A stretch of 64,000 bases of DNA from Candidatus Polarisedimenticolia bacterium (GTDB lineage Bacteria > Acidobacteriota > Polarisedimenticolia > Gp22-AA2), in assembly GCA_036001465.1 (NCBI GenBank), contig DASYUH010000094.1, forward strand, positions 1 to 64,000, given 5' to 3'. How positions within the stretch are numbered: the stretch's first letter is position 1; each line of letters opens with the position of its first letter. The translations under genes and the position numbers were made by a program. Under the pieces are notes generated by a model. That model was not told the origin of the DNA and ran no database searches. It saw only the letters and a program-made list of their open reading frames with translations. Below are positions 1 through 64,000 of the stretch, in pieces.

Positions 1-1
1 G

Positions 2-295
2 CGCGAGACCATCGCCTTCGGCCGCAGCTACAACGGCCTGGTCGAGCGACTCGCCCTGTTCGTGGTGTGGCGCAACCTGGTGCAGGCCCGCTCGGAGCGC
101 CATCCCAGAGACGGCACCACGGCGATGCGGCTCCGGCTCACGAACCGGCCGTGGAGCTGGCCACAGGTGCTGGCGGAACGGCTGCATCCCGCTCGTGTCC
201 AGGCAGGTCAGGAGGTGATGGAGCACTACCGCAGGGAGCTGGTCATCCCCTCCCTGCCGAACGAGCAGCGTCACACCCTGGTACGCGCCTTCTGA
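2..295 (+). CDS. transposase-like protein, C-terminal fragment
   Basis: The frame is open from the first bases of the window to a TGA at 293-295, so only about 97 C-terminal residues are visible. The peptide begins RETIAFGRSYNGLVERL and carries VWRNLVQARSER and RPWSWPQVLAERL, a Trp/Arg-rich pattern that reminds me of the tail of transposases found in Acidobacteria and Myxococcota. This is recalled resemblance, not a domain match. No terminal inverted repeat was found in the 170 bases after the stop, so the boundary of any element is unknown. It could also be the end of an integrase or a conserved hypothetical protein. Confidence 0.45.
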   Translation, partial: RETIAFGRSYNGLVERLALFVVWRNLVQARSERHPRDGTTAMRLRLTNRPWSWPQVLAERLHPARVQAGQEVMEHYRRELVIPSLPNEQRHTLVRAF

Positions 296-469
296 CGCGA
301 AATCGCCTCTACCGAACTCACTCCACTCTTGTTTGCTTCCACACTCTCAGCGCCACTATGGAGATTCTCCAGCATCACCCTGAGCAGGCGCGAGTCGGCC
401 TGCGTGACGAGGCCCTCCGTACGTGAAAGTTGTTCGCCATCAGTAAGTTACTCTGAATGAGACCGATGC

Positions 470-3400
470 CTATCCCAACTGCACCAGGACATGGTGGTCG
501 CGCCCGTCGTCGGACAGCGGGATGAGCGCTTCACCCGGAAGCGGGGCTCCGTCCAGGCTGACGAGGGATACCCCGCGGCAGACTCCCTGCGGATTCTCGA
601 CGGTGATCCGGTAGACGGCGCCGCCGAATCGGTAGGTGATCTCGAAGCCTGGCCACCCTCGGGGGATGCAGGGATCGACGCGCAGCGCGTTGCCTTCCTT
701 CCGGAAACCGAGAATCCATTCCAGGCCCGCGCGGTACAGCCAGCCCGCGGACCCGGTGTACCAGGTCCATCCTCCGCGTCCCACGTGGGGAAGCTCGGAG
801 TAGACGTCCGCCGCCACGACGTAGGGCTCCGCCTTGTACCTGAAGACCTTCTCAGGAGTGTCCGCATGCCGGATGGGGTTCAATAGACCGAAGAGATCGA
901 CGGCCCGGTCGCCGTCCCCCAGCTCGGCGAACGCCATGACCGACCAGATCGCGGCATGGGTGTACTGCCCGCCGTTCTCCCGGATACCGGGGGGGTATCC
1001 TTTTATATACCCGGGGTCGAGGGGTGTCCGGTCGAATGGCGGGGCGAGAAGCAGGTGCAGCCGTTCCTCGCGCAGAAGGAGCAGTCGCTCGGCGGATGCC
1101 ATGGCCTGGCGCGCCCGATCCCTGTTGCCGGCGCCGGAGAGGACCGCCCAGGACTGCGAGATGGAGTCGATCCGGCATTCGTCGTTCGCCGCCGACCCGA
1201 GCGGCGTTCCGTCGTCGAAGAAGGCGCGTCGATACCACGCGCCGTCCCATGCCTCCCGGTCCAGCGAAGCCTCCAGAGAGTCGGCCCGCCTCCGCCAGCG
1301 GGCGGCACGCTCCACCTCCGCGCGCGAGTCGGCGAGCCGGGCGAACTTCCTCAGGTTCACAAGCAGGAACCAGCCCAGCCAGACGCTCTCTCCGCGGCCT
1401 TCGCGGCCGACGCGGTTCATGCCGTCGTTCCAGTCCCCGGCGCCGATCAGGGGCAGGCCATGGCTCCCCGAGTCCAGACCAAGGTCCAGGGCCCGCGCGC
1501 AATGCTCGAACAGCGTCCCCCGCTCCTCCGATGCCGTCGGCTCGAAGTAGGCTTCCTGCCGGCTGTCGTCCAGTGGGGCGCCCTCGAGCCATGGAACCTG
1601 TTCGTCGAGCACCGTCCGGTCCCCGGTCGACCGGAGATACTCGGACACCGCGTAGGGAAGCCAGAGGCGGTCGTCGGAGATCCGGGTCCGGACCCCGCGG
1701 CCCGTGGGAGGATGCCACCAGTGCTGGACATCCCCTTCCCTGAACTGCCGTGCGGCGGACCGCAGGAGGTGCTCGCGCACGATGTCGGGCCTGGTGGCCC
1801 CCAGGGCCAGGACGTCCTGGAGCTGGTCGCGGAAACCGTACGCTCCTCCGGACTGGTAGAGGGCGGATCGGCCCCAGGTCCGGCACGAAAGAGTCTGGTA
1901 CAGGAGCCAGCGGTTGAGCATGAGATCCATGGAGCGATCGGGAGTCTTCACCTGCACCGCACCCAGCAGACCGTCCCAGTGCTCCTGATTCTCCCGAAGA
2001 ACCTGATCGCAGCCCGTCGCTCGATAGCGCTCGATCAAGGCACGAGAGTGCTCGAGACTCTCCCCCTGCCCGAGGAGAAACAGCACCTCGGTGCGTGCTC
2101 CGGGCACGATTTCGACGACCGTCTGCAGCGCGGCGCAGGGATCCAGGCCCGCTCCCGTCTTTCCCGAGAGCCTCTGGCCACGCTCCAGCGACTCGGGATG
2201 GTCGAGGCTGGCGTTGCGGCCCAGGAACTCGAGGCGGTCGCCGGTCCAGGAGGTCTGGAGGCCCCCCAGGTCGGCGAAGGCGACCCGGCTCGCGAACTCT
2301 CCATTCCAGGCGTTTCGAGCGAGCATGGCCCCGGTCGCGGGATCGATTTCGGTGAGCACGAACGGGACGGAACCCGCGCGCGCGACGCCCAGCACCCACT
2401 CCGCGTACGCCGTGACCGAGAGCCGCCGGGTGCGGCCGGACCGGTTCTCCAGGGTGAGGCGTGAGATCTTGACGGGGTCGCTCCGCGGCACGAGCATCAG
2501 GAGATCCAGCGCGATGCCGTGCGAGGTGTGCTCGAAGCGACTGTACCCCTGGCCGTGCCGGATGACGTAGGGCTGGTCCTCTTCGCGCATGGGAAGGCAG
2601 GTGGGTCCCCAGACCAGACCGCTGTCCTCGTCACGCACGTAGAGCACCTCGCCCGGCGTGTCGCTGACCGGATCGTTGGACCATGGTGTCAGCCGGTTCT
2701 CCCGGCTGTTCACGGACCACGTGCACCCCGATCCCGCCTCCGAGACCTGGAATCCGAACTCGGGGTTGGCCACCACGTTGATCCAGGGAGCCGGCGTCCA
2801 CTGCCCCTTGCCCAGCACCGTGACGTACTCGCGGCCGTCCGGTGTGAACCCTCCCAGGCCGTTGAAGAACTCGAGATCCAGCACGGGCGCGGAGACGGGC
2901 TCCGCCTTCCCGCGCGGGGGGCGGAGCCGCGGCGGAGCCGGCCCCGATCGTTCCAGCCGGATGGTCTGCTCGGAGAGCGAACCGCGGCTGGCCACGATCA
3001 GCACGCGCGCCGCCGAGCGCAGCAGGACCAGGTCCTGCGGGGGCAGGAGGTCCTCCCGAAGCACGAACACCCGCTCGCGCTCCCCCTCGGCCTCGCGACC
3101 GGCCGCGGATCGGCTGACCCGCACCATGGCCTCGATCGATTGCTGGAGATCCTGCGCATAGGACGTCCCCTTCGCATTGAGGATCACCAGATCGGCGGGG
3201 ACCCCCTTCAACCCCCAGTACTCCTGCGCCCGAAGGAGCTGCCTCACGACGTCCCGATCTTCGTCCTGCTCGATGCGCACCAGGGCGATCGGCAGATCTC
3301 CGGAGATGCCGTAGGCCCAGAGCCCGGACGGTCCCCTGCGATTCGTGGCCAGCACCTGCGGCGCGGCGCGCAGCGTGGGATCGGTGTACAGCAGGCGATT

Positions 3401-6400
3401 GGCCAGGCGCTGGAACAGATGCGCCTCGTCCTGGGTGATCCTCAGGTGATGCAGGTGGACCTGGGCCCGTGTCCAGGCCAGGGTGCTTTCCCGCTCGAAC
3501 GTCGCCGGCTGTTGATACTTCACGGCGATCTGGAGCGCCTCCTCCCGTGTCCGCGCCACGAGCGTGGTGTGCACGATGCGGACCGTCCCTTGAGGGGGGA
3601 GCGCCACCCGGTGCCTGAGGCTCACGATCGGATCCAGGACCGTCCCCGCCGAGTTGCTCAGCGGACCTCCGTCGATCATGGAGATCGGCGCGCGGACCCC
3701 GCGGCCCCGTCCCAGAAAGCGCGCGCGGTCGCTCTCGTACTGCAAGGCGTGGACGGTTTCGCCTTCCGGCGCGGCCAGATGGGCGAGCCAGACCCGGGGC
3801 TCGTCCGCCGAGCGCGGCCGCCTCGTGGCCAGCAGGGTGCCGAGGTGGGGAACGAACTCCGTCTCCACGAAGAGGTTGGAGAAGGCGGGGTGGGCCTCGT
3901 CCGCGGCCTGCGGTGCCAGCACGACCTCGGCATACGAGGTGAAATCGATCTCGCGGTGCCGGTTTTCGAGATTGGTCACCGTCAGCCGGCGGAGCTCCGC
4001 GTCGTCCTCGGGGGACACGACGATCTCGAGCACGATCGAAAGCGATCGGTCCCTCTGCTCGATCCGGGCCCGGTCTTCCGTATAGACCACCTCGTACCGG
4101 TCCGAGGGTGTCCCGCTCGGCTGGTATCCCGAGGACCACACGCCGCCGGTTCCCGCGTCCCGCAGGAAGACGAACGTCCCCCAGCAATCACGCGTCGTGT
4201 CCTCGCGCCAGCGGGTCACTGCCAGGTCGCGCCATCGGCTGAACCCGGCGCCCGCTGCCGTGACCATGACGGTGTACCGCCCGTTGGAGAGAAGGTGGGT
4301 GCGGGGTGTGATGTCGTGCGGCGAGTCGAAGCGCCGCAGGGTGGGAGGAAGCAGGTCCCGCACGAGCGCCGCGACCTGAACCTCCTCCGCCCGTGGCCGC
4401 GTGATGGCGACCGCACGCGGAGTTCTCTCCTGAAGCAGGAGGTCCGCCGCCTGGATCTTCGGATGAGCATGAAAACGCCTCCGGGTCGCGGCCTCGTTCA
4501 GCACATTCCCCAGGGAGACGAGGGTCATCCCCTGGTGATGCGCCATGTAGGCGCGGACCACGGCGGCCGTGGTCTTCTCCGGCAGCCTCGAGGGGGTGTA
4601 ATCGAGCGCTTCGTAGCAGCCGTAAGCTCCCCGCGCGCCCGACTGTTCGAGGCGGGCGAAGTTCTTGACGGCGGCGCCGGGGTTGACCATGGCCGCGAGG
4701 GCGGTGGCGTACGGAGCCACGACCACGTCCTCGGACAGCCCGCGCTTCAGCCCCAGGCCGGGGACGCCGAAGGCGGAGTACTGATAGGTGAGCTCCGCGT
4801 CACGCACGTTGTACGCCGATTCGGAGACCCCCCAAGGCACCCGACGCTCCGCGCCGTAGCGGATCTGGCGCCCCACCACGAGGCGGCAGGTCAGATCCAG
4901 AAGGCTCTTGGCGGGCTGCGACATCACGAGCATCGGCATGAGGTACTCGAACATGGACCCGGACCACGAGACCAGGGCCGCTCCGTGACCGATCGGCGTC
5001 AGGGAGCGGCCGAGATGGAACCAGTGCTGGGGCGGCACGTCCCCCTTGGCGATGGCCACGAAGCTCGCCAGCCGGGCCTCGGAGGCCAACAGGTCGTACC
5101 TGCCGGGATCGAGCGTGTTCTCGGCCACGCGATAGCCGATGGAGAAGAGCTTGGAGGTCGGATCGAGCAGGAACTGGAAGTCCATGGCCTGGACCATCTC
5201 GTCCGCGAGCGAGGCGAGGGCCGCGAGGCGATCCGCGAGGGTCCCGTCCTGGAGCTGCGCATCGCGGGCATGGCTCCGGACGGAGCCCTGGACGGCGCTC
5301 GCCCAGATCAGAATCTCCGATCGGGAGTCGTGCTGGACCTCGCGCGCATGCGCGCGCGCGACGTCCAGAAGGTTGTCCGCTCGCGACTCGAGCTCACGAA
5401 ATCGGCGGAGTCGATCGGGCGGCGACGACGGGAGCCCCTCGAGTGCGGCGGCCGTGGCCTCCGCGGCCTCGCGCAGCCGCGCCGCGGTGGCCGCCGGTCC
5501 AGAACGGGCGGCAGCGGCCCTCTTCATCGCATCGATCAGCAGATGGAGCGCGTCACCGATCCCCTCGAGGATCTCCGGTCCCGCGAAGGGACGGTGCATG
5601 GGCTCGCGGCACGCCCGCGCCAGGGCGATCAGGTACCCTGCCAGGTTGCCGCTGTCCACGGTGGACACGTACATCGGCTCCAGCGGCCGGAGGTCCCGCG
5701 TGTCGTACCAGTTGAGGAAGTGACCCCGGACGCGGCGCAGGTCTCCCATGGTCCGGAGCGTGGCCTCGAGCCGCTCCACCGTCTCCAGGGTTCCGATCCA
5801 GCCGAAATCGCGGGCGACCAGCGTGCTGAGCAGATAGAGCCCCAGATTCGTCGGCGAGGTCCGGCGGGCCTCGACGGGCTCGGGATCCTCCTGGAAGTTG
5901 TCCGGCGGGAGGTGATGGTTCCGCTCGTCCACGAAGGTTTCGAAGAAGCGCCAGGTCCGGCGGGCGACGAGCCGCAATGAGCGCGTCTCCGAGGGGGAGA
6001 GGGCATGCGATGCCTCGAGCTTCGGCGGGACGCTGATGCGCCATGCGAAGACGGGAGCCAGCAGCCAGAGGAGAACGAACGGCATGGCCACGGGCCAGGC
6101 TCCCGGCTTGAGCAGGACGAGGAGCAGGCCGGCTCCGGCGGCCAGGAGCACTCCCGAGCGCAGGTGCCAGTAGAAGAACCGGAGTCTCAGGTCGGCGCCG
6201 TAGCCCCCCTGCGCGGCCGTCACCCACGCGAGGAGGTGCCGCTTCGTGATGTAGACCCGGCCGAGAGTGCGAATCATGGCGTCCACCATGAGCCAGGCCT
6301 GGTGGGCGAGCATGGTGATGGCCAGGAGCGTCTGCGACAGGGCCACGATGACGTCGTGGCCCACGTCGCGAAGGTGGCTTCGTTTGGAGATCCCCCATCG

Positions 6401-9016
6401 TCGCGGGAGGAGGCCGTCGAGAACCGGGATCACGGCCGGCAGAACGATGGATCCGACGAACAGCGCCGTCCAGCAGAGCGGCGGAGCCGCCGGGACGATC
6501 CAGGCGGTCACCGCAACCAGGAACGTCGAAGGCGCGGCGAGGCTTCGGCGCAGATTGTCCAGCATCTTCCAACGGCAGTGGTTCGGGATGCGGGTCCTCT
6601 GTCTCCTGCCCGCGGTATCGCGCGCCTGACCCAGGATCCAGGGCAGAAGCTGCCAGTCCCCGCGCACCCATCGATGGTCACGGCGGGCGGCGACCTCGTA
6701 ATGGGTGGGGAATTCCTCGAAGAGCTCCACGTCGGTCGCCAGCCCGGCGCGCGCGAACGAGCCCTCGAAGAGATCGTGGCTCAGGAGCGTGTTCTCCGGG
6801 ACCTTCCCTTCGAGGGCCGCCTCGAAGGCATCGACGTCGTAGATCCCCTTTCCCGTGTACGACCCCTCGCCGAAGAGGTCCTGATACACATCGGAGACCG
6901 CGGCCGCGTACGGATCCACGCCCCCGGGGCCCGAGATGATCCGCTGGTAGGTCGTGCTCCCGGGACCCGTCGGCAGGGACGCCGTGAGCCGGGGCTGCAG
7001 GATCGCGTACCCCTCGACGACGCGTCCCTTGCGAGGATCGAACCGCGGCCGGTTCAACGGGTGCGCCATGGCCCCGACCAGCCGGCGGGCGGCCCCCAGC
7101 GGAAGCCGGGTGTCGGCATCCAGGGTGATGACGTAGCGAACGTCCTGAGGCGCCGCGGGGGGCCGACCGTTGATCGGAATGAACGTCGTGTCCCGGGCGC
7201 CGCGCAGCAGCCGGTTCAGCTCGTGGAGCTTTCCGCGCTTTCTCTCCCAGCCGATCCACCGGCCTTCCCCGTCGTTCCAGAGTCGCCGGCGATGCAGCAG
7301 AAGGAACCGCTCCCCGCCGCCGGGCGGGCTGCCGTACCGCGCGTTGAGCTGGGCGACGCCGCCGGCCAGCTCGGACAGGAGGTCCTCGTCGCCGGGCATC
7401 CTCTCGCCGGGCGCATCCGCCCAGTCCGTGACGAGGGCAAAGTGGAGATGGCCTTCCGGATTCGCGAGATAGTGCACCTCGAGCCGCTCGAGATGCTCCT
7501 CGATGTCGGCCGGGCGCGCGAGCAGCGTGGGCATGACGACGAGGGTGCGAAGCTCGGACGGCACGCCCTGGGCGAGCTCGAGCTTGGGGAGGAGCCTCGG
7601 TGGAACGAGAAACGGGACCAGGCGGTGGACGAGCGACACCGCGATGTTCGAGGCCGGCACCAGGCCGAGGATTCCGAGAAGGACGAGGATCCACGGGGCG
7701 GCTCCGGCCGTCCGGGTCAGGACCAGCGGGCCGGAGAGCAGGAGGGCGGTGAGTGCCGCGATGCCGCCCAGGTAGCCCGCCAGCGCATGGGCGCGATAGG
7801 CGCGGCGGAGCCGGATCCGCAGGGGGACGCGAAAACCCAGACGCCTCTCGAAGGACCGCCGGCCCCCGGCGACCAGGTAGTATCCGGGGTCCTCCTCGGC
7901 GCTCCGGGGAACGCCCGGAAGGGTCTCCGCCTGCCGGTTCACCCGGCTCGCGCTGCGCGCCAGGAGCACCGCTTCCTGCGCCACCTCGACCTCGGAATGA
8001 TCCGATCGCTGGGCGAGCATCTCGATCCGGGCCCGGTACTCGTCCCGGGTCGTGAAATCCATGGCGGCGAAGCCGGGGGCGCTCCGAAGGACCTCGTCCA
8101 CCAGGCTGACGCTCTCGAAGAACTCGGGCCAGTCGATGGAGGACATCCATCGCATGCTGGTGATGATGTTCCGGACGGTGACGTTGGCCGCGGCCTGCGC
8201 CTGAAGCTCCTGGGCGACGACCTCGTCCGCTGATGTCCCCTGGGCGCCCAGCTTCTTTTCGAGCCAGACCAGGGCCGGCATGACCGAGGGGTCCAGTCCA
8301 CGAAGCCGCTGGACGAGCTGCACCGCGAACGCGCGGGCCAGCGGGGCGTCCCCCAGGCTGCCCAGGATCTCGTCCGGACGCTCCGCCGCCCGATCGCCGA
8401 GGCCCAGCAGGCGGTCCGCCAGAGCGTCGGCCCGGGCCCGCTCCTGGCGGGATCGGATGATCAGCTGCGACAGGCGTCGCAGGTTTTCCACGAGTGCTAC
8501 TCGAAGATGGATGGCGACCGCCCAGAGCTCCCCGATGGTCAGCGGCTGGACCCGCTGGTAGGCCCGGACGAACCGCTGAATCGTTTCCATCTCGAAGCGG
8601 CTGTCGGTGTGCGCCACGTAGGCCCAGGCCAGTCCGTAGACGCGCGGGTACCCCGCGAGGTGGCCCACGGCGATCTTGGGCAGCAGGCGGTAGTAGCTCA
8701 GCGGGAGGTGGTCCCGGATGCCGCGGAGCTGTTCGTCCACGATGTGGAAGTTGTCGAGGATCCACTCCGCCGCGGGAGTGATCTCCTGCTTCGCCAGGAC
8801 GGTTTCGGCGATGTTCCGGTACCCGGCCAGGAGCACGCGGGCATTCTCGCGGACCCTGGGGAGGAGATTCCGTCTTCCGGGAGGCTTCCCGGTGGTGCGA
8901 TGGGCCGCGGCCAGGCTCTCGGCGTGCTGCTCCAGGCGCTCGATGCCGAAGATCTCGGCACGGATCGGCTCTTCCAGGAGAGCAAGACTATCGATGATCG
9001 CCGCGGTGTCCTTCAT
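470..9016 (-). CDS. ndvB: cyclic beta-1,2-glucan synthase (GT84-GH94)
   Basis: Inner-membrane enzyme that builds and cyclises beta-1,2-glucan from UDP-glucose, a periplasmic glucan important in osmoadaptation. At 2848 residues it matches the usual NdvB/ChvB length. Hydrophobic segments lie near residues 409-455, 819-869, 889-919 and 952-989. The GT84 region between the first two contains VITLDADTRLP (about 630). A glycoamylase-like domain covers about 1100-1500 (AYMAHHQGMTLVSL). Beta-sandwich stretches follow near 1580 and 2085. The C-terminal GH94 barrel has GAGDWNDGMNRVG (about 2525), whose Asp is the general acid in GH94 phosphorylases. I chose the ATG at 9016 because GGAAG lies 6 nt upstream; the frame is open to a GTG at 9082 without a ribosome site. 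No exporter gene lies beside it. Confidence 0.93.
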   Translation of the reverse strand: MKDTAAIIDSLALLEEPIRAEIFGIERLEQHAESLAAAHRTTGKPPGRRNLLPRVRENARVLLAGYRNIAETVLAKQEITPAAEWILDNFHIVDEQLRGIRDHLPLSYYRLLPKIAVGHLAGYPRVYGLAWAYVAHTDSRFEMETIQRFVRAYQRVQPLTIGELWAVAIHLRVALVENLRRLSQLIIRSRQERARADALADRLLGLGDRAAERPDEILGSLGDAPLARAFAVQLVQRLRGLDPSVMPALVWLEKKLGAQGTSADEVVAQELQAQAAANVTVRNIITSMRWMSSIDWPEFFESVSLVDEVLRSAPGFAAMDFTTRDEYRARIEMLAQRSDHSEVEVAQEAVLLARSASRVNRQAETLPGVPRSAEEDPGYYLVAGGRRSFERRLGFRVPLRIRLRRAYRAHALAGYLGGIAALTALLLSGPLVLTRTAGAAPWILVLLGILGLVPASNIAVSLVHRLVPFLVPPRLLPKLELAQGVPSELRTLVVMPTLLARPADIEEHLERLEVHYLANPEGHLHFALVTDWADAPGERMPGDEDLLSELAGGVAQLNARYGSPPGGGERFLLLHRRRLWNDGEGRWIGWERKRGKLHELNRLLRGARDTTFIPINGRPPAAPQDVRYVITLDADTRLPLGAARRLVGAMAHPLNRPRFDPRKGRVVEGYAILQPRLTASLPTGPGSTTYQRIISGPGGVDPYAAAVSDVYQDLFGEGSYTGKGIYDVDAFEAALEGKVPENTLLSHDLFEGSFARAGLATDVELFEEFPTHYEVAARRDHRWVRGDWQLLPWILGQARDTAGRRQRTRIPNHCRWKMLDNLRRSLAAPSTFLVAVTAWIVPAAPPLCWTALFVGSIVLPAVIPVLDGLLPRRWGISKRSHLRDVGHDVIVALSQTLLAITMLAHQAWLMVDAMIRTLGRVYITKRHLLAWVTAAQGGYGADLRLRFFYWHLRSGVLLAAGAGLLLVLLKPGAWPVAMPFVLLWLLAPVFAWRISVPPKLEASHALSPSETRSLRLVARRTWRFFETFVDERNHHLPPDNFQEDPEPVEARRTSPTNLGLYLLSTLVARDFGWIGTLETVERLEATLRTMGDLRRVRGHFLNWYDTRDLRPLEPMYVSTVDSGNLAGYLIALARACREPMHRPFAGPEILEGIGDALHLLIDAMKRAAAARSGPAATAARLREAAEATAAALEGLPSSPPDRLRRFRELESRADNLLDVARAHAREVQHDSRSEILIWASAVQGSVRSHARDAQLQDGTLADRLAALASLADEMVQAMDFQFLLDPTSKLFSIGYRVAENTLDPGRYDLLASEARLASFVAIAKGDVPPQHWFHLGRSLTPIGHGAALVSWSGSMFEYLMPMLVMSQPAKSLLDLTCRLVVGRQIRYGAERRVPWGVSESAYNVRDAELTYQYSAFGVPGLGLKRGLSEDVVVAPYATALAAMVNPGAAVKNFARLEQSGARGAYGCYEALDYTPSRLPEKTTAAVVRAYMAHHQGMTLVSLGNVLNEAATRRRFHAHPKIQAADLLLQERTPRAVAITRPRAEEVQVAALVRDLLPPTLRRFDSPHDITPRTHLLSNGRYTVMVTAAGAGFSRWRDLAVTRWREDTTRDCWGTFVFLRDAGTGGVWSSGYQPSGTPSDRYEVVYTEDRARIEQRDRSLSIVLEIVVSPEDDAELRRLTVTNLENRHREIDFTSYAEVVLAPQAADEAHPAFSNLFVETEFVPHLGTLLATRRPRSADEPRVWLAHLAAPEGETVHALQYESDRARFLGRGRGVRAPISMIDGGPLSNSAGTVLDPIVSLRHRVALPPQGTVRIVHTTLVARTREEALQIAVKYQQPATFERESTLAWTRAQVHLHHLRITQDEAHLFQRLANRLLYTDPTLRAAPQVLATNRRGPSGLWAYGISGDLPIALVRIEQDEDRDVVRQLLRAQEYWGLKGVPADLVILNAKGTSYAQDLQQSIEAMVRVSRSAAGREAEGERERVFVLREDLLPPQDLVLLRSAARVLIVASRGSLSEQTIRLERSGPAPPRLRPPRGKAEPVSAPVLDLEFFNGLGGFTPDGREYVTVLGKGQWTPAPWINVVANPEFGFQVSEAGSGCTWSVNSRENRLTPWSNDPVSDTPGEVLYVRDEDSGLVWGPTCLPMREEDQPYVIRHGQGYSRFEHTSHGIALDLLMLVPRSDPVKISRLTLENRSGRTRRLSVTAYAEWVLGVARAGSVPFVLTEIDPATGAMLARNAWNGEFASRVAFADLGGLQTSWTGDRLEFLGRNASLDHPESLERGQRLSGKTGAGLDPCAALQTVVEIVPGARTEVLFLLGQGESLEHSRALIERYRATGCDQVLRENQEHWDGLLGAVQVKTPDRSMDLMLNRWLLYQTLSCRTWGRSALYQSGGAYGFRDQLQDVLALGATRPDIVREHLLRSAARQFREGDVQHWWHPPTGRGVRTRISDDRLWLPYAVSEYLRSTGDRTVLDEQVPWLEGAPLDDSRQEAYFEPTASEERGTLFEHCARALDLGLDSGSHGLPLIGAGDWNDGMNRVGREGRGESVWLGWFLLVNLRKFARLADSRAEVERAARWRRRADSLEASLDREAWDGAWYRRAFFDDGTPLGSAANDECRIDSISQSWAVLSGAGNRDRARQAMASAERLLLLREERLHLLLAPPFDRTPLDPGYIKGYPPGIRENGGQYTHAAIWSVMAFAELGDGDRAVDLFGLLNPIRHADTPEKVFRYKAEPYVVAADVYSELPHVGRGGWTWYTGSAGWLYRAGLEWILGFRKEGNALRVDPCIPRGWPGFEITYRFGGAVYRITVENPQGVCRGVSLVSLDGAPLPGEALIPLSDDGRDHHVLVQLG

Positions 9017-9145
9017 CTCGAGCTTCCATCCCGGTGGGCTGGATCGTCTACGGGCGGCGTTCCGGACGCCGAAGGTTGTCACGCACTTGCTGGGATGCGG
9101 CCTATTGTACTCTCTGCGGGAGGCCTGGTGAGGCTCCGGGCCGTC

Positions 9146-10654
9146 TCAGCGGATGGCGGCGAGCTCGAAGAGGTAATCGACGAACGAGGCGACGGCGCCG
9201 TCCCAGCCCGCCACCTTGGGATTCGACGAGTCGATGACGAAGTACTCGTCGGGGGCGTGCGCGCCGCTCCCGTGGCCGAGGCCGAAATGGCCGGAGGGGA
9301 GCTTGAGCGGCTCGCCGGTGAAGACGTACCCGGGATACGAGCCGGCGTTGCGCGGCCACAGGAAGGGGTCGAGCCCCGCACGCTTGTAGACCGAGAATTG
9401 CGCGCGGATGATCGGCGCGTCCGCCGAAGTGCCGGTCGGGTCGTAGCCACCGCTCGGGTTGACCTCGATGTCGCCGAACCCGCGCTTCTTGAGGTGCGCC
9501 TTGAGGGCGGCCACCGCGCCGTCGAACGTCATGTCCGGCACGAGGCGGAGATCGAGCTTGGCCACCGCCCGGTGCGGGAGGACGGTCTTTCCGCCGGGTC
9601 CGGTGTAGCCAGCCACGAGCCCCTCGATGTTCACGGTCGGGGTGAAGAGGAATCGCTCCAGTGACGCCCGCCAGGGGAGGTCGTGGGCCCAGCGCTGCGC
9701 GGACAGCAGGCTCTTGGCGGTGGACTCGTTCAGCCGGTCCGCTGCGGTGTCGAGCATGGCGCGCTCGGCGGCCGAGGCCGGGCGGGCGGCGTCCGCGAAG
9801 CCGTCGATGGCCGGATCTCCGTCGGGCGTGACCAGCGTGTTGAGCGCCTGAACAAGGTGGAACGCGGGGCTGTCGAGACGTGCCCGGTTGCTCGAGTGCA
9901 CGTCCTTCCCGGGCCCGCGCCCCCACTTCTCTCCGCTCGCGACCAGCTCCAGCTCGACGACCCCTTTCGCGCCGAGCGAGACCGTCACGGTGCCGTCCGG
10001 GTCCTGGGACGCCGACGGCATGAAGACGCCGCTGCAGCGCTTGAGCGCGGCGGCCACCTCCGGCCGCTGCGCGACCTGCCGGAAGTGCGGCGAGCCGATC
10101 TCCTCCTCCCCCTCCGCGACCAGGACGAGGTTGACCGGAACCTTCTTGCCCGCCCCCCGGATGGCGTGCAGGGCGGCCAGGAACGCGGCCTCCGGCCCCT
10201 TCTGGTTCACCGCGCCGCGCCCCATCAGGACCTTCCCCAGGCCGGGCTTGTCTACGATGGCCGCGTCCCAAGGCGGCGAGGACCACTCGGCGGGATCCGC
10301 CTGCTTCACGTCGTACATGAAGTAGAGGCCGATGGTCCGCGGGGCGCCCGCGTCCAGCGTGGCGAACACGCCGGGCTGGCCGTCGGTGGGGACGCGCGTG
10401 ACGTTTTCGAAGCCGGCCTCGCGCGCCAGGCGCATCATCATGTCGCATCCCTCGTTCATGCCTCGGTTCTCGGCGGCAATCGACGGTTGCCGCACCCATT
10501 CCTGAAGCCGGCGCACCCCTTCATCGTGGCGCTTGGCGATTTCCGCGCGAATCGCGGCGAGCTTGTCGTCTGTGAAAGCGGCCGGCTGGAAGGCGAGCGC
10601 CGCCGCCAAGGCGGCGGCCGCGGCGGCGAGACGGCGACGTGCGATGGTCGACAT
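9146..10654 (-). CDS. M20-family peptidase-like protein with altered metal site
   Basis: A 502-residue protein with an N-terminal signal peptide (RRRLAAAAAALAAALAFQPAAF), so probably periplasmic. The fold pattern is M20 dipeptidase-like: YFMYDVKQADPAEW (111-124), GRGAVNQKGPEAAF (145-158), VAEGEEEIGS (179-188) and GSGAHAPDEY near 465. The catalytic Glu cluster and the late His are present. The first zinc His of the family HxD motif is Met113, and the bridging Asp of GRGxxDDKG is Asn150. Either it belongs to a subfamily using another metal arrangement or it has lost peptidase activity. It lies 42 nt after the TlpA gene on the same strand, with ndvB beginning 130 nt downstream. The ATG at 10654 has GAGGTAG about 10 nt upstream. 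Confidence 0.82.
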   Translation of the reverse strand: MSTIARRRLAAAAAALAAALAFQPAAFTDDKLAAIRAEIAKRHDEGVRRLQEWVRQPSIAAENRGMNEGCDMMMRLAREAGFENVTRVPTDGQPGVFATLDAGAPRTIGLYFMYDVKQADPAEWSSPPWDAAIVDKPGLGKVLMGRGAVNQKGPEAAFLAALHAIRGAGKKVPVNLVLVAEGEEEIGSPHFRQVAQRPEVAAALKRCSGVFMPSASQDPDGTVTVSLGAKGVVELELVASGEKWGRGPGKDVHSSNRARLDSPAFHLVQALNTLVTPDGDPAIDGFADAARPASAAERAMLDTAADRLNESTAKSLLSAQRWAHDLPWRASLERFLFTPTVNIEGLVAGYTGPGGKTVLPHRAVAKLDLRLVPDMTFDGAVAALKAHLKKRGFGDIEVNPSGGYDPTGTSADAPIIRAQFSVYKRAGLDPFLWPRNAGSYPGYVFTGEPLKLPSGHFGLGHGSGAHAPDEYFVIDSSNPKVAGWDGAVASFVDYLFELAAIR

Positions 10655-10696
10655 GGCGCGCAGTCTACCTCAGACCGGCGGGGGGCGGCGCCTCTT

Positions 10697-11698
10697 TCAG
10701 CGCGTGATCTTCGCCAGCGCGCGGTCGAGCTCGGCGTCGGTGAGCCGTGTGGGGGTGTACTCGCGCACCACCCCGGCGCGGTCGACGAACACGAACGTCG
10801 GGGTGCTCGAGCCGCCGTAGCGCTCCATCGAGGCGGTGCTGATCACGATCGGAATCGATCCGACGTCGGCGTAGACCGTTTTCCACACGCTGTCGATCCG
10901 CGCCTTCTCGGCCGCGCGATTCGCCTCCTCGTCGTAGTAGCGGGTCAGCGCCACGAATTGAACGCCTTGGGCGGCGTGGCGCTTCCGGGCGCGTGCCAGG
11001 GCCCCCTGCTGGGCCTTGCAGTCGCCGCACCACTCGGCCCACAGGAACAGCACGACCGGCTTGCCCTTGAGGGAAGCCAGCGCGGGCGGCCGGTCGCCGA
11101 TGAAGTCCTCGATCGCCAGCTCCGGCGCGGCGCTCCCTGTCAGCGTCAGGATGTCGATCCGCTTGTTGAGGCGCGAGCGCAGCGCCACGGGACCGGTGAT
11201 CCCGGCGAGCTCGCGGCGCACGAACTCCGCGGCCTTCCGCGGTCCGCTCGTGCGCTCGATTCGCTGCGCTTCGACCTCGATCGCCGCGCCGAGCGCGATC
11301 TCGAGGACGTGGTCCGCTTCCAGACTTGCTCCATGCGCCATCCGGTCGGCGCAGCGCGCGCGCACGTCGGCGGCGTAGCGCTTCGCCTTATCCAGGTCCC
11401 CGACCAGCAGGGCGCCGCGCGCCAGCCACGAGAGTCCGCTCAGGTAGGGATCGTCCTCTCCGTTGTCGGCGCGATGGACCTCGAGCATCGACTCGGCGCT
11501 CAGGAGATCCCCCGCCGCGAGCTTGTTGCGGATGCCGCTCACCGGACTGGGAGCGGGGGACGGAGAAGGCGAGGCCGCCGGGACGGGCGGTACTGAGGCC
11601 GGTGGAGGCGTGGGATTCCGGGCGAGCGCGACCGAGCCGGCCGCCAGCGTCACCGCGGCCGCCCACGCGATCAGATGTCGAGGCCATCCTGGCGACAT
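10697..11698 (-). CDS. TlpA-family thioredoxin-like protein
   Basis: A 333-residue envelope protein. The N-terminus has a hydrophobic signal or anchor (LIAWAAAVTLAAGSVALA) followed by a Pro/Ala/Ser-rich linker to about residue 55. A helical middle domain follows. The C-terminal half is a thioredoxin/AhpC-TSA fold with VLFLWAEWCGDCKAQQ, giving a C-G-D-C redox pair near residue 223, and a downstream STPTFVFVDRAG strand. TlpA proteins pass reducing equivalents to secreted proteins or deliver them for cytochrome c maturation; which applies here cannot be told. The ATG at 11698 is preceded by GAGGAGA. It is divergent from padR1 across about 220 nt and probably co-transcribed with the M20 gene. Confidence 0.85.
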   Translation of the reverse strand: MSPGWPRHLIAWAAAVTLAAGSVALARNPTPPPASVPPVPAASPSPSPAPSPVSGIRNKLAAGDLLSAESMLEVHRADNGEDDPYLSGLSWLARGALLVGDLDKAKRYAADVRARCADRMAHGASLEADHVLEIALGAAIEVEAQRIERTSGPRKAAEFVRRELAGITGPVALRSRLNKRIDILTLTGSAAPELAIEDFIGDRPPALASLKGKPVVLFLWAEWCGDCKAQQGALARARKRHAAQGVQFVALTRYYDEEANRAAEKARIDSVWKTVYADVGSIPIVISTASMERYGGSSTPTFVFVDRAGVVREYTPTRLTDAELDRALAKITR

Positions 11699-11854
11699 CA
11701 GAATCTCCTCGGGACGGAGGAACCCTCCGCCATGGCACCGGCGCCGACCGGGGGGAGGATCTTACTCCCGGGAGGGCCATGGCGGAATGACACTCGCATC
11801 GCCACCATCCGGGATCTCCTCGGAATGCCACGCCCGGCGAGATGATGGCTCCAC

Positions 11855-11910
11855 TTGACAATCTAGGGGAGGCGCGTGGTATCGTCTCTCATCTTGATTG
11901 TCTAGAGGAG
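11855..11910 (+). promoter_or_regulatory. promoter and putative PadR operator of padR1-adop1
   Basis: A perfect -35 TTGACA (11855-11860) is followed after 19 nt by TATCGT (11880-11885), itself preceded by TG in extended -10 position. The segment carries an inverted repeat, GACAATC (11857-11863) and GATTGTC (11896-11902). It also has a direct repeat, TCTAGGGGAG (11862-11871) and TCTAGAGGAG (11901-11910); the second copy is also the ribosome binding site. One arm overlaps the -35 and the other the translation start region, which would suit autorepression by the PadR protein. Operator function is inferred. Confidence 0.55.
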
Positions 11911-11917
11911 ACCGCCC

Positions 11918-12247
11918 CTGTCCGAAAAACCGTCCGGCGTGGTCCAGGGCACCCTGGACATGCTCATCCTGAAGACTCTCGCCCTCGAACCGATGCATGG
12001 GTACGGCATCGGCGTCCGTCTCAAGCAGATCAGCCGGGGAGTCTTCCAGGTGAACGTGGGCTCCCTGTTTCCGGCCTTCCGCCGCCTGGAGCGGGAAGGG
12101 CTGATCAAGGGGGAGTGGCGCGGGACGGAGAACAACCGTCGGGCCAGGTATTACATCGCCACCGAGCGCGGGCTGAGGCAGCTCAAGAGTGAGACCCGGG
12201 AGTGGGAACGACAGACTGCGGCCATTGCCAGAATCCTGGAAGCCTGA
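11918..12247 (+). CDS. PadR-family transcriptional regulator
   Basis: A 109-residue winged-helix repressor of the PadR type: [18 protein letters not shown], then [14 protein letters not shown], the wing segment [10 protein letters not shown] and a C-terminal helix. PadR proteins beside ADOP permeases commonly control them. Start choice: a TAG at 11903-11905 closes the frame upstream, and the only options are a CTG at 11918 (7 nt after AGGAG) and a GTG at 11939 (28 nt after AGGAG). The CTG also restores the usual N-terminus xSEKP before VQGTLD, so I favour it despite being a rare start codon. The stop is 11 nt before the adop1 ATG, so the two are one operon. Confidence 0.88.
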
Positions 12248-12258
12248 AGAAGAACTCC

Positions 12259-14868
12259 ATGTCGCTTCTGCGGAGATTCGCCGGCGGAATTCGGGGCCTG
12301 CTGCGAAAGGACCGGATCGAACGGGAGCTCGACGAGGAGCTGCGGGGTTTCCTGGATGCCGCGATCGCGGAAGGAATGCGCGCGGGCATGAGTCGCGAAG
12401 ACGCGATTCGGGCCGCCCGGATGGAGATGGGGAGTCTTGACGCCGTCAAGGAGGAGGTCCGCGCCGTAGGCTGGGAAACCGCGCTGGACACGGTGTGGCG
12501 GGACGTGCGGCACGGTGCCCGCGTGCTGCGGAATCATCCGGGGTTCGCGTGCGCCGCCATCCTGACGCTGGCATTGGGGATCGGCGCCAACACCGCGATC
12601 TTCAGCGTCGTCAGCACCGTCCTGCTCAAACCATTGCCCTATCCCGACCCCGACCGACTCGTGACGTTGCCGGGCGGACAGTCGCTGCCGGACCTCATGG
12701 ACCTCGCGGAGCGGTCGACCACATTCGAGGCACTGGGGGCAAGCGCCGGCTGGGCCCTGGATCTGGTGGGCGAAGGAGAGCCGCAGCGAATCGACGGCGA
12801 GCTGGTCGCGGGGGACCTGTTCCGGGCGCTCGGGGTTCAGGCGCTCCTCGGACGCACCTTTTCCGAAGCGGATGACCGCGCGCGCGCCCCCGTCGTGGTG
12901 GTCAGCCACGAGTTCTGGCGGGCCCACCTGGCCTCCGATCGGGCCGCCGTCGGCCGGCAGCTCAACCTGAGCGGGGCCGCCTATACCGTGATCGCCGTGA
13001 TGCCGCGGGGGTTCAGGCTGCCCTTCTTCGCCTTCAAGTCCCAGATCTGGATTCCGTTTCGAACCGGGTATCCCGAGGGGGCCGATGCGCGCGGGGCCCA
13101 CTTCCTTCTCGCCGTGGCGCGACTCCGGGACGGCGCGAGCCTCGGCGACGCGCGAACCGAGTTGGAGGTGATCGGCAGGCGAATCGGAGAGCTGAATCCA
13201 ACCGAGGCCCGGGATTTCACGGCCGAAGACCTGCGCGATCACGTGGTCGGTGGAGTGCGCACGCCGCTCTTGATCCTGCTGGGGGCGGTCAGCCTGGTGC
13301 TGCTCATCGCGTGCAGCAATTTCGCGTCTCTCCTGCTGGCGCGCGGCGTGGCGCGACGCCGGGAGATGCAGGTGAGGCACGCCCTGGGCGCCAGCCGCGG
13401 GAGGCTCGTGCGCCAGCTCGTCACCGAGAGCGCGGTGCTGTCGATCCTCGGTGGCGGAGCAGGCGTCCTCCTCGCCAGCCGCGGGGTGGACCTTCTGGTG
13501 CGCCTGATGCCCACGGAGCTCCCGTCCTTTCACCATGTCGCCATCGACTCCCGGACGATGATCTACACGCTGCTGGTGTCGGTCGCCACCGGCCTGGTGT
13601 TCGGCGTGGCGCCCGCCTTGCACCTGTGCAACGCCGGGGCGGTGCGGCCTTCCGGCGCGCGCTCCACGGAAGGCCGATCGTCGCTGTGGCGCGCGCTGGT
13701 GATCGCCGAGCTGGCGCTGGCGACGGTGCTGTTGATCGGGGCCGGGCTTCTGATCAGGAGCTACTGGCATCTGCGAAGCGTGGCCTTGGGGTTCGAGCCC
13801 GACCGGGTCCTGACGTTCCGGCTGACGCTGCCGGCGTCGCGCTACGAGCCGATCCCCGCCCAGGAGTCCTTCCTCGCGCGATTGGACCAGGGGCTGCGTG
13901 CGTCCCCCGGCGTCGCTGCGGCCGGTCTCGTCAGCGAGTTGCCTCTGGCCGGATGGCGCATGCTGCACAACATGATCGTCGAGGGCCAGGCGCCCGTGCC
14001 CGAAGGCCGGGAGCCGGAGGTCCACACCCACGAGGTCAGCCCCGATTACTTCGTCGCGATGGGAACGCCGCTGCGGCGCGGGCGCGGCTTCACCGACCAG
14101 GACGGTCCGACCTCGCCGCTCGTCGGCGTGGTCAACGAGGCGTTCGTGCGCCGGTTCCTTCCCGATCGCGATCCCCTGGGGGCGCGCGCCCGCTGGGCTC
14201 GGGGCGAGCCGGACGCCTGGATGACCATCGTGGGGGTCGCCGCCGACACGCGCTTCGAGGCGCTCAACGAAGACCAGCCGCCGACCATCTACACGCCGAC
14301 CACTCAGAAGCAGCAGCCGTGGAAGCGCTGGACCTCGGCCGTCATCCGCAGCAAGGCAGGGGATCCCATGCTGTTGGCCGATTCCCTGCGGCAGGTGGTG
14401 TGGCGCTTCGATGCCCGGTTGCCGATCACCGATGTGGCCCCCATGTCGGCCGTCATACAGGAATCGGTCAGCGAGCGCCGCTTCAACCTGATGCTGCTTT
14501 CGGCGTTCGCGGCCCTGGCGGTCGTCCTGGCCGCGGTCGGCGTGTACGGAGTCCTGGCGCACCTGGTCGCGCAACGCTCGCGGGAGATCGGGGTCCACAT
14601 GGCACTCGGCGCCCAGCGCTCCGATATCTTCCGGCTGATGCTCCGTCAAGGGCTGCCGCTGATCGGCTGGGGCATGCTCGGCGGCGGGCTGGGGGCGCTG
14701 TGCGTCACCCGCGTCCTCCGCAGCCTGTTGTACGAGGTGGGCGCCGCCGACCCGGCGACCTTTGGCTCCGCCATGGCGGGGCTTGCCCTGGTGGGGCTGC
14801 TCGCCAGCTTCATCCCCGCGCGGCGCGCCCTGCGCGTCGATCCCGCCGTCTCGTTGCGGGACGAGTAG
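12259..14868 (+). CDS. ADOP-family ABC transporter permease
   Basis: An 869-residue inner-membrane permease of the acidobacterial duplicated orphan permease type. It has a charged N-terminal segment ([15 protein letters not shown]), a first membrane helix with [17 protein letters not shown] near 96-118, a MacB-type periplasmic domain, an FtsX-like membrane block near 334-440 ([18 protein letters not shown]), a second periplasmic domain and a second FtsX block at the C-terminus ([21 protein letters not shown]). No ATP-binding subunit lies nearby, as usual for the group. Substrate is unknown; MacB relatives export peptides, lipids or siderophores. The ATG at 12259 sits 6 nt after GAAGAAG; an upstream in-frame start at 12202 would overlap padR1. 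Confidence 0.9.
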
Positions 14869-14903
14869 GATCGGACTCCCCTCGCAGCCGCGGGCGTTCT
14901 GCC

Positions 14904-17837
14904 TCAGCGCTCCCGCAACCGCACGAGCCCGGCCTCCGCCTCTTCGAGCAGCGGGCGGACCTCCGCGTCGCACCCCTGCCACGCGGCGGCAAAGCGGCCG
15001 TAGTGCCGCGCCGCCCGCTCCGTGTCCCCCAGGCGCTCGTGGATCGCCCCCCGCTTGAGATGCGCGGGAATGGCGTAGATCAGATCGTGGACCGAGCCGC
15101 GCAGGAACGAGGCGTACCAGGGGAGGGCCTCCTCGTGGCGCCCGGACTCCTCGAGCCATTCCGCCAGGGTGAAGCGCTCGTCCGCCTGCGCGTGGAGCAG
15201 CGACGGGAAGACGAGATCGAAGCGCACCGGCCTCCTGGCCCGCAGAAGCACCTCCAGCGCTTTCTCGCGGCGTCCCTGGGACCACGCGCAGCGCGCCCGC
15301 AACCCCGCGGCCATCTCGCGCACCAGTGCCTCCACGTCGGGGGGACAAGCCGCCGCCTCGAGCGCCGCGGCGTGCTCCAGCGCCTCGGCATGGTCCCCCA
15401 GGCGCTCGCTCAGGAGCCCGAGCAGGTAGAGACGTTGATGGCCGTACAGATCCGCCCGCGGCAGGAGCCGCGAGGCCGGCTCACGGACGGTGGCCGGCGG
15501 GGCAGGCGTCCAGCGGCCAAGATCGGCGCGCAACGTCTCGAGAGCGGACGCCGGCGCGCGCACGACGGGAGAGGCGGCCGTGAATCCCCGGTACACCAGC
15601 GCCTGATCGGGGTCCAGGGCCGCCGACGCGGCCAGCTCGGCCTGCGCCGATCGCCAGCGGCCCCGGGCCAGCTCCAGGTGGGCGCGCAGCACGTGTCCGA
15701 GCGCGCGCACCTCCGGAGATCGCACCGGATCGATCGCCGCCGACGTCAGCCTGAGGGCCCCCTCGAGGTCGCCGAGGTAGGCGGCGACCGCGCGGACGGC
15801 CCAGTTCACCGCCCGATCGCTCGCTTGGCGCAGCTCGGCCTCGACGCCGTCCTGTCCGCCGGCGTCGCCGAGAGCGAAGGCCCGCGCGGCGCGCATCCAC
15901 GTGGCGGCGTCGCCGGTGGGGCTCAGGGCGAGGACTCGCTCGACGAGGGTCTCGAGCGTGGCCCGGTCTCCGCAGCTCGCTGCAATCGCCCCAAGATGGA
16001 CGAGCCCGTTGACATGGTCGGGGTCGAGGGCGACCACGCGCTCCCACGCCTCCCGCGAGTCGGCCATCGGGCGGCCGCGCAGCGGGCCGGCATGGAACTG
16101 GACCTCTCCCAGCTGGTACCACGCCTCGACGTCGTCGGGATAGGTGCCGAGCACCGACCGGTAGAGCCGCTCGGCCTCGTCGTTGTCGGCCCGCAGCACC
16201 GCGTGAAACGCCTCGAGCAGGCGGCCGTCCCGCTCCGAGAGGCGTGTCCTGTGCCGGAGCGCCTGGCCGGCGGCCTGAAGCGCCAGGTCCGCCTGCCCCG
16301 ACCACAGCGCCGCGACGCTCATCCGGTACCAGGCGAGGGCGAATCCCGGATCGACGCCGACCGAGCGCCGGTAGGCCTCCACGGCGGGCTCCCGGCGCAT
16401 GGCGCGCATCTCCGCCTCCCCTTCGAGATAGGCCTTCAGGGCGGCGAACGATCCGGTCGCCAGCGCCGCGATCCGGGTGAATCGGGTCTCCGGCCCCCCG
16501 CAACGCCCCGTCAGGAGCTGCGTCGTGAGGTCGTCCACCATCCCGAAGATCCCGTCCGCGTCCCCCTGGACGGAGCCCCGCGCGACCGCCTGCCCGGCGC
16601 CGCACGCCTCGTACAGCGTGGCATTGAGCTGCACCCGACCGCCCGCCTCCAGGATGTTTCCGAGGACGAACAGCCCGGCTCCGAGGCGTTGCGCGAGACC
16701 CTGCGCGCAATCCGGGCCCACCGCCCCGCCGGCCTCCCGAGCCAGGGTTCCCAGCACGACGTGGGCGTCCACGCTCCGCAGTTCCCCCGCGCCGTCGAGC
16801 TTGGTGCTCAGGAGGTCGACCATGCCCTCCCTGAGGTAGCCGAACCGCTCGCTCCCGCGCACGGTGAACGGAAACACGGCGATGGTCGTGGGGGAGAGGG
16901 CGGCCGTCTCGCTGCCTCGTTCCGCCGGCTCGGCGACCCCGGCGCCGGCCGCCGCGCCCCGCAGATCGAGGAGGGCGCGCACGAGCTCCCGCGCGTCGTC
17001 GTATCGCTCCGCCGCCGGCTTCCTGAGACAGCGCTGCAGGACGCGCTCGAAGGCCGCCGGCAGTCCGGGCTGAAGGCGTGCCGGCGGGTCGGGCTCCGCT
17101 TCGAGGATCCGGGCCAGGATCGCCATGGCCCCCTCCGCCTCGAAGGGGCACCGGCCGGTCGCCATCTCGTAAAGGACCGTCCCGAAGGAGAAGATGTCGG
17201 AGCGGGCGTCCACCTCCTTGCCGAGCGCCTGCTCGGGAGACATGTAAGGAAGGGTTCCCTGGAGCCCCCCGGCCCGCGCGCCGCCGGCGATCGCCTGCCC
17301 GCCCGAAGACCGGGTGCGGCTGGTGCTCGCCGCCGCGTCATGGGTGGCTGCGGTCGGGGCGGGGATCGCCAGCCCGAAGTCGAGGATCTTCACCCGGCCC
17401 TGCCGCGTCACCATGATGTTCTGGGGCTTCAGGTCGCGATGGACGATCCGGCGGGCGTGGGCCTCCGCGAGACCATCCGCCACGTCCACGGCGATGTCGA
17501 GCAGGCGACCGAATGGCAGCGGGCCCGCGCGCCCCAGGAGGCTGTGCAGCGTCTCCCCTTCGACCAGCTCCATGGCGATGAAGGAGGCGTCGTCCGCTTC
17601 ACGAACCTCGTAGATGGTGCAGATGTTCGGATGGTTGAGGGCGGCCGCCGCCCGGGCCTCGCGCAGGAGCCGCGCCCTCGGTCCGCCCCCGGCGGCGGTC
17701 GTCTCGGAGAGCACCTTCAGCGCCACCGGCCGCCGCAGGGTGATGTCCTCGGCCCGGAAGACGAGGCCCATCCCCCCCTCGCCGATCTTCTCGACGATAC
17801 GGTAGTGCGAGACCACGTCCCCTGGCTTGAGCGGCAC
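14904..17837 (-). CDS. Hanks-type serine/threonine protein kinase with TPR-like C-terminus
   Basis: A 977-residue protein. The kinase domain spans about residues 12-280: IGEGGMGLVFRAED (glycine loop), VALKVL (ATP lysine), IVHRDLKPQNIMV (catalytic loop near 135), DFGLAIP (about 152) and a GTLPYMSPEQALG activation segment. All catalytic residues are present, so an active kinase is expected. An IAVFPFTV...LSTKL segment resembling the regulator-like domain of adenylate cyclase/kinase proteins follows near 320-500. Repeated helical pairs with TPR-like ALAWYRMSVAALWSG and EAWYQLGEVQFHAG run to the C-terminus. No membrane helix was seen, so it is probably soluble. It starts at a GTG with GGAG 8 nt upstream and lies 90 nt after adop2. 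Confidence 0.9.
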   Translation of the reverse strand: MPLKPGDVVSHYRIVEKIGEGGMGLVFRAEDITLRRPVALKVLSETTAAGGGPRARLLREARAAAALNHPNICTIYEVREADDASFIAMELVEGETLHSLLGRAGPLPFGRLLDIAVDVADGLAEAHARRIVHRDLKPQNIMVTRQGRVKILDFGLAIPAPTAATHDAAASTSRTRSSGGQAIAGGARAGGLQGTLPYMSPEQALGKEVDARSDIFSFGTVLYEMATGRCPFEAEGAMAILARILEAEPDPPARLQPGLPAAFERVLQRCLRKPAAERYDDARELVRALLDLRGAAAGAGVAEPAERGSETAALSPTTIAVFPFTVRGSERFGYLREGMVDLLSTKLDGAGELRSVDAHVVLGTLAREAGGAVGPDCAQGLAQRLGAGLFVLGNILEAGGRVQLNATLYEACGAGQAVARGSVQGDADGIFGMVDDLTTQLLTGRCGGPETRFTRIAALATGSFAALKAYLEGEAEMRAMRREPAVEAYRRSVGVDPGFALAWYRMSVAALWSGQADLALQAAGQALRHRTRLSERDGRLLEAFHAVLRADNDEAERLYRSVLGTYPDDVEAWYQLGEVQFHAGPLRGRPMADSREAWERVVALDPDHVNGLVHLGAIAASCGDRATLETLVERVLALSPTGDAATWMRAARAFALGDAGGQDGVEAELRQASDRAVNWAVRAVAAYLGDLEGALRLTSAAIDPVRSPEVRALGHVLRAHLELARGRWRSAQAELAASAALDPDQALVYRGFTAASPVVRAPASALETLRADLGRWTPAPPATVREPASRLLPRADLYGHQRLYLLGLLSERLGDHAEALEHAAALEAAACPPDVEALVREMAAGLRARCAWSQGRREKALEVLLRARRPVRFDLVFPSLLHAQADERFTLAEWLEESGRHEEALPWYASFLRGSVHDLIYAIPAHLKRGAIHERLGDTERAARHYGRFAAAWQGCDAEVRPLLEEAEAGLVRLRER

Positions 17838-17927
17838 CGCGGATCTCCGGCCGAGTGGCCCCCATGATACCGCTTCGGCCGGCGGACGATCGGTGCGGGC
17901 CCGCGGGAGGAACGGGGCCCGGGCCGC

Positions 17928-20576
17928 CTATTCCTGGCGCAGAGCGATCATGGGATCGACCCGCATCGCGCGCCGCGCGGGCAGGTAGCATGCCAGGAGC
18001 GCGATGGCGCAGAGGAGGACGGACACGGCGGCGAACGTCAGCGGATCGGTCGGCCGCACTCCGAAGAGGAGGCCGCCGAGCAGGCGGGTGAGGGCCAGCG
18101 CGCCCAGCACTCCTATCGCGAGGCCCGCCAGGGTGAGCCGCAGGCCGTGGCCGAGCACCATCCAGAGTATATCGGAGTGCCGCGCGCCGAGCGCGACGCG
18201 CAGGCCGATCTCGGGCGCGCGGCGGCGCACGGCGTAGGACAGCACGCTGTAGATCCCCAGTCCCGCCAGCAGCACGGCGAAGCCGGCGAACAGGGCCAGC
18301 AGCAGCATCGACACCCGCTGGTGCGCCAGGGAATCCTCCATGAAGGCCTCGAGCGTCATCACCTCGAGGACCGGCTGCTCGGCATCCACTTGCCGGATGG
18401 CCGCGGTCACCGCGGGAACGATGTCCCCTGATTGCGGCCGCCCGCGGACCACGACCGACATCCAGGTCTGCGGCATCTGGGCCAGCGGGACGTAGAGGGT
18501 GGGGGATGCCTGCGTGTCCGCGAGTCCTTCCAGCTTCACGTCCCCCGCGACGCCCACGACCTCCCGCGGGACGCCGGGATAGAAGGACAGGGTCAGCCGC
18601 CTGCCGATGGGGTCCTCGTCCGGCCAGAAGCGCCGCGCCATCGATTCGCTGACGAGCACGATCCCGGGCCGGCCCGTGACGTCCGCCTCGCCGACGTCGC
18701 GGCCGCGCAGAAGCGGGATCTGCATCGCGCGCAGGTAGCCCGGCGTCAGCACGCGGACCGCGACCTCCGGCTGCTCGGAGAGGGCGGCCGCCGCGTGCCC
18801 CTCGATGGCCACGGGCTGCGTCGAGCCGCGCCCGGCCATGGGCAGCTGGTTGACGGCCCCGGCCGAGTCGATCCCGGGCTGGGCGCGCACGCGTTCCAGC
18901 GCCCGGTCGAAGAAGTCGATCTGCTGCGCCGGGGTGGCGTACCGGGTGGCGGGGATCGCCAGGAACAGGCTCAGGACGCCCCGCGGATCGAAGCCCGGAT
19001 CCACGGCGCGCAGCACCGCGAGGGTCCGGATCATCAGCCCCGCGCCGACCAGCAGGACCAGGGACAGCGCCACCTCCACGATCACGAGCGCGCCGCGCGT
19101 GCGGTGGCCTCCGGAATCGGAGGCGGTCCTGCCCATGCCCTGTTTCAGCGCCTCGCTCAGATTGACCTTCATCAGCCGCAGGGCCGGCACGAGGCCCGCC
19201 GCGAGGCCGGTGAGGACGGAGATCAGCAGGGTGAAGCCCAGCGCGCGGGCATCCACGCGGACCTCGGAGGAGCGCGGCAGCGACTCGCCGAGAAACGCGA
19301 CGATGCCGTCGACCCCTTCGCGCGCCAGGAACAGCCCGAGCGCCCCGCCGGCCAGAGCGAGCACGACGTTCTCGCAGAGGACCTGCTGCAGCACGCGGCC
19401 CCGGCTCGCCCCGAGCGCCGCCCGCAGGGCGATCTCCTTGCGCCTCGCCAGCGTCCGCGCCAGGACCAGGCTGGCGACGTTGGCGCACGCGATGAGCAGG
19501 ACCAGGCTCACGGCCGCGAACAGCACCAGGAGCGCCGGCCGCACCTCTCCGACCATCTCGTCGCGCAGCGGCACGATCAGCGCTCCCCAACCCTTGTTGT
19601 CCGCCGGATACCGCTGCTCGAGCCGCCGGGAGATCGAGTCCATCTCCGCCTGGGCCTGCGCCACGGTCACGCCCGGCTTCAACCGGGCGACGGCCCGGTA
19701 GTCGTGCATGCCGCGCACCTGGCGCTCGGCGTCGGACCAGGCCAGCGGGGTCCACAGATCCGCCCAGCGCGGAAACCCGAACCCCGCCGGCATCACGCCG
19801 ACGATCGTGTAGCTCTCGCCGCCCAGGCGGATCGTCTTTCCCACGACGCCCGGCTCCGATCCCAGGCGGGACCGCCAGAAGCGATGGCCGAGGACCGCGA
19901 CCTTGTTCTTTCCCGGGGATTCCTCGTCCGGCGCGAAGGTCCGACCCAGGAGGGGGCGCGCGCGCAGCACCGCGAACAGGTCGGGCGCCACCTCGCCGGC
20001 GGTCACCGCCACCGGCCGATCGCCGTCCATCCAACCGAACGTCGTGGAACCGTACGCCGCCATGGCTTCGAACACGTGATTCTGCGCGCGCCAGTCGAGG
20101 TAGTTGGCCGGCGAGACGCTGAACCGGGTGAACCCCGGAAAGCTCTCGGGCGGAGGCGTGTGCCACACCTGGACGATCCGATCGGCCCCTTCGTACGGGA
20201 GCGGCCGCAGCAACACCGCGTTCACCAGGCTGAAGATGGCCGTGTTCGCCCCGATTCCCAGCGCCAGCGTGAGCACCGCCACCGCGGTGAAGCCCGGGTT
20301 CTTGCGGAGCCCCCGGAGCGCGTATCGGACGTCCCGGGCCAGGCTTTCGAGCCAGGGGACGCCCCGGCGCTCCCGGCACGCCTCGCGGACCTGCTCGACG
20401 CCTCCCAGATCGATGAGCGCGCGGCGGCGCGCCTCATCGGGGCTCATCCCGCGGCGCAGGTTGTCGTCGACGTGCATCTGGAGATGGCTCTCCATCTCGT
20501 CCGCGAGGTCCCGATCGAGCCTCCCCCCGTGCAGCGGCCCGCCGAGCCTCGACACCCAGGAGCGCAGGCGGCTCAC
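17928..20576 (-). CDS. ADOP-family ABC transporter permease
   Basis: An 882-residue paralogue of the permease at 12259: N-terminal [15 protein letters not shown], first helix with [20 protein letters not shown], MacB-type periplasmic domains and two FtsX blocks ([20 protein letters not shown] and the C-terminal [15 protein letters not shown]). The start is a GTG at 20574-20576 that overlaps the padR2 stop (sequence GTGA) and follows GGGGAGGAG, so translation is coupled. The reading frame stays open upstream but those residues are shadow coding inside padR2. Probably under padR2 control; substrate unknown. Confidence 0.9.
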
Positions 20577-20917
20577 CGGGACTCCTCCCCGGGCGACAGG
20601 AAGCGCGCGAGGATGGAGGTGGCCCGCTCCCAGTCCCGGGCTTCCCTGCCGAGGTGCCTTCGGCCGGCGCGCGTCAGCGTGTAGAACTTCGCGCGGCGGT
20701 TGTGGTCCGAGGTCCCCCACTCCGACGAGATGAAGCCTTCCTGCTCGAGCTTGATCAGGGCGGGATAGAGGGTGCCGTAGTTGACCAGCAGCCTGTCGCC
20801 GCTCGTCTGCTCGATGCGGCGCGCGATCCCGTAGCCGTGCAGCGGCCCCAGAGTGTCCAGGGTCTTGAGCACCATCAGGGCCAGCGTCCCCTTCCAGACA
20901 TCGGTCTTCTCGCCCAA
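20573..20917 (-). CDS. PadR-family transcriptional regulator
   Basis: A 114-residue PadR repressor: [51 protein letters not shown] and wing [13 protein letters not shown]. It begins at a TTG (20915-20917) placed 4 nt after AGGAGG. It is the first gene of the padR2-adop2 unit and overlaps adop2 by 4 nt. Two palindromes in its promoter suggest autoregulation. The family responds to small ligands or protein partners; the ligand here is unknown. Confidence 0.92.
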
Positions 20918-20920
20918 GGC

Positions 20921-20980
20921 TCCTCCTATGGGAAAACCATAGAGAGGATAGTCCGTTCCCTATGGGAATGCAATAGGGAG
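20921..20980 (-). promoter_or_regulatory. padR2 promoter with paired palindromic operators
   Basis: Reading the minus strand: -35 TTGCAT (20968-20973), a 17-nt spacer and -10 TATCCT (20945-20950). Two palindromes are present. CTATGG-5nt-CCATAG (20926-20942) lies in the untranslated leader and runs into the ribosome site. The other, CCCTAT...ATAGGG (20958-20978) with internal TTCCC-3nt-GGGAA (20956-20968), fills the -35/-10 spacer. The shared core is CCTATGGGAA. The layout fits a repressor that blocks polymerase at two sites. Confidence 0.68.
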
Positions 20981-21031
20981 TTGCGTCGCCGCCTCCGTCC
21001 GCCGCGCAATGGGCCCCATCGAGAGGAGAGC

Positions 21032-21299
21032 ATGAAGGACGATCCCATCGACCCAGGGCGCTGGCGGCGCCTCTCGGAGATCCTGGACCAGGCGCTCGCG
21101 CGGCCCGTCGAGGAGCGCCCCGCCGTCGTCCGCGCCGCCTGTGCGGGAGACACGGCGCTTCTGCCAGGCGGAAGCGCTCCTTGCCGGAAGCGAGGCCCCG
21201 GACGGCCTCCTCGACCGCCCGCTCGCGGGAGGCTTCGGCGAGCGGCGACCCAATTTCAAGGCGATTTTCGCCCGGGCCCGGAAGAACCCGGGCGGGTAG
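21032..21299 (+). pseudogene. remnant of a serine/threonine kinase gene (frameshifted)
   Basis: An ATG at 21032 with AGAGGAG upstream opens a peptide beginning [20 protein letters not shown], which is the typical N-terminal extension of acidobacterial serine/threonine kinases. After [10 protein letters not shown] near 21165 the sense frame moves by one base. In the new frame it continues [20 protein letters not shown] and stops at TAG 21297-21299, before any kinase domain. The ATP-binding and catalytic regions are missing altogether. It looks like a 5-prime stub of a lost kinase gene divergent from padR2. Confidence 0.6.
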
Positions 21300-21307
21300 G
21301 AGGGCCG

Positions 21308-21625
21308 TTACACCACGACGGCCGTGCCGCTGACGCTCACCATCAGCATGCTGCCGTTCTGGCCGACGACCTCGTAGTCGAGGTCGATCCCGACGACGGC
21401 GTTGGCCCCGAGGCGCTTCGCCTCCGCCTGCAGCTCTTCGAAGGCGACGCGGCGGGCCTCTCCCAGCTCCTTCTCGTAAGCCGCCGATCGTCCGCCGATG
21501 ACGTCGCGCACGGTCGCCATGATGTCCCGGAAGAGATTGGCCCCGAGGATCGCCTCGCCGGTCACGATGCCGCGATACTCCCGGATGGACTTGCCTTCGA
21601 TGCTCGGTGTGGTCGTCAGGATCAT
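21308..21625 (-). CDS. YbjQ/UPF0145-family putative heavy-metal-binding protein
   Basis: A 105-residue protein with the YbjQ family pattern: [59 protein letters not shown] and a C-terminal strand [15 protein letters not shown]. The family forms small beta-rich pentamers of unsettled function; metal binding is only proposed. The ATG at 21625 follows GGAGGTGA. The frame is open far upstream, but that part reads as a shadow of the SdpI gene. It lies 101 nt after sdpI on the same strand and ends against the kinase remnant. Confidence 0.88.
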
Positions 21626-21726
21626 CGAGGTCACCTCCAGATTACGGTCAGCGTCTCTGAAGCATACGCAGAATGGCGCCGCCGGGTTCCCGGCCCGAGG
21701 GCCGCGCTTCGGTGAGCGTCCCCCGA

Positions 21727-22374
21727 TCAGATCTCTCCACGGCCGGCCAGCCTCTTGTACAGGACGAGCGAGTAGACCACCGGCACCAGGATGCCCGTCG
21801 AGAAGACGACCAGGGCGGCGACGAACGGCACGCCGAGAAAGACGGCGACGGCCCCCAGGAGCCCCACGGCGAAGAACAGGCGGGCGGCCAGCCGGTGCGT
21901 GTCGTTCCACACGCGCTCGCTGGCCAGGGTCCAGGGCGTCCGGACACCGATCCAGAAATTCCGGCGTACCCTTCCCAGGACGTTGCCGAGGAACGCGAGG
22001 AGCAGGAAGATCCCGCCGAACAGGATCCGGACGGGGTCGGCGGCGTCGGATCGCGCGGACCAGACGATCGCCCCGTGGACGTACGCGAAAAACGCGACGA
22101 CCAGGACCATGATGTACAGGTAGGTGGCCCGGAACGAGTCCACCTCGAAGTGCCGTGGCGACAGCCATTGCAGGATCCGGAACAGCCCGATCATCCCGAC
22201 CATGAGCGCCGGCATCAGGAAAAGCGCCACGGCCTTGGGTCCGTAACCGTCGACCTGTCCGTTCAGGTCCCAGTGCATCGGGATCGTCTCCGGCAGCTGC
22301 GGATAGAAGACCAGCGATGCTCCCAGGGCCGCCGCCACCAGGGCCGCCGACACGACGTAATAGACACGGGTCAT
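21727..22374 (-). CDS. sdpI: SdpI-family membrane protein (DUF1648 plus SdpI)
   Basis: A 215-residue protein with about six membrane segments. The N-terminus is a DUF1648 unit ([21 protein letters not shown]); the C-terminal half is SdpI-like ([23 protein letters not shown]). In Bacillus, SdpI gives immunity to the SdpC toxin and sequesters the SdpR repressor at the membrane. No sdpC-like gene is visible here, so immunity to foreign peptides or envelope-stress sensing are both possible. The start overlaps the sdpR stop by 4 nt (ATGA), which shows coupling. Confidence 0.9.
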
Positions 22375-22655
22375 GGCGTCCTCCTTTTCTTACCGTCCCC
22401 GAACAGATCCCAGAGCCACGACAGCGCCTCCTGAACCACGGTCGCGTCCAGGGCGTAGAAGATCTGCTGCCCCTCGCGCCTCGAGGTGATGAGATCCGCC
22501 TCCTTGAGGACCGCGAAATGGTGCGACATCGAAGGCTTGGTCATGTCGAACCGTTCGGCGATCCGCCCGGCGCTCATCTCGCCGCGCCCCAGGAGCCTCA
22601 GGATTTCCCTTCGCGTCGGGTCGGCCAGTGCCTTGAAGATCCGGTTCGAGGTCAT
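22371..22655 (-). CDS. sdpR: ArsR/SdpR-family autorepressor
   Basis: A 94-residue winged-helix repressor: [20 protein letters not shown], recognition region [19 protein letters not shown] and wing [13 protein letters not shown]. No cysteine metal box of the ArsR type is present, which agrees with SdpR, a repressor controlled by capture at SdpI rather than by metal. It is the first gene of sdpR-sdpI. A perfect dyad upstream is the likely operator. Confidence 0.9.
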
Positions 22656-22673
22656 GGGGTCCGGAATTCTTAG

Positions 22674-22716
22674 TTAGACGGATGTCTAAATATCATCCCG
22701 GCGGCAGGCGTGTCAA
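22674..22716 (-). promoter_or_regulatory. sdpRI promoter and operator
   Basis: On the minus strand: -35 TTGACA (22711-22716), a 16-nt spacer, -10 GATATT (22689-22694), then the perfect dyad TTAGAC-4nt-GTCTAA (22674-22689), which touches the -10 and covers the expected transcription start. This is a classic position for ArsR-family repression. It lies only about 15 nt beyond the end of the alkaline phosphatase gene, so sdpRI has its own promoter. Confidence 0.7.
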
Positions 22717-22730
22717 GGGACGGGGCCGGT

Positions 22731-24095
22731 CTACCGGCCGGGAGGCTTCCCCTCCAGGTGCTCCCGGAGGATGGTGTAGATCGTGGTGTTCTCGACGGTG
22801 CCGTGGACGCGATCGGCGCCGGCCCCCCAGGCGTAGAGGGGGACGTCGACACCCGTGTGCGCGGCGCTGCCGAGGGGGAGTCCGGAAGGGCGCGGGTCGT
22901 CCGCCCCATGGGGGGGCCAGTGTGTCTGCTTCTTCGTCCCGGGTCCGCTCGAGAAGGTGACCACCGGGTAAGGCTCGTCCTCCTTCCCGCCCGAGGGATC
23001 GCCATAGGTGGACCAGATGCCGTCCTTCTCGTCGGGATAGCCGTTCAACGCCAGGCCGCCGGTCTCGTGGTCGGCGGTCACGAGAACGAGCGTCGATTTC
23101 GGATCGAGGGTGTCGACCGCGTAACCGATCGCCTCGTCGAAGGCGGCGGTTTCGTCGACCAGGGTGCGCGCCCAGTTGGCATGGCCGGCGTGGTCGATCC
23201 GTCCCCCCTCGACCATCAGGAAGAACGGCTGCCCGGTCCTGCGCAGCGCGTCGATCGCGAAGCGCGTCATCTCGACGAGCGTCGGCGCGGTGCCCGCCGC
23301 GGGATCGCCGACCGGCTCCCCGCCTCCGCCGCCGACGGCGCCAGCGGCACCCGGCTCCCCGGCGGCCTCCCCGGCCGGGCGCGCCCTGGCCGCTTCGATC
23401 TCAGGCTGGTACGGGAGGTAGCCGTCGGCGAACAGGCCGAGGATGCGGCGATCGAGGCCGCCCATGCCCCGCATGGCCTCGGCCGTCTCGACGATGGTGA
23501 AGCCGGCCGCCTGCGCCTCCGCCCTGACATCGTCCGGGAAATACTTCCGCCCGCCCCCCAGCAGGAGGTCGAAGCCGCAGCCGGCCGTCTGCCGCGCGAT
23601 CCCCGCCTCGTTCTCGCGGTCCTTCTCCTGGGCATAGAACGCCGCCGGAGTGGCGTGGGTGATGGTCGTGGTCGTGACCAGCCCGACTCGCAGGCCGCGT
23701 TTCTTCGCCCAGACGGCTATCGACTCGAGCTTCCTGCCGTCGGTCTTGCCGTAGACGGCCGAAGCGTCCTCGCACAGGATTCCGTTGGCGGTCTTCTGGC
23801 CGCACGCCATGGCGCTCGCCGCGGCGGCCGAGTCGGTGACCGGGCTGTCGGACGAGTGCGTGCGGGACAGGGCGGTGTACGGGAGCGCGTCCATGCGCAG
23901 CCGGCCTCCCGATCCACCGCGCGCCACGCGCGTGACGGTCACGTAGGCCGGCCCCATCCCGTCGCCGATGAACAGGACGGCGCTACGCTTGGGGCCGGGT
24001 GCGGCGCACACGACCGCCATCACGCCGGCGACGGCGAGGAGGATTGCGAAGAGACTACGGACCCATGAACTTCCGCGGGCTGGCCGTCCGGGCAT
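22731..24095 (-). CDS. alkaline phosphatase (PhoA superfamily)
   Basis: A 454-residue secreted phosphomonoesterase. An N-terminal signal or anchor (LFAILLAVAGVMAVVCAA) is followed by the metal site VLFIGDGMG (Asp45), the nucleophile in PVTDSAAAASAMACG (Ser89), the second metal motif TTTITHATPAAF, the metal motif VEGGRIDHAGHAN, DHETGG, and a C-terminal HTGVDVPLYAWG that provides the last His ligand. All expected ligands are seen. The ATG at 24095 follows GGGAGG. It releases phosphate from organic esters in the periplasm. No Pho box was recognised. Confidence 0.92.
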   Translation of the reverse strand: MPGRPARGSSWVRSLFAILLAVAGVMAVVCAAPGPKRSAVLFIGDGMGPAYVTVTRVARGGSGGRLRMDALPYTALSRTHSSDSPVTDSAAAASAMACGQKTANGILCEDASAVYGKTDGRKLESIAVWAKKRGLRVGLVTTTTITHATPAAFYAQEKDRENEAGIARQTAGCGFDLLLGGGRKYFPDDVRAEAQAAGFTIVETAEAMRGMGGLDRRILGLFADGYLPYQPEIEAARARPAGEAAGEPGAAGAVGGGGGEPVGDPAAGTAPTLVEMTRFAIDALRRTGQPFFLMVEGGRIDHAGHANWARTLVDETAAFDEAIGYAVDTLDPKSTLVLVTADHETGGLALNGYPDEKDGIWSTYGDPSGGKEDEPYPVVTFSSGPGTKKQTHWPPHGADDPRPSGLPLGSAAHTGVDVPLYAWGAGADRVHGTVENTTIYTILREHLEGKPPGR

Positions 24096-24160
24096 GCGTG
24101 CCTCCCTGGCGATGCGACACCGAAGCGCGGGAGATTAGCACGGGTGGGACGGGAGCGGGA

Positions 24161-26356
24161 TCAGGTTCCCGACGGTCTCCTGATCGGGAACGGCAGGACG
24201 TTCGGATTCATTTCGAGACGGGCGTTCTTCCGCGCCGCCTTGTTCTGGTACATGTTGTGGTCGGCGCGGACCAGGAGATCCTCGAACCCCTCGCCGTCCT
24301 GCGGGAAGAGCGCGATGCCGATCGACAGGCCGGAGCGCGCCACGTTCCCTTCCTCCAGGCGGAGCCTGAACAGGTCCACCGCCTGCTGCAGCCGCTCGGC
24401 CAGCAGGGCGGCCTGGGCGAACCCGGTCATGGGAAGCAGGGCGGCGAACTCGTCCCCCGACAGGCGGACCAGGATGTCGCGCTCGCGCAGGTGGCTTTTC
24501 AGCACGCGACTGATCTCGGAGAGGTACCGATCTCCGACGTGGTGCCCGAAACGGTCGTTGATCACCTTGAAGTTGTCGAGGTCGGCCTCGAGGAACGCCA
24601 TCGGCTGGCCCGCCTGCTGAGAGCGGACTTTCTCCTGCTCGAACACCTGCCGCAGGTAGCGTGAATTCGGCAGGTTGGTCAGGCCGTCGGTGAGGGCGGA
24701 CTCCTGGGTCTCGGCGAACAGGGTGCCGTTGCGCACCGCGGCCGCGGCCAGGCGGACGATGATGTCCATCATGCGGATGTGATCGTCCAGGCACGTCACC
24801 CCTTTGGGGAAGTAGAGCGTGATCACGCCCAGGACCTGCCCGTCGTGGATCAGGGGGAAGGCCGCGGCGGTCGAGTATTCCGAGAGATCGAGGCCGGCCC
24901 CGGCGAGGTCGAGATCGACGCTTTGCGAGAAGCGGTTGCTCTTCTGCAGCGCCGCCCAGCCGGTGATCCCCTCACCCACCCTGAGCGCCCGCCCGCGCAG
25001 GTTCTCGACGTTCGCCCCCGAGACGAAGCGCGCCGACAGGCTGTCGCTGTGATCCTCCAGGAGGTAGATCACGCACGATCGGAACGGCACCAGCTGGCCG
25101 ATCTTGCCGGCGACGAGGTCCAGCACCTCCGGCAGGCGGAGCGACGAGCCGAGCGACTGGGCGATCTCATACAGCGAATAGACCTCGCGGTGCGCCGAGG
25201 AGATCGTGCTCAGGACGGCGGTCTGCCGCCCGACGATCGCCCCGCTCTCGTCCCGCTCCAGCCAGATGTTCGATTGGGCCACACCTTGCTGCAGGGCATC
25301 GAGCGGACCGGGAATGCCCGGCGATGACGGCCCTTCCCGGTCGCCGCCCGGACCGGCTGGCACGGCGCCGGCAGGACCGGCGTAGACGTCGTCGATTCTC
25401 TCGGCGCCGATCCCGCGGTGCAGGCTTTCCCCGAACCCCCCGGGGTCGCTCTGCGAGCCGGCCGGCACGCCGCTCCACAGCCCCAGGATGTCGGCGGCCT
25501 CGAGCGGTCCGGACGCGGCGTCGCCCGGGACGGCCGGGCCGGTGGCCCCCTGGGACGCGCGGTACGGCGACACGATGAGCCGTCCCAGGTTCCGCCGGAG
25601 CGTCGTCACCACCGCCGGGTCGAATTGCATCCCCGACCAGGCCTCGATCAGGGCGCAGGCCTCCTCCGGCGATTTGCGCCCGCGGTAGGCGCGATCGGAG
25701 GTCAGCGCCTCGAAGGCGTCGGCCACCGCCAGAACGCGGGCGGCCAGGGGAATCGCCTCCCCCTTCAGCCCGTCCGGGTATCCGGAGCCGTCCCAGCGCT
25801 CGTGGTGGTGCCGGACCGCGGGGACGACCGGGTAGGGAAAGTTGACGTGCGCCAGGATGTCGGCGGCCACCGCGGGGTGCGCCTTGACCTTCTGGAACTC
25901 CATGTCGGTGAGCTTCCCCGGCTTGTGCAGCAGGTGGTCCGGGATCGCCAGCTTGCCGATGTCGTGCAAAAGGGCCGCGGCGCGGACGGCCTCGAACTCC
26001 AGGCGCGGGACCTTCATGAGGCGCGCCAGCTCCATCGCGTAGGCCTGCACGCGGCGGGTGCGTCCCTGCGCATGCGGGTCCTTAGCGTCGATGGCCATGG
26101 CCAGGGCCTCGATGGTCGACAGGTGGACCTGCATCAGATCGTCCAGCCGCCTGAGCGTCGCGGAGGCGTTGCGCTTGTAGGCGCGGTAGACCAGGACCGC
26201 GAGCGCCACGATGGGCGGAATGACGGTGCACGACACGATCCCGATCGAGCCGATCAGGAGCAGGGACACGGCGGCCGCCGTGGTCCCCAGAAGGGCGGCT
26301 CCCGCCGCCGCGACCGCCATCAGGTAGAGACGTCCTCCCGGTCCGCTGGTTCTCAT
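24161..26356 (-). CDS. c-di-GMP metabolising protein: HD-GYP, GAF and GGDEF domains
   Basis: A 731-residue protein. Two membrane helices lie at about 10-60 (LLGTTAAAVSLLLIGSIG, CTVIPPIVALAVLVYRAY). An HD-GYP domain spans about 70-250 with HDIGKLAIPDH near 130 and HHERWDGSGYPDGL near 185, the residues of a c-di-GMP phosphodiesterase. A Gly/Pro-rich linker leads to a GAF domain at about 385-520. A C-terminal GGDEF domain has FLEADLDNFKVINDRFGHH and the active-site variant SGDEF near 632, still compatible with diguanylate cyclase activity. Opposing activities in one protein imply one is gated, perhaps by GAF. The ATG at 26356 follows AAGGAGAG. A structured leader of about 320 nt precedes it. Confidence 0.92.
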   Translation of the reverse strand: MRTSGPGGRLYLMAVAAAGAALLGTTAAAVSLLLIGSIGIVSCTVIPPIVALAVLVYRAYKRNASATLRRLDDLMQVHLSTIEALAMAIDAKDPHAQGRTRRVQAYAMELARLMKVPRLEFEAVRAAALLHDIGKLAIPDHLLHKPGKLTDMEFQKVKAHPAVAADILAHVNFPYPVVPAVRHHHERWDGSGYPDGLKGEAIPLAARVLAVADAFEALTSDRAYRGRKSPEEACALIEAWSGMQFDPAVVTTLRRNLGRLIVSPYRASQGATGPAVPGDAASGPLEAADILGLWSGVPAGSQSDPGGFGESLHRGIGAERIDDVYAGPAGAVPAGPGGDREGPSSPGIPGPLDALQQGVAQSNIWLERDESGAIVGRQTAVLSTISSAHREVYSLYEIAQSLGSSLRLPEVLDLVAGKIGQLVPFRSCVIYLLEDHSDSLSARFVSGANVENLRGRALRVGEGITGWAALQKSNRFSQSVDLDLAGAGLDLSEYSTAAAFPLIHDGQVLGVITLYFPKGVTCLDDHIRMMDIIVRLAAAAVRNGTLFAETQESALTDGLTNLPNSRYLRQVFEQEKVRSQQAGQPMAFLEADLDNFKVINDRFGHHVGDRYLSEISRVLKSHLRERDILVRLSGDEFAALLPMTGFAQAALLAERLQQAVDLFRLRLEEGNVARSGLSIGIALFPQDGEGFEDLLVRADHNMYQNKAARKNARLEMNPNVLPFPIRRPSGT

Positions 26357-26677
26357 GCTCTCCTTGAGTATGCCGGACAGAGCTCCGGCGTTCCCTGTAA
26401 TCGCAACGCGCGTGCCATCACGTCACGCACCGAATCACGCTTTCGGGCCGGCCGCGCAACTGATTGAAGACGCGCCTCTTGGGGCGCGCTGCTGCGGACG
26501 TTTCGCCAGGGCTGCCGGCCAGCTGACGCCGCCTTGGGCATGTGCCTGCCCGGGAACTGAACACGTTTTTCCGGCGGAACGCCGGCGGCGTCGCAAGTGC
26601 GGCAGGTGCAGTGGTTGACGCTTCGGCCGGCTGTCCAGAACAGGGCATCCAGAGGCCATGTTGTGCAGATTCCGAGC
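26357..26677 (-). other. non-coding leader of the HD-GYP/GGDEF gene
   Basis: There is no credible gene here on either strand. Minus-strand hairpins are visible: GCGCGCC/GGCGCGT (within 26472-26492), GCCGGA/TCCGGC just upstream of the ribosome site (within 26371-26388), and CCGGCG/CGCCGG (within 26571-26585). The conserved core of a GEMM riboswitch was looked for and not found. It may be a long untranslated leader, or it may hold an unrecognised RNA. Confidence 0.35.
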
Positions 26678-26717
26678 AAAGAAAAGGGCCGGTCCCTCTG
26701 TCGCGACGGGACCGGCC
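26678..26717 (-). terminator. intrinsic terminator after the membrane-sensor gene
   Basis: On the minus strand a perfect 10-bp stem, GGCCGGTCCC (26708-26717) with GGGACCGGCC (26687-26696) around an 11-nt loop, is followed by CTTTTCTTT. A second 7-bp hairpin (TCGCAGG/CCTGCGA) stands just upstream near 26720-26740. Together they would end the protease/membrane-protein transcript before the HD-GYP gene. Confidence 0.72.
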
Positions 26718-26759
26718 GGTCGCAGGGTTCGCCTGCGAGTCAGCTCATGAACCTTTCGC

Positions 26760-27473
26760 CTACGGGGTCATGCCTCCTTTCGCCCGCACCAGCCGATCGA
26801 GGCAGGCACGGTACGTAAGATAGAGAATTCCGGGGAAGGGCAGAATCGCGAACGCCGAGACCACGCCCAGCTCACGGACGACCAGGAAGACGATCGCCGC
26901 CGCCATCGAGCCGGCGAGGTAGGCGGTGCCGGCCCAGGGGGACGAGTCCTGCCAGATGACCAGGAGGGACGCGTGCTCCTTCAGGGCGACGACACCGGAG
27001 ACCAGGGCGGTGTTGAGCACATACTGCGCGAACGCCATCGCCGCGACCGGCACCAGGAGGTCCTCGGCCGAGAACCGCGAGCCCCAGACGCCGCCCTCGG
27101 GAAGCAGCCGCGTGAACACGCGCGCGGAGAGATTGACCGAGATCGCCATGCCGGCCGTGTTGAAGAGCCTCTTGTGCCAGGAGCCCTTCGTCCGGCTGGA
27201 CGAAGCGAAGCCGTCCAGGGCGGCGGTCAAGGTCGCGTAGTCGCCGCCGAACACCATGACAGAAAGGAAGACAAAGGCATCCGAGAACGACACCCGGCAG
27301 GACGGCAGCGGCAGCTTCACCGACAACCTTCCGACCAGGACGGTCAGGATGGCGATTCCGAGCCACGCCAGGTCCTGGGCGCCGAAGCCGGCCTCGAGGA
27401 TGTTGCGCACGCTGCCCGCCAGAATCGCCGTTCCGACCGCAGCCACTGCACCGATGTACAGGTTGCCCTTCAT
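26760..27473 (-). CDS. stand-alone multi-helix membrane sensor-like protein
   Basis: A 237-residue integral membrane protein with six to seven hydrophobic segments and almost no soluble part. The segment LPLPSCRVSFSDAFVFLSVMVFGGDYATLTAALDGF resembles the N-terminal membrane domain that precedes HD-GYP or GGDEF outputs in acidobacterial proteins, but no output domain follows: it stops 30 residues after the last helix. I place the start at the ATG 27473 because AGGAGAG sits 5 nt upstream; earlier in-frame starts would overlap the protease gene. It is 25 nt after the protease and shares its riboswitch-controlled transcript. It may present a membrane surface to the nearby c-di-GMP enzyme, but that is inference. 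Confidence 0.75.
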   Translation of the reverse strand: MKGNLYIGAVAAVGTAILAGSVRNILEAGFGAQDLAWLGIAILTVLVGRLSVKLPLPSCRVSFSDAFVFLSVMVFGGDYATLTAALDGFASSSRTKGSWHKRLFNTAGMAISVNLSARVFTRLLPEGGVWGSRFSAEDLLVPVAAMAFAQYVLNTALVSGVVALKEHASLLVIWQDSSPWAGTAYLAGSMAAAIVFLVVRELGVVSAFAILPFPGILYLTYRACLDRLVRAKGGMTP

Positions 27474-27498
27474 GTCATCTCTCCTGGGGACCATCGGG

Positions 27499-29472
27499 TT
27501 ACCGGTCACTGGTGAGCCCCCAGATGAGACCGGCGTCCCTGATGCCCCAGATGAGACCGCTGTCGTATCCGCCGTACCCTTTGACACCCCAGATGAGGCT
27601 GGTCGAGCTGATGTCGAAGAAGTCGTTCGAGATCACCCGGTCGCCCCAGATGAGGCCCGAGGCGTACAGCCTCTCGGTCCAGATGAGCCCGCTGGCCGTA
27701 GGGGTGCCCGAGCCCCAGGTGACGTAGTTCCACTGTCCATTCCCGCCGAACACCACGTAGTCGCTGGCGAACAGGCCGTCGTAGTACGTGACGCCCATGC
27801 CCCACGCGTCGAGGCGGCTCGGCGTCCCCCAGATGAGCGACTGGGCATAGGCACCCTGCTGCGTGGTGAACATCGTCTCGCCACGCAGGCCGCCGAAGCC
27901 CCAGATGAGCCCCTGGCTCCAGGCGAAGGTCTCGCCGGCGATGGTCGTCTCAGCGCTCGGGAATCCGGAGACGCTCAGGCTCTGGCCGACAGGGAGCGCG
28001 TACGCATACTTGCTGATCGATCGCGCCAATCGCACCGCGCCGTCGACGTTCAGCATCCCGGCGCCCTGCTCGAAGAGATCCGGACCGTTCATGATCTGGG
28101 CGGAGTACATCAGGATCGCCTTGACCATGTTGGGCGTCAGCCCCGGGTTGGCCTGCAGCATCAGGGCGACGGCGCCCGAGACCACGCCGGTCGACATCGA
28201 CGAGCCGCTCAGGGTCATGTAGCGGGCCTTGTTGCTGGCGCCTCCGGTGTCGACGTGCAGGACCGGATAGGTGCTGACGAGGTAGTTCTGATAGCGCTCC
28301 AGGGACACGAGGCGGCACCCCGGGGCGACCAGGTCGGGCTTCGCGAGAAAGTCGTAGGCGACCGCCCCGGTCAGCGGGTCGACCGAGTGCGACATCGTCG
28401 GGCCGCGCGAGGAGTAGGGCGCGATGGTGTCGTCCGACCGGACATCCGTGCCGAAGGAGTTGGTGGCGCCGACGGTGATCGCCGCGGGGGAGATGCCGGG
28501 GGACGTGATGCCGCCATAGACCTTGTTGCCGATCTGGTCCTTACCGAAGTTGCCGGCCGCCGCGACGACGACCATCCCGGCCTTCGTCGCCCGCGCCACC
28601 GCCTGGCAGAGGGGATCGTTGACGTAGGAGTCGATCGGCGGCGCCGCCAGCGACAGGTTGAGGACCCTGATGTTGTACAGGGTGCGGATCGAGATCGCCT
28701 GATCGATCGCCGCGACCACGCTGCTGACGTATCCCCGGCCCTTCTCATCGAGCACCTTGAAATTGATCAAGTTGGCGCCCGGCGCCATCCCGGCGAAGTC
28801 CCGGCCGGCGAAAAAGTAGGAGCTGCCGTCCCCCCCGATCGCCCCGGCGACGTGCGTCCCGTGGCCGAATGGGTCGTCCAGGCCTCCGCGGCCGGTGAAG
28901 TCCCACGAGAAGACGACGCGCCGCTTCCCCTTCGACTCGTCGCGCAGATCGAAGTGGTCGGCCTCGATCCCGGAGTCGAGGACCGCCACGGTGACTCCCG
29001 TGCCGTCCAGACCCTGGGGCAGCCCATCCACCGAGACGAGAATCTTGAAGGCCAGGTCGGCCCCCGTCGTCTTCTCCAGGTGACTGACGACGCTCGAGAC
29101 CTCCCTGTCCGGAGAGATGTACTCCAACCCCTCGACTTCGGCCAATGCACCGATCGCCTCGAGGGGCATGTCGGCGACCATCTCATCGATGTTCCGGTAA
29201 TGCCTCTGAGGCGTGCCCCCGAGCTCCTGGATGCGCTTGGTGACGTAGGCCACATCGGCCCCCTTCAGGGAGACGATCAGGCGCGTGCTGGAGGTCGGGG
29301 AGCCGTTCTTGATCTGCTCGGCCAGATCGGGGGCGATGCCGGCCTTGCCGCCCCGCGCCGCCTGGGCGGGAGCGAAACCGAATGCGACCAACAGGAGGAC
29401 GGCGAGCGAGAGGGTGACGCCGCGGAAGTGCCCTTTCCTGCCGGCGGACAAGAACAGAGTCTCTCGCTTCAT
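27499..29472 (-). CDS. secreted S8 subtilisin-like protease with C-terminal LIWG repeats
   Basis: A 657-residue protein with a signal peptide (LSLAVLLLVAFGFAPAQA). An inhibitor I9-like prodomain runs to about residue 130. The peptidase S8 domain has Asp in AVLDSGIEADHF (about 166), His in GHGTHVAGAIGGD (about 205), an oxyanion Asn in VVAAAGNFG, and Ser in LSGSSMSTGVVSG (about 424). After about residue 520 the tail holds seven copies of a short motif: GLIWG, SLIWG, GLIWT, GLIWG, SLIWG, GLIWG, GLIWG. The tail ends directly after the last repeat. Similar tails occur in some Acidobacteria subtilases; their role is not known to me. The ATG at 29472 follows AGGAGG, which a riboswitch hairpin can mask. 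Confidence 0.92.
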   Translation of the reverse strand: MKRETLFLSAGRKGHFRGVTLSLAVLLLVAFGFAPAQAARGGKAGIAPDLAEQIKNGSPTSSTRLIVSLKGADVAYVTKRIQELGGTPQRHYRNIDEMVADMPLEAIGALAEVEGLEYISPDREVSSVVSHLEKTTGADLAFKILVSVDGLPQGLDGTGVTVAVLDSGIEADHFDLRDESKGKRRVVFSWDFTGRGGLDDPFGHGTHVAGAIGGDGSSYFFAGRDFAGMAPGANLINFKVLDEKGRGYVSSVVAAIDQAISIRTLYNIRVLNLSLAAPPIDSYVNDPLCQAVARATKAGMVVVAAAGNFGKDQIGNKVYGGITSPGISPAAITVGATNSFGTDVRSDDTIAPYSSRGPTMSHSVDPLTGAVAYDFLAKPDLVAPGCRLVSLERYQNYLVSTYPVLHVDTGGASNKARYMTLSGSSMSTGVVSGAVALMLQANPGLTPNMVKAILMYSAQIMNGPDLFEQGAGMLNVDGAVRLARSISKYAYALPVGQSLSVSGFPSAETTIAGETFAWSQGLIWGFGGLRGETMFTTQQGAYAQSLIWGTPSRLDAWGMGVTYYDGLFASDYVVFGGNGQWNYVTWGSGTPTASGLIWTERLYASGLIWGDRVISNDFFDISSTSLIWGVKGYGGYDSGLIWGIRDAGLIWGLTSDR

Positions 29473-29475
29473 ACG

Positions 29476-29505
29476 ACCTCCTGGTTTTCGACGGGACCAT
29501 GAGGT
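29476..29505 (-). promoter_or_regulatory. ribosome-site sequestering hairpin (riboswitch expression platform)
   Basis: Minus-strand ACCTCATGGT (29496-29505) can pair with ACCAGGAGGT (29476-29485) in 9 of 10 positions around a 10-nt loop, burying the ribosome site AGGAGG. A competing hairpin GACGGG (29510-29515) with CCCGTC (29490-29495) uses the loop of the first and the 3-prime edge of the aptamer, so the two cannot coexist. This is what a translational on/off switch looks like. Confidence 0.65.
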
Positions 29506-29598
29506 GCTTCCCGTCGGCAACCCGGCTGTCTCTGAGAGACCCGCGGCTTTCCGTCCCACCCTCGCGGGTGGTTTGGCCTGCACGACCGTTCGCCCGTA
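29506..29598 (-). promoter_or_regulatory. c-di-GMP-I (GEMM) riboswitch aptamer
   Basis: On the minus strand the conserved GEMM-I blocks occur in order: AGGCCAAACC (29570-29579), the stem CCACCC closed by a GCGA tetraloop with GGGTGG (29556-29571), GGGACGGAAAGCC (29545-29557), a second hairpin with GTCTC/GAGAC, and AGCCGGGTTGCC (29516-29527). The GNRA loop and the GACG(C/G)AAAGCC block are hallmarks of the aptamer that binds cyclic di-GMP. It sits immediately before the protease ribosome site, and the neighbouring operon makes and breaks the same ligand. Confidence 0.85.
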
Positions 29599-29909
29599 CT
29601 AGAGCAACCGATGTGCCATGGGGTGGACGGAGGGAATCGGTCGGGGCCGGGGACGCGATTAAAGATCGCAAATACATGATGTTAGACGGTCGATGACCCG
29701 CCTCATGCGGGGCCGATCCGCCCGGTTGCCTGGGACTCTGCACCCCCGGCCGCCTGAGCAGATTCCAGACACGCCTCGGCCGGAAAGTCGACAGACCGAG
29801 GCATCTTCTACGATGTATATGTATTTGATTCAATAGGTTACGTTGTGTGTCCAGCCCACGTCAGAGATCGGGTCGACATGTCGGGCGCCTGTTCAGTGGA
29901 ACGCGGTTC
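29599..29909. other. intergenic region between divergent riboswitch operon and accD
   Basis: No gene was recognised. It contains a small palindrome GCGAT-5nt-ATCGC (29655-29669), a 7-bp inverted repeat GCCTCGG/CCGAGGC (29773-29802) and an unusually AT-rich stretch near 29808-29840. The promoter of the riboswitch transcript should lie here, but I could not assign convincing -35 and -10 boxes. Confidence 0.4.
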
Positions 29910-29939
29910 TTGACCAGGCGGATCGGGTAGGGCTATGAT
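29910..29939 (+). promoter_or_regulatory. sigma-70 type promoter of accD
   Basis: -35 TTGACC (29910-29915), 18-nt spacer, -10 TATGAT (29934-29939), about 48 nt upstream of the accD start. Both boxes differ from consensus by one base. Confidence 0.7.
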
Positions 29940-29987
29940 CTGCCGCACTTAGGGCCCTGACCCGCCCCTTCGAGGAAAGAGGATCGG

Positions 29988-31040
29988 ATGGAAATAGCGT
30001 GGTTCAAGAAGATACGCAAGCCCAAGCAGCCGGTCGAACACAAGCGGATCCAGGTCCCCGAGGGGCTTTGGGTCAAGTGCAGCGGCTGCAAGGAAATCAT
30101 CTATAAGAAGGAAGTCCTCAGAAACGCCAACGTCTGCCCCAAGTGCAAATACCACTTCCGAATCTCGGCCCGCGAGCGCCTGACCGCCCTGTTCGACGAC
30201 GGACGGTACCAGGAGGTCGACACCGACATCTATTCGGTCGATCCGCTGAAATTCCGGGACATCAAGCCGTACCGGGACAGGCTGCGGGAGTACCGCGAGA
30301 AGACCGGCCTCAACGACGCCATCATCAATGCCCGGGGGACCATGGGCGGCGTCCCGGTCATGATGGCGGTCATGGAGTACGGCTTCATGGGTGGATCGAT
30401 GGGCTCGGCGGTCGGCGAGAAGGTCACGCGGGCGATCGAGCGCGCCCTGGACGAGCGCATCCCCCTCGTGATCATCTGCTGCTCCGGAGGGGCGCGCATG
30501 CAGGAGGGGGTCCTCTCCCTCATGCAGATGGCCAAAATCTGCGCCGCCCTGGCAAGACTGCACGCGGCCGGCGTCCCTTTCATCTCGGTGCTCACCGATC
30601 CCACGACCGGCGGGGTGACCGCCTCGTTCGCCATGCTGGGGGACTTGAACCTCGCCGAGCCGAAGGCTCTCATCGGCTTCGCCGGACCCCGGGTGATCGA
30701 GCAGACCATCCGCGAGAAGCTCCCCGACGAGTTCCAGAGGTCCGAGTTCCTGGTCGAGCACGGCATGCTCGATTTCATCGTCGAGCGCCGCGAGATGCGC
30801 GACGTGCTCGTCCGCTGCCTGAAATTCCTGTACAACACCGAGGCCCTCGCCGCCACGAGCCCGTCGGCCGAGTCGTCCGCCGAGCGTTCGACCGGCTCCG
30901 GCGTCGGCAGCGACGCGGCCTCGACCGGCCAGGGGGGGGCCGCCTTCTCCCGGACGGGAAAGGCGCGCGAGCCGCTGCCGTTCCCCTCTCCCTTCGCCGC
31001 CCGAAGCAAGATCACGACCCCCTCCCCCGACATCACCTAG
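29988..31040 (+). CDS. accD: acetyl-CoA carboxylase carboxyltransferase subunit beta
   Basis: A 350-residue subunit that, with AccA, transfers the carboxyl group from biotin on AccB to acetyl-CoA, giving malonyl-CoA for fatty acid synthesis. The N-terminal zinc ribbon has Cys31, Cys34, Cys50 and Cys53. The carboxyltransferase core includes GGVPVMMAVMEYGFMGGSMGS, ICCSGGARMQEGVLSL, LTDPTTGGVTASFA and GFAGPRVIEQTI. The last 65 residues are a Ser/Pro/Gly-rich low-complexity tail beyond the normal family end. It leads a plus-strand run accD-MFS-folC; accD next to folC is a common arrangement. Confidence 0.96.
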   Translation: MEIAWFKKIRKPKQPVEHKRIQVPEGLWVKCSGCKEIIYKKEVLRNANVCPKCKYHFRISARERLTALFDDGRYQEVDTDIYSVDPLKFRDIKPYRDRLREYREKTGLNDAIINARGTMGGVPVMMAVMEYGFMGGSMGSAVGEKVTRAIERALDERIPLVIICCSGGARMQEGVLSLMQMAKICAALARLHAAGVPFISVLTDPTTGGVTASFAMLGDLNLAEPKALIGFAGPRVIEQTIREKLPDEFQRSEFLVEHGMLDFIVERREMRDVLVRCLKFLYNTEALAATSPSAESSAERSTGSGVGSDAASTGQGGAAFSRTGKAREPLPFPSPFAARSKITTPSPDIT

Positions 31041-31050
31041 GCGCGTTCGG

Positions 31051-32403
31051 ATGCGGGTCGCCGACCGGCTGGACCGCCTCCCCCTGGCAGGCTTCCACTA
31101 CCGTCTGCTGCTCCTGAGCGGGCTGGGCTGGCTGTTCGATTCGATGGACGGCGGATTGATGTCGTTCGTCCTGGCGCGCCTGAAGACCGAGTGGCACCTG
31201 ACACCGGATCAGATCGCCGCCCTCTCCAGCGCCGGCCTGGCCGGCATGTTCCTCGGCGGGGCGGTCGCCGGCTCGCTCGCCGACCGCTTCGGCCGCAAGG
31301 CGGTCTTCCAGACGACCCTGATCATCTTCAGCGTCGCCACCGGCCTGTGCGCCCTGGCGAAGGGGTTCGGATCGCTCCTGCTCCTGCGCTTCCTGGTCGG
31401 GTTCGGCCTGGGAGGGGAGCTGCCGGTGGCCGCCGCCCTGGTCAGCGAGTTCGCCCCGGCCCGCCACCGCGGCCGGCTGGTCGTCCTCCTCGAGTCGTTC
31501 TGGGCGTTCGGCTGGGCGGCGGCCGCGATCATCGCCGAGCTCCTGGCGCGGCAGGCGGAGGCGGCGGGTCGCGGCTTTCCGTGGCGCACCGCCTTCCTGA
31601 TCGGGGCGCTGCCGGCCCTGTACGTGTTCGTCCTGCGGCGCTCCCTGCCCGAATCGCCGCGCTATCTGGCGGCGCACGGCCGGATCTCCGAGGCCGAGTC
31701 GACCCTGCGCTCCATCGAGCGGCAGAGCGGCATCGAGCCCGGCGCGCCGCTCGTCGAGGACGGCGCCATGGGGTCCGGACGCCGGGCGCGCCTGCGCGAT
31801 CTGTTCGGCCCCGGGGTCGCCCGCCGCACCGCCATGCTCTGGATCCTCTGGTTCGCGATGGCGTACTCCTACTACGGCATCTTCACCTGGCTGCCGACCC
31901 TCATCGCCGGCAGGGGGTTTCCTCTGGTCCAGTCGTTCCAGTTCACCCTGATCATCACGCTGGCGCAGATTCCCGGATACTTTGCCGCCGCGTTTCTCGT
32001 CGAGAAGGTCGGCCGCAAGGCGACCCTGGTCCCTTTCATGCTGCTGTGCGCCCTCTCTTCGTATGCCTTCGGCGGCGCGCAATCTCCGAACGACCTCGTC
32101 CTCTGGGGATCCCTGGTGTCGTTCTTCAACCTGGGGGCCTGGGGCGTGACCTACGGGTACACCCCCGAGCTCTACCCGACCTGGCTCCGCGGCACGGGGA
32201 CCGGGTCCGCCGCCGCCTTCGGCCGGATCGGCGGCGTCGTGGCGCCGCTCGTCGTCGGCAAGCTGATGGGGACGTGGGGCGGCGGCTTCACCGCGGTGTT
32301 CGTGATGTTCGCCGCCGTCCTGGTCATGGGCTCGATCGGCGTCGTCGCGCTCGGCGAAGAGACCCGCGGCCGCACGCTCGAGGAAATCTCCCGCGGCCTG
32401 TGA
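31051..32403 (+). CDS. MFS transporter, sugar/organic-acid porter (NiaP-like)
   Basis: A 450-residue inner-membrane transporter with 12 predicted helices. Family signatures: GSLADRFGRKAVF between helices 2 and 3, LLLLRFLVGFGLGGELPVA in helix 4, FVLRRSLPESPRYLAAHGR after helix 6, YTPELYPTWLRGTGTGSAAAFGRIGG late in the protein and EETRGRTLEEI at the end. The start WLFDSMDGGLMSF is typical of aromatic-acid or niacin porters, but substrate cannot be fixed. It begins 10 nt after accD and 45 nt before folC, so it is probably in the same transcript. Confidence 0.85.
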   Translation: MRVADRLDRLPLAGFHYRLLLLSGLGWLFDSMDGGLMSFVLARLKTEWHLTPDQIAALSSAGLAGMFLGGAVAGSLADRFGRKAVFQTTLIIFSVATGLCALAKGFGSLLLLRFLVGFGLGGELPVAAALVSEFAPARHRGRLVVLLESFWAFGWAAAAIIAELLARQAEAAGRGFPWRTAFLIGALPALYVFVLRRSLPESPRYLAAHGRISEAESTLRSIERQSGIEPGAPLVEDGAMGSGRRARLRDLFGPGVARRTAMLWILWFAMAYSYYGIFTWLPTLIAGRGFPLVQSFQFTLIITLAQIPGYFAAAFLVEKVGRKATLVPFMLLCALSSYAFGGAQSPNDLVLWGSLVSFFNLGAWGVTYGYTPELYPTWLRGTGTGSAAAFGRIGGVVAPLVVGKLMGTWGGGFTAVFVMFAAVLVMGSIGVVALGEETRGRTLEEISRGL

Positions 32404-32448
32404 GCCGGCCCGATACTCGGGCAGGCTCCTGGCGTATCCTTCCCCGCC

Positions 32449-33774
32449 ATGACCCTTGAGGAGGCGCTCGCCTATCTCGAGTCCCTGGAGGTGCTCGGCA
32501 TCCGGCCGGGCCTGGACCGGATCACCGCCCTCCTGGACCGCCTCGGCCGCCCCCAGGACGACTTCCCCTCCGTCCTGATCGCGGGCACGAACGGCAAGGG
32601 CTCGGTCGCCGCCTGCCTGGCGTCGATCCTGCGCCAGTCCGGGCTCGCGCCCGGCGTCTACACCTCTCCCCACCTGGTCCGCTTCGCCGAGCGCATCGTG
32701 GCCGAGGACAGGCCGATTGCCGACGAGGAGGTGGCGGCGCTCGTCCCGGAGGTGCGCGCCGCGATTGCCGCCGTGCCCCTCCTGGTGGCCGATCCGCCGA
32801 CCTACTTCGAAGCGACGACCGCCCTGGCATGTCTCCACTTCAGCCGGCGCAAGGTGCCGATCGCGGTCCTCGAGGTCGGCATGGGTGGCCGGTTCGATGC
32901 GACCAACGTCGTGCGGCCGCTGGCCTGCGCCATCACGCGCGTCGCCATGGATCACATGCAATGGCTCGGAGACACCCTCTCCGAAATCGCCTACCAGAAG
33001 GCCGGTATCCTGAAACCCGGCGTCCCGGCCGTCGTGTCGGAGCAGCAGCAGCCGGCCCTCGAGGTCATCCGCGGCGAGGCGGCCCGCCTCGGGGCGCCCC
33101 TCACGCTGGCCTCCGCCTGCGAGACCAAGCCGGCCGGGTCGCGGGCGGAGGAGGGCGGTGGCGGATCCGGACCCTGCCCCGATCCGCCGGTCTTCTCGCT
33201 CACGACCCCTTCGGGGGGCCACTACCCCGATCTCGCCCTGTCCCTGCGCGGCGCGCACCAGGTGGAGAACGCCGTCGTCGCCGTCCTCCTCGCCGAACGG
33301 CTCGCGGCCGGAGGGGTCCGAGGCATCGATGGGCGCTCGATCGCCGAGGGCCTCCGCCTGGCCGTCTGGCCCGGCCGCCTCGAGATCGTCTCCGGCCGCC
33401 CCGAGCTCCTGCTCGACGGCGCCCACAATCCCGCCGGCTGCGCCGCGCTCGCCGCCTACCTGAAGGACCACCAGCGCCACAGGAGCACCGTCCTTCTTTT
33501 CGCGTCGATGAAGGACAAGCCGGCAGGCAGCATGCTCGATCTCCTCTGCCCGCTGGCGCGCAAGGTGATCGTCACGCGCGTGCCCGTCCCCCGCGGAGAG
33601 ACGCCCGAAGCCCTGGGCCGCCTCGCCCTGGACCGCCACCCGGACGTGGCCCGGGCGGATTCCGTCGGCGAGGCCCTGGGCCTCGCCCGCGACGCCGCCG
33701 GCCCGGACGGGCTCGTCGTCATCAGCGGCTCCCTCTACCTGGTCGGGGAGATCAAGAAGACCCTGCGGGGCTGA
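32449..33774 (+). CDS. folC: bifunctional folylpolyglutamate/dihydrofolate synthase
   Basis: A 441-residue Mur-ligase-fold enzyme that adds glutamate to dihydropteroate and folates. P-loop GTNGKGSVA at 46-54, then YTSPHLVRFAERI, the FEATTALACLHF and EVGMGGRFDATNVV motifs, DHMQWLGDTLSEIAYQKAGI and a C-terminal domain with LLDGAHNPAG. Length is normal. The ATG at 32449 has only a weak ribosome site, consistent with being internal to an operon. Confidence 0.95.
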   Translation: MTLEEALAYLESLEVLGIRPGLDRITALLDRLGRPQDDFPSVLIAGTNGKGSVAACLASILRQSGLAPGVYTSPHLVRFAERIVAEDRPIADEEVAALVPEVRAAIAAVPLLVADPPTYFEATTALACLHFSRRKVPIAVLEVGMGGRFDATNVVRPLACAITRVAMDHMQWLGDTLSEIAYQKAGILKPGVPAVVSEQQQPALEVIRGEAARLGAPLTLASACETKPAGSRAEEGGGGSGPCPDPPVFSLTTPSGGHYPDLALSLRGAHQVENAVVAVLLAERLAAGGVRGIDGRSIAEGLRLAVWPGRLEIVSGRPELLLDGAHNPAGCAALAAYLKDHQRHRSTVLLFASMKDKPAGSMLDLLCPLARKVIVTRVPVPRGETPEALGRLALDRHPDVARADSVGEALGLARDAAGPDGLVVISGSLYLVGEIKKTLRG

Positions 33775-33802
33775 AACGGCCCTCGATTCCTCGCCGGCGG
33801 GC

Positions 33803-33828
33803 GGCGCGCCCGGGTGGCGCGCCCGGGT
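33803..33828 (+). repeat. 13-bp tandem duplication after folC
   Basis: Two exact copies of GGCGCGCCCGGGT (33803-33815 and 33816-33828). The 8-bp palindromes inside each copy can also fold into a stem with a 5-nt loop. No T-tract follows, so it is not a standard terminator. Confidence 0.7.
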
Positions 33829-33944
33829 AGTCAGGCGGGAAGAGGGATGATACCCTTCCGGCTTCTCATCTCGAGAGGGGGCAGGGCGGGTGGCTCGCGG
33901 ACCCGGCGGCCGCGGCGAGCCTCCCAGGAGCCTGTCCGAGTTTC

Positions 33945-34727
33945 ATGAGCGACCCGGTCATCTGTTTCGGCCAGCAGCCCTGCGGGTTTTTCCCGAAGCG
34001 GTTCTTCCACGCGAAGCTCCTGACCGCCCGCCGGTTGCAGCAGCGGATCGGAGGGCGGATCGTCTATTTCTGCCATGACAGCGACCACGACTATCGCGAA
34101 ACCACGACCCCGCTGCGGGACCTGAAGACGGGCGATCTGAAGCGGCTCAATTTCGATCACGTGGGAAAGCTCCAGAAGAAGTACTCGCCGCTGTACGCCA
34201 AGAGGATCCAGGGGGACTGGCAGGAGAAGACGGCCCGCGTCCTTCCGTGCTTCGTCCCGCCCGCCGTGGTGGGGATCTTCCTCGCCGTCCGGGCGGACAC
34301 GGTGGCCGATTTCTGCCTCGGCATGTATCGGGGGCTCAAGCTCCTCGACGGCGTGGACGTCGTCCGCTCGGGCGATCCCTTCGTGCGGGTGAAGGCGATC
34401 GAGGTGGCCGATTTCTACGTCGATGTCGACTACGAGGGGGAGCTGGTCCGGGCCCGCTGCCAGGCGGGGCGCCTCACCCTCCACCGCGGCGGCGACGAGT
34501 ACCTGGAGCTTCCCTGGAGCGAGCCCCGGAAGGCGAGCATCAGCCCGGCGCGCGACACGCGGCTCCGCTGGATGCAGTCGGTCGTCCGTTGCACCCACTA
34601 TGTCGCCGGAGCGAGCGAGATGCAGTACCTGAACCGCTCCGAGACGCCGGAGATCGAGTTCGTGGAGCGCGATGCCATCGAGAACTCCCACGAATCGCTG
34701 GTCGACTACCCGTGGACCGCCCATTGA
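33945..34727 (+). CDS. conserved uncharacterised protein coupled to bshA (possible BshC-like)
   Basis: A 260-residue soluble protein with no signal or membrane segment. I do not know a named family for it. It begins PVICFGQQPCGFFPKRFFHAK and continues GGRIVYFCHDSDHDYRETTT; later DTVADFCLGMYR, RWMQSVVRCTHYVAGASEMQYL. The GQQ followed by a hydrophobic strand ending DSDHD recalls the GQQxG and SEDHD landmarks of BshC, the last enzyme of bacillithiol synthesis, but this protein is half as long. Its stop overlaps the bshA start (TTGA), so the two are translated together. A role in bacillithiol-type thiol synthesis is inference from context plus this faint similarity. The start ATG has AGGAG rather far upstream (about 14 nt). 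Confidence 0.72.
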   Translation: MSDPVICFGQQPCGFFPKRFFHAKLLTARRLQQRIGGRIVYFCHDSDHDYRETTTPLRDLKTGDLKRLNFDHVGKLQKKYSPLYAKRIQGDWQEKTARVLPCFVPPAVVGIFLAVRADTVADFCLGMYRGLKLLDGVDVVRSGDPFVRVKAIEVADFYVDVDYEGELVRARCQAGRLTLHRGGDEYLELPWSEPRKASISPARDTRLRWMQSVVRCTHYVAGASEMQYLNRSETPEIEFVERDAIENSHESLVDYPWTAH

Positions 34728-35839
34728 ACATCGCGATGATCTGCTATCCGTCGGTGGGGGGCAGCGGCATCCTGGCCTCGCAGCTGGGAGAGCAGCTGGC
34801 CCGCCGCGGCCACCAGGTGCACTTCGTCAGCTACGAAAGGCCGTTCCGGCTCGACGCCTCGCTGGCCAATGTCTTCTTCCACCCGGTCGGGGTCAACGAG
34901 TACGACCTGTTCAAGTATCCCGATTACACCCTGCCTCTCTCCGTCAAGCTGGCGGAGGTCAGCCGGCGCTACGATCTCGACCTCCTGCACGCCCACTACG
35001 CCGTGCCGCACGCCGTCGCCGCCTGCCTGGCCCGCGACATGCTGGGACGCGACCGGCCGAGGCTGATCACGACGCTGCACGGCACCGACACGACGCTCAT
35101 CGGCAAGGACCCGAATTTTCAGCCGGTGATTCGGCACGCCATCGAGAAGTCCTCGGGCGTCACCGCCGTCTCCCGGTTCCTCCGGGACGAAACGAAGCGC
35201 ACCTTCGGCGTCACCCGGGAGATTCGCGTCATCCACAATTTCTTCGCCCCCGTCCCCCCGGCGCGCACGCGCCGTCAGGTGCGCGACGAGCTGGGGATCC
35301 AGGACGAGTTCCTCGCGATCCACATGTCCAATCTGCGGTCCGGGAAGCGGATCGACGATCTGCTCCGGGTCGTCGCCTCGTCGCGGCACGGCGACCGGCT
35401 GAGACTTCTGATCCTGGCGGGGGGCGACTTCGCGCCCTATCGGATGCGGCTGGCGGAGCTTGGCATCGAGTCCCGGGTCATCGTGAGGACCGCCGTGACG
35501 GACGTCGAGAACTACCTGAACGCCGCCGACCTGGGCCTCTACACCTCGGAGCACGAGAGCTTCGGCCTGAGCATCCTGGAGAGCATGTTCCATGGCCACC
35601 CGGTCCTCGCCACGCGCGCCGGCGGCGTGCCGGAGGTCCTGGTCGACGGCCAGACCGGGTTCCTGCTGGATGCGGGGGACGTCGGGGCTTTCGTGGACAA
35701 GCTGGACGCGATCGTGGAGACCCCGGAGAGGTATCGCGACCTGGGGGAAAGGGGCCGGCAGAGGGCCCAGGATCTCTTCTCCGCCGATCGAATCGTCGGC
35801 GAATACCTGGACTACTATCAAGAGGTGCTCGAATCGTGA
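34724..35839 (+). CDS. bshA: N-acetyl-alpha-D-glucosaminyl L-malate synthase
   Basis: A 371-residue GT4/GT-B glycosyltransferase that joins GlcNAc from UDP-GlcNAc to L-malate, the first step to bacillithiol. Family signs: IAMICYPSVGGSGILASQLG at the start, LHAHYAVPHAVAA, ITTLHGTDTTLIGKDPNF, SSGVTAVSRFLRDET, IHNFF, and the nucleotide-sugar site TSEHESFGLSILESM near 276. It begins at a TTG that overlaps the previous stop and ends in a GTGA overlap with the PIG-L gene. Tight coupling on both sides marks an operon. Confidence 0.93.
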   Translation: MNIAMICYPSVGGSGILASQLGEQLARRGHQVHFVSYERPFRLDASLANVFFHPVGVNEYDLFKYPDYTLPLSVKLAEVSRRYDLDLLHAHYAVPHAVAACLARDMLGRDRPRLITTLHGTDTTLIGKDPNFQPVIRHAIEKSSGVTAVSRFLRDETKRTFGVTREIRVIHNFFAPVPPARTRRQVRDELGIQDEFLAIHMSNLRSGKRIDDLLRVVASSRHGDRLRLLILAGGDFAPYRMRLAELGIESRVIVRTAVTDVENYLNAADLGLYTSEHESFGLSILESMFHGHPVLATRAGGVPEVLVDGQTGFLLDAGDVGAFVDKLDAIVETPERYRDLGERGRQRAQDLFSADRIVGEYLDYYQEVLES

Positions 35840-38322
35840 GACACGTCCCGAGGTGCGCGATGGCGATCCTCCTTGCAGGGGCCGGAACGGGCTTTGTTTC
35901 CGCCCAGGCTCCGCAGCGGCCCGACGCGGCCGAGATCCAGCTGGCTCTGAAGAAGCTGCGGGTCCTGGCCAGCGTGCTCTACGTCGGCGCCCACCCGGAC
36001 GACGAGAACAACGAGCTGATCGGCTTCCTGGCCAAGGGACGGCTGGCCGACACGGCGTACCTGTCGATGACCCGGGGGGACGGCGGCCAGAACCTGATCG
36101 GTCCGGAGATCGGCGAGCGGCTCGGGATCATCCGATCCCAGGAGCTCCTGGCGGCCCGGCGGATCGACGGGGGACGCCAGTTCTTCACGCGGGCGATCGA
36201 TTTCGGCTTCTCCAAGAACCCGGAGGAGACCCTGCGGATCTGGAACCGGAACGAGGTCCTCGCCGACACGGTCCGCGTCTTCCGGCTGTTCCAGCCCGAC
36301 GTCGTGATCACCCGGTTCCCTTCGACGGCCCGCCCGACCCACGGGCATCACACCGCGTCCGCCCTTCTCGCCCGTGAGGCGTTCGCGGCGGCGGGCGACC
36401 CGAAGCGGTTTCCGGATCAGGTCAAGGCGATCGGTCTCTGGAAGCCCAGGCGGATCTTCTGGAACACCTCGCCATGGTTCTACGACCGGAAGGAGGATTT
36501 CAAGGAGGAGGGGCTGCTGAAGCTCGACGTGGGAGAGTTCAACCCCCTCCTCGGGCTGTCCTTCTCCGAGCTCGCCGCCCGGAGCCGGAGCATGCACCAG
36601 AGCCAGGGGTTCGGGTCGAGCGGGACCCGTGGGGAGTCCCTCGAATACCTCGAGGTCCTGGACGGAGAGAAGGCCGGCACCGACCTGTTCGACGGGATCG
36701 ACACCACCTGGGGCCGGATCGCGGGAGGAGCCGCGGTCGGCGAGATCCTGGATCGGGCCTACCAGACTTTCAATCCCGAGAGCCCGTCCCTGAGCGTGCC
36801 CCTGCTCCTCGAAGCGCGCGAGAAGCTTCGCGCCCTGCCGGCCGGCCGCTGGAAGAGCGTCAAGCAGGCCGACCTGGACCGGGCGATCGTCGCCTGCCTG
36901 GGTGTCTATCTCGAGGCGGCCTCCGCGACCTCCGCGGCGGTGCCGGGAGAGACGATCAAGCTCAACCTGGAAGCGGCCAACCCTTCGCCGCACCGCGTGC
37001 GGCTGAAGCGGGTCGCGTTTCCCGGCACCGGGACCGACGAGCCCCTGGACCAGGGCCTCAGCGGCCGCGAGGGGCTCGGCAAGGAGATGGAGATCACGCT
37101 TCCCGCGGGCGTGACCGACTCGCAGCCCTACTGGCTGCGGGAGAAGGGGGGGGCGGGCCTGTTCCGGGTGGACGACCCGGCCCTCATCGGTCTTCCGGAA
37201 AACCCGCCGCCCGTGACGGCGGTCTTCGGCCTCGAGGTGAACGGGTCGCCGTTCTCCGTGGAGCGGCCGGTCGTCTACAAGTGGACCGATCCGGTCCGCG
37301 GGGAGCTGTACCGTCCGTTCGAAGTGATCCCGGAGGTGGCGGTCGATCTCCCCGACCACGTCTTCGTCTTCCCGGGCCCCGAATCCCGGGAGGTCTCGGT
37401 CCAGGTGCGCGCCGGCCGCGCCGGTGTCGAAGGGGCGCTGCGCCTGGAGGTCCCCGGCGGCTGGCAGGCCTCCCCGCCGTCCCGGGAATTCCGTCTCGGG
37501 GAGAAAGGGGCCGAGGCCACCCTGAAGTTCGAAGTCCGCCCCCCGGCCTCCGCTTCCACGGGGGCCCTGAGGGCCGTGGCCGAATCGGGAGGCAAGCGGT
37601 TCGACCGCGGGCTCGTCCACATCGAGCACTCGCACATACCGCCCCAGGTCCTCCTGCCCCCGGCCGAGGGGCGGCTGGTCCGCCTTGATCTGCAGAGAAA
37701 GGGGCAGACGATAGGCTACGTGCAGGGGGCCGGCGATCAGATCCCGGCCGGGCTCCGGCAGATCGGCTACACGGTGGTCGAGCTGCGGGAGGACGAACTC
37801 GTTCCGGAACGCCTGCGGGGATTCGATGCGGTCATCCTCGGAGTGCGGGCCTACAACACGGTCGAGGGGATCAAGCTCCACCAGCCGGCCCTGTTCGACT
37901 ACGCCAAGGCGGGGGGCAGGCTGATCATTCAGTACAACACCGGCCACGAGCTCAAGGTCGAGGCGGTCGCGCCCTATCCGCTCACGATCTCGCGCGACCG
38001 GGTCACCGAGGAGAACGCCGAGGTCCGCTTCCTCCTTTCGAAGCACCCGGTGCTCAACCAGCCCAATCGGATCACCCCGGCCGATTTCGAGGGGTGGGTG
38101 CAGGAGCGCGGCCTGTATTTCGCCAACAAATGGGACCCGCACTTCCAGGCGATCCTCTCCAGCAACGACGCCGGAGAACCGCCGCGGGACGGCGGGCTGC
38201 TGGTCGCGCCGTACGGCGACGGCTTCGTCGTCTACACCGGCTACTCCTGGTTCCGGCAGATCCCGGCCGGCGTGCCGGGGGCGTACCGGATCTTCGTCAA
38301 CCTGATCTCGCTGGGCCGGTAA
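35836..38322 (+). CDS. exported PIG-L deacetylase with C-terminal GATase1-like domain
   Basis: An 828-residue protein. The GTG at 35836 gives a signal peptide (RHVPRCAMAILLAGAGTGFVSAQA). The LmbE/PIG-L domain follows with the zinc motif VGAHPDDEN near 52-60 and HGHHTASALLAREA near 168. A middle beta-rich region has paired NPW-like beta-sandwich segments. The last 210 residues (GFDAVILGVRAYN, YAKAGGRLIIQYNTG) look like a class I amidotransferase or ThuA-like flavodoxin fold. BshB, the GlcNAc-malate deacetylase, is also PIG-L, but cytoplasmic and about 230 residues, so this exported fusion more likely trims a GlcNAc-containing substrate outside the membrane. It is followed 5 nt later by a micropeptide gene. 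Confidence 0.87.
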   Translation: MRHVPRCAMAILLAGAGTGFVSAQAPQRPDAAEIQLALKKLRVLASVLYVGAHPDDENNELIGFLAKGRLADTAYLSMTRGDGGQNLIGPEIGERLGIIRSQELLAARRIDGGRQFFTRAIDFGFSKNPEETLRIWNRNEVLADTVRVFRLFQPDVVITRFPSTARPTHGHHTASALLAREAFAAAGDPKRFPDQVKAIGLWKPRRIFWNTSPWFYDRKEDFKEEGLLKLDVGEFNPLLGLSFSELAARSRSMHQSQGFGSSGTRGESLEYLEVLDGEKAGTDLFDGIDTTWGRIAGGAAVGEILDRAYQTFNPESPSLSVPLLLEAREKLRALPAGRWKSVKQADLDRAIVACLGVYLEAASATSAAVPGETIKLNLEAANPSPHRVRLKRVAFPGTGTDEPLDQGLSGREGLGKEMEITLPAGVTDSQPYWLREKGGAGLFRVDDPALIGLPENPPPVTAVFGLEVNGSPFSVERPVVYKWTDPVRGELYRPFEVIPEVAVDLPDHVFVFPGPESREVSVQVRAGRAGVEGALRLEVPGGWQASPPSREFRLGEKGAEATLKFEVRPPASASTGALRAVAESGGKRFDRGLVHIEHSHIPPQVLLPPAEGRLVRLDLQRKGQTIGYVQGAGDQIPAGLRQIGYTVVELREDELVPERLRGFDAVILGVRAYNTVEGIKLHQPALFDYAKAGGRLIIQYNTGHELKVEAVAPYPLTISRDRVTEENAEVRFLLSKHPVLNQPNRITPADFEGWVQERGLYFANKWDPHFQAILSSNDAGEPPRDGGLLVAPYGDGFVVYTGYSWFRQIPAGVPGAYRIFVNLISLGR

Positions 38323-38327
38323 GCCGG

Positions 38328-38444
38328 ATGACCGAGGACCGTCCGCCCTTCTTCCGGACCTGGACGGGCGTCTACGCCCTGGTCCTGGGGTTCCTGGGCT
38401 TCCTGATCCTGGCGTTCTACCTCTTCACCCGACACTACCGGTGA
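38328..38444 (+). CDS. 38-residue single-helix membrane peptide
   Basis: ATG at 38328, stop overlapping the start of the symporter gene by 4 nt (GTGA). The peptide has a short charged N-terminus (MTEDRPPFF), one hydrophobic helix (VYALVLGFLGFLILAFYLF) and a basic end (TRHYR). Its position, intact coupling and membrane character support a real small protein, perhaps a subunit or chaperone of the symporter. No family is recognised and the ribosome site is weak. Confidence 0.65.
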   Translation: MTEDRPPFFRTWTGVYALVLGFLGFLILAFYLFTRHYR

Positions 38445-40150
38445 GCCCGCTCGATTTCGTCGTGCTGTTCGGCACGCTCCTGGCCATCGCGGGCTACGGG
38501 ATCTGGAGGACGCGCGGCAGCCGCGACCTGGAAGGGTATTTCCGGGGCGATCACACGATGAAATGGGGGACCATCGGCCTGTCGGTGATGGCGACCCAGG
38601 CCAGCGCCATCACCTTCCTCTCGACCCCCGGGCTCGCGTACGAGCAGGGAATGGCGTTCGTCCAGAACTACCTCGGCCTGCCGATCGCGCTGGTGATCGT
38701 CTCGGCGCTGTTCATCCCGATGTACTACCGCCTGCGGGTCTACACCGCCTACGAATACCTGGAGCGGCGGTTCGACCTGAAGACCCGCCAGCTGGGGGCC
38801 TTCCTGTTCCTGATCCAGCGGGGGCTTTCCGCCGGGATCACCATCTACGCCCCGTCGATCATCGTGTCGACCCTGCTCGGCTGGAGCCTCGATTTCACCA
38901 TCCTCCTCGTCGGAATCCTGGCGGTGGCCTACACCGTCTCGGGCGGGACGCGCGCGGTCAGCCTCACGCAGAAATACCAGCTGGCGGTCATCTGGGCGGG
39001 GATGTTCACGGCCTTCGCTCTCATCGTCCGGGAGGTCACGGGCCGGATCTCCTTTCCCCAGGCGCTGGCGCTGGCCGGAAAGATGGGGAGGCTCGAAGTC
39101 ATCAATCCCTCGTTCGATTTCAGCACGCGCTACACCCTCTGGTCCGGAATGCTCGGCGGGCTGTTCCTGGCGCTGTCCTATTTCGGCACCGATCAGTCGC
39201 AGGTGCAGCGCTACCTGACCGGCAGGTCGGTGACCGAGAGCCGGCTCGGACTGATGTTCAACGCCGTCGTCAAGGTGCCGATGCAGTTCTTCATCCTGTT
39301 CGTCGGCGTGATGGTGTTCCTGTTCTACCAGTTCGAGGAGCCGCCCATGCTGTTCAAGCAGTCGGCCGTGCGGGCGGTCCAGGAGTCGGCCCGCGCGCCT
39401 GAGCTGCAGCGCCTCGAGACCCGCTACTCCGCCGCCTTCCGGGAGAAGCGGGACGGGGTGAACGACCTGGCCGCCGCCCTGCGGGGGGACGACGAGGAGG
39501 CCATCGCCGCCGCCCGGGATCGGGTCCGCGCCCTGCAGGCGCAGGCGGAGGCGATCCGGACGGAGGCCAAGAAGCTCGTGGTCGCGGTGGATCCGCGCAT
39601 GGAGGTGAAGGACTCCGACTACGTCTTCCTGACCTTCATCCTGAACCACCTGCCGCGGGGGGTGATCGGCCTCCTCATCGCGGTCATCTTCAGCGCGGCG
39701 ATGTCGTCCATCGCCTCGGAGCTGAACGCCCTCGGCTCGACCAGCTCCGTCGATCTCTACCGGAGGCTGATCCGGCCGCGGGAGAGCGAGCGCCACTACG
39801 TGATCGCCTCCCGCGTGCTGACGGCATTCTGGGGCGTGGCGGTCATCGCCTTCGCCCTGTTCGCCTACATGGTCGAGAACCTGATCGAGGCGGTGAACAT
39901 CCTGGGATCGCTGTTCTACGGCACGATCCTGGGGATCTTCCTGACCGCCTTCCTCGTGAAGCGGGTGGGGGGCCATGCCGTGTTCCTGGCGGCGCTTCTG
40001 GCCGAAGGGACGGTCATCGCCCTCTTCTTCACCACCGACATCGGCTACCTCTGGTACAACCTGATCGGCTGCGGCCTGGTCCTGGTTCTGGGCCTGGTGC
40101 TGCAGGCGGCCCTGCCGGGAGGCGGGCCGGTCCTGAAGAACCCCGTCTGA
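38441..40150 (+). CDS. sodium/solute symporter (SSS family)
   Basis: A 569-residue inner-membrane transporter with about 13 helices. Family motifs: GTIGLSVMATQASAITFLSTPG in helix 2, YTAYEYLERRFD, SGGTRAVSLTQKYQ, SYFGTDQSQVQRYLTGRS and FSAAMSSIASELNALGSTSS, the last two forming the sodium site region. A charged, coiled-coil-like insertion of about 85 residues interrupts a loop near 305-390 (ELQRLETRYSAAFREK to TEAKKLV). Substrate unknown; relatives carry sugars, sialic acid, proline or iodide. In this operon a sugar or amino-sugar acid product of the PIG-L enzyme is a reasonable guess. Confidence 0.9.
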   Translation: MSPLDFVVLFGTLLAIAGYGIWRTRGSRDLEGYFRGDHTMKWGTIGLSVMATQASAITFLSTPGLAYEQGMAFVQNYLGLPIALVIVSALFIPMYYRLRVYTAYEYLERRFDLKTRQLGAFLFLIQRGLSAGITIYAPSIIVSTLLGWSLDFTILLVGILAVAYTVSGGTRAVSLTQKYQLAVIWAGMFTAFALIVREVTGRISFPQALALAGKMGRLEVINPSFDFSTRYTLWSGMLGGLFLALSYFGTDQSQVQRYLTGRSVTESRLGLMFNAVVKVPMQFFILFVGVMVFLFYQFEEPPMLFKQSAVRAVQESARAPELQRLETRYSAAFREKRDGVNDLAAALRGDDEEAIAAARDRVRALQAQAEAIRTEAKKLVVAVDPRMEVKDSDYVFLTFILNHLPRGVIGLLIAVIFSAAMSSIASELNALGSTSSVDLYRRLIRPRESERHYVIASRVLTAFWGVAVIAFALFAYMVENLIEAVNILGSLFYGTILGIFLTAFLVKRVGGHAVFLAALLAEGTVIALFFTTDIGYLWYNLIGCGLVLVLGLVLQAALPGGGPVLKNPV

Positions 40151-40160
40151 AGAACCCGGT
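40133..40160 (+). repeat. 14-bp tandem duplication across the symporter stop codon
   Basis: CTGAAGAACCCCGT (40133-40146) is followed directly by CTGAAGAACCCGGT (40147-40160), 13 of 14 identical. The first copy encodes the last residues and the stop lies at the junction. Confidence 0.7.
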
Positions 40161-40189
40161 TGCCAGCGGGCCCGGACCGGGGCTAGGAT
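40160..40189 (+). promoter_or_regulatory. putative promoter of the DinB gene
   Basis: -35 TTGCCA (40160-40165), 18-nt spacer, -10 TAGGAT (40184-40189). The -10 sits inside a 6-bp inverted repeat GGGGCT...AGCCCC (40179-40198) that could act as an operator or as a weak end for the symporter transcript. Confidence 0.45.
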
Positions 40190-40259
40190 CACAGCCCCCA
40201 GCCAGGGAATCGACCAAAGGGCCAGGGCCGCCTGAGGCCTCATGGCCCGAGGAGGACCG

Positions 40260-40874
40260 ATGAGAAGCTCGAAGCTCGCGTTGCCTGCCACGATCGTCGG
40301 CCTCGCCCTGGCGGCGGCGTTCCTGCTGCCGGCCACGGCGGAGGCGAAGAAGAAGGCCGCGCCGAAGTCCGATTTCACGAGCGACGTGATCGCCAACCTC
40401 ACCCGCGTCGGGAAGCAGCTCGTCACCCTGGCCGAAGCGACGCCGGCGGACAAGTTCTCGTGGCGCCCGACCGACGAGGTACGCCGGGTCAGCGAGGTCT
40501 ACATGCACGTGGCGGGCGCCAACGACGTGATCCCTGTCCTGCTGGGGGCGGCCCCCCCGAAGGGCGTGACGATTCCGGAGAAGCCTTTCGACCTGTCCCC
40601 GAGGCTGGAGGCCGAGGTCACCTCCAAGGATGAGGTCATCGCCCGGCTGCGGGAGTCCTTCGACTACGCCGTGGCCGCGCTCAAGTCGATCCCGCCGGCG
40701 GACCTCGACACGGAGAGCCAGGCGTTCGGCTTCCCGGCCAGCAAACGCGCCTATGTCCTGATCCTGTTGAGTCACGCCCACGAGCACCTGGGGCAGTCGA
40801 TCGCCTATGCCCGGAGCATCGGCGTCGTACCGCCGTGGAGCGTGCCGAAGGAGGCCGGGTCCGGAGGAGACTAG
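40260..40874 (+). CDS. secreted DinB-family protein
   Basis: A 204-residue four-helix DinB/YfiT-like protein. The N-terminus is a signal peptide (LALPATIVGLALAAAFLLPATAEA) followed by a Lys-rich start. Family residues include YMHVAGAND and LLSHAHEHLGQSIAYAR, which supply the His residues of the divalent-metal site. DinB superfamily members are often metal-dependent thiol S-transferases, including bacillithiol transferases, which would fit a genome that has bshA, but export argues for another role. The ATG follows GAGGAGGA. Confidence 0.85.
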   Translation: MRSSKLALPATIVGLALAAAFLLPATAEAKKKAAPKSDFTSDVIANLTRVGKQLVTLAEATPADKFSWRPTDEVRRVSEVYMHVAGANDVIPVLLGAAPPKGVTIPEKPFDLSPRLEAEVTSKDEVIARLRESFDYAVAALKSIPPADLDTESQAFGFPASKRAYVLILLSHAHEHLGQSIAYARSIGVVPPWSVPKEAGSGGD

Positions 40875-40950
40875 GCGGACGGCCGGACGTCCGCGCGGAC
40901 AGTCGACACGATTCCCCATCACTCCCACTGACTTTTCGAGGAGGCCCTTC

Positions 40951-41808
40951 ATGAAGAAAGCCCTGTTGTGCACCACCATCGCCGCGCTTCTGGTGTCGAG
41001 CGCGTCCGCCGAGCTGAAGCTGCCGCGCGTGAGCCAGAAGGCCTCGGTGACCCAGACGGTCGGTCTGACCGACGTCACCGTCCAGTACTGCCGCCCCGGG
41101 GTGAAGGGACGGGTCATCTGGGGCGAGCTCGTCCCCTACGACAAGGTCTGGAGGACCGGCGCGAACGAGGCCACCACCTTCTCGTTCAGCAAGCCGGTCA
41201 AGATCAACGGCCAGGCGCTCCCGGCCGGGATCTACTCCTTCCACACCATTCCCGGCAAGTCGGCCTGGACGCTCATCTTCAACAAGAAGGCGGAGCAGTG
41301 GGGCAGCTACGACTACGACGCCTCCATGGACGCCCTGCGCATCCAGGTCACGCCCGTGACGGGCCCGCATCAGGAGTGGATGGCATTCTCGTTCTCTGAC
41401 GTCGCGAGCGATCGCGCCACGGTCGAGCTCGCCTGGGAGAAGCTGCGGATCCCCTTCAAGATCGAGGCCGACACCAACAACCAGGCGATGGCCAGCATCC
41501 GGGAGGCCCTGGCGGGGGACGTGAAAGACTGGGAAGACCCCTACAGCGCCGCCAGCTACGCCTTCAACGCCAACCTCGACAACCGCGCCGAGGCCATGAA
41601 ATGGATCGACCAGTCGGTCGCCCTGAAGGAGACCTACTGGAACCTCCGCCTGAAGGCCACCATGCTCGACAAGGACGGCAAGAGGAAGGAGGCGATCGCC
41701 CTCGCCGAGAAGGCGGTGGCGATCGGCAAGGAGGCCAAGGACGAGCCGGGCGAGATCGCCAAGACCGAACAACAGATCGCCGACTGGAAGGCCGGCGCCG
41801 GTCGCTGA
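40951..41808 (+). CDS. DUF2911 domain protein with C-terminal TPR-like tail
   Basis: A 285-residue exported protein. Signal peptide ALLCTTIAALLVSSASA, then the DUF2911 domain: SVTQTVGLTDVTVQYCRPGVKGR, VWRTGANEATTFSF and ALPAGIYSFHTIP, and WTLIFNK. The last 90 residues are helical with a TPR-like end (NAMKWIDQSVALKE region to EIAKTEQQIADWK). DUF2911 proteins are common in Acidobacteria and Bacteroidetes; function is not established. The ATG at 40951 follows GAGGAGGCCC. Its end is 8 nt from the convergent arfB stop. Confidence 0.9.
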   Translation: MKKALLCTTIAALLVSSASAELKLPRVSQKASVTQTVGLTDVTVQYCRPGVKGRVIWGELVPYDKVWRTGANEATTFSFSKPVKINGQALPAGIYSFHTIPGKSAWTLIFNKKAEQWGSYDYDASMDALRIQVTPVTGPHQEWMAFSFSDVASDRATVELAWEKLRIPFKIEADTNNQAMASIREALAGDVKDWEDPYSAASYAFNANLDNRAEAMKWIDQSVALKETYWNLRLKATMLDKDGKRKEAIALAEKAVAIGKEAKDEPGEIAKTEQQIADWKAGAGR

Positions 41809-41816
41809 GAAGCGGA

Positions 41817-42248
41817 CTAGTCGGCGTCGTCCGGCCGACGCCGCTGGCTCTTGATCGCCGAACGGGTCCGCTTCTCGCGCAGGCGCCGCTCCGTGCTTCC
41901 CCGGCCGGGCCGGGTCGGCCGGCGCGGAGCCGGGGCGTCGGCGACCTGCGCCAGCATGGCGGCCAGCTTGTCGATGCAGTCCTCGACGTTGCGCCGCTGA
42001 TCCCGCGTCCGCTGGCTGGCGAGGACCAGGTCGCCGTCGCGCGTGATGCGGCGGGCGAAGCGGCGCAGGAAGCGCTCGCGCACGTCGGCGGGCACGCCCT
42101 GCGAGGCGGAGACCGCGAAGCGCAGGACCGCCTTGCTGTTGACCTTGTTGACATTCTGGCCGCCGGCGCCGGCGCTGCGCGCGAACTGGAAGCGCAGCTC
42201 GTCGGGCTCCACCCTGATCCGATCGCCGACGCGCAGCGTGCGAAGCAT
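41817..42248 (-). CDS. arfB: alternative ribosome-rescue peptidyl-tRNA hydrolase
   Basis: A 143-residue ArfB/ICT1-type release factor that frees ribosomes stalled without a stop codon. The catalytic SAGAGGQNVNKVNSKAVL segment carries GGQ at 29-31, and the basic C-terminal tail (RRPTRPGRGSTERRLREKRTRSAIKSQRRR), which enters the empty mRNA channel, is present. Length is standard. Confidence 0.93.
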   Translation of the reverse strand: MLRTLRVGDRIRVEPDELRFQFARSAGAGGQNVNKVNSKAVLRFAVSASQGVPADVRERFLRRFARRITRDGDLVLASQRTRDQRRNVEDCIDKLAAMLAQVADAPAPRRPTRPGRGSTERRLREKRTRSAIKSQRRRPDDAD

Positions 42249-42283
42249 CAGGCCTCCGGCGCGCGCTCGCCCGTCCGCGCGGC

Positions 42284-43069
42284 CTACTCCTCGACGACGA
42301 CCGGCCGCAGCCGGATCTCGATGCGGCGGTTCTTGGCCCGCCCTTCCGGCGTGTCGTTCGAGGCGGCGGGCTGGATCTCCCCCATCGACGCCGCGAGCAT
42401 GCGCGTGGCGGGCAGTCCCGATTCCACGAACAGCCGGACGACGCTCGCGGCGCGCGCCCCCGCCAGCTCCCAGTTGGTCGGATAGCGGCTGACGAGCCCC
42501 GCGCCGATCGGCTTGTTGTCGGTGTGGCCGGTGACCACGACCTGGTAGCTCGTCTGCTTCAGCTGCTCCGCCACCCTCTGCAGGACCTCCTTGCCGCTCT
42601 TGTCGAGCGCCGCCGAGCCGGAGGCGAACAGGATCTCCTGCGCCACGTTGACGCTCAATCCGTCGCGCAGCTGCTGCACCTGAATCTGGCCGGCCTCCAG
42701 CTCCTTCTTCAGGCTCCCGAGAAGACCGTCGTAGGTGGACTTGAGCTTCCGGGCGTCCTCCTCATGCTGCTGCAGCTGCGAGCCGAGGGTCTTTTCCTGA
42801 TCCTCGAGCTGGGCCAGCCGCGCCTCGAGGGCCGCCTTCTCGGCGGCCAGGGCGCTCTTCTCCTGAGCAAGGGCCTCCCCCTTCTGGTTGGCCGCGCTCA
42901 CGTCTCCCTGCAGGGCCTGGTTGCGCGCGGACAGGGCGTCGCGCTCCTGCTGGAGTGACTTGTACTTGCCGCTCGACACGCACCCGGCCGAAAGCGCAAG
43001 CACCGTCACGACGATCGCCACGGCCGCCGGGCGAGCGAGACAGCGCACAGACACGCATGGCTTGAGCAT
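42284..43069 (-). CDS. OmpA-like peptidoglycan-binding lipoprotein
   Basis: A 261-residue outer-membrane lipoprotein. Signal peptide with lipobox LSAGC (acylated Cys30), a long coiled coil at about 38-135 (SLQQERDALSARNQALQ onward), then an OmpA-like domain at about 150-255 with ASGSAALDKSGKEVLQRVA, VVTGHTDNKPIG and AKNRRIEIRL. It should tether the outer membrane to peptidoglycan. A periplasmic spacer rather than a motility stator, since no membrane helix of the MotB kind is present. Confidence 0.9.
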   Translation of the reverse strand: MLKPCVSVRCLARPAAVAIVVTVLALSAGCVSSGKYKSLQQERDALSARNQALQGDVSAANQKGEALAQEKSALAAEKAALEARLAQLEDQEKTLGSQLQQHEEDARKLKSTYDGLLGSLKKELEAGQIQVQQLRDGLSVNVAQEILFASGSAALDKSGKEVLQRVAEQLKQTSYQVVVTGHTDNKPIGAGLVSRYPTNWELAGARAASVVRLFVESGLPATRMLAASMGEIQPAASNDTPEGRAKNRRIEIRLRPVVVEE

Positions 43070-43179
43070 GATTCGATCCTCCCTGGAGTGATCCGGCGAG
43101 CGACCCGGTCCGCAAGCGCGGCCAGACGCGCGGTCAGTTTATTCGAGCCTGCACGCCGGGACAAGACCGGCGCACACCT

Positions 43180-46100
43180 TCACGGGCAGCCGTTGCTCGC
43201 GACGTGCTGCGTGATCGCGGGACAGGCGAGAGACGCGCCGGCGTAATTCTTCTCGGCTCCGGAGAGGTCGCGGCCCCAGCTGCCGTCGGTCGCCCCCCCG
43301 TCCGTCGCCGCGACCAGGAACCAGGACCCGGACGGCATCGGGACGGTCGCCGAGCCGGTCGGCGGCAGACTGCACGCCCCCCCGGTGAACCGGGAGAAAT
43401 CGCCAAGGCTTCCGTGGTAGACATTGACCGCCGTGGCCGGACACCTCGTCGCGTCCCAGGTCAAAACGATGTCGTTCCCGCTCGTCGCGACGCGCAGCGG
43501 CAGTCCGGGCACCGCGCTTCCGTCGGGAATCGGCGGCGGCCCCGCGGGGACCGTCGCGCAGGCCCCCGGCGCCATGGTCTTGCTGACCACCACGTCGTCG
43601 ACCCACCAGCCGCCGGAGGGATACAGGTAGTCCCCGGAGAGGTGGAACCGGATCTTCACGTCGCCGCCGGCCCAGTTCGAGAGCGACGCCGTGTAGGTCG
43701 AATAGGCGGTCCGGACGCCGCTGAAGTACGTGTCGATGTCGGCCGTGGTCGGACAGTCGTTGAGCGGGAATTCCACCACGGCCGGGTAGGTGGGGCTCAG
43801 CGGAACGCGCGTCCAGGAGCCGAATGCAGGGCCGGTGGCGATCTCCACCTGCCCCATGGATCCCTCCGCCCCGAATATGCCGGACGGGTCGTACTCGAGA
43901 TCGTGGCGGGTGGCGAACGTCAGGAGTGGACCCTCTCCCGGATCGGCGAGGGTCAGCGCGGGGCTCGTCAGATCGGCGCAGGCCCCGGCGTAGCTCGAGG
44001 CGGTGTAGACCTTCGGGCCGAGGTTCCCTCCGCTCAGTGCGCTCGTCCAAGGGGCCGCGGGAAGGAATTTCGCGGTCCCCGTGTCCCCCGCGTCGTCTCG
44101 GAAGCTGCCGAGCGCCCTGGGACCGTCGGGGGAGGCGCTCGCTTCCACGACGTTCGCATCCTCGTTCCCCCCGCGGCACGGGCCGCCGTGGCCGCCGGTC
44201 GAGTCCTCGGCCCGGACGACGTAGTGGTAGGTGGCGTCCTGCACGAGGGCAGCCGCGTCGGTGTAGGCGGTGCCGATCACACAGCGCGCGATGCGGCTGG
44301 CCGGGCCCGGGCTGAAACCCGGAGTAGTGCTTCGGTAGACGTTGTACCGGACGTCGGATCCGCAATAGGGGACCGCCCGGTCCCAGGCTAGCTCGATCGC
44401 GCACGTCGCGAGCCCGGCGCTCGACGCGCTCTTCACCCCCCTGAACTCGCTCGCCAGCACGCAGTCCCCCTGCGCGGTGATCGAGGCGCACGTCGACCTG
44501 GCCGATTCGCAGGCGGACGACGCGTCCGATGCGGCGGCCACCCGGTAGCTGTACGTGACGCCGCCGGAGACGGTCGTGTCGAGGAACGAGGTCCCCGTCA
44601 CCCCGGCCGCCACGGCGATCCAGGGCCCTCCCGGGCACGCGCCGAAGCTCCTGTAGACGTTGTACGCCAGGGCGCCGGGAACGGCCGCCCAGGAGATCCG
44701 GACCTGCCGGTCGGCCGGCGTGTCGAGGACCGGCGCCGGGGGCGCGGCCGGCGCCGGACAATCCGTCAGGGCTCCGCGCACCAGAAGCGCGAACGGCTGG
44801 GGTCCCCACGGCACGTCCACCCCCCTGACGCGCACGATCCACCTCCCCGCCGCCGGAGCGTCGAACACGAGACGCTCCTCCACGTTGCGATCGTCGTGCG
44901 GGGCGGCAGCGTCCGCCGTCTGCGCCGGCAATCCCGTGCCGGGATCGATCGTCTGGAACCAGACCCTGCCATCCGGATCGACGACCTCCAGACGCAGCTC
45001 GTTCACCCGCGCGCTCTGCGCGTTCAAGGCGGCGGGAAAGTCGGTCCAGACGAGCGTGACGCGCAGCGCTGTCCCGACGGCGACGTCGTAGGCGTGAACG
45101 ACCTGGCTCCCCGTGACCAAACCTTCGCGAAAATCGTCCACCCGCAGGCCGAAGGGGCTCCCGGCGAATGCGAGGGTCGAAGCCAGAAGGACCCGCCCGT
45201 AGCCGGAGTCGAAGTCGGCCGCCGGGGCCCCCGCACCCGGCGCGACCGCCCCGTCGATGAGCGTGGCCTTGAGCAGGGCGCCCGTGGGGGTGAAGCCCCG
45301 CGCCGGATCGCGGCTTCCCGATGCGTAGAACCCGCCTGTGTAGTACTCCCGCGCCAGGGCCGCCAGGCCCGCCGCCGTCGGCGCCGCCATGGACGTTCCG
45401 TTGAGAGAGCATGTGCCGCAGTTGTTGCTCGTGGGGTCGGCGTCGGAGGCGGCCGAGATCGTCTCCTCCCCCTGGGCCGCCACCGTGGGCTTCAGCCGGC
45501 CGTCGAACACCGGTCCCGGGCTCGAGAACGTCGAAGGGGCCGTCGCGTTCGTCCCATGCCCGACCGAACCGACCGCCACGGGGCTCTTGGCGATGGCCGG
45601 GGTGCCGACCGCAATCGGCGCGGGGCAGAACTCTCCGGCGTTCCCGGCCGCCAGGACCAGGAGCAGGTTCGGGTAGGTCCACATCGCCAGGTCGGCGTCC
45701 CGCGCGAAGGAGTCGTACGGCATCGTGCAGCCGGGGATGCAGGAGCCGAAGATGTCGTGGCAGGCCCCGGCCCACGAGTCGGAGTGGATCGACGCGCCGC
45801 TCCGATAAGCCACGTCGGCCAGGTTCCAGAGCGTGCCGCCGCGATCGTTGAGATACTCGAGGCCGTCCCCCATCTCCTGGATCACCAGCTTGGCGCCGGG
45901 GGCCTGCCCGTCGCCGCCGTTGCGGCCGGGGGACGCGAAGGAGGCGCAATCGGCGTAGGCGGACGTGTCTCCCGCGATCGACCCGGAGGTATGCGTGCCA
46001 TGACCGCTGCCGCCGAAGATCGGCGGACAGGTGTCGTCGTCCCCCGTCGGCGTCCCCGACCAGTTGTAATACAGGATGTCCTTGCGCCGGCCCGGGGCCG

Positions 46101-47010
46101 GCGTTCCCGCCGGGCAGGGGGCCAGCGCGCAGGTGGAGAAGGGGGGCGGTCCGTTGACCGCATCGCGGAAGTAGCAGAGGTCATAGTCCTGTCCCGTGTC
46201 CGCGATCCCCACCACCTGGCCGCAGCCGAAGATCCCCCGGTCGAAGACCGGCGTCTGTTGCGGCGAGGGACCGACGAACGACTGGTGGACCCAGACGGCA
46301 TCCTGATTCGTGGCGCGGAACGGCCGGACCTGCTCGACCGCTTCGACCTCCGGCAGGGCCGCCAGCCGCGACAGGATCGCCGCGATCCGGTCCGGCGGCA
46401 CGGTGGCCACGACCCGCCAGGCGCCGTCCTTTCCGGATGGTCGCGCGAGCGGGGCCAGGTCCGAGAGCGCCTCGATCGCCCGCCCCGCCGGCTCTCCTTC
46501 GGCCAGGATGACCCGCAGTTTCGTGTCCCCCCCGGGGCGGCCCGCCCGCGCGGACAGTTGCGGCTCGACTTTCAGGTGGGGCGGCAGGGCGCCGAGCCAG
46601 GCGATGAACGGCAGCCCCCGCACCCTGTCCTCGGCTTCAGGCGAAAGCCGGAGGCGGTAGCCGTGAACCGGTAGATAGTCGATCAGCTCCGCCCCGGCCA
46701 CTTCCAGCAGCCGGCGCGCCTCGGCGTCCAGCGCCGCGCGGGTTATCGCGACCAGGTACCGCCGGCCGCGTGGGCTTCTATCCTCGGGAGTCGCGCGGAA
46801 CCACCCCGGCGCGGCCGGCTCCCCCGCCAGGGGACGAAAGACCCCGCCCGCAAGGCGCAGCTCGAGGAATGCATGCTGCGCGGCCGGGCTTGCCGGTGTG
46901 CCGGTGGCAGCCGGCGAGTCGGCCCCATGCGCAGAATCGAGCAGGGCGATTCCACCCGCGGTGGCGACAAACAGAAGCGTGGCCGAGACGACGGTCGATC
47001 GTGGCGCCAT
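43180..47010 (-). CDS. large secreted S8 peptidase with fibronectin-like and C-terminal modules
   Basis: A 1276-residue protein when started at the ATG 47010, which gives a clear signal peptide (STVVSATLLFVATAGGIALL). An upstream GTG at 47055 is possible but adds residues before the signal. The prodomain reaches about residue 240. The S8 domain has Asp in VVGIADTGQDYD (about 268), His in GHGTHTSGSIAGD (about 338) and Ser in NGTSMAAPTAAGL (about 538). A jelly-roll-like region follows, then two fibronectin III-like repeats (PAPVLDTPADRQVRISW and AIELAWDRAVPY) and a carbohydrate-binding-like domain with WWVDDVVV. Many Cys are present. It is likely a surface or secreted scavenging protease. Confidence 0.88.
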   Translation of the reverse strand: MAPRSTVVSATLLFVATAGGIALLDSAHGADSPAATGTPASPAAQHAFLELRLAGGVFRPLAGEPAAPGWFRATPEDRSPRGRRYLVAITRAALDAEARRLLEVAGAELIDYLPVHGYRLRLSPEAEDRVRGLPFIAWLGALPPHLKVEPQLSARAGRPGGDTKLRVILAEGEPAGRAIEALSDLAPLARPSGKDGAWRVVATVPPDRIAAILSRLAALPEVEAVEQVRPFRATNQDAVWVHQSFVGPSPQQTPVFDRGIFGCGQVVGIADTGQDYDLCYFRDAVNGPPPFSTCALAPCPAGTPAPGRRKDILYYNWSGTPTGDDDTCPPIFGGSGHGTHTSGSIAGDTSAYADCASFASPGRNGGDGQAPGAKLVIQEMGDGLEYLNDRGGTLWNLADVAYRSGASIHSDSWAGACHDIFGSCIPGCTMPYDSFARDADLAMWTYPNLLLVLAAGNAGEFCPAPIAVGTPAIAKSPVAVGSVGHGTNATAPSTFSSPGPVFDGRLKPTVAAQGEETISAASDADPTSNNCGTCSLNGTSMAAPTAAGLAALAREYYTGGFYASGSRDPARGFTPTGALLKATLIDGAVAPGAGAPAADFDSGYGRVLLASTLAFAGSPFGLRVDDFREGLVTGSQVVHAYDVAVGTALRVTLVWTDFPAALNAQSARVNELRLEVVDPDGRVWFQTIDPGTGLPAQTADAAAPHDDRNVEERLVFDAPAAGRWIVRVRGVDVPWGPQPFALLVRGALTDCPAPAAPPAPVLDTPADRQVRISWAAVPGALAYNVYRSFGACPGGPWIAVAAGVTGTSFLDTTVSGGVTYSYRVAAASDASSACESARSTCASITAQGDCVLASEFRGVKSASSAGLATCAIELAWDRAVPYCGSDVRYNVYRSTTPGFSPGPASRIARCVIGTAYTDAAALVQDATYHYVVRAEDSTGGHGGPCRGGNEDANVVEASASPDGPRALGSFRDDAGDTGTAKFLPAAPWTSALSGGNLGPKVYTASSYAGACADLTSPALTLADPGEGPLLTFATRHDLEYDPSGIFGAEGSMGQVEIATGPAFGSWTRVPLSPTYPAVVEFPLNDCPTTADIDTYFSGVRTAYSTYTASLSNWAGGDVKIRFHLSGDYLYPSGGWWVDDVVVSKTMAPGACATVPAGPPPIPDGSAVPGLPLRVATSGNDIVLTWDATRCPATAVNVYHGSLGDFSRFTGGACSLPPTGSATVPMPSGSWFLVAATDGGATDGSWGRDLSGAEKNYAGASLACPAITQHVASNGCP

Positions 47011-47104
47011 GTGGTGCCATCGAGGATAGCACCGGATGATTTCCTGACTCAACACATCGAGCCGTCAGCGACGGGCACGCAGCCATGAATCGTTCAGGCA
47101 TAGA

Positions 47105-48484
47105 ATGCCTGCCATGAGGGTCCCCCTGGACAAGGGCCTCGGACGCACGCCGTACTTCACAGCGGGCGTCACGCTGTTCGCGGTGAAAATCGCCATCGAC
47201 ATCGCGGTGGCGCGGGTCTTCTCCAGGCCCTATTCGCTCCTCTACTACATCCGCCCGTCGGACGCGCCACTGTTCCATCCGGCTGAGAACACTGTTTACT
47301 GGTTGGCGATGTGGGCCGTCGCCCTCCCGTTCATTGCGGTCGGTTTCGTTCTCACCATCCGCAGGCTTCGGGACGCGGGACTCTCTGCCTGGCTCGCGCT
47401 CTTATTCTTTGCCCCGTTCGTGAACATCATGTTCTTCGGCTTCTGCGCGCTGGTGCCTGGAAGGGAGACCGCAATCCGGCCAGACGGCCGCGATCCGGGT
47501 CGCCCCGTTCGAATGACCTATGCCCGTGCCGCCATCGCGGCCGGAGCCGTCGGGGCCGTCGTCGGCCTGGCGGCTTTTGGGATGGTCGTCGGTTTGCTGC
47601 GCGCCTATGGTGGAGGGCTGTTCATCGGGGCACCGCCGATCGGCGGCTTCGTCACGGGAATCCTCTTCGCACGCTGGCATCGCCCACTCATGGCCGGAGC
47701 GATCCTCTCCGCGTTGCTCTCGCTCTTCATGGCGGGCGCGATCGTCGTTGTCTTCGCGCTCGAAGGGCTGTTGTGCCTCGCCATGGCGATGCCGCTCGTG
47801 TTGCTCGGTGCGGTCATTGGAGCCGTCGTTGGATGCCTGCTGGAACGACACACGCGCGGTATGGGGATGGCTCCATCGGCCACCGCCCTCCTGCTTCTGC
47901 CCCTGGTTCTCTCCGCGGAGGGCATGACCTCGCTTCCTGCATCCGAGTTTCTGCCGGTCGAGTCGTCGATTCTGGTCAACGCCCCTCCGGACACGGTCTG
48001 GCGCCACGTGACCGCATTCGCTCCGCTGCCCCCGCCCTCGGAGTGGATCTTCAGCGCCGGGGTCGCCGCCCCGATGGGGGCCGTCATCGACGGGGAGGGC
48101 GAGGGCGCTGTCCGCCGCTGCGAGTTCACGACAGGGGCCTTCATCGAGCCGATCGAAACGTGGGATCCACCGCGGGAGCTTGGTTTCGCCGTCACGTTCT
48201 CACCCGACCCGATGAGCGAGTGGACTCTCTGGGAGGGTCCAAGACCGCCGCACCTCGACGGGTACCTCGAGTCCGCCCGAGGCCAGTTCCTGCTGGAAGC
48301 GCTGCCGGGTGGGCGAACGCGGCTCGTGGGCCGGACCTGGTACCGCACCAACATGGTCCCTGAACGGTATTGGAGGCTGTGGGCCGACCCGATCATCCAC
48401 ACCATTCACATGCGGGTGCTGCGCCACGTCGCCGGGCTCGCGGAGGCATCGATCCGCGAGAGCCCCTCGCCGACCGGATTCTAG
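47105..48484 (+). CDS. DUF805 membrane domain fused to SRPBCC domain
   Basis: A 459-residue protein. Residues about 15-125 match DUF805 (TIRRLRDAGLSAWLALLFF, FVNIMFFGFCALVPG), then four more hydrophobic segments to about 275. The C-terminal 180 residues look like an SRPBCC/polyketide-cyclase fold (INAPPDTVWRHVTAFAPLP-type start, LLEALPGGRTRLVGRTWYR). SRPBCC domains bind hydrophobic ligands; the fusion suggests a membrane protein handling a lipid-like ligand. An ATG at 47114 is an alternative start. It ends tail-to-tail with the GT2 gene, sharing the tetranucleotide CTAG. Confidence 0.75.
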   Translation: MPAMRVPLDKGLGRTPYFTAGVTLFAVKIAIDIAVARVFSRPYSLLYYIRPSDAPLFHPAENTVYWLAMWAVALPFIAVGFVLTIRRLRDAGLSAWLALLFFAPFVNIMFFGFCALVPGRETAIRPDGRDPGRPVRMTYARAAIAAGAVGAVVGLAAFGMVVGLLRAYGGGLFIGAPPIGGFVTGILFARWHRPLMAGAILSALLSLFMAGAIVVVFALEGLLCLAMAMPLVLLGAVIGAVVGCLLERHTRGMGMAPSATALLLLPLVLSAEGMTSLPASEFLPVESSILVNAPPDTVWRHVTAFAPLPPPSEWIFSAGVAAPMGAVIDGEGEGAVRRCEFTTGAFIEPIETWDPPRELGFAVTFSPDPMSEWTLWEGPRPPHLDGYLESARGQFLLEALPGGRTRLVGRTWYRTNMVPERYWRLWADPIIHTIHMRVLRHVAGLAEASIRESPSPTGF

Positions 48485-49911
48485 CCCGTCTTCGCCGCCG
48501 CCCGGAACCCCTCGCGCTCCATGCGTCCCCAGGCCTTGCGGCGCCGCAGGAAATCGAAGAAGGCCTTCACCTTGAAGACGGAGAGGACCTGGCGGTAGCC
48601 GAAGTTCTCCAGAACGCCGGCGAGGACGAGCAGGGCCAGGTGCTCCCAGCCGGGATAGCGGCGGAAGGAGATCTCCTCCAGGAGCACGGCGGCGACGGAC
48701 AGGAAGACGCCGAAGAAGATGGCGAGGATCATGAACAGGATGAAGAAATCCACGTTCAGCAGGCCGAGGAGCCACGACAGAGCCACCATGAGATAGCCGA
48801 GGATCTCGACGAAGGGGCCGAGGGTCTCGAACAGCAGGAAGTAGGGAAGCGCCAGGACGCCGATGACTCCGTGCTTCGGATTCAGGATCATCCCCCGGTG
48901 GCGCCAGAGGCTCTGCAGGAGGCCGCGGTGCCAGCGGTTGCGCTGGCGGGCGAGGACGCGGAAGGTGGACGGGACCTCGGTCCAGCAGACGGGGTCGGGG
49001 ACGAACACGATGCGGTAGCTGCGGCCGCTCCGGCGCAGGTGCTCGTGGAGCTTCAGGACGAGCTCGAGGTCCTCGGTCTCGGACCAGGCGTCGTAGCCGC
49101 CGACGGCGATGACCTCGCTCTTGAGGTACAGCCCGAAGGCGCCGGATATGAGCACGAGGGACCGCAGCGCGCTCCAGCCGATGCGGCCGCCGAGAAAGGC
49201 GCGCAGGTACTCGACGACCTGGAAGATCGGCAGCGCCTTCTTCGGCAGGCCGATGCGCACCACGCGTCCCTCGCGCACCTCGCAGCCGTTGACGATGCGC
49301 ACGATGCCGCCGGCCGCGACCATCTCGTGAGGGTGCTCCATGAACGGCTTGACGACCCGCAGGAGCGCGTTCTCCTCGATGATCGAGTCGGCGTCCACCG
49401 AGCAGAAGAGGGGATAGCGCGACACGTTGATGCCGGTGTTCAGCGCCCCGGCCTTGCCGGTCCACTCGCGGTCGACCACGATCAGGTTGGGATGGTCGAG
49501 CGAGGCGTAGATGCCGCGCACCGGGCCGGTCGGCAGCGTCCGGCGGTAGATCCGGTCGGTGCCCTTCAGCTCGAAGGTCCCGACCAGGCGCTCGAGCGTC
49601 CCGTCGGTCGAGCCGTCGTTGACCACCACGACCTCGAACTGCCCGTAGTTCACCGCGAGGAGCGAGCGCACCGTCTCGACGATGCTGCGCGCCTCGTTGA
49701 AGGCCGGGACGATGATCGAAATCGGCCAGGTCATCTCGGACTTGAGGATCTGCTCGTAGTCGGAGAAGAAGGTCCGCCTGACGAAACGCATCACCTGGAC
49801 GAACGACAGGAGGAACAGCACGACGTAGACGCCGTTCAGCAGGCCGAAGTAATAGATGACCCAGCGGTTGAACGCCAGGACGATGGCGACGAGGATCGAC
49901 ATCCAGGTCAT
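48481..49911 (-). CDS. GT2 family processive polysaccharide synthase
   Basis: A 476-residue inner-membrane glycosyltransferase of the cellulose/poly-GlcNAc synthase type. One or two N-terminal helices (IYYFGLLNGVYVVLFLLSF), then the GT-A core: VVVVNDGSTDGT near 100, FCSVDADSIIEE near 173, SETEDLELVLKL near 280 and RQRNRWHRGLLQSL near 322, that is D, DxD, ED and Q/RxxRW. At least four C-terminal helices follow and form the translocation channel in relatives. No PilZ domain is present. It is the last gene of the GH/YaiO/HEAT/GT2 operon, starting 25 nt after the HEAT gene. Confidence 0.92.
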   Translation of the reverse strand: MTWMSILVAIVLAFNRWVIYYFGLLNGVYVVLFLLSFVQVMRFVRRTFFSDYEQILKSEMTWPISIIVPAFNEARSIVETVRSLLAVNYGQFEVVVVNDGSTDGTLERLVGTFELKGTDRIYRRTLPTGPVRGIYASLDHPNLIVVDREWTGKAGALNTGINVSRYPLFCSVDADSIIEENALLRVVKPFMEHPHEMVAAGGIVRIVNGCEVREGRVVRIGLPKKALPIFQVVEYLRAFLGGRIGWSALRSLVLISGAFGLYLKSEVIAVGGYDAWSETEDLELVLKLHEHLRRSGRSYRIVFVPDPVCWTEVPSTFRVLARQRNRWHRGLLQSLWRHRGMILNPKHGVIGVLALPYFLLFETLGPFVEILGYLMVALSWLLGLLNVDFFILFMILAIFFGVFLSVAAVLLEEISFRRYPGWEHLALLVLAGVLENFGYRQVLSVFKVKAFFDFLRRRKAWGRMEREGFRAAAKTG

Positions 49912-49936
49912 CGGGCGCCTCCCGCCCGGCGCGGGC

Positions 49937-51193
49937 TCATCGAGGGCCTGCCGCGCGCGGCCCGGGGCCCGGCGCCTTGAGGACGTCGCCGAGAGCCCGG
50001 AGGACCCGTTCCTGCGTGCTCTCCGCCGCCTGCCGGGACGTGTCGTCCAGGCGGGCGCCGGCGGTCACCCGTTCGACGAAGCGGATCGCCGCGGCGCGCT
50101 TCTCGGGCTCGGCCGACGTCAGGTCGGAGACGTACTGCTCGATGAGGCGCCCCTCCTCGAGCTGCGACACCGCCATGTGCCGGGCGAACGGGTCCTCGGA
50201 GTGCAGCATGTCGACGAGCGCGTCGCGGCCGACGGCCCCCAGGGCGCGCAGCGCCTCGCCCGAGTTGGCGCGCACCCACCACTGTCGGTCTTTCATGGCC
50301 TGGCGCAGGTGCGGGATCGCCGTCGGATCGCCGATGCGGCCGAGCCCCTTCGCCGCCATGGCGCGCACCGGCCATTCCCGATCCGAAAGGGCCCTGATCA
50401 GATCCCCCGCGGCGCCCGGATCGCCGATGAGGCCCAGCCCGTGCGCCGCGCGGGCGCGGAGGTCGGCGTCCGGGTCGTCCAGGCAGCGCTTCATCAGGCC
50501 GACGGCCCGGAGGCTCCGGATGCGCCCGAGCACGTCCAGCGCCGAGATTCGCCCGAGTCGCGGGAGGCTCTCGAAAGCCGCCAGGAGCTCGTCCGCCGCC
50601 TCGGTGCCGACGCCGATCAGGATCTCCGCCACCCGGATCGCCGACCAGCGGCTGGGATCGGCGAGGGCCCGCACCAGGGGGCGGATCGAGGTGGTCCCGC
50701 GGATGAGCCCGAGGGCGCGAGCCGCACGGATGCGCACCTCGGGCTCGGGGTCGTTCAAGAGGGCGACCAGGGGCTCGACCGCCTCGCGGCTGCGCATGAG
50801 CCCCAGGCTCTCCGCGGCGTCCGCCCGTTTCCACCGACGCCTGCTGCGCAGGGACGAGATGGCCTGCCGGACCGACCCCCGTCCCTCGAGCGCGGCGGTG
50901 ATCCGCCCGCGGGTGTCCCCCTTCGCGCGACGCGCGGCCTCCAGGAGAATCTCCTCCACCAGGCGGCGGTCGCGCCGCGACAGGCTCCCGGGCAGGTAGC
51001 CGGGCAGGGGCTTCGAGGTCGCGGCCCCCAGGTATTCCAGGATCGCCGGCTCGAGGAGCGTGCGGCGCCGCCGGTCGATCGCCTCGCTCATCTCCCGCCG
51101 CGCCTTGTTGACCACGATTCCGGCGGTCAGGCCGGCGAGAACCAGCCCGGCGGCCGTGACCACCTGGATCATGACGTCGTGCATCGGGTGCAT
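49937..51193 (-). CDS. membrane-anchored HEAT-repeat protein
   Basis: A 418-residue protein with one N-terminal helix (VMIQVVTAAGLVLAGLTAGIVV) followed by a basic segment and about eight HEAT/PBS-like repeats (EPLVALLNDPEPEVRIRAARALGLI, RPLVRALADPSRWSAIRVAEILI and so on to residue 380). Such scaffolds mediate protein contacts. Placed between a barrel protein and the synthase, it may bridge or regulate the polysaccharide complex from the cytoplasmic side. A second ATG, three codons in, is an alternative start. Confidence 0.85.
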   Translation of the reverse strand: MHPMHDVMIQVVTAAGLVLAGLTAGIVVNKARREMSEAIDRRRRTLLEPAILEYLGAATSKPLPGYLPGSLSRRDRRLVEEILLEAARRAKGDTRGRITAALEGRGSVRQAISSLRSRRRWKRADAAESLGLMRSREAVEPLVALLNDPEPEVRIRAARALGLIRGTTSIRPLVRALADPSRWSAIRVAEILIGVGTEAADELLAAFESLPRLGRISALDVLGRIRSLRAVGLMKRCLDDPDADLRARAAHGLGLIGDPGAAGDLIRALSDREWPVRAMAAKGLGRIGDPTAIPHLRQAMKDRQWWVRANSGEALRALGAVGRDALVDMLHSEDPFARHMAVSQLEEGRLIEQYVSDLTSAEPEKRAAAIRFVERVTAGARLDDTSRQAAESTQERVLRALGDVLKAPGPGPRAAGPR

Positions 51194-51211
51194 CCCGTCA
51201 CCGTTCCCGGC

Positions 51212-52927
51212 TCAGAACCTGTACCGGAAGAAGAAGCCGGAGCGCGAGTAGGTGAAACCGTTCGCGACGTTCAGCGCGTAGTCGCTGTGTGTGTAGGACG
51301 CCTCGAGGGCCGCCCGTCCGGCGGCGAAGTTGACGCCCGCCAGCGCCGTGCCCCCCTGCACGGTATCGTCGCGCGGCTCGGCCGCGCCGAGGGTGAACGC
51401 CTGGCGGCCGTAGGTCCCCTCCAGGCGCCAGTAGAAGCGCCCGTCCCGGTGCTCGTCCGAGATCGCCACCGTCAGGAGCTCCGAGTCGTAGCGCAGCGGA
51501 TCGAAGTAGCCGTTGTCGCGATCGTCGTTGAACGCCCGCCAGCGCGCGTCGAAAACCGCCGACACGCGGGGGTGCGCGCGCGCCGCGTGCCACGCGAGCG
51601 CCGCCCCGGCGGTCTTGCGTGCGTTGCCGTCCGAGTACGAGGCGAGGCCGCCTGTCCCGGTCAGGGTCCATGCCGATCGGAAGAGGAGCTCGACGCGACC
51701 GTTCGCCTCGTCGACCCGGATGCCGCGGTCGATGAGCGGTGCCGTGTCGACCAGGACGTCCCGGCCGCCGCTCGTGCCGACGGCGAAGCGCGGCCCCACC
51801 TGGAGCCTCATGAACCCTCCCAGCGTGTAGAAGGCTCGCGATCGGCCGTCGAAGGTCTCCTCCCGCACGGCGCCGAGGTGGGCATTGAACGTGATGGGGC
51901 TGACCACGCGCGACGTCACGGCGGCCGACAGCCCCTGCGCCCGCGTGTGGATCTCGCTTCCCACGACCAGCCCGGGGGCGCTGCAGAACGCCGGATCCTG
52001 GCAGCGGAACTCGGCGTCCCAGGTCGAATAGGCGATGCGCACGGTGGTCTGCGGCTCGGCCTTGAACGAGAAGGCGGCGGTCGCCCCCTCGACCTGGTTG
52101 GAGTCGGTGTCGCTGGAGCGGAACGCCTCCGCCTCGGCGTACGGCCTCAGGCCCGTCTGGATGGCCGACCGAAGCTCCTGCGCGTCCTTGCTCTCGGGAT
52201 GGTCCAGGACGATGTTCCCCGCCTGCTCGCGCGCCGTCCGGTCGAGCCCCTTCCAATGGTTCACCCAGCCGAGCCCTATCCGGGCATCCAGGTTTCCGGG
52301 CTCGGCCCGCAGCACGTCGCGCCAGAACTGCGCCGCCTCGTCCAGGCGCCCCTGCCAGCCGCGCAGGCGCGCTCGCCCGGCGTGCGCCTGGATCGGCTCG
52401 ATCTTCTTCTCCTCCATCTCATGGAAGACGGCGTCGGCCTCGTCGAAGCGCCCCGCCCACGACAGCGCCTGCCCGAGCCCGAGGAGCACGCGCGGATCGT
52501 CCGGATGCCCGGCGCGCAGCGTCCGGTAGGCATCGATCGACCCGGCATAGTCCTTCGACCAGGCCAGGACGCGCGCCAGCCCGAGCCGGGCGTCGAAGTC
52601 GTCCGGCGCGATCTCGACGGCGCGGCGGTAGTGTTCCGCAGCCAGGTCGAGGGCGCCGTCCCACGACTCGATCAGTCCCGCGCGCACCAGCGAGCGCAGG
52701 TGATCCGGCTGCCGGCTGACCGCCTCCTCGTACAGGGGGCGCGCCGTCTTGAAGTCCTCCCGCGCGAACGCCTGGTCGGCCTCGCGGACGATGTCGGCGA
52801 CCGGCCGGGTGCTTGCGGGCGTCCCCGCGACCGTTTGCGGCGGCGCCGCCATCGTCGCGGGGTGGAACGCCAGCGCCGCGGCCGCGACGAGCCACGCCGG
52901 CCCGACGGCCCGACCGCCGCGTGTCAT
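51212..52927 (-). CDS. TPR protein with YaiO-type outer-membrane beta-barrel
   Basis: A 571-residue exported protein. Signal peptide (GPAWLVAAAALAFHPATMAA), then about six TPR units to residue 270 (AGLIESWDGALDLAAEHYRRAVEIAP and LGLGQALSWAGRFDEADAVF). The C-terminal 300 residues alternate polar and hydrophobic residues as in a beta-barrel and end YSRSGFFFRYRF, with the terminal Phe used by outer-membrane proteins. TPR plus barrel is the layout of PgaA, AlgK/AlgE and BcsC exporters. The start overlaps the preceding stop by 4 nt (ATGA). Confidence 0.88.
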   Translation of the reverse strand: MTRGGRAVGPAWLVAAAALAFHPATMAAPPQTVAGTPASTRPVADIVREADQAFAREDFKTARPLYEEAVSRQPDHLRSLVRAGLIESWDGALDLAAEHYRRAVEIAPDDFDARLGLARVLAWSKDYAGSIDAYRTLRAGHPDDPRVLLGLGQALSWAGRFDEADAVFHEMEEKKIEPIQAHAGRARLRGWQGRLDEAAQFWRDVLRAEPGNLDARIGLGWVNHWKGLDRTAREQAGNIVLDHPESKDAQELRSAIQTGLRPYAEAEAFRSSDTDSNQVEGATAAFSFKAEPQTTVRIAYSTWDAEFRCQDPAFCSAPGLVVGSEIHTRAQGLSAAVTSRVVSPITFNAHLGAVREETFDGRSRAFYTLGGFMRLQVGPRFAVGTSGGRDVLVDTAPLIDRGIRVDEANGRVELLFRSAWTLTGTGGLASYSDGNARKTAGAALAWHAARAHPRVSAVFDARWRAFNDDRDNGYFDPLRYDSELLTVAISDEHRDGRFYWRLEGTYGRQAFTLGAAEPRDDTVQGGTALAGVNFAAGRAALEASYTHSDYALNVANGFTYSRSGFFFRYRF

Positions 52928-55314
52928 CGCGCCTCCCCGCCCGACGGAATCGTCGCGAGCCCGCGCCTCAGGATCTCCCAGGCCTCCTTTCGTTCCACCC
53001 GGTAGGTGGGTCGGTCCCAGGCGGGCCAGGCGTAGATCGGCAGGTCCCCGGGCCGCTCGAGGTCTCCCGGCGGTAGGCGATCGGCCAGCCGGGCGGCGAT
53101 CGGGGTGGGGCCGCCGGCCGGCCCTTCCGGCTCGACCGCGGCGACGTAGAAGCGGAAGCCCGGCGTCTCGACCGTGCCGACCTCGCCGCGGACCGCCGCC
53201 CCGTCATGCAGGACGCGGCGGGACGACGGATCGGTCACGTTCAGGAGCCCCCAGCCCAGGCGCACCTCGATGAGGTTGCCGTCCGCGCCGGCGCGCCAGT
53301 CGGCGAGGGTCGAGTGATCGCGATCGCGCGCGTTCATCGAGGCGTGCAGCAGCGGCGAGAGGTTCCACTGCAAGGCCGGGACGGTCCCTCCGTCGCGCGC
53401 CACGCGCCTGCGGTTCGTCTCGGCCCTGATCTCCATGAAGCGGCCGTCGTCGTTGCGGACCGAACCGTACGGCCTCCTGTGCCGGTGCGTCTGGATGTCG
53501 TACGGCACGTCCACGAGGAGTCGCGCGGTGTCCGCTCCGTCGAGGATGACGCAGAACTCGAGTCCGGAGGGGGACGCGGCCCGGTCGCCGATCGGCAGGC
53601 GATGGTCCCCGCGGTCCGGATCGTAGGTGTCGATCCCGATGAGGTACGCCGCGCGGCCCCAGTCGGGGGCCCCGTCCCCGTCGGCGTCCAGGCGATCGAC
53701 GTCCAGCCGGATGTAGAGATAGGCCTCGTCGGAGGTCACCCACAGCCCGCGGAGCGTCCGGGCGGCGTCGTGCCCGTCCCCGAAACGCCGCTCGGGCCCC
53801 CCTTCGGGTCGGGACAGAAGCGGCGCGACACCGTTCCAGTCCCCCGGCCTGCCGTCGATCGTCACCTTCCAGCCGTTCTCGCCGGGGCGCGCGGCCAGGA
53901 TGCCGTAATGCTCTTCGGGGTCGAGGACGTTGAGCCACAGGGGCTTGCGCTCCGCCGGCCGCTCGAAATCGGAGACCAGCCAGCTCCTCTTGAACCATTC
54001 ATCCAGGAGCGCGAACAGGACCCCGCCCGCGAGCCCCGCCTCGTGGATGTCACGCACCAGGCGCGCGTCGATCTCCCCCATCTCGCGCTCCGAATGGCCT
54101 CCGTGGTGCCATCCCTGCGGCTGCCGGTGGGCGACGCCGCGGCTGCTCGGCACGCCCACCTCGCCGATCAGGACCGGCTGCGCGCCATGATGGCGCTTGA
54201 GATCGCGCAGGTAGCCGACGTAGTTGCTCGGGCCCTGCGAATCGCGGGCGCGGCCGTAGGCGGGGTCCTGGTTCATGAAGTCGGGATAATAAGGATAGGC
54301 GTGGTAGGTGGCGAACAGCCCTCCCCGGGCGCTCGCCGTCGGTACGATGTGCGTCGAGTCGACCGACACGCAGTCCTCACACTCCTCGTACTCGCGGATC
54401 ATGTCCGCCTGGTCGGCTTCACCCCGGCGCCCCAGGGCCTCAGCCTCCTCGGCGGGGGTCGACTCGGTCGGGTGGCGCAGCGGGTCGAGGGTCGGCCAGC
54501 TGGCGAACGAGATCGGCCGCTGCTGGCGGTAGGTCCCGGTCTCGTAGCCCACCGTGAAGTCCATCGTCCGGGCGAGCCACTGCTCGAACGGCGTGGCGCC
54601 ATCCTCGATCCGTGCCGTGAAGTAGTCGCCCAGGAAGGACGCCCTGTCCGCCCTCGAGAACCGGGCGTCATAGCTCCGCACCGAGTGCGGCTCCCACTCA
54701 CGGCCGAGGACGTACGCGAGGGTGAAGCGCGACACGTCGGCGCGCCAGGCCCCGGACGCGTGCCCGGGACGCGCCGGGAGGTCGAGATGGCCGTGCACCG
54801 CGTCCACCACCCTTCTGATCTCCTCCCGGAATCCCTGCACGAAGGGGCCGCCGTCGTAGTCGCCTCTCTCGGGCAGCTCGGTCCACACCCCCTGCAGCAG
54901 CCAGAGCGGTCTCGATCCCCTGGTGCTGTTGTGACTCAGGAGCGCCGCGTAGAACGCCGGCGGCAGAAGCGTATAGAGACGTACCGCGTTGCCGCCCATC
55001 TCGCTGACGTCGCGCAACCAGCCGCCGTAGGTCGGGCCGTCATGCGGGAACTCCGCCGGGAAGCGGCCCGGCAGCGCCACGCCCATGTTGACCCCTTTGA
55101 CGAACATCGGCCGGGTCGGGCCGCCCCCGGGTGGCCGGCCGGTGCCACTCGAATCGGCCCGGACCCAGAACCGTCCGTCCCGGGCGCGCGCGACCACTTC
55201 GATCGGGGCGCCGTGCCGGGCGCCCGGGCGCGGCCCGCTCTCCTGGAAGGCCGCGGTGCCCGGGGTCACCAGAAGCGCGAGACAGAGCAGGAGCGCCCAC
55301 GGGCAGGCCGGCAT
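52924..55314 (-). CDS. secreted glycoside-hydrolase-like protein of the polysaccharide operon
   Basis: A 796-residue protein. The ATG at 55314 gives a signal peptide (CPWALLLCLALLVTPGTAAF) and follows AAGGTG. Residues about 60-480 look like a TIM-barrel hydrolase: FVKGVNMGVALPGRFPAEFP, MGGNAVRLYTLLPPAFY, LAYVLGREWEP, FATYHAYPYYPDF and QPVLIGEVGVPSS, with Glu in GREWE and in GEVG as candidate acid/base and nucleophile. A C-terminal beta-sandwich follows. No exact GH family is claimed. First gene of the operon; it could trim or release the polymer, as PgaB and BcsZ do. Confidence 0.78.
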   Translation of the reverse strand: MPACPWALLLCLALLVTPGTAAFQESGPRPGARHGAPIEVVARARDGRFWVRADSSGTGRPPGGGPTRPMFVKGVNMGVALPGRFPAEFPHDGPTYGGWLRDVSEMGGNAVRLYTLLPPAFYAALLSHNSTRGSRPLWLLQGVWTELPERGDYDGGPFVQGFREEIRRVVDAVHGHLDLPARPGHASGAWRADVSRFTLAYVLGREWEPHSVRSYDARFSRADRASFLGDYFTARIEDGATPFEQWLARTMDFTVGYETGTYRQQRPISFASWPTLDPLRHPTESTPAEEAEALGRRGEADQADMIREYEECEDCVSVDSTHIVPTASARGGLFATYHAYPYYPDFMNQDPAYGRARDSQGPSNYVGYLRDLKRHHGAQPVLIGEVGVPSSRGVAHRQPQGWHHGGHSEREMGEIDARLVRDIHEAGLAGGVLFALLDEWFKRSWLVSDFERPAERKPLWLNVLDPEEHYGILAARPGENGWKVTIDGRPGDWNGVAPLLSRPEGGPERRFGDGHDAARTLRGLWVTSDEAYLYIRLDVDRLDADGDGAPDWGRAAYLIGIDTYDPDRGDHRLPIGDRAASPSGLEFCVILDGADTARLLVDVPYDIQTHRHRRPYGSVRNDDGRFMEIRAETNRRRVARDGGTVPALQWNLSPLLHASMNARDRDHSTLADWRAGADGNLIEVRLGWGLLNVTDPSSRRVLHDGAAVRGEVGTVETPGFRFYVAAVEPEGPAGGPTPIAARLADRLPPGDLERPGDLPIYAWPAWDRPTYRVERKEAWEILRRGLATIPSGGEAR

Positions 55315-55542
55315 GCGCGACACCTTATACCGTAAGCCGGCTCCCGAAAGATCCCCACTGGTTGCGGGTTCCATGAAGTTTGTGGCTGAAGCGATCCAGG
55401 GTCGCGGCGTCGGGCGCAGTCGACATGAGTAGAGGTGGCCTCATTCCGGAGTCGGCAGCGGATCCGTGGCTCCCTCCGGAGGAAATCACCTCAACGTCGG
55501 CCCGATCCTACGCTGGAGAGATTGGCGTGTAAAGGGACGCGG

Positions 55543-57483
55543 CTACTCCCTCAGCGCGGGGCCGACGGTCCGGACGACCCCGCTCAGGTGGATGACCTCG
55601 AGGAAGAGGTTGCGCCCGCTCTTGTGCTTGGGGACCGGGTAGGCGTACGAGCGGCCCTCCCCCGTGACGCACGCCTCGCACGGAATGAGGACGCTGTTCA
55701 ATTGGACGCGCCGATCGTGGGCGTCACGGACGATCACGTTGAATCCCGTGAGGTCGCACTCGGACGACGTTCTCCAGGTGACCGTCCCGGACCCCCTGCC
55801 GAGATCGCTCGAAAAGCGGATGGCCAGATCGGACACGTCGTCGCTCCCGGCGGGGGGCGCATCGTCGTCCACGGTCGCCGCGGCCTGGGACTCGAGCGCG
55901 CCGTTGACGACGATTTGATCGAGCCACCAGCCGTCATCGTCCGGGCTGTCCCAGGAGGAGTTCAGCTCGTGGTAGGAGTACCCGCAGCAGTCGAACTCCC
56001 AGGACTGGGCAACCCATCGGATCCTGACCCGCGCCCCGCGATACGGATCGAGATTGAGCCTGCTCTGCACCCACAGACCGGATCCGACCGTTCCTGCAAG
56101 ACCGGGGCCGGCGCACTGAAACGTGTACCCATATCGCGAATCGACGTTGCCGCAATGCGACCAGACGCCGGACGGATAGCACGTCAACTCCTTGTAGCCG
56201 CGCGGCGCGGCCCCGTCGGGGCCGCCGTCGATCGGCGTGAAGTTGCAGTAGGTCGGGGAGATTCCGAACGCCGACCAGATGTACGGGACATGGTCGTACG
56301 CGTTCTCGAACGGCACGAGTCGATCCCAGTAGCCCCACTGGTCGACGGCCGGGTCGGGGCCGAGATCGACCTGCACCTGGACGTTGCCGTAGTCCGAGGC
56401 CTGACCCGGCGGGAAGCCGATAGAGTTGTTGTCCATCAGTGAGACGATGTGGAAGAAGGAGAGCTCGAGGGACCCTCGGGGCGGGGCGAACGCCAGGTTG
56501 ATCGGATTGGTCATGAACGCCGTCACCTGCCGGAAGCGCGTGGTGCTCATCCCATAGACATCCGTCGCGTCGAGCGGGTGGAATCCCCAGTGAAGGGAGG
56601 CGACGCCGTCGAAGGCCAGGCCGCCACCAGTCGGCGTTTGGTGATCGGGCCGGGACACGGCGCAGTCCGTGCTCCCGGGCGGGCAATGCAGGTGCCAGTC
56701 CATGTCGTAGTCCGGATCGATCCGACATTCCGGGTCCTGCGGCGGGACCTGGAATCCGCCGCAGCCGACGACTTCGATCGGATTGAGCCCGCCCGGGTTG
56801 TTCCCGACCCAGACTCCGATCGTGTCGTTGAGGGCGCCAGGTGTCCCGGCGGGGCGATCCCCGAGATTGAGCACGCCGTCGCCGTCGCGATCGGTGTCGA
56901 AATTCTCGAGGATGACGCCGTCGTCCACGGTACCCGCGACCCCGTCCGGGCCGGGGACGAAGACCCCTCCACCCCCAATCGCATCGAGGTCGGCGAGGAG
57001 GGAGAAGCAGAGCCTCTGCGCGAATCCGGGAGGATCGGATGCGCTCACCGTCACGCACAGGTCGATGCGGGCCGGGTCGGAGGCGGAGGACGATTGCAGG
57101 CTGTCGCTGGCGCGGAAGCTCAGCCCGGCCGTTCCGGGGGCCAGGCTCCCGATGGTGATGCTGGTTCCCGCCGGGAACGTCCCGAGGGCCACGCCCCCTT
57201 CGAGGATGCAAGCGACGTCAGGGTCGGTCGTGCTCAGCGTCGCGAGCACTCCGTCGAGAGAGGGGCCGTTGTTGCGCACGACCAGGCTGAGGCGCCCGGT
57301 CTCGCCGGTGTCGGGGAAGATGTCGCCGTCCCCATCCCCGTCCCTGTAGTCGGCCGAGACGAGGACCAGCCCGGACGGAGGGGCCGTCCGGGCGAGGCCG
57401 CCGGCGCCCGCCAGCAGCAGCGCCGCGGCCGACAGGGCGCGGGCGAGCGTGGCCGTTCCCTTCCTGCGGGACGTGGAGTTGAT
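55543..57483 (-). CDS. secreted protein of unknown function
   Basis: About 646 residues; no enzyme family recognised. N-terminal signal (ATLARALSAAALLLAGAGGLARTA), an immunoglobulin-like segment (SADYRDGDGDGDIFPDTGETG, LSLVVRNNGPSLDG), an Asp-rich calcium-type loop (DTDRDGDGVLNLGD) and a beta-rich body with many Cys and Trp. Start: the frame is open to a GTG at 57591, but that codon lies inside the gene's own promoter. Downstream, a strong GGAGGA (57490-57495) stands 6 nt before an ATC at 57481-57483 and no ATG, GTG or TTG is in range. I therefore set the start at this ATC, which is very rare, with reserve. Confidence 0.72.
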   Translation of the reverse strand: MNSTSRRKGTATLARALSAAALLLAGAGGLARTAPPSGLVLVSADYRDGDGDGDIFPDTGETGRLSLVVRNNGPSLDGVLATLSTTDPDVACILEGGVALGTFPAGTSITIGSLAPGTAGLSFRASDSLQSSSASDPARIDLCVTVSASDPPGFAQRLCFSLLADLDAIGGGGVFVPGPDGVAGTVDDGVILENFDTDRDGDGVLNLGDRPAGTPGALNDTIGVWVGNNPGGLNPIEVVGCGGFQVPPQDPECRIDPDYDMDWHLHCPPGSTDCAVSRPDHQTPTGGGLAFDGVASLHWGFHPLDATDVYGMSTTRFRQVTAFMTNPINLAFAPPRGSLELSFFHIVSLMDNNSIGFPPGQASDYGNVQVQVDLGPDPAVDQWGYWDRLVPFENAYDHVPYIWSAFGISPTYCNFTPIDGGPDGAAPRGYKELTCYPSGVWSHCGNVDSRYGYTFQCAGPGLAGTVGSGLWVQSRLNLDPYRGARVRIRWVAQSWEFDCCGYSYHELNSSWDSPDDDGWWLDQIVVNGALESQAAATVDDDAPPAGSDDVSDLAIRFSSDLGRGSGTVTWRTSSECDLTGFNVIVRDAHDRRVQLNSVLIPCEACVTGEGRSYAYPVPKHKSGRNLFLEVIHLSGVVRTVGPALRE

Positions 57484-57569
57484 CGTCTTTCCTCCGTGGG
57501 CCCGGTCGCGCAGGCCGGGCCTGTTCTGGCGGCGCTCGGGAAGGCGGTCGACGGATCCTCTGTACCGGG

Positions 57570-57598
57570 CATATACGCCTGAAACGTCCACCCGTCAA
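57570..57598 (-). promoter_or_regulatory. promoter of the secreted-protein gene
   Basis: Minus strand -35 TTGACG (57593-57598), 17-nt spacer, -10 TATATG (57570-57575). Transcription would begin near 57563, downstream of the GTG at 57591, which removes that codon as a start. Confidence 0.68.
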
Positions 57599-57600
57599 CC

Positions 57601-57628
57601 TGGTTCGCCTTGACTGGTTCGCCTTGAC
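57601..57628 (+). repeat. 14-bp tandem duplication at the dprA promoter
   Basis: Two exact copies of TGGTTCGCCTTGAC (57601-57614 and 57615-57628). Each carries a TTGAC, so the duplication creates two candidate -35 boxes; only the second lies 17 nt from a -10. Confidence 0.8.
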
Positions 57629-57652
57629 AAGCGCGGCTTGGGCTGGTAACGT
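57624..57652 (+). promoter_or_regulatory. promoter of dprA
   Basis: -35 TTGACA (57624-57629), 17-nt spacer, -10 TAACGT (57647-57652). Divergent from the promoter at 57570-57598, with -35 boxes about 25 nt apart. Confidence 0.7.
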
Positions 57653-57683
57653 CACTGCCCCTCCGCGTCGTCTGCGAGGTTCC

Positions 57684-58826
57684 GTGGAACACCCGGCCCT
57701 GCTGTGGGCCGCGTTGAACAGGCGCTTCGCCGAAAACCCGGGCATGCGGCAGCGACTCTTCGGCCGCGCCGGACGCGGGGTCACGGACGGCCCTTCCTCG
57801 ATTCTGGACGCGCTCCCTTCCGGGCTGCCGAAAGAATGGGAAAAGGACGCCCGCGAGGAGCTGGATCGAGCCAGAAGACAGGGCGCCGCCGTCCTGACCC
57901 TGCAGGACGAGAGCTATCCGCCACTCTTGCGCGCCTCGTCGGATCCGCCGCTCGTCCTGTACGTCTGGGGCGACCTGCGGCCGGAGGATGTCCTGGCCGT
58001 CGCGGTGGTCGGATCGCGCCGCGCGACGCCCCTCGGGCTCCAGGTCGCGGGCGACCTGGGGCGCGGGCTCGCCGCGGCCGGGTTCACCGTGGTGAGCGGC
58101 CTGGCGCGCGGCATCGACGCCGCCTCGCACCGGGGGGCCCTGGAGGGCGGCGGACGGACCATCGCCGTCCTGGGATCGGGGCTGGACCGGATCTACCCGG
58201 TCGAGCACCGCTCGCTGGCGAAATCGATCGTGGCGCGCGGCGCCGTCGTCACCGAGTTTCCTTTCGGGTCGGCGCCGCTGCGGCGGAACTTCCCGGAGCG
58301 CAACCGGATCATCGCGTCCCTGACGTGGGGGACCGTGGTGGTCGAGGCGGCGCGGGGAAGCGGCTCGCTCATCACCGCCGATCTGGCGGCCGACGAGGGG
58401 CGGGCGGTCTACGCCGTCCCCGGCTCGGTGGACGAGCCGAACGCCCTTGGGACGAACGAGCTCCTGAGGTCCGGCGCGCTCCTGTGTCGCGGCGCGGCGG
58501 ACGTGCTCGAGGACCTGGCCCCGCAGATCGTCGAGGCGGCCGGGTCGATCGCGCGGTGGCGATCGCCGCAGGAGCCTCTTCCCGGCCTCGGGCCCGTCGG
58601 GACGGAGGCGCGCGCCGCCCGGGAAGCGGCGGCGGATCTGGCGTCGGCCGAGAAGCGCGTTCTCGACCAGATCCCCAGGACGCGCGGGATCGGCATCGAG
58701 AGGCTCGGCGAGGCGTGCGCGATGGCGCCCGGGGCGCTGCTCGCGACGCTGCTCGAGCTGGAGCTCAAGGGGCTCGTCCGGCAGCTCCCGGGCCGCCGGT
58801 TTCAGGCGACGGCTTGCAAAATTTGA
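57684..58826 (+). CDS. dprA: DNA-processing protein DprA
   Basis: A 380-residue DprA/Smf protein that loads RecA on incoming single-stranded DNA in transformation. An N-terminal helical (SAM-like) part is followed by the Rossmann core: VAVVGSRRATPLGLQVAGDL, VVSGLARGIDAASHRGAL, IAVLGSGLDRIYPVEHRSL, FPERNRIIASLTWGTVVVEAA, GSGSLITADLAADEGR and AVPGSVDEPNALGTNELL. A winged-helix domain ends it. I start at the GTG 57684, after GAGG and downstream of the promoter; an earlier GTG lies inside the -35. Followed by topA, a common neighbour. Confidence 0.95.
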   Translation: MEHPALLWAALNRRFAENPGMRQRLFGRAGRGVTDGPSSILDALPSGLPKEWEKDAREELDRARRQGAAVLTLQDESYPPLLRASSDPPLVLYVWGDLRPEDVLAVAVVGSRRATPLGLQVAGDLGRGLAAAGFTVVSGLARGIDAASHRGALEGGGRTIAVLGSGLDRIYPVEHRSLAKSIVARGAVVTEFPFGSAPLRRNFPERNRIIASLTWGTVVVEAARGSGSLITADLAADEGRAVYAVPGSVDEPNALGTNELLRSGALLCRGAADVLEDLAPQIVEAAGSIARWRSPQEPLPGLGPVGTEARAAREAAADLASAEKRVLDQIPRTRGIGIERLGEACAMAPGALLATLLELELKGLVRQLPGRRFQATACKI

Positions 58827-58894
58827 CGACAGCCACTATTTTCAAAAGATAGAGCGCCCGGGCCGGGGCCCGGCGCAGGAGCGAAGGAGAGAGA

Positions 58895-61360
58895 TTGAAG
58901 AAGTCGCTGGTCATCGTCGAGTCGCCGGCCAAGGCGAAAACGATCAACAAGTTTCTCGGCAGGAACTTCACCGTCAAGGCCTCGATGGGCCACGTGCGCG
59001 ATCTGCCGAAGAAGAGCCTGGGTGTCGACGAGAAGAAGGACTTCAAGCCGACCTACGAGATCCTCCCCGGCCGCAAGAAGGTGATGGACGAGCTGAAGAA
59101 GGCGGCCGGGACGGCGGAGAAGGTCTACCTCGCCCCCGACCCCGATCGCGAGGGGGAGGCGATCTGCTGGCACCTGGCCGAGGTCCTGAAGAAAACCAAC
59201 AAGAACCTGCACCGCGTCATGTTCAACGAGATCACCAAGCGCGCGGTCCAGCACGGCATGGACCACCCGCAGAAGATCGACTCCAACAAGGTCGACGCGC
59301 AGCAGGCGCGGCGGATTCTCGATCGCCTGGTGGGCTACAAGGTGAGCCCGCTCCTGTGGGACAAGGTGCGGCGGGGCCTGTCGGCCGGGCGCGTGCAGTC
59401 CGTGGCCCTGCGCATCGTGGTCGAGCGCGAGCGCGAGATCCAGGCGTTCAAGCCGGAGGAGTACTGGACGCTGGGCGCGCTGCTCGAGGCCAAGGAGCCG
59501 CCCCCGTTCGAGGCGCGCCTCGCGAAGATCGGCGACAGGAAGGCCGACCTCAAGACCCAGGCCGAGACCGACGCCACGGTCGCCTCGCTCAAGGGGGCGG
59601 ACTTCGTCGTCCGCTCGGTCGAGTCGAAGGAAAAGAAGAAGAACCCGGTCCCCCCCTTCATCACGAGCAAGCTCCAGCAGGACGCTTCCCGCAAGCTCGG
59701 CTTCACCGTCCGCAAGACGATGACCCTGGCCCAGCGCCTGTACGAAGGAATGGACCTCGGAGACCTCGGCACCGTCGGTCTCATCACCTACATGAGGACC
59801 GACTCGACCCGCATCGCCCCCGAGGCGATGCAGGAGGTGCGCGATTACATCGTCAAGGCGCACGGCCCCGAGTTCCTGCCCGAGGAGCCGCGCTACTTCA
59901 AGACAGCCAAGATGACCCAGGGGGCGCACGAGGCGATCCGCCCGACCTCGATGGACCTGACCCCCGACCTCGTGAAGAAATACCTCCAGAAGGACGAGTT
60001 CCTGCTCTACAGCCTGATCTGGAACCGCTTCGTCGCCTCGCAGATGAAGCAGGCCGTGTTCGACGTGACCACCGCCGACATCGAGGCCGGGCCGTGCGTG
60101 TTCCGCGCCACCGGATCGACCATGAAGTTCGCCGGCTACCTGGCGGTCTACCAGGACATCGTCGAGAAGAGCCGCAAGGACTCGCCGGACGCCCCGGAGG
60201 AGGACGACGCGTCCCGGGCCCTGCCGCCTCTGGCGGAGGGGGAACGGCTCAAGCTCCAGAAGCTTGACCCGAAGCAGCACTTCACGCAGCCGCCCCCCCG
60301 CTTCACCGAGGCGTCCCTGGTGAAGGAGATGGAGGAGAACGGCATCGGCCGCCCCTCGACCTACGCCACCATCCTGTCAACCCTGCAGACGCGCGATTAT
60401 GTGGAGAAGGTCGAAGGGAAGTTCGTCCCGACCGAGCTCGGGCTGACGGTGACCGATCTCCTGGTGCAGCACTTCGCGGACATCCTCGACGTCAAGTACA
60501 CCGCCCGGATGGAGGAGGAGCTCGACGAGATCGAGGAGGGCCGGCTGGACTACGTGGACGCCCTGAAGGGGTTCAACAAGCAGTTCAGCAAGGACCTCAA
60601 GGCGGCCACCGCCAACATGGAAAACATCAAGAAGATGGAGGAGCCGACCGACCGCACCTGCGAGAAGTGCGGCAAGCCGATGGTGATCAAGTGGGGCCGC
60701 TACGGGCGCTTCATGGCCTGCTCCGGCTACCCGGACTGCAAGAACACGCAGGAGATCACCACCGTCGTCAATGGCAACGGCGGCAAGGCGGGGACCGCGG
60801 CGGGCGGCGCCGTCGAGACTCCGGCCATCCCCGAGGTCCACGGCACCTGCGAGAAGTGCGGCTCGGCGATGGTCCTGCGCAAGGGGCGCTTCGGGCCGTT
60901 CATCGCCTGCTCCGCCTACCCGAAGTGCCGCAACACGAAGAAGATCGCCATGGACCGGGAAGGGAAGATCACGGTCACCAAGAAGCCGGATCGGATCCTC
61001 GAGGAGAAATGCCCGCAGTGCGGGAAGCCCCTCGCCGTCAAGGACGGCCGCTTCGGCGAATTCACCGCCTGCTCGAACTACCCCGAGTGCAAGTACATCA
61101 AGCTGAAGGAGGTCGGCCTCGACTGCCCGCGTGACGGGTGCGGCGGCCGGATCGTCGAACGGCGCTCGCGCCGCGGGCGGGTCTTCTTCGGCTGCAACAA
61201 CTACCCCAAGTGCGATTTCGTGACCTGGTACCGCCCCGTGGCCGAGCGCTGCCCCTCGTGCGGCAACCCCTACGTCCTCGAGAAGATCACCAAGAAGGAC
61301 GGCACCACCCTGTTCTGCGATCACGAGGGGTGCGGCTACAAGAAGGCCGTCAACTCCTGA
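58895..61360 (+). CDS. topA: DNA topoisomerase I
   Basis: An 821-residue type IA topoisomerase that relaxes negative supercoils. Toprim domain: LVIVESPAKAKTI and APDPDREGEAICWHL. Active-site Tyr in GLITYMRTDSTRI near 299. KDNQQARRILDRLVGY-type helix and GRPSTYATILSTLQ are present. The C-terminus carries five zinc-finger-like Cys4 units, for example CEKCGKPMVIKWGRYGRFMAC and CPQCGKPLAVKDGRFGEFTAC, the last being CPSCGNP...CDHEGC. Begins at a TTG after GAAGGAGAGAGA. Confidence 0.97.
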   Translation: MKKSLVIVESPAKAKTINKFLGRNFTVKASMGHVRDLPKKSLGVDEKKDFKPTYEILPGRKKVMDELKKAAGTAEKVYLAPDPDREGEAICWHLAEVLKKTNKNLHRVMFNEITKRAVQHGMDHPQKIDSNKVDAQQARRILDRLVGYKVSPLLWDKVRRGLSAGRVQSVALRIVVEREREIQAFKPEEYWTLGALLEAKEPPPFEARLAKIGDRKADLKTQAETDATVASLKGADFVVRSVESKEKKKNPVPPFITSKLQQDASRKLGFTVRKTMTLAQRLYEGMDLGDLGTVGLITYMRTDSTRIAPEAMQEVRDYIVKAHGPEFLPEEPRYFKTAKMTQGAHEAIRPTSMDLTPDLVKKYLQKDEFLLYSLIWNRFVASQMKQAVFDVTTADIEAGPCVFRATGSTMKFAGYLAVYQDIVEKSRKDSPDAPEEDDASRALPPLAEGERLKLQKLDPKQHFTQPPPRFTEASLVKEMEENGIGRPSTYATILSTLQTRDYVEKVEGKFVPTELGLTVTDLLVQHFADILDVKYTARMEEELDEIEEGRLDYVDALKGFNKQFSKDLKAATANMENIKKMEEPTDRTCEKCGKPMVIKWGRYGRFMACSGYPDCKNTQEITTVVNGNGGKAGTAAGGAVETPAIPEVHGTCEKCGSAMVLRKGRFGPFIACSAYPKCRNTKKIAMDREGKITVTKKPDRILEEKCPQCGKPLAVKDGRFGEFTACSNYPECKYIKLKEVGLDCPRDGCGGRIVERRSRRGRVFFGCNNYPKCDFVTWYRPVAERCPSCGNPYVLEKITKKDGTTLFCDHEGCGYKKAVNS

Positions 61361-61400
61361 CGCTCTTGCCGGGGGTCCCCCCGGGCCCTAAGTTCAATTC

Positions 61401-62045
61401 ATGCGATATCAGCGCGGGAGCGATCTCCTGGTCGTCGCCTGCGGCGTGCTGTGGCTCCTGGTCGTCGGCGCCGGGATGGCGGGCCTCTGGGCATACGCCC
61501 GGTCCCCTGGCGCCGCCGGGTCCGCGCCCAGTACCTGGCCCGCCGGCTCGTCCATCCACCCCGAATCGGATCGCGCCACTCTGGTCATGCTGGTCCACCC
61601 TCACTGCCCCTGCACCCGGGCCAGCATCCATGAGCTCGATCGCCTGATGGCCCGGACCCAGGGTCTCTTCCTGGCGCACGTGCTCTTCCTCCTCCCGGCC
61701 GGGGTCGAGGGCGACTGGACGCAGACCGATCTCTGGCGGACCGCGGCGGCGATCCCGGGCGTGGAGGTCGCGATCGACGCGAACGGCCGCGAGAGCGCCC
61801 TGTTCGGCGCGGTCACCTCCGGCCTGACCCTGCTCTATTCCCCCTACGGGCGCCTGCTCTTCGAGGGGGGGATCACACAGGCTCGCGGCCACGAGGGGGA
61901 CAATCCGGGGGCCGACGCCATCGCGTCGCTCCTCCGCGGGGATCCGACCGGCCAACACCGCGCACCCGTGTTCGGTTGCTCGCTCAAGAACCCGGAGAGG
62001 GCGATCACGATTTCGCCGCCGCCGCCCGCGAACGGCGGGGTCTAA
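61401..62045 (+). CDS. RedB-like membrane-anchored thioredoxin-fold protein
   Basis: A 214-residue protein with one N-terminal helix (LLVVACGVLWLLVVGAGMAGLW) and a periplasmic domain. The active-site-like motif is LVHPHCPCTRAS with Cys69 and Cys71, C-x-C rather than C-x-x-C. Later GLTLLYSPYGRLLFEGGITQARGHEGDN matches what I recall of RedB-type proteins. Likely a redox or metal-handling protein in the envelope. Starts 40 nt after topA. Confidence 0.75.
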   Translation: MRYQRGSDLLVVACGVLWLLVVGAGMAGLWAYARSPGAAGSAPSTWPAGSSIHPESDRATLVMLVHPHCPCTRASIHELDRLMARTQGLFLAHVLFLLPAGVEGDWTQTDLWRTAAAIPGVEVAIDANGRESALFGAVTSGLTLLYSPYGRLLFEGGITQARGHEGDNPGADAIASLLRGDPTGQHRAPVFGCSLKNPERAITISPPPPANGGV

Positions 62046-62059
62046 GCACCCGACGGGCT

Positions 62060-62701
62060 TCAGTCCGAAGGCTCGTCCTGAAAGCCGCAACGGACCGCGT
62101 CGTCCTCCGCCCTGACACAGTCGTAGGTCTGGAAGCGGTTGCGATCCGGGTTCCAGCGGATGAGCACGGGCGGGTCGAGACCCGCGCCGGCCCGGCCGCC
62201 GTCGATCTCGGTGATGGGGGTCAAGGCGAGCGCGACGTGGCCGTTTGCCGCCTCGGCGCGACCGTTCCAGCCCAGGATGTTCCCCCCGAGCCCAAGCCCT
62301 TCCAGATCGACCAGGCGTCTCCCCCGGTACTGCGCCTCCTTCTCGATGGTCACGACCGGCACGACATCCGGCCCATCCAGGACCACGATCCGGACGCGCG
62401 CGGCCACGAAGCCGACCGGATCGGGGCAGAATCCGCCCGCTTCGCAGGCGGCCTTCACCTTGGCGAGCGCCTCGTCCGTGAGCGGCTCGGCGATCACCGC
62501 CTCGCGCCCCTCCTCGGCACCGAGGCGCACCGCCGCGATGACCGAGAAGCGCGCCAGGTGCAGCACCCGCTGGATTCGCTCGAGGTCGGAAGGCCGGATG
62601 ACGGCCGGGACGGCGTCGCCGTACTTCACGCCAGGCTCGACCGCGGTCGAGACGAGGAGGGACAGGATCGGGATCGCGACCAGGGCCGCTCGGGCGCTCA
62701 T
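62060..62701 (-). CDS. hypothetical exported protein
   Basis: A 213-residue protein with an N-terminal hydrophobic segment (ALVAIPILSLLVSTAVEPG). Mixed alpha/beta composition, two Cys pairs (ACEAGGFCPD and YDCVRAEDDAVRC). No family recognised. It lies 31 nt after the S9 peptidase gene on the same strand and is convergent with the RedB-like gene. Confidence 0.65.
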   Translation of the reverse strand: MSARAALVAIPILSLLVSTAVEPGVKYGDAVPAVIRPSDLERIQRVLHLARFSVIAAVRLGAEEGREAVIAEPLTDEALAKVKAACEAGGFCPDPVGFVAARVRIVVLDGPDVVPVVTIEKEAQYRGRRLVDLEGLGLGGNILGWNGRAEAANGHVALALTPITEIDGGRAGAGLDPPVLIRWNPDRNRFQTYDCVRAEDDAVRCGFQDEPSD

Positions 62702-62732
62702 GCAGCCAATATTCGTTCCCCCGCCCCCGGAA

Positions 62733-64000
62733 TCAACCCCCGCGCGCCGGATCGTGCTTCTCGAACCACTCCGCGGCCCGGCGCAGGCGATCGAGGATGT
62801 GCCGCGGCTCCGAAAACTCGTGCCCCTCGCGCGGATAGATCAGAAGCGCCGTGTCGACTCCCAGGTCGGCGAGGGCGCGGTGCATCATCAGGCTCTGCGG
62901 CAGCGGGCATCGCTCGTCCTTCTCGCCGGTGATGAACAGCGTCGGCACCCTGGCCGAGGCGACGTGGGTGATCGGAGACTCCTTCTCGTAGATCGCCTGG
63001 TGTCCCGTGAACGGGCTTCCCCCGAAGTAGTCGAACCTCCAGCGCCGCGCGTCGCTCAGGATGTACTGCATGCGGAGATCGGCCACCCCCGCGCCGCTCA
63101 CCGCCGCGCGCAGGCGATCGGTGTGCGCCATCGCCCAGTTCGCGAGATACCCACTGTAGCTCCAGCCGTACCAGAAGAGGCGCGCCCCGTCGGCGATGCC
63201 CCCTGGCGATCAGATCGTCGGCGCCGCTCAGGACGTCCCCCAGCGGCCCGTCGCCCCAGTCGGCGACGTTGGCCCGGGTGAACGCGTCACCGTACCCGGT
63301 GCTGCCTCGGAAGTTCGGCTTCAGGACGAGATATCCCCTGGCGGCGAACCAGGCGGCCTGCGGGTCGAAGTCGACCGTCGAATGGCTGCGCGGGCCCCCG
63401 TGCGGTCTCAGGATCAGCGGATAGCGGCGGGAGGCCGGAAGGACGCTTGGCCTGACGAGCACCCCCTCGATCGGCCCGACGGGTCCCGGCCAGCGGACCG
63501 TCTCGATGACCGGAAGGTCGAGCCGGCCGGCGGCCTCGTTCAGAACGGTCAGCGGGCGCCCCGCCTTCGGCGGGACCGCCTTCCAGACCTCGGCCGGACG
63601 ATCGCCCCGGACGTAGACCCAGCCGAGGCCGGCGCGCTGCGGCAGGTTGATCGTGTGCCCGGGGGCCCAGACGACCCTCGGAGGCCCCTTCACGAAGGCG
63701 CCGGCACGGCCGATCTCGATCGGCTTCGAGGCACCGACGATCTGGACGCGGGCCATGGCGTGCACCGCTCCCTCGCTGTAGAAGACGTCGACCGCCGCGC
63801 TGTCGGCGCTCCACCTGATCTCCTCCGCCTCGCGGTCCAGGGGCGCCGTCGCGTCCCACGCCGCATCGTCACCCGCCCTGCAGACCTCGGGGACCGCCGG
63901 CCACAGGAACAGATCCGCGCGCGAGATCCCCTGCCCGTCGTACGGCCGGATGAAGGCCAGCCAGCGCCCGTCGGGCGACCACGCCGGCGCCGTCGCCCGA
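62733..64000 (-). CDS. S9 (prolyl oligopeptidase) family peptidase, frameshifted and cut by the window end
   Basis: The 5-prime end lies beyond the window. Visible on minus: beta-propeller blades (PAWSPDGRWLAFIRPY, IRWSADSAAVDVFYSEG), then the hydrolase domain (YPLILRPHGGPRSHS, YLVLKPNFRGSTGYGDAF, DVLSGADDLIARG). Here the frame breaks in a C5 run at 63199-63203 (plus strand). One base fewer restores ADGARLFWYGWSYSGYLANW, which holds the nucleophile Ser, and continues to Asp in ITGEKDERCPLPQ and His in YPREGHEFSEP, ending at 62733. All three catalytic residues survive, so the break may be a sequencing or assembly error, or a very recent mutation. Confidence 0.82.

Follow-up and report, generated by a model that had tools for sequence, protein, structure and literature searches.

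A c-di-GMP-I riboswitch behind a putative sigma-54 promoter precedes a secreted subtilase gene in Acidobacteriota, with translational OFF control favoured

Class I c-di-GMP (GEMM-I) riboswitches are well known, and those of other bacteria act in both directions (PMC6366702). The nearest functional parallel to the system considered here is zmpI (PPEP-1) of C. difficile, a secreted protease that is described as being negatively regulated by c-di-GMP via a class I riboswitch and as shedding surface proteins at low c-di-GMP (PMC6366702). Our locus has in common with zmpI a c-di-GMP-I switch on a secreted protease; however, zmpI is a zinc metalloprotease controlled by transcription termination, whereas here the enzyme is an S8 subtilase, the leader lacks a terminator and the promoter appears to be of the sigma-54 type. 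The Vc1 and Vc2 switches of V. cholerae belong to class I, come from a Gram-negative bacterium and likewise work without transcription termination, but they precede other genes, have another platform, and are described there with no mention of a sigma-54 promoter (PMC6366702). Compared with the Rfam families RF01051 and RF03167, the aptamer of our locus has the core, the P1-P3 architecture, by sequence a GNRA loop, and the pocket nucleotides, but differs in a C21:G46 pair, in an A47 despite RF03167 being the best-scoring family, and in its place directly behind a putative sigma-54 promoter. A switch of this class is ordinary by itself, and it is the regulatory layering with sigma-54 that adds interest.

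The features of the locus within the window (the whole stretch of DNA that was analysed, 64 kb) are as follows.

29603-29618, minus strand: putative sigma-54 (-24/-12) promoter TGGCACATCGGTTGCT, near-perfect (12/12) and the window's best on both strands
29512-29586, minus strand: c-di-GMP-I (GEMM-I) aptamer (RF03167, 64.6 bits; RF01051, 61.6 bits)
29583-29586, minus strand: P1 5' strand GUCG, paired with CGAC at 29516-29513 in the covariance-model alignment
29489-29516, minus strand: anti-P1 hairpin (hairpin 1), CGACGGGA at 29516-29509 with UCCCGUCG at 29496-29489, p = 0.006 against shuffles
29476-29505, minus strand: Shine-Dalgarno (SD)-sequestering hairpin (hairpin 2), ACCUCAUGGU at 29505-29496 with ACCAGGAGGU at 29485-29476, 9/10 pairs
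29477-29482, minus strand: Shine-Dalgarno AGGAGG, 4 nt upstream of the ATG by sequence
27499-29472, minus strand: secreted S8 subtilase with LIWG repeats, 657 aa, Pfam Peptidase_S8 (PF00082) 7e-49
26760-27494, minus strand: small membrane protein, directly after the protease stop in the gene order
26678-26717, minus strand: predicted intrinsic terminator, GGCCGGTCCC...GGGACCGGCC then CTTTTCTTT, a strong hairpin
26402-26417, minus strand: second putative sigma-54 promoter TGGCACGCGCGTTGCG (11/12), of the HD-GYP/GAF/GGDEF gene
24161-26356, minus strand: HD-GYP/GAF/GGDEF c-di-GMP enzyme, 731 aa, HD_5 3.4e-45 and GGDEF 7.2e-41

The sequence-only reading had assigned this leader to GEMM-I and had noted a GNRA tetraloop, and both points hold: two Rfam covariance models exceed their gathering cut-offs, and P2 is capped by GCGA, a GNRA tetraloop by sequence. 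When all 64 kb were scanned with covariance models, the sole RNA family above its cut-off was RF03167 (c-di-GMP-I-GGC), which matches 29586-29512 (-) against a cut-off of 59 bits (E = 5.6e-13, or 4.4e-15 in a scan of 501 bases), and the parent family RF01051 matches 29587-29513 (-) against a gathering cut-off of 35 bits. A c-di-GMP-I riboswitch RNA, a known class, is thereby confirmed at the locus. Its 3' end lies 39 nt upstream of the protease ATG, a cis-regulatory position before the open reading frame, and the distance from aptamer end to start codon is 38-48 nt in 8/8 subtilase leaders. The window leader carries GCCAAACC, which a GCAAACC pattern does not match.

The family name raises the possibility that the aptamer binds another cyclic dinucleotide, either 3',3'-cGAMP or the ligand of RF03167-type RNAs, and RF03167 is indeed the top-scoring Rfam family. 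The two models differ at the position of Vc2 A47, where the consensus letters are GACGCAAAGC in RF01051 and GACGCGAAGC in RF03167; the window aptamer reads GACGGAAAGC, having the A of RF01051 in place of the G of the RF03167 consensus (GACGCGAA), and every relative inspected by alignment or sequence has an A there as well. The ligand-contact nucleotides G20, A47 and C92 are all present, at model positions 10, 37 and 75 of the RF03167 alignment, which we take to be the counterparts of these Vc2 positions. The adjacent pair is C21:G46 instead of G21:C46 (Vc2 numbering), a variant that is also widespread in c-di-GMP-I aptamers elsewhere. The name "GGC" presumably denotes G20/G47/C92, and the top score of RF03167 would then reflect the scaffold and not the distinguishing base. 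G20 is kept as well, which argues against cGAMP, since G20A is the change reported to permit cGAMP binding (PMC7288161). On these pocket bases (A47, G20) we rejected a GGC-type or cGAMP ligand, and binding of another cyclic dinucleotide seems to us very improbable; because A47 is retained where the RF03167 and RF01051 models part, c-di-GMP is the likely ligand. Where the distinguishing base is missing, an Rfam variant name should thus not be taken to identify the ligand.

Covariance-model matches place four c-di-GMP-I aptamers in the organism's own genome (G000, 4.58 Mb), and several other settings were seen among related genomes. A second probable surface-protein family, with a PGGF...LLPARG.F.FP.PYNT motif, has c-di-GMP-I aptamers (L001, L009, L010, L011, L025) followed on the 3' side by a strong hairpin over SD and start, and a sigma-54 promoter is present at one member (L206). 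Tandem c-di-GMP-I aptamers precede one gene in G004:C215 (L033/L010; 957-877 and 493-414, minus strand), the first being weak at 36.6 bits. Others stand before large proteins that have a common N-terminal region, DCVADAGGIVDGFVNYPVPPAQINIDG (L004, L013, L017, L019, L020, L026), and occur across several families of the class, or, in other families of the class, before CxxCH-type haem-binding (cytochrome-like) proteins (L016, L021).

Upstream of the aptamer, TGGCACATCGGTTGCT has the form TGGCAC-N5-TTGC(A/T) with GG/GC spacing and precedes the transcribed leader; it is the sole top-scoring sigma-54 site of the window, and the only other site that scores at least 11 is at 26417-26402. The -12 element lies 13-17 nt upstream of the aptamer in 8/8 subtilase leaders, so transcription should start a few bases upstream of P1, in the window at about 29592 by the usual sigma-54 spacing. 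No sigma-70 promoter was found between 26300 and 29900. An rpoN gene is present in the genome, and exact TGGCAC-N5-TTGC has 17 matches in its 4.58 Mb versus 7 for the reversed control, two of the 17 directly preceding riboswitches. The promoter is predicted to be used and would depend on rpoN and an activator protein; an alignment of the accD-protease spacer for an activator site revealed short conserved blocks only and no clear palindrome. An identical promoter sequence stands before the aptamer of L040 (QHXZ01000010.1, Acidobacteria bacterium isolate gp22). In other phyla, 11% of C21:G46-type aptamers have a sigma-54 site scoring at least 10 versus 0.6% of random places, so the pairing of sigma-54 site and aptamer is not confined to this clade, and most such aptamers are without it. 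A literature search that covered few subscription papers turned up no description of a c-di-GMP riboswitch transcribed from a sigma-54 promoter, which is weak evidence of novelty. A promoter identical to that of the riboswitch subtilase also precedes a prepilin-like gene (N-terminal GYSLPELLIVIAIMALF) at L200 (G000:C86:62368-62382).

Riboswitch-free sister subtilases, about 40% identical, are encoded in the same and related genomes, and none of them gave a c-di-GMP aptamer match there. A sigma-54-like site scoring at least 10 lies within 350 nt of the start in 12/14 of these sisters, and random 350-nt stretches reach this score in 5% of cases; the sister sites are 31-105 nt before the start versus 146-153 nt in the riboswitch genes. 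Promoter and riboswitch can therefore be read as separate modules, the sisters sharing the sigma-54 promoter without the aptamer. In an unrooted tree a single branch, supported at 100/100, separates the riboswitch subtilases from the rest; L156, whose leader lies beyond its contig, was grouped with them. This is most simply read as a subtilase family driven by sigma-54, one lineage of which has a riboswitch after the promoter and ahead of the start codon; a gain in this lineage and a loss in the sisters both fit, because the root is not fixed.

Two mutually exclusive hairpins had been proposed for the platform, one of them pairing nine of ten bases with the ribosome site of the protease. Both exist and have bases in common, so that only one can form at a time, and the pairing of ACCUCAUGGU with ACCAGGAGGU is seen as described. 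The CGACGGGA arm of hairpin 1 consists of the P1 3' strand plus the bases behind it, and hairpin 2 spans the SD AGGAGG (29482-29477), with p = 0.09 taken alone. We compared eight related subtilase leaders from six genomes (L002, which is that of the window, L003, L014, L015, L027, L028, L030 and L031) with dinucleotide shuffles. A stem capturing the P1 3' strand was found in L002 (p = 0.006), L003 (0.05), L014 (0.0003), L027 (0.010) and L030 (0.001), is weak in L028 (p = 0.25), where it is longer and bulged, and is absent by this test from L015 and L031; the combined Fisher p is about 1e-6 over the eight leaders, which are mutually related. The L031 subtilase copy (G004:C315; L031, L165) carries an in-frame TGA and is apparently broken. 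Compensatory changes occur in the anti-P1 counterparts of five other leaders, the second pair being G-C or A-U, the third A-U, G-U or G-C, the fifth G-C or U-G, and the sixth G-C, G-U or A-U. The P1 5', P1 3' and competing strands co-vary, from GUCG/CGAC/GUCG in L002 to GUUG/CAAC/GUUG in L014 and L027, such that a single P1 position is C/G/C in the former versus U/A/U in the other two; this three-strand change with pairing kept supports mutually exclusive P1 and anti-P1. The ribosome-site pairing is not conserved over the eight leaders in the shuffle test (Fisher p = 0.6), and only in the window leader is an SD-blocking helix both present and predicted to be effective. Conservation of the paired bases across homologous leaders, its lack having been named beforehand as a refutation, thus applies to the anti-P1 hairpin but not to the SD pairing.

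The direction of the switch had been left open, and predicted SD accessibility leans toward OFF. In platform-only folds with the P1 3' strand either free or held, assessed against shuffled spacers, the SD of the window leader has a predicted unpaired probability of 0.69-0.72 with P1 open versus 0.19-0.27 with P1 formed (p 0.003-0.01 for the change). The mean change over the eight leaders is also above the shuffles (p 0.003-0.01), but the window leader contributes most of this and none of the other seven is individually significant (L014, p 0.07-0.21; L028, p 0.06-0.07), and the predicted change is smaller as more coding sequence enters the fold. Full-length folds without constraints did not recover the complete aptamer as the minimum free energy structure. 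Because the window SD is predicted to be open with P1 free and closed with P1 formed, we favour a translational OFF switch; the translational switch proposed earlier is accordingly plausible for the window leader but does not emerge as a conserved mechanism. In an ON switch, ligand-held P1 would disrupt an inhibitory anti-P1 structure and raise expression, with the SD pairing of the window being incidental. This would suit the lack of conserved anti-SD pairing over the eight leaders, the L015 leader, in which a GCCUC in the P1 3' region can pair with the SD GAGGC and ligand would free the SD, and the two oppositely acting class I switches of V. cholerae (PMC6366702). We nonetheless consider it unlikely, as the window SD is predicted closed when P1 forms and open otherwise, and most orthologs show the same direction or are flat.

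No terminator-like site was found from the aptamer to the ATG, and we rejected a transcription-terminator platform for this leader. The same lack of an intrinsic terminator weighs against a reading in which the P1/anti-P1 exchange affects how the transcript is elongated or how stable it is, through pausing, Rho or RNase access, instead of ribosome access, as does the short leader, which suits ribosome-site control in all eight cases; in favour of this reading, anti-P1 is the only platform element conserved across leaders, but we judge it distinctly unlikely. In the favoured translational OFF model, the sigma-54 promoter would transcribe the leader from a few bases upstream of P1. At low c-di-GMP, the P1 3' strand would be free to pair within anti-P1 and ribosomes could reach their site, so that both the secreted enzyme and the small membrane protein encoded downstream would be produced. 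At high c-di-GMP, P1 would be locked and the base of the anti-P1 hairpin broken, and in the window leader ACCUCAUGGU would be released to cover the Shine-Dalgarno, lowering translation. Enzyme production would require low c-di-GMP together with an active sigma-54 activator protein, and promoter and switch probably form an arrangement in which two signals must agree before the enzyme is made. We hold this model as a whole, a sigma-54-transcribed c-di-GMP-I riboswitch that turns off translation of a subtilase, to be reasonably probable.

The protease itself proved to be the LIWG-repeat extracellular subtilase that had been described, with the Peptidase_S8 match, six [LIV][IV]WG repeats in an ORF from the ATG at 29472-29470 to the stop at 27499, and, read by eye, D/H/S triad motifs and an N-terminal hydrophobic stretch. 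The small membrane protein has no Pfam or NCBIfam match, and a homolog is the next gene after the protease in L182, L183, L184 and the own-genome copy L185. An equivalent terminator (hairpin and T-run) is found in L182 and L183, and in the window the unit appears to comprise the protease and the small membrane protein and to end at 26717-26678. The HD-GYP/GAF/GGDEF gene, the second gene after the riboswitch subtilase, keeps its place in L182, L183, L184 and L186; the gene order from protease to HD-GYP/GGDEF is the same in the first three and, as far as the contig reaches, in L186, and sites matching the second sigma-54 promoter occur in L182 and L183. Operon control of this gene by the riboswitch was considered and rejected: because a terminator and the gene's own sigma-54 promoter lie between, the enzyme is a neighbour outside the riboswitch transcript, probably on a separate transcript that answers to the same sigma factor.

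By analogy with zmpI, cells leaving a surface may use the subtilase to trim surface proteins. Secreted proteases under a c-di-GMP riboswitch are known from C. difficile, and this system would add subtilases as targets and Acidobacteriota as hosts. A more tentative proposal, possible though in our view doubtful, is that the riboswitch was gained once and surface proteolysis thereby came under a gate with two inputs, sigma-54 activator and low c-di-GMP, accompanied by HD-GYP/GGDEF feed-forward. If this is true, the HD-GYP/GGDEF enzyme, expressed from a separate sigma-54 promoter, would reduce c-di-GMP under the same conditions and thereby complete a feed-forward loop. The sister subtilases offer a natural comparison, with and without the aptamer, for the contribution of the RNA layer.
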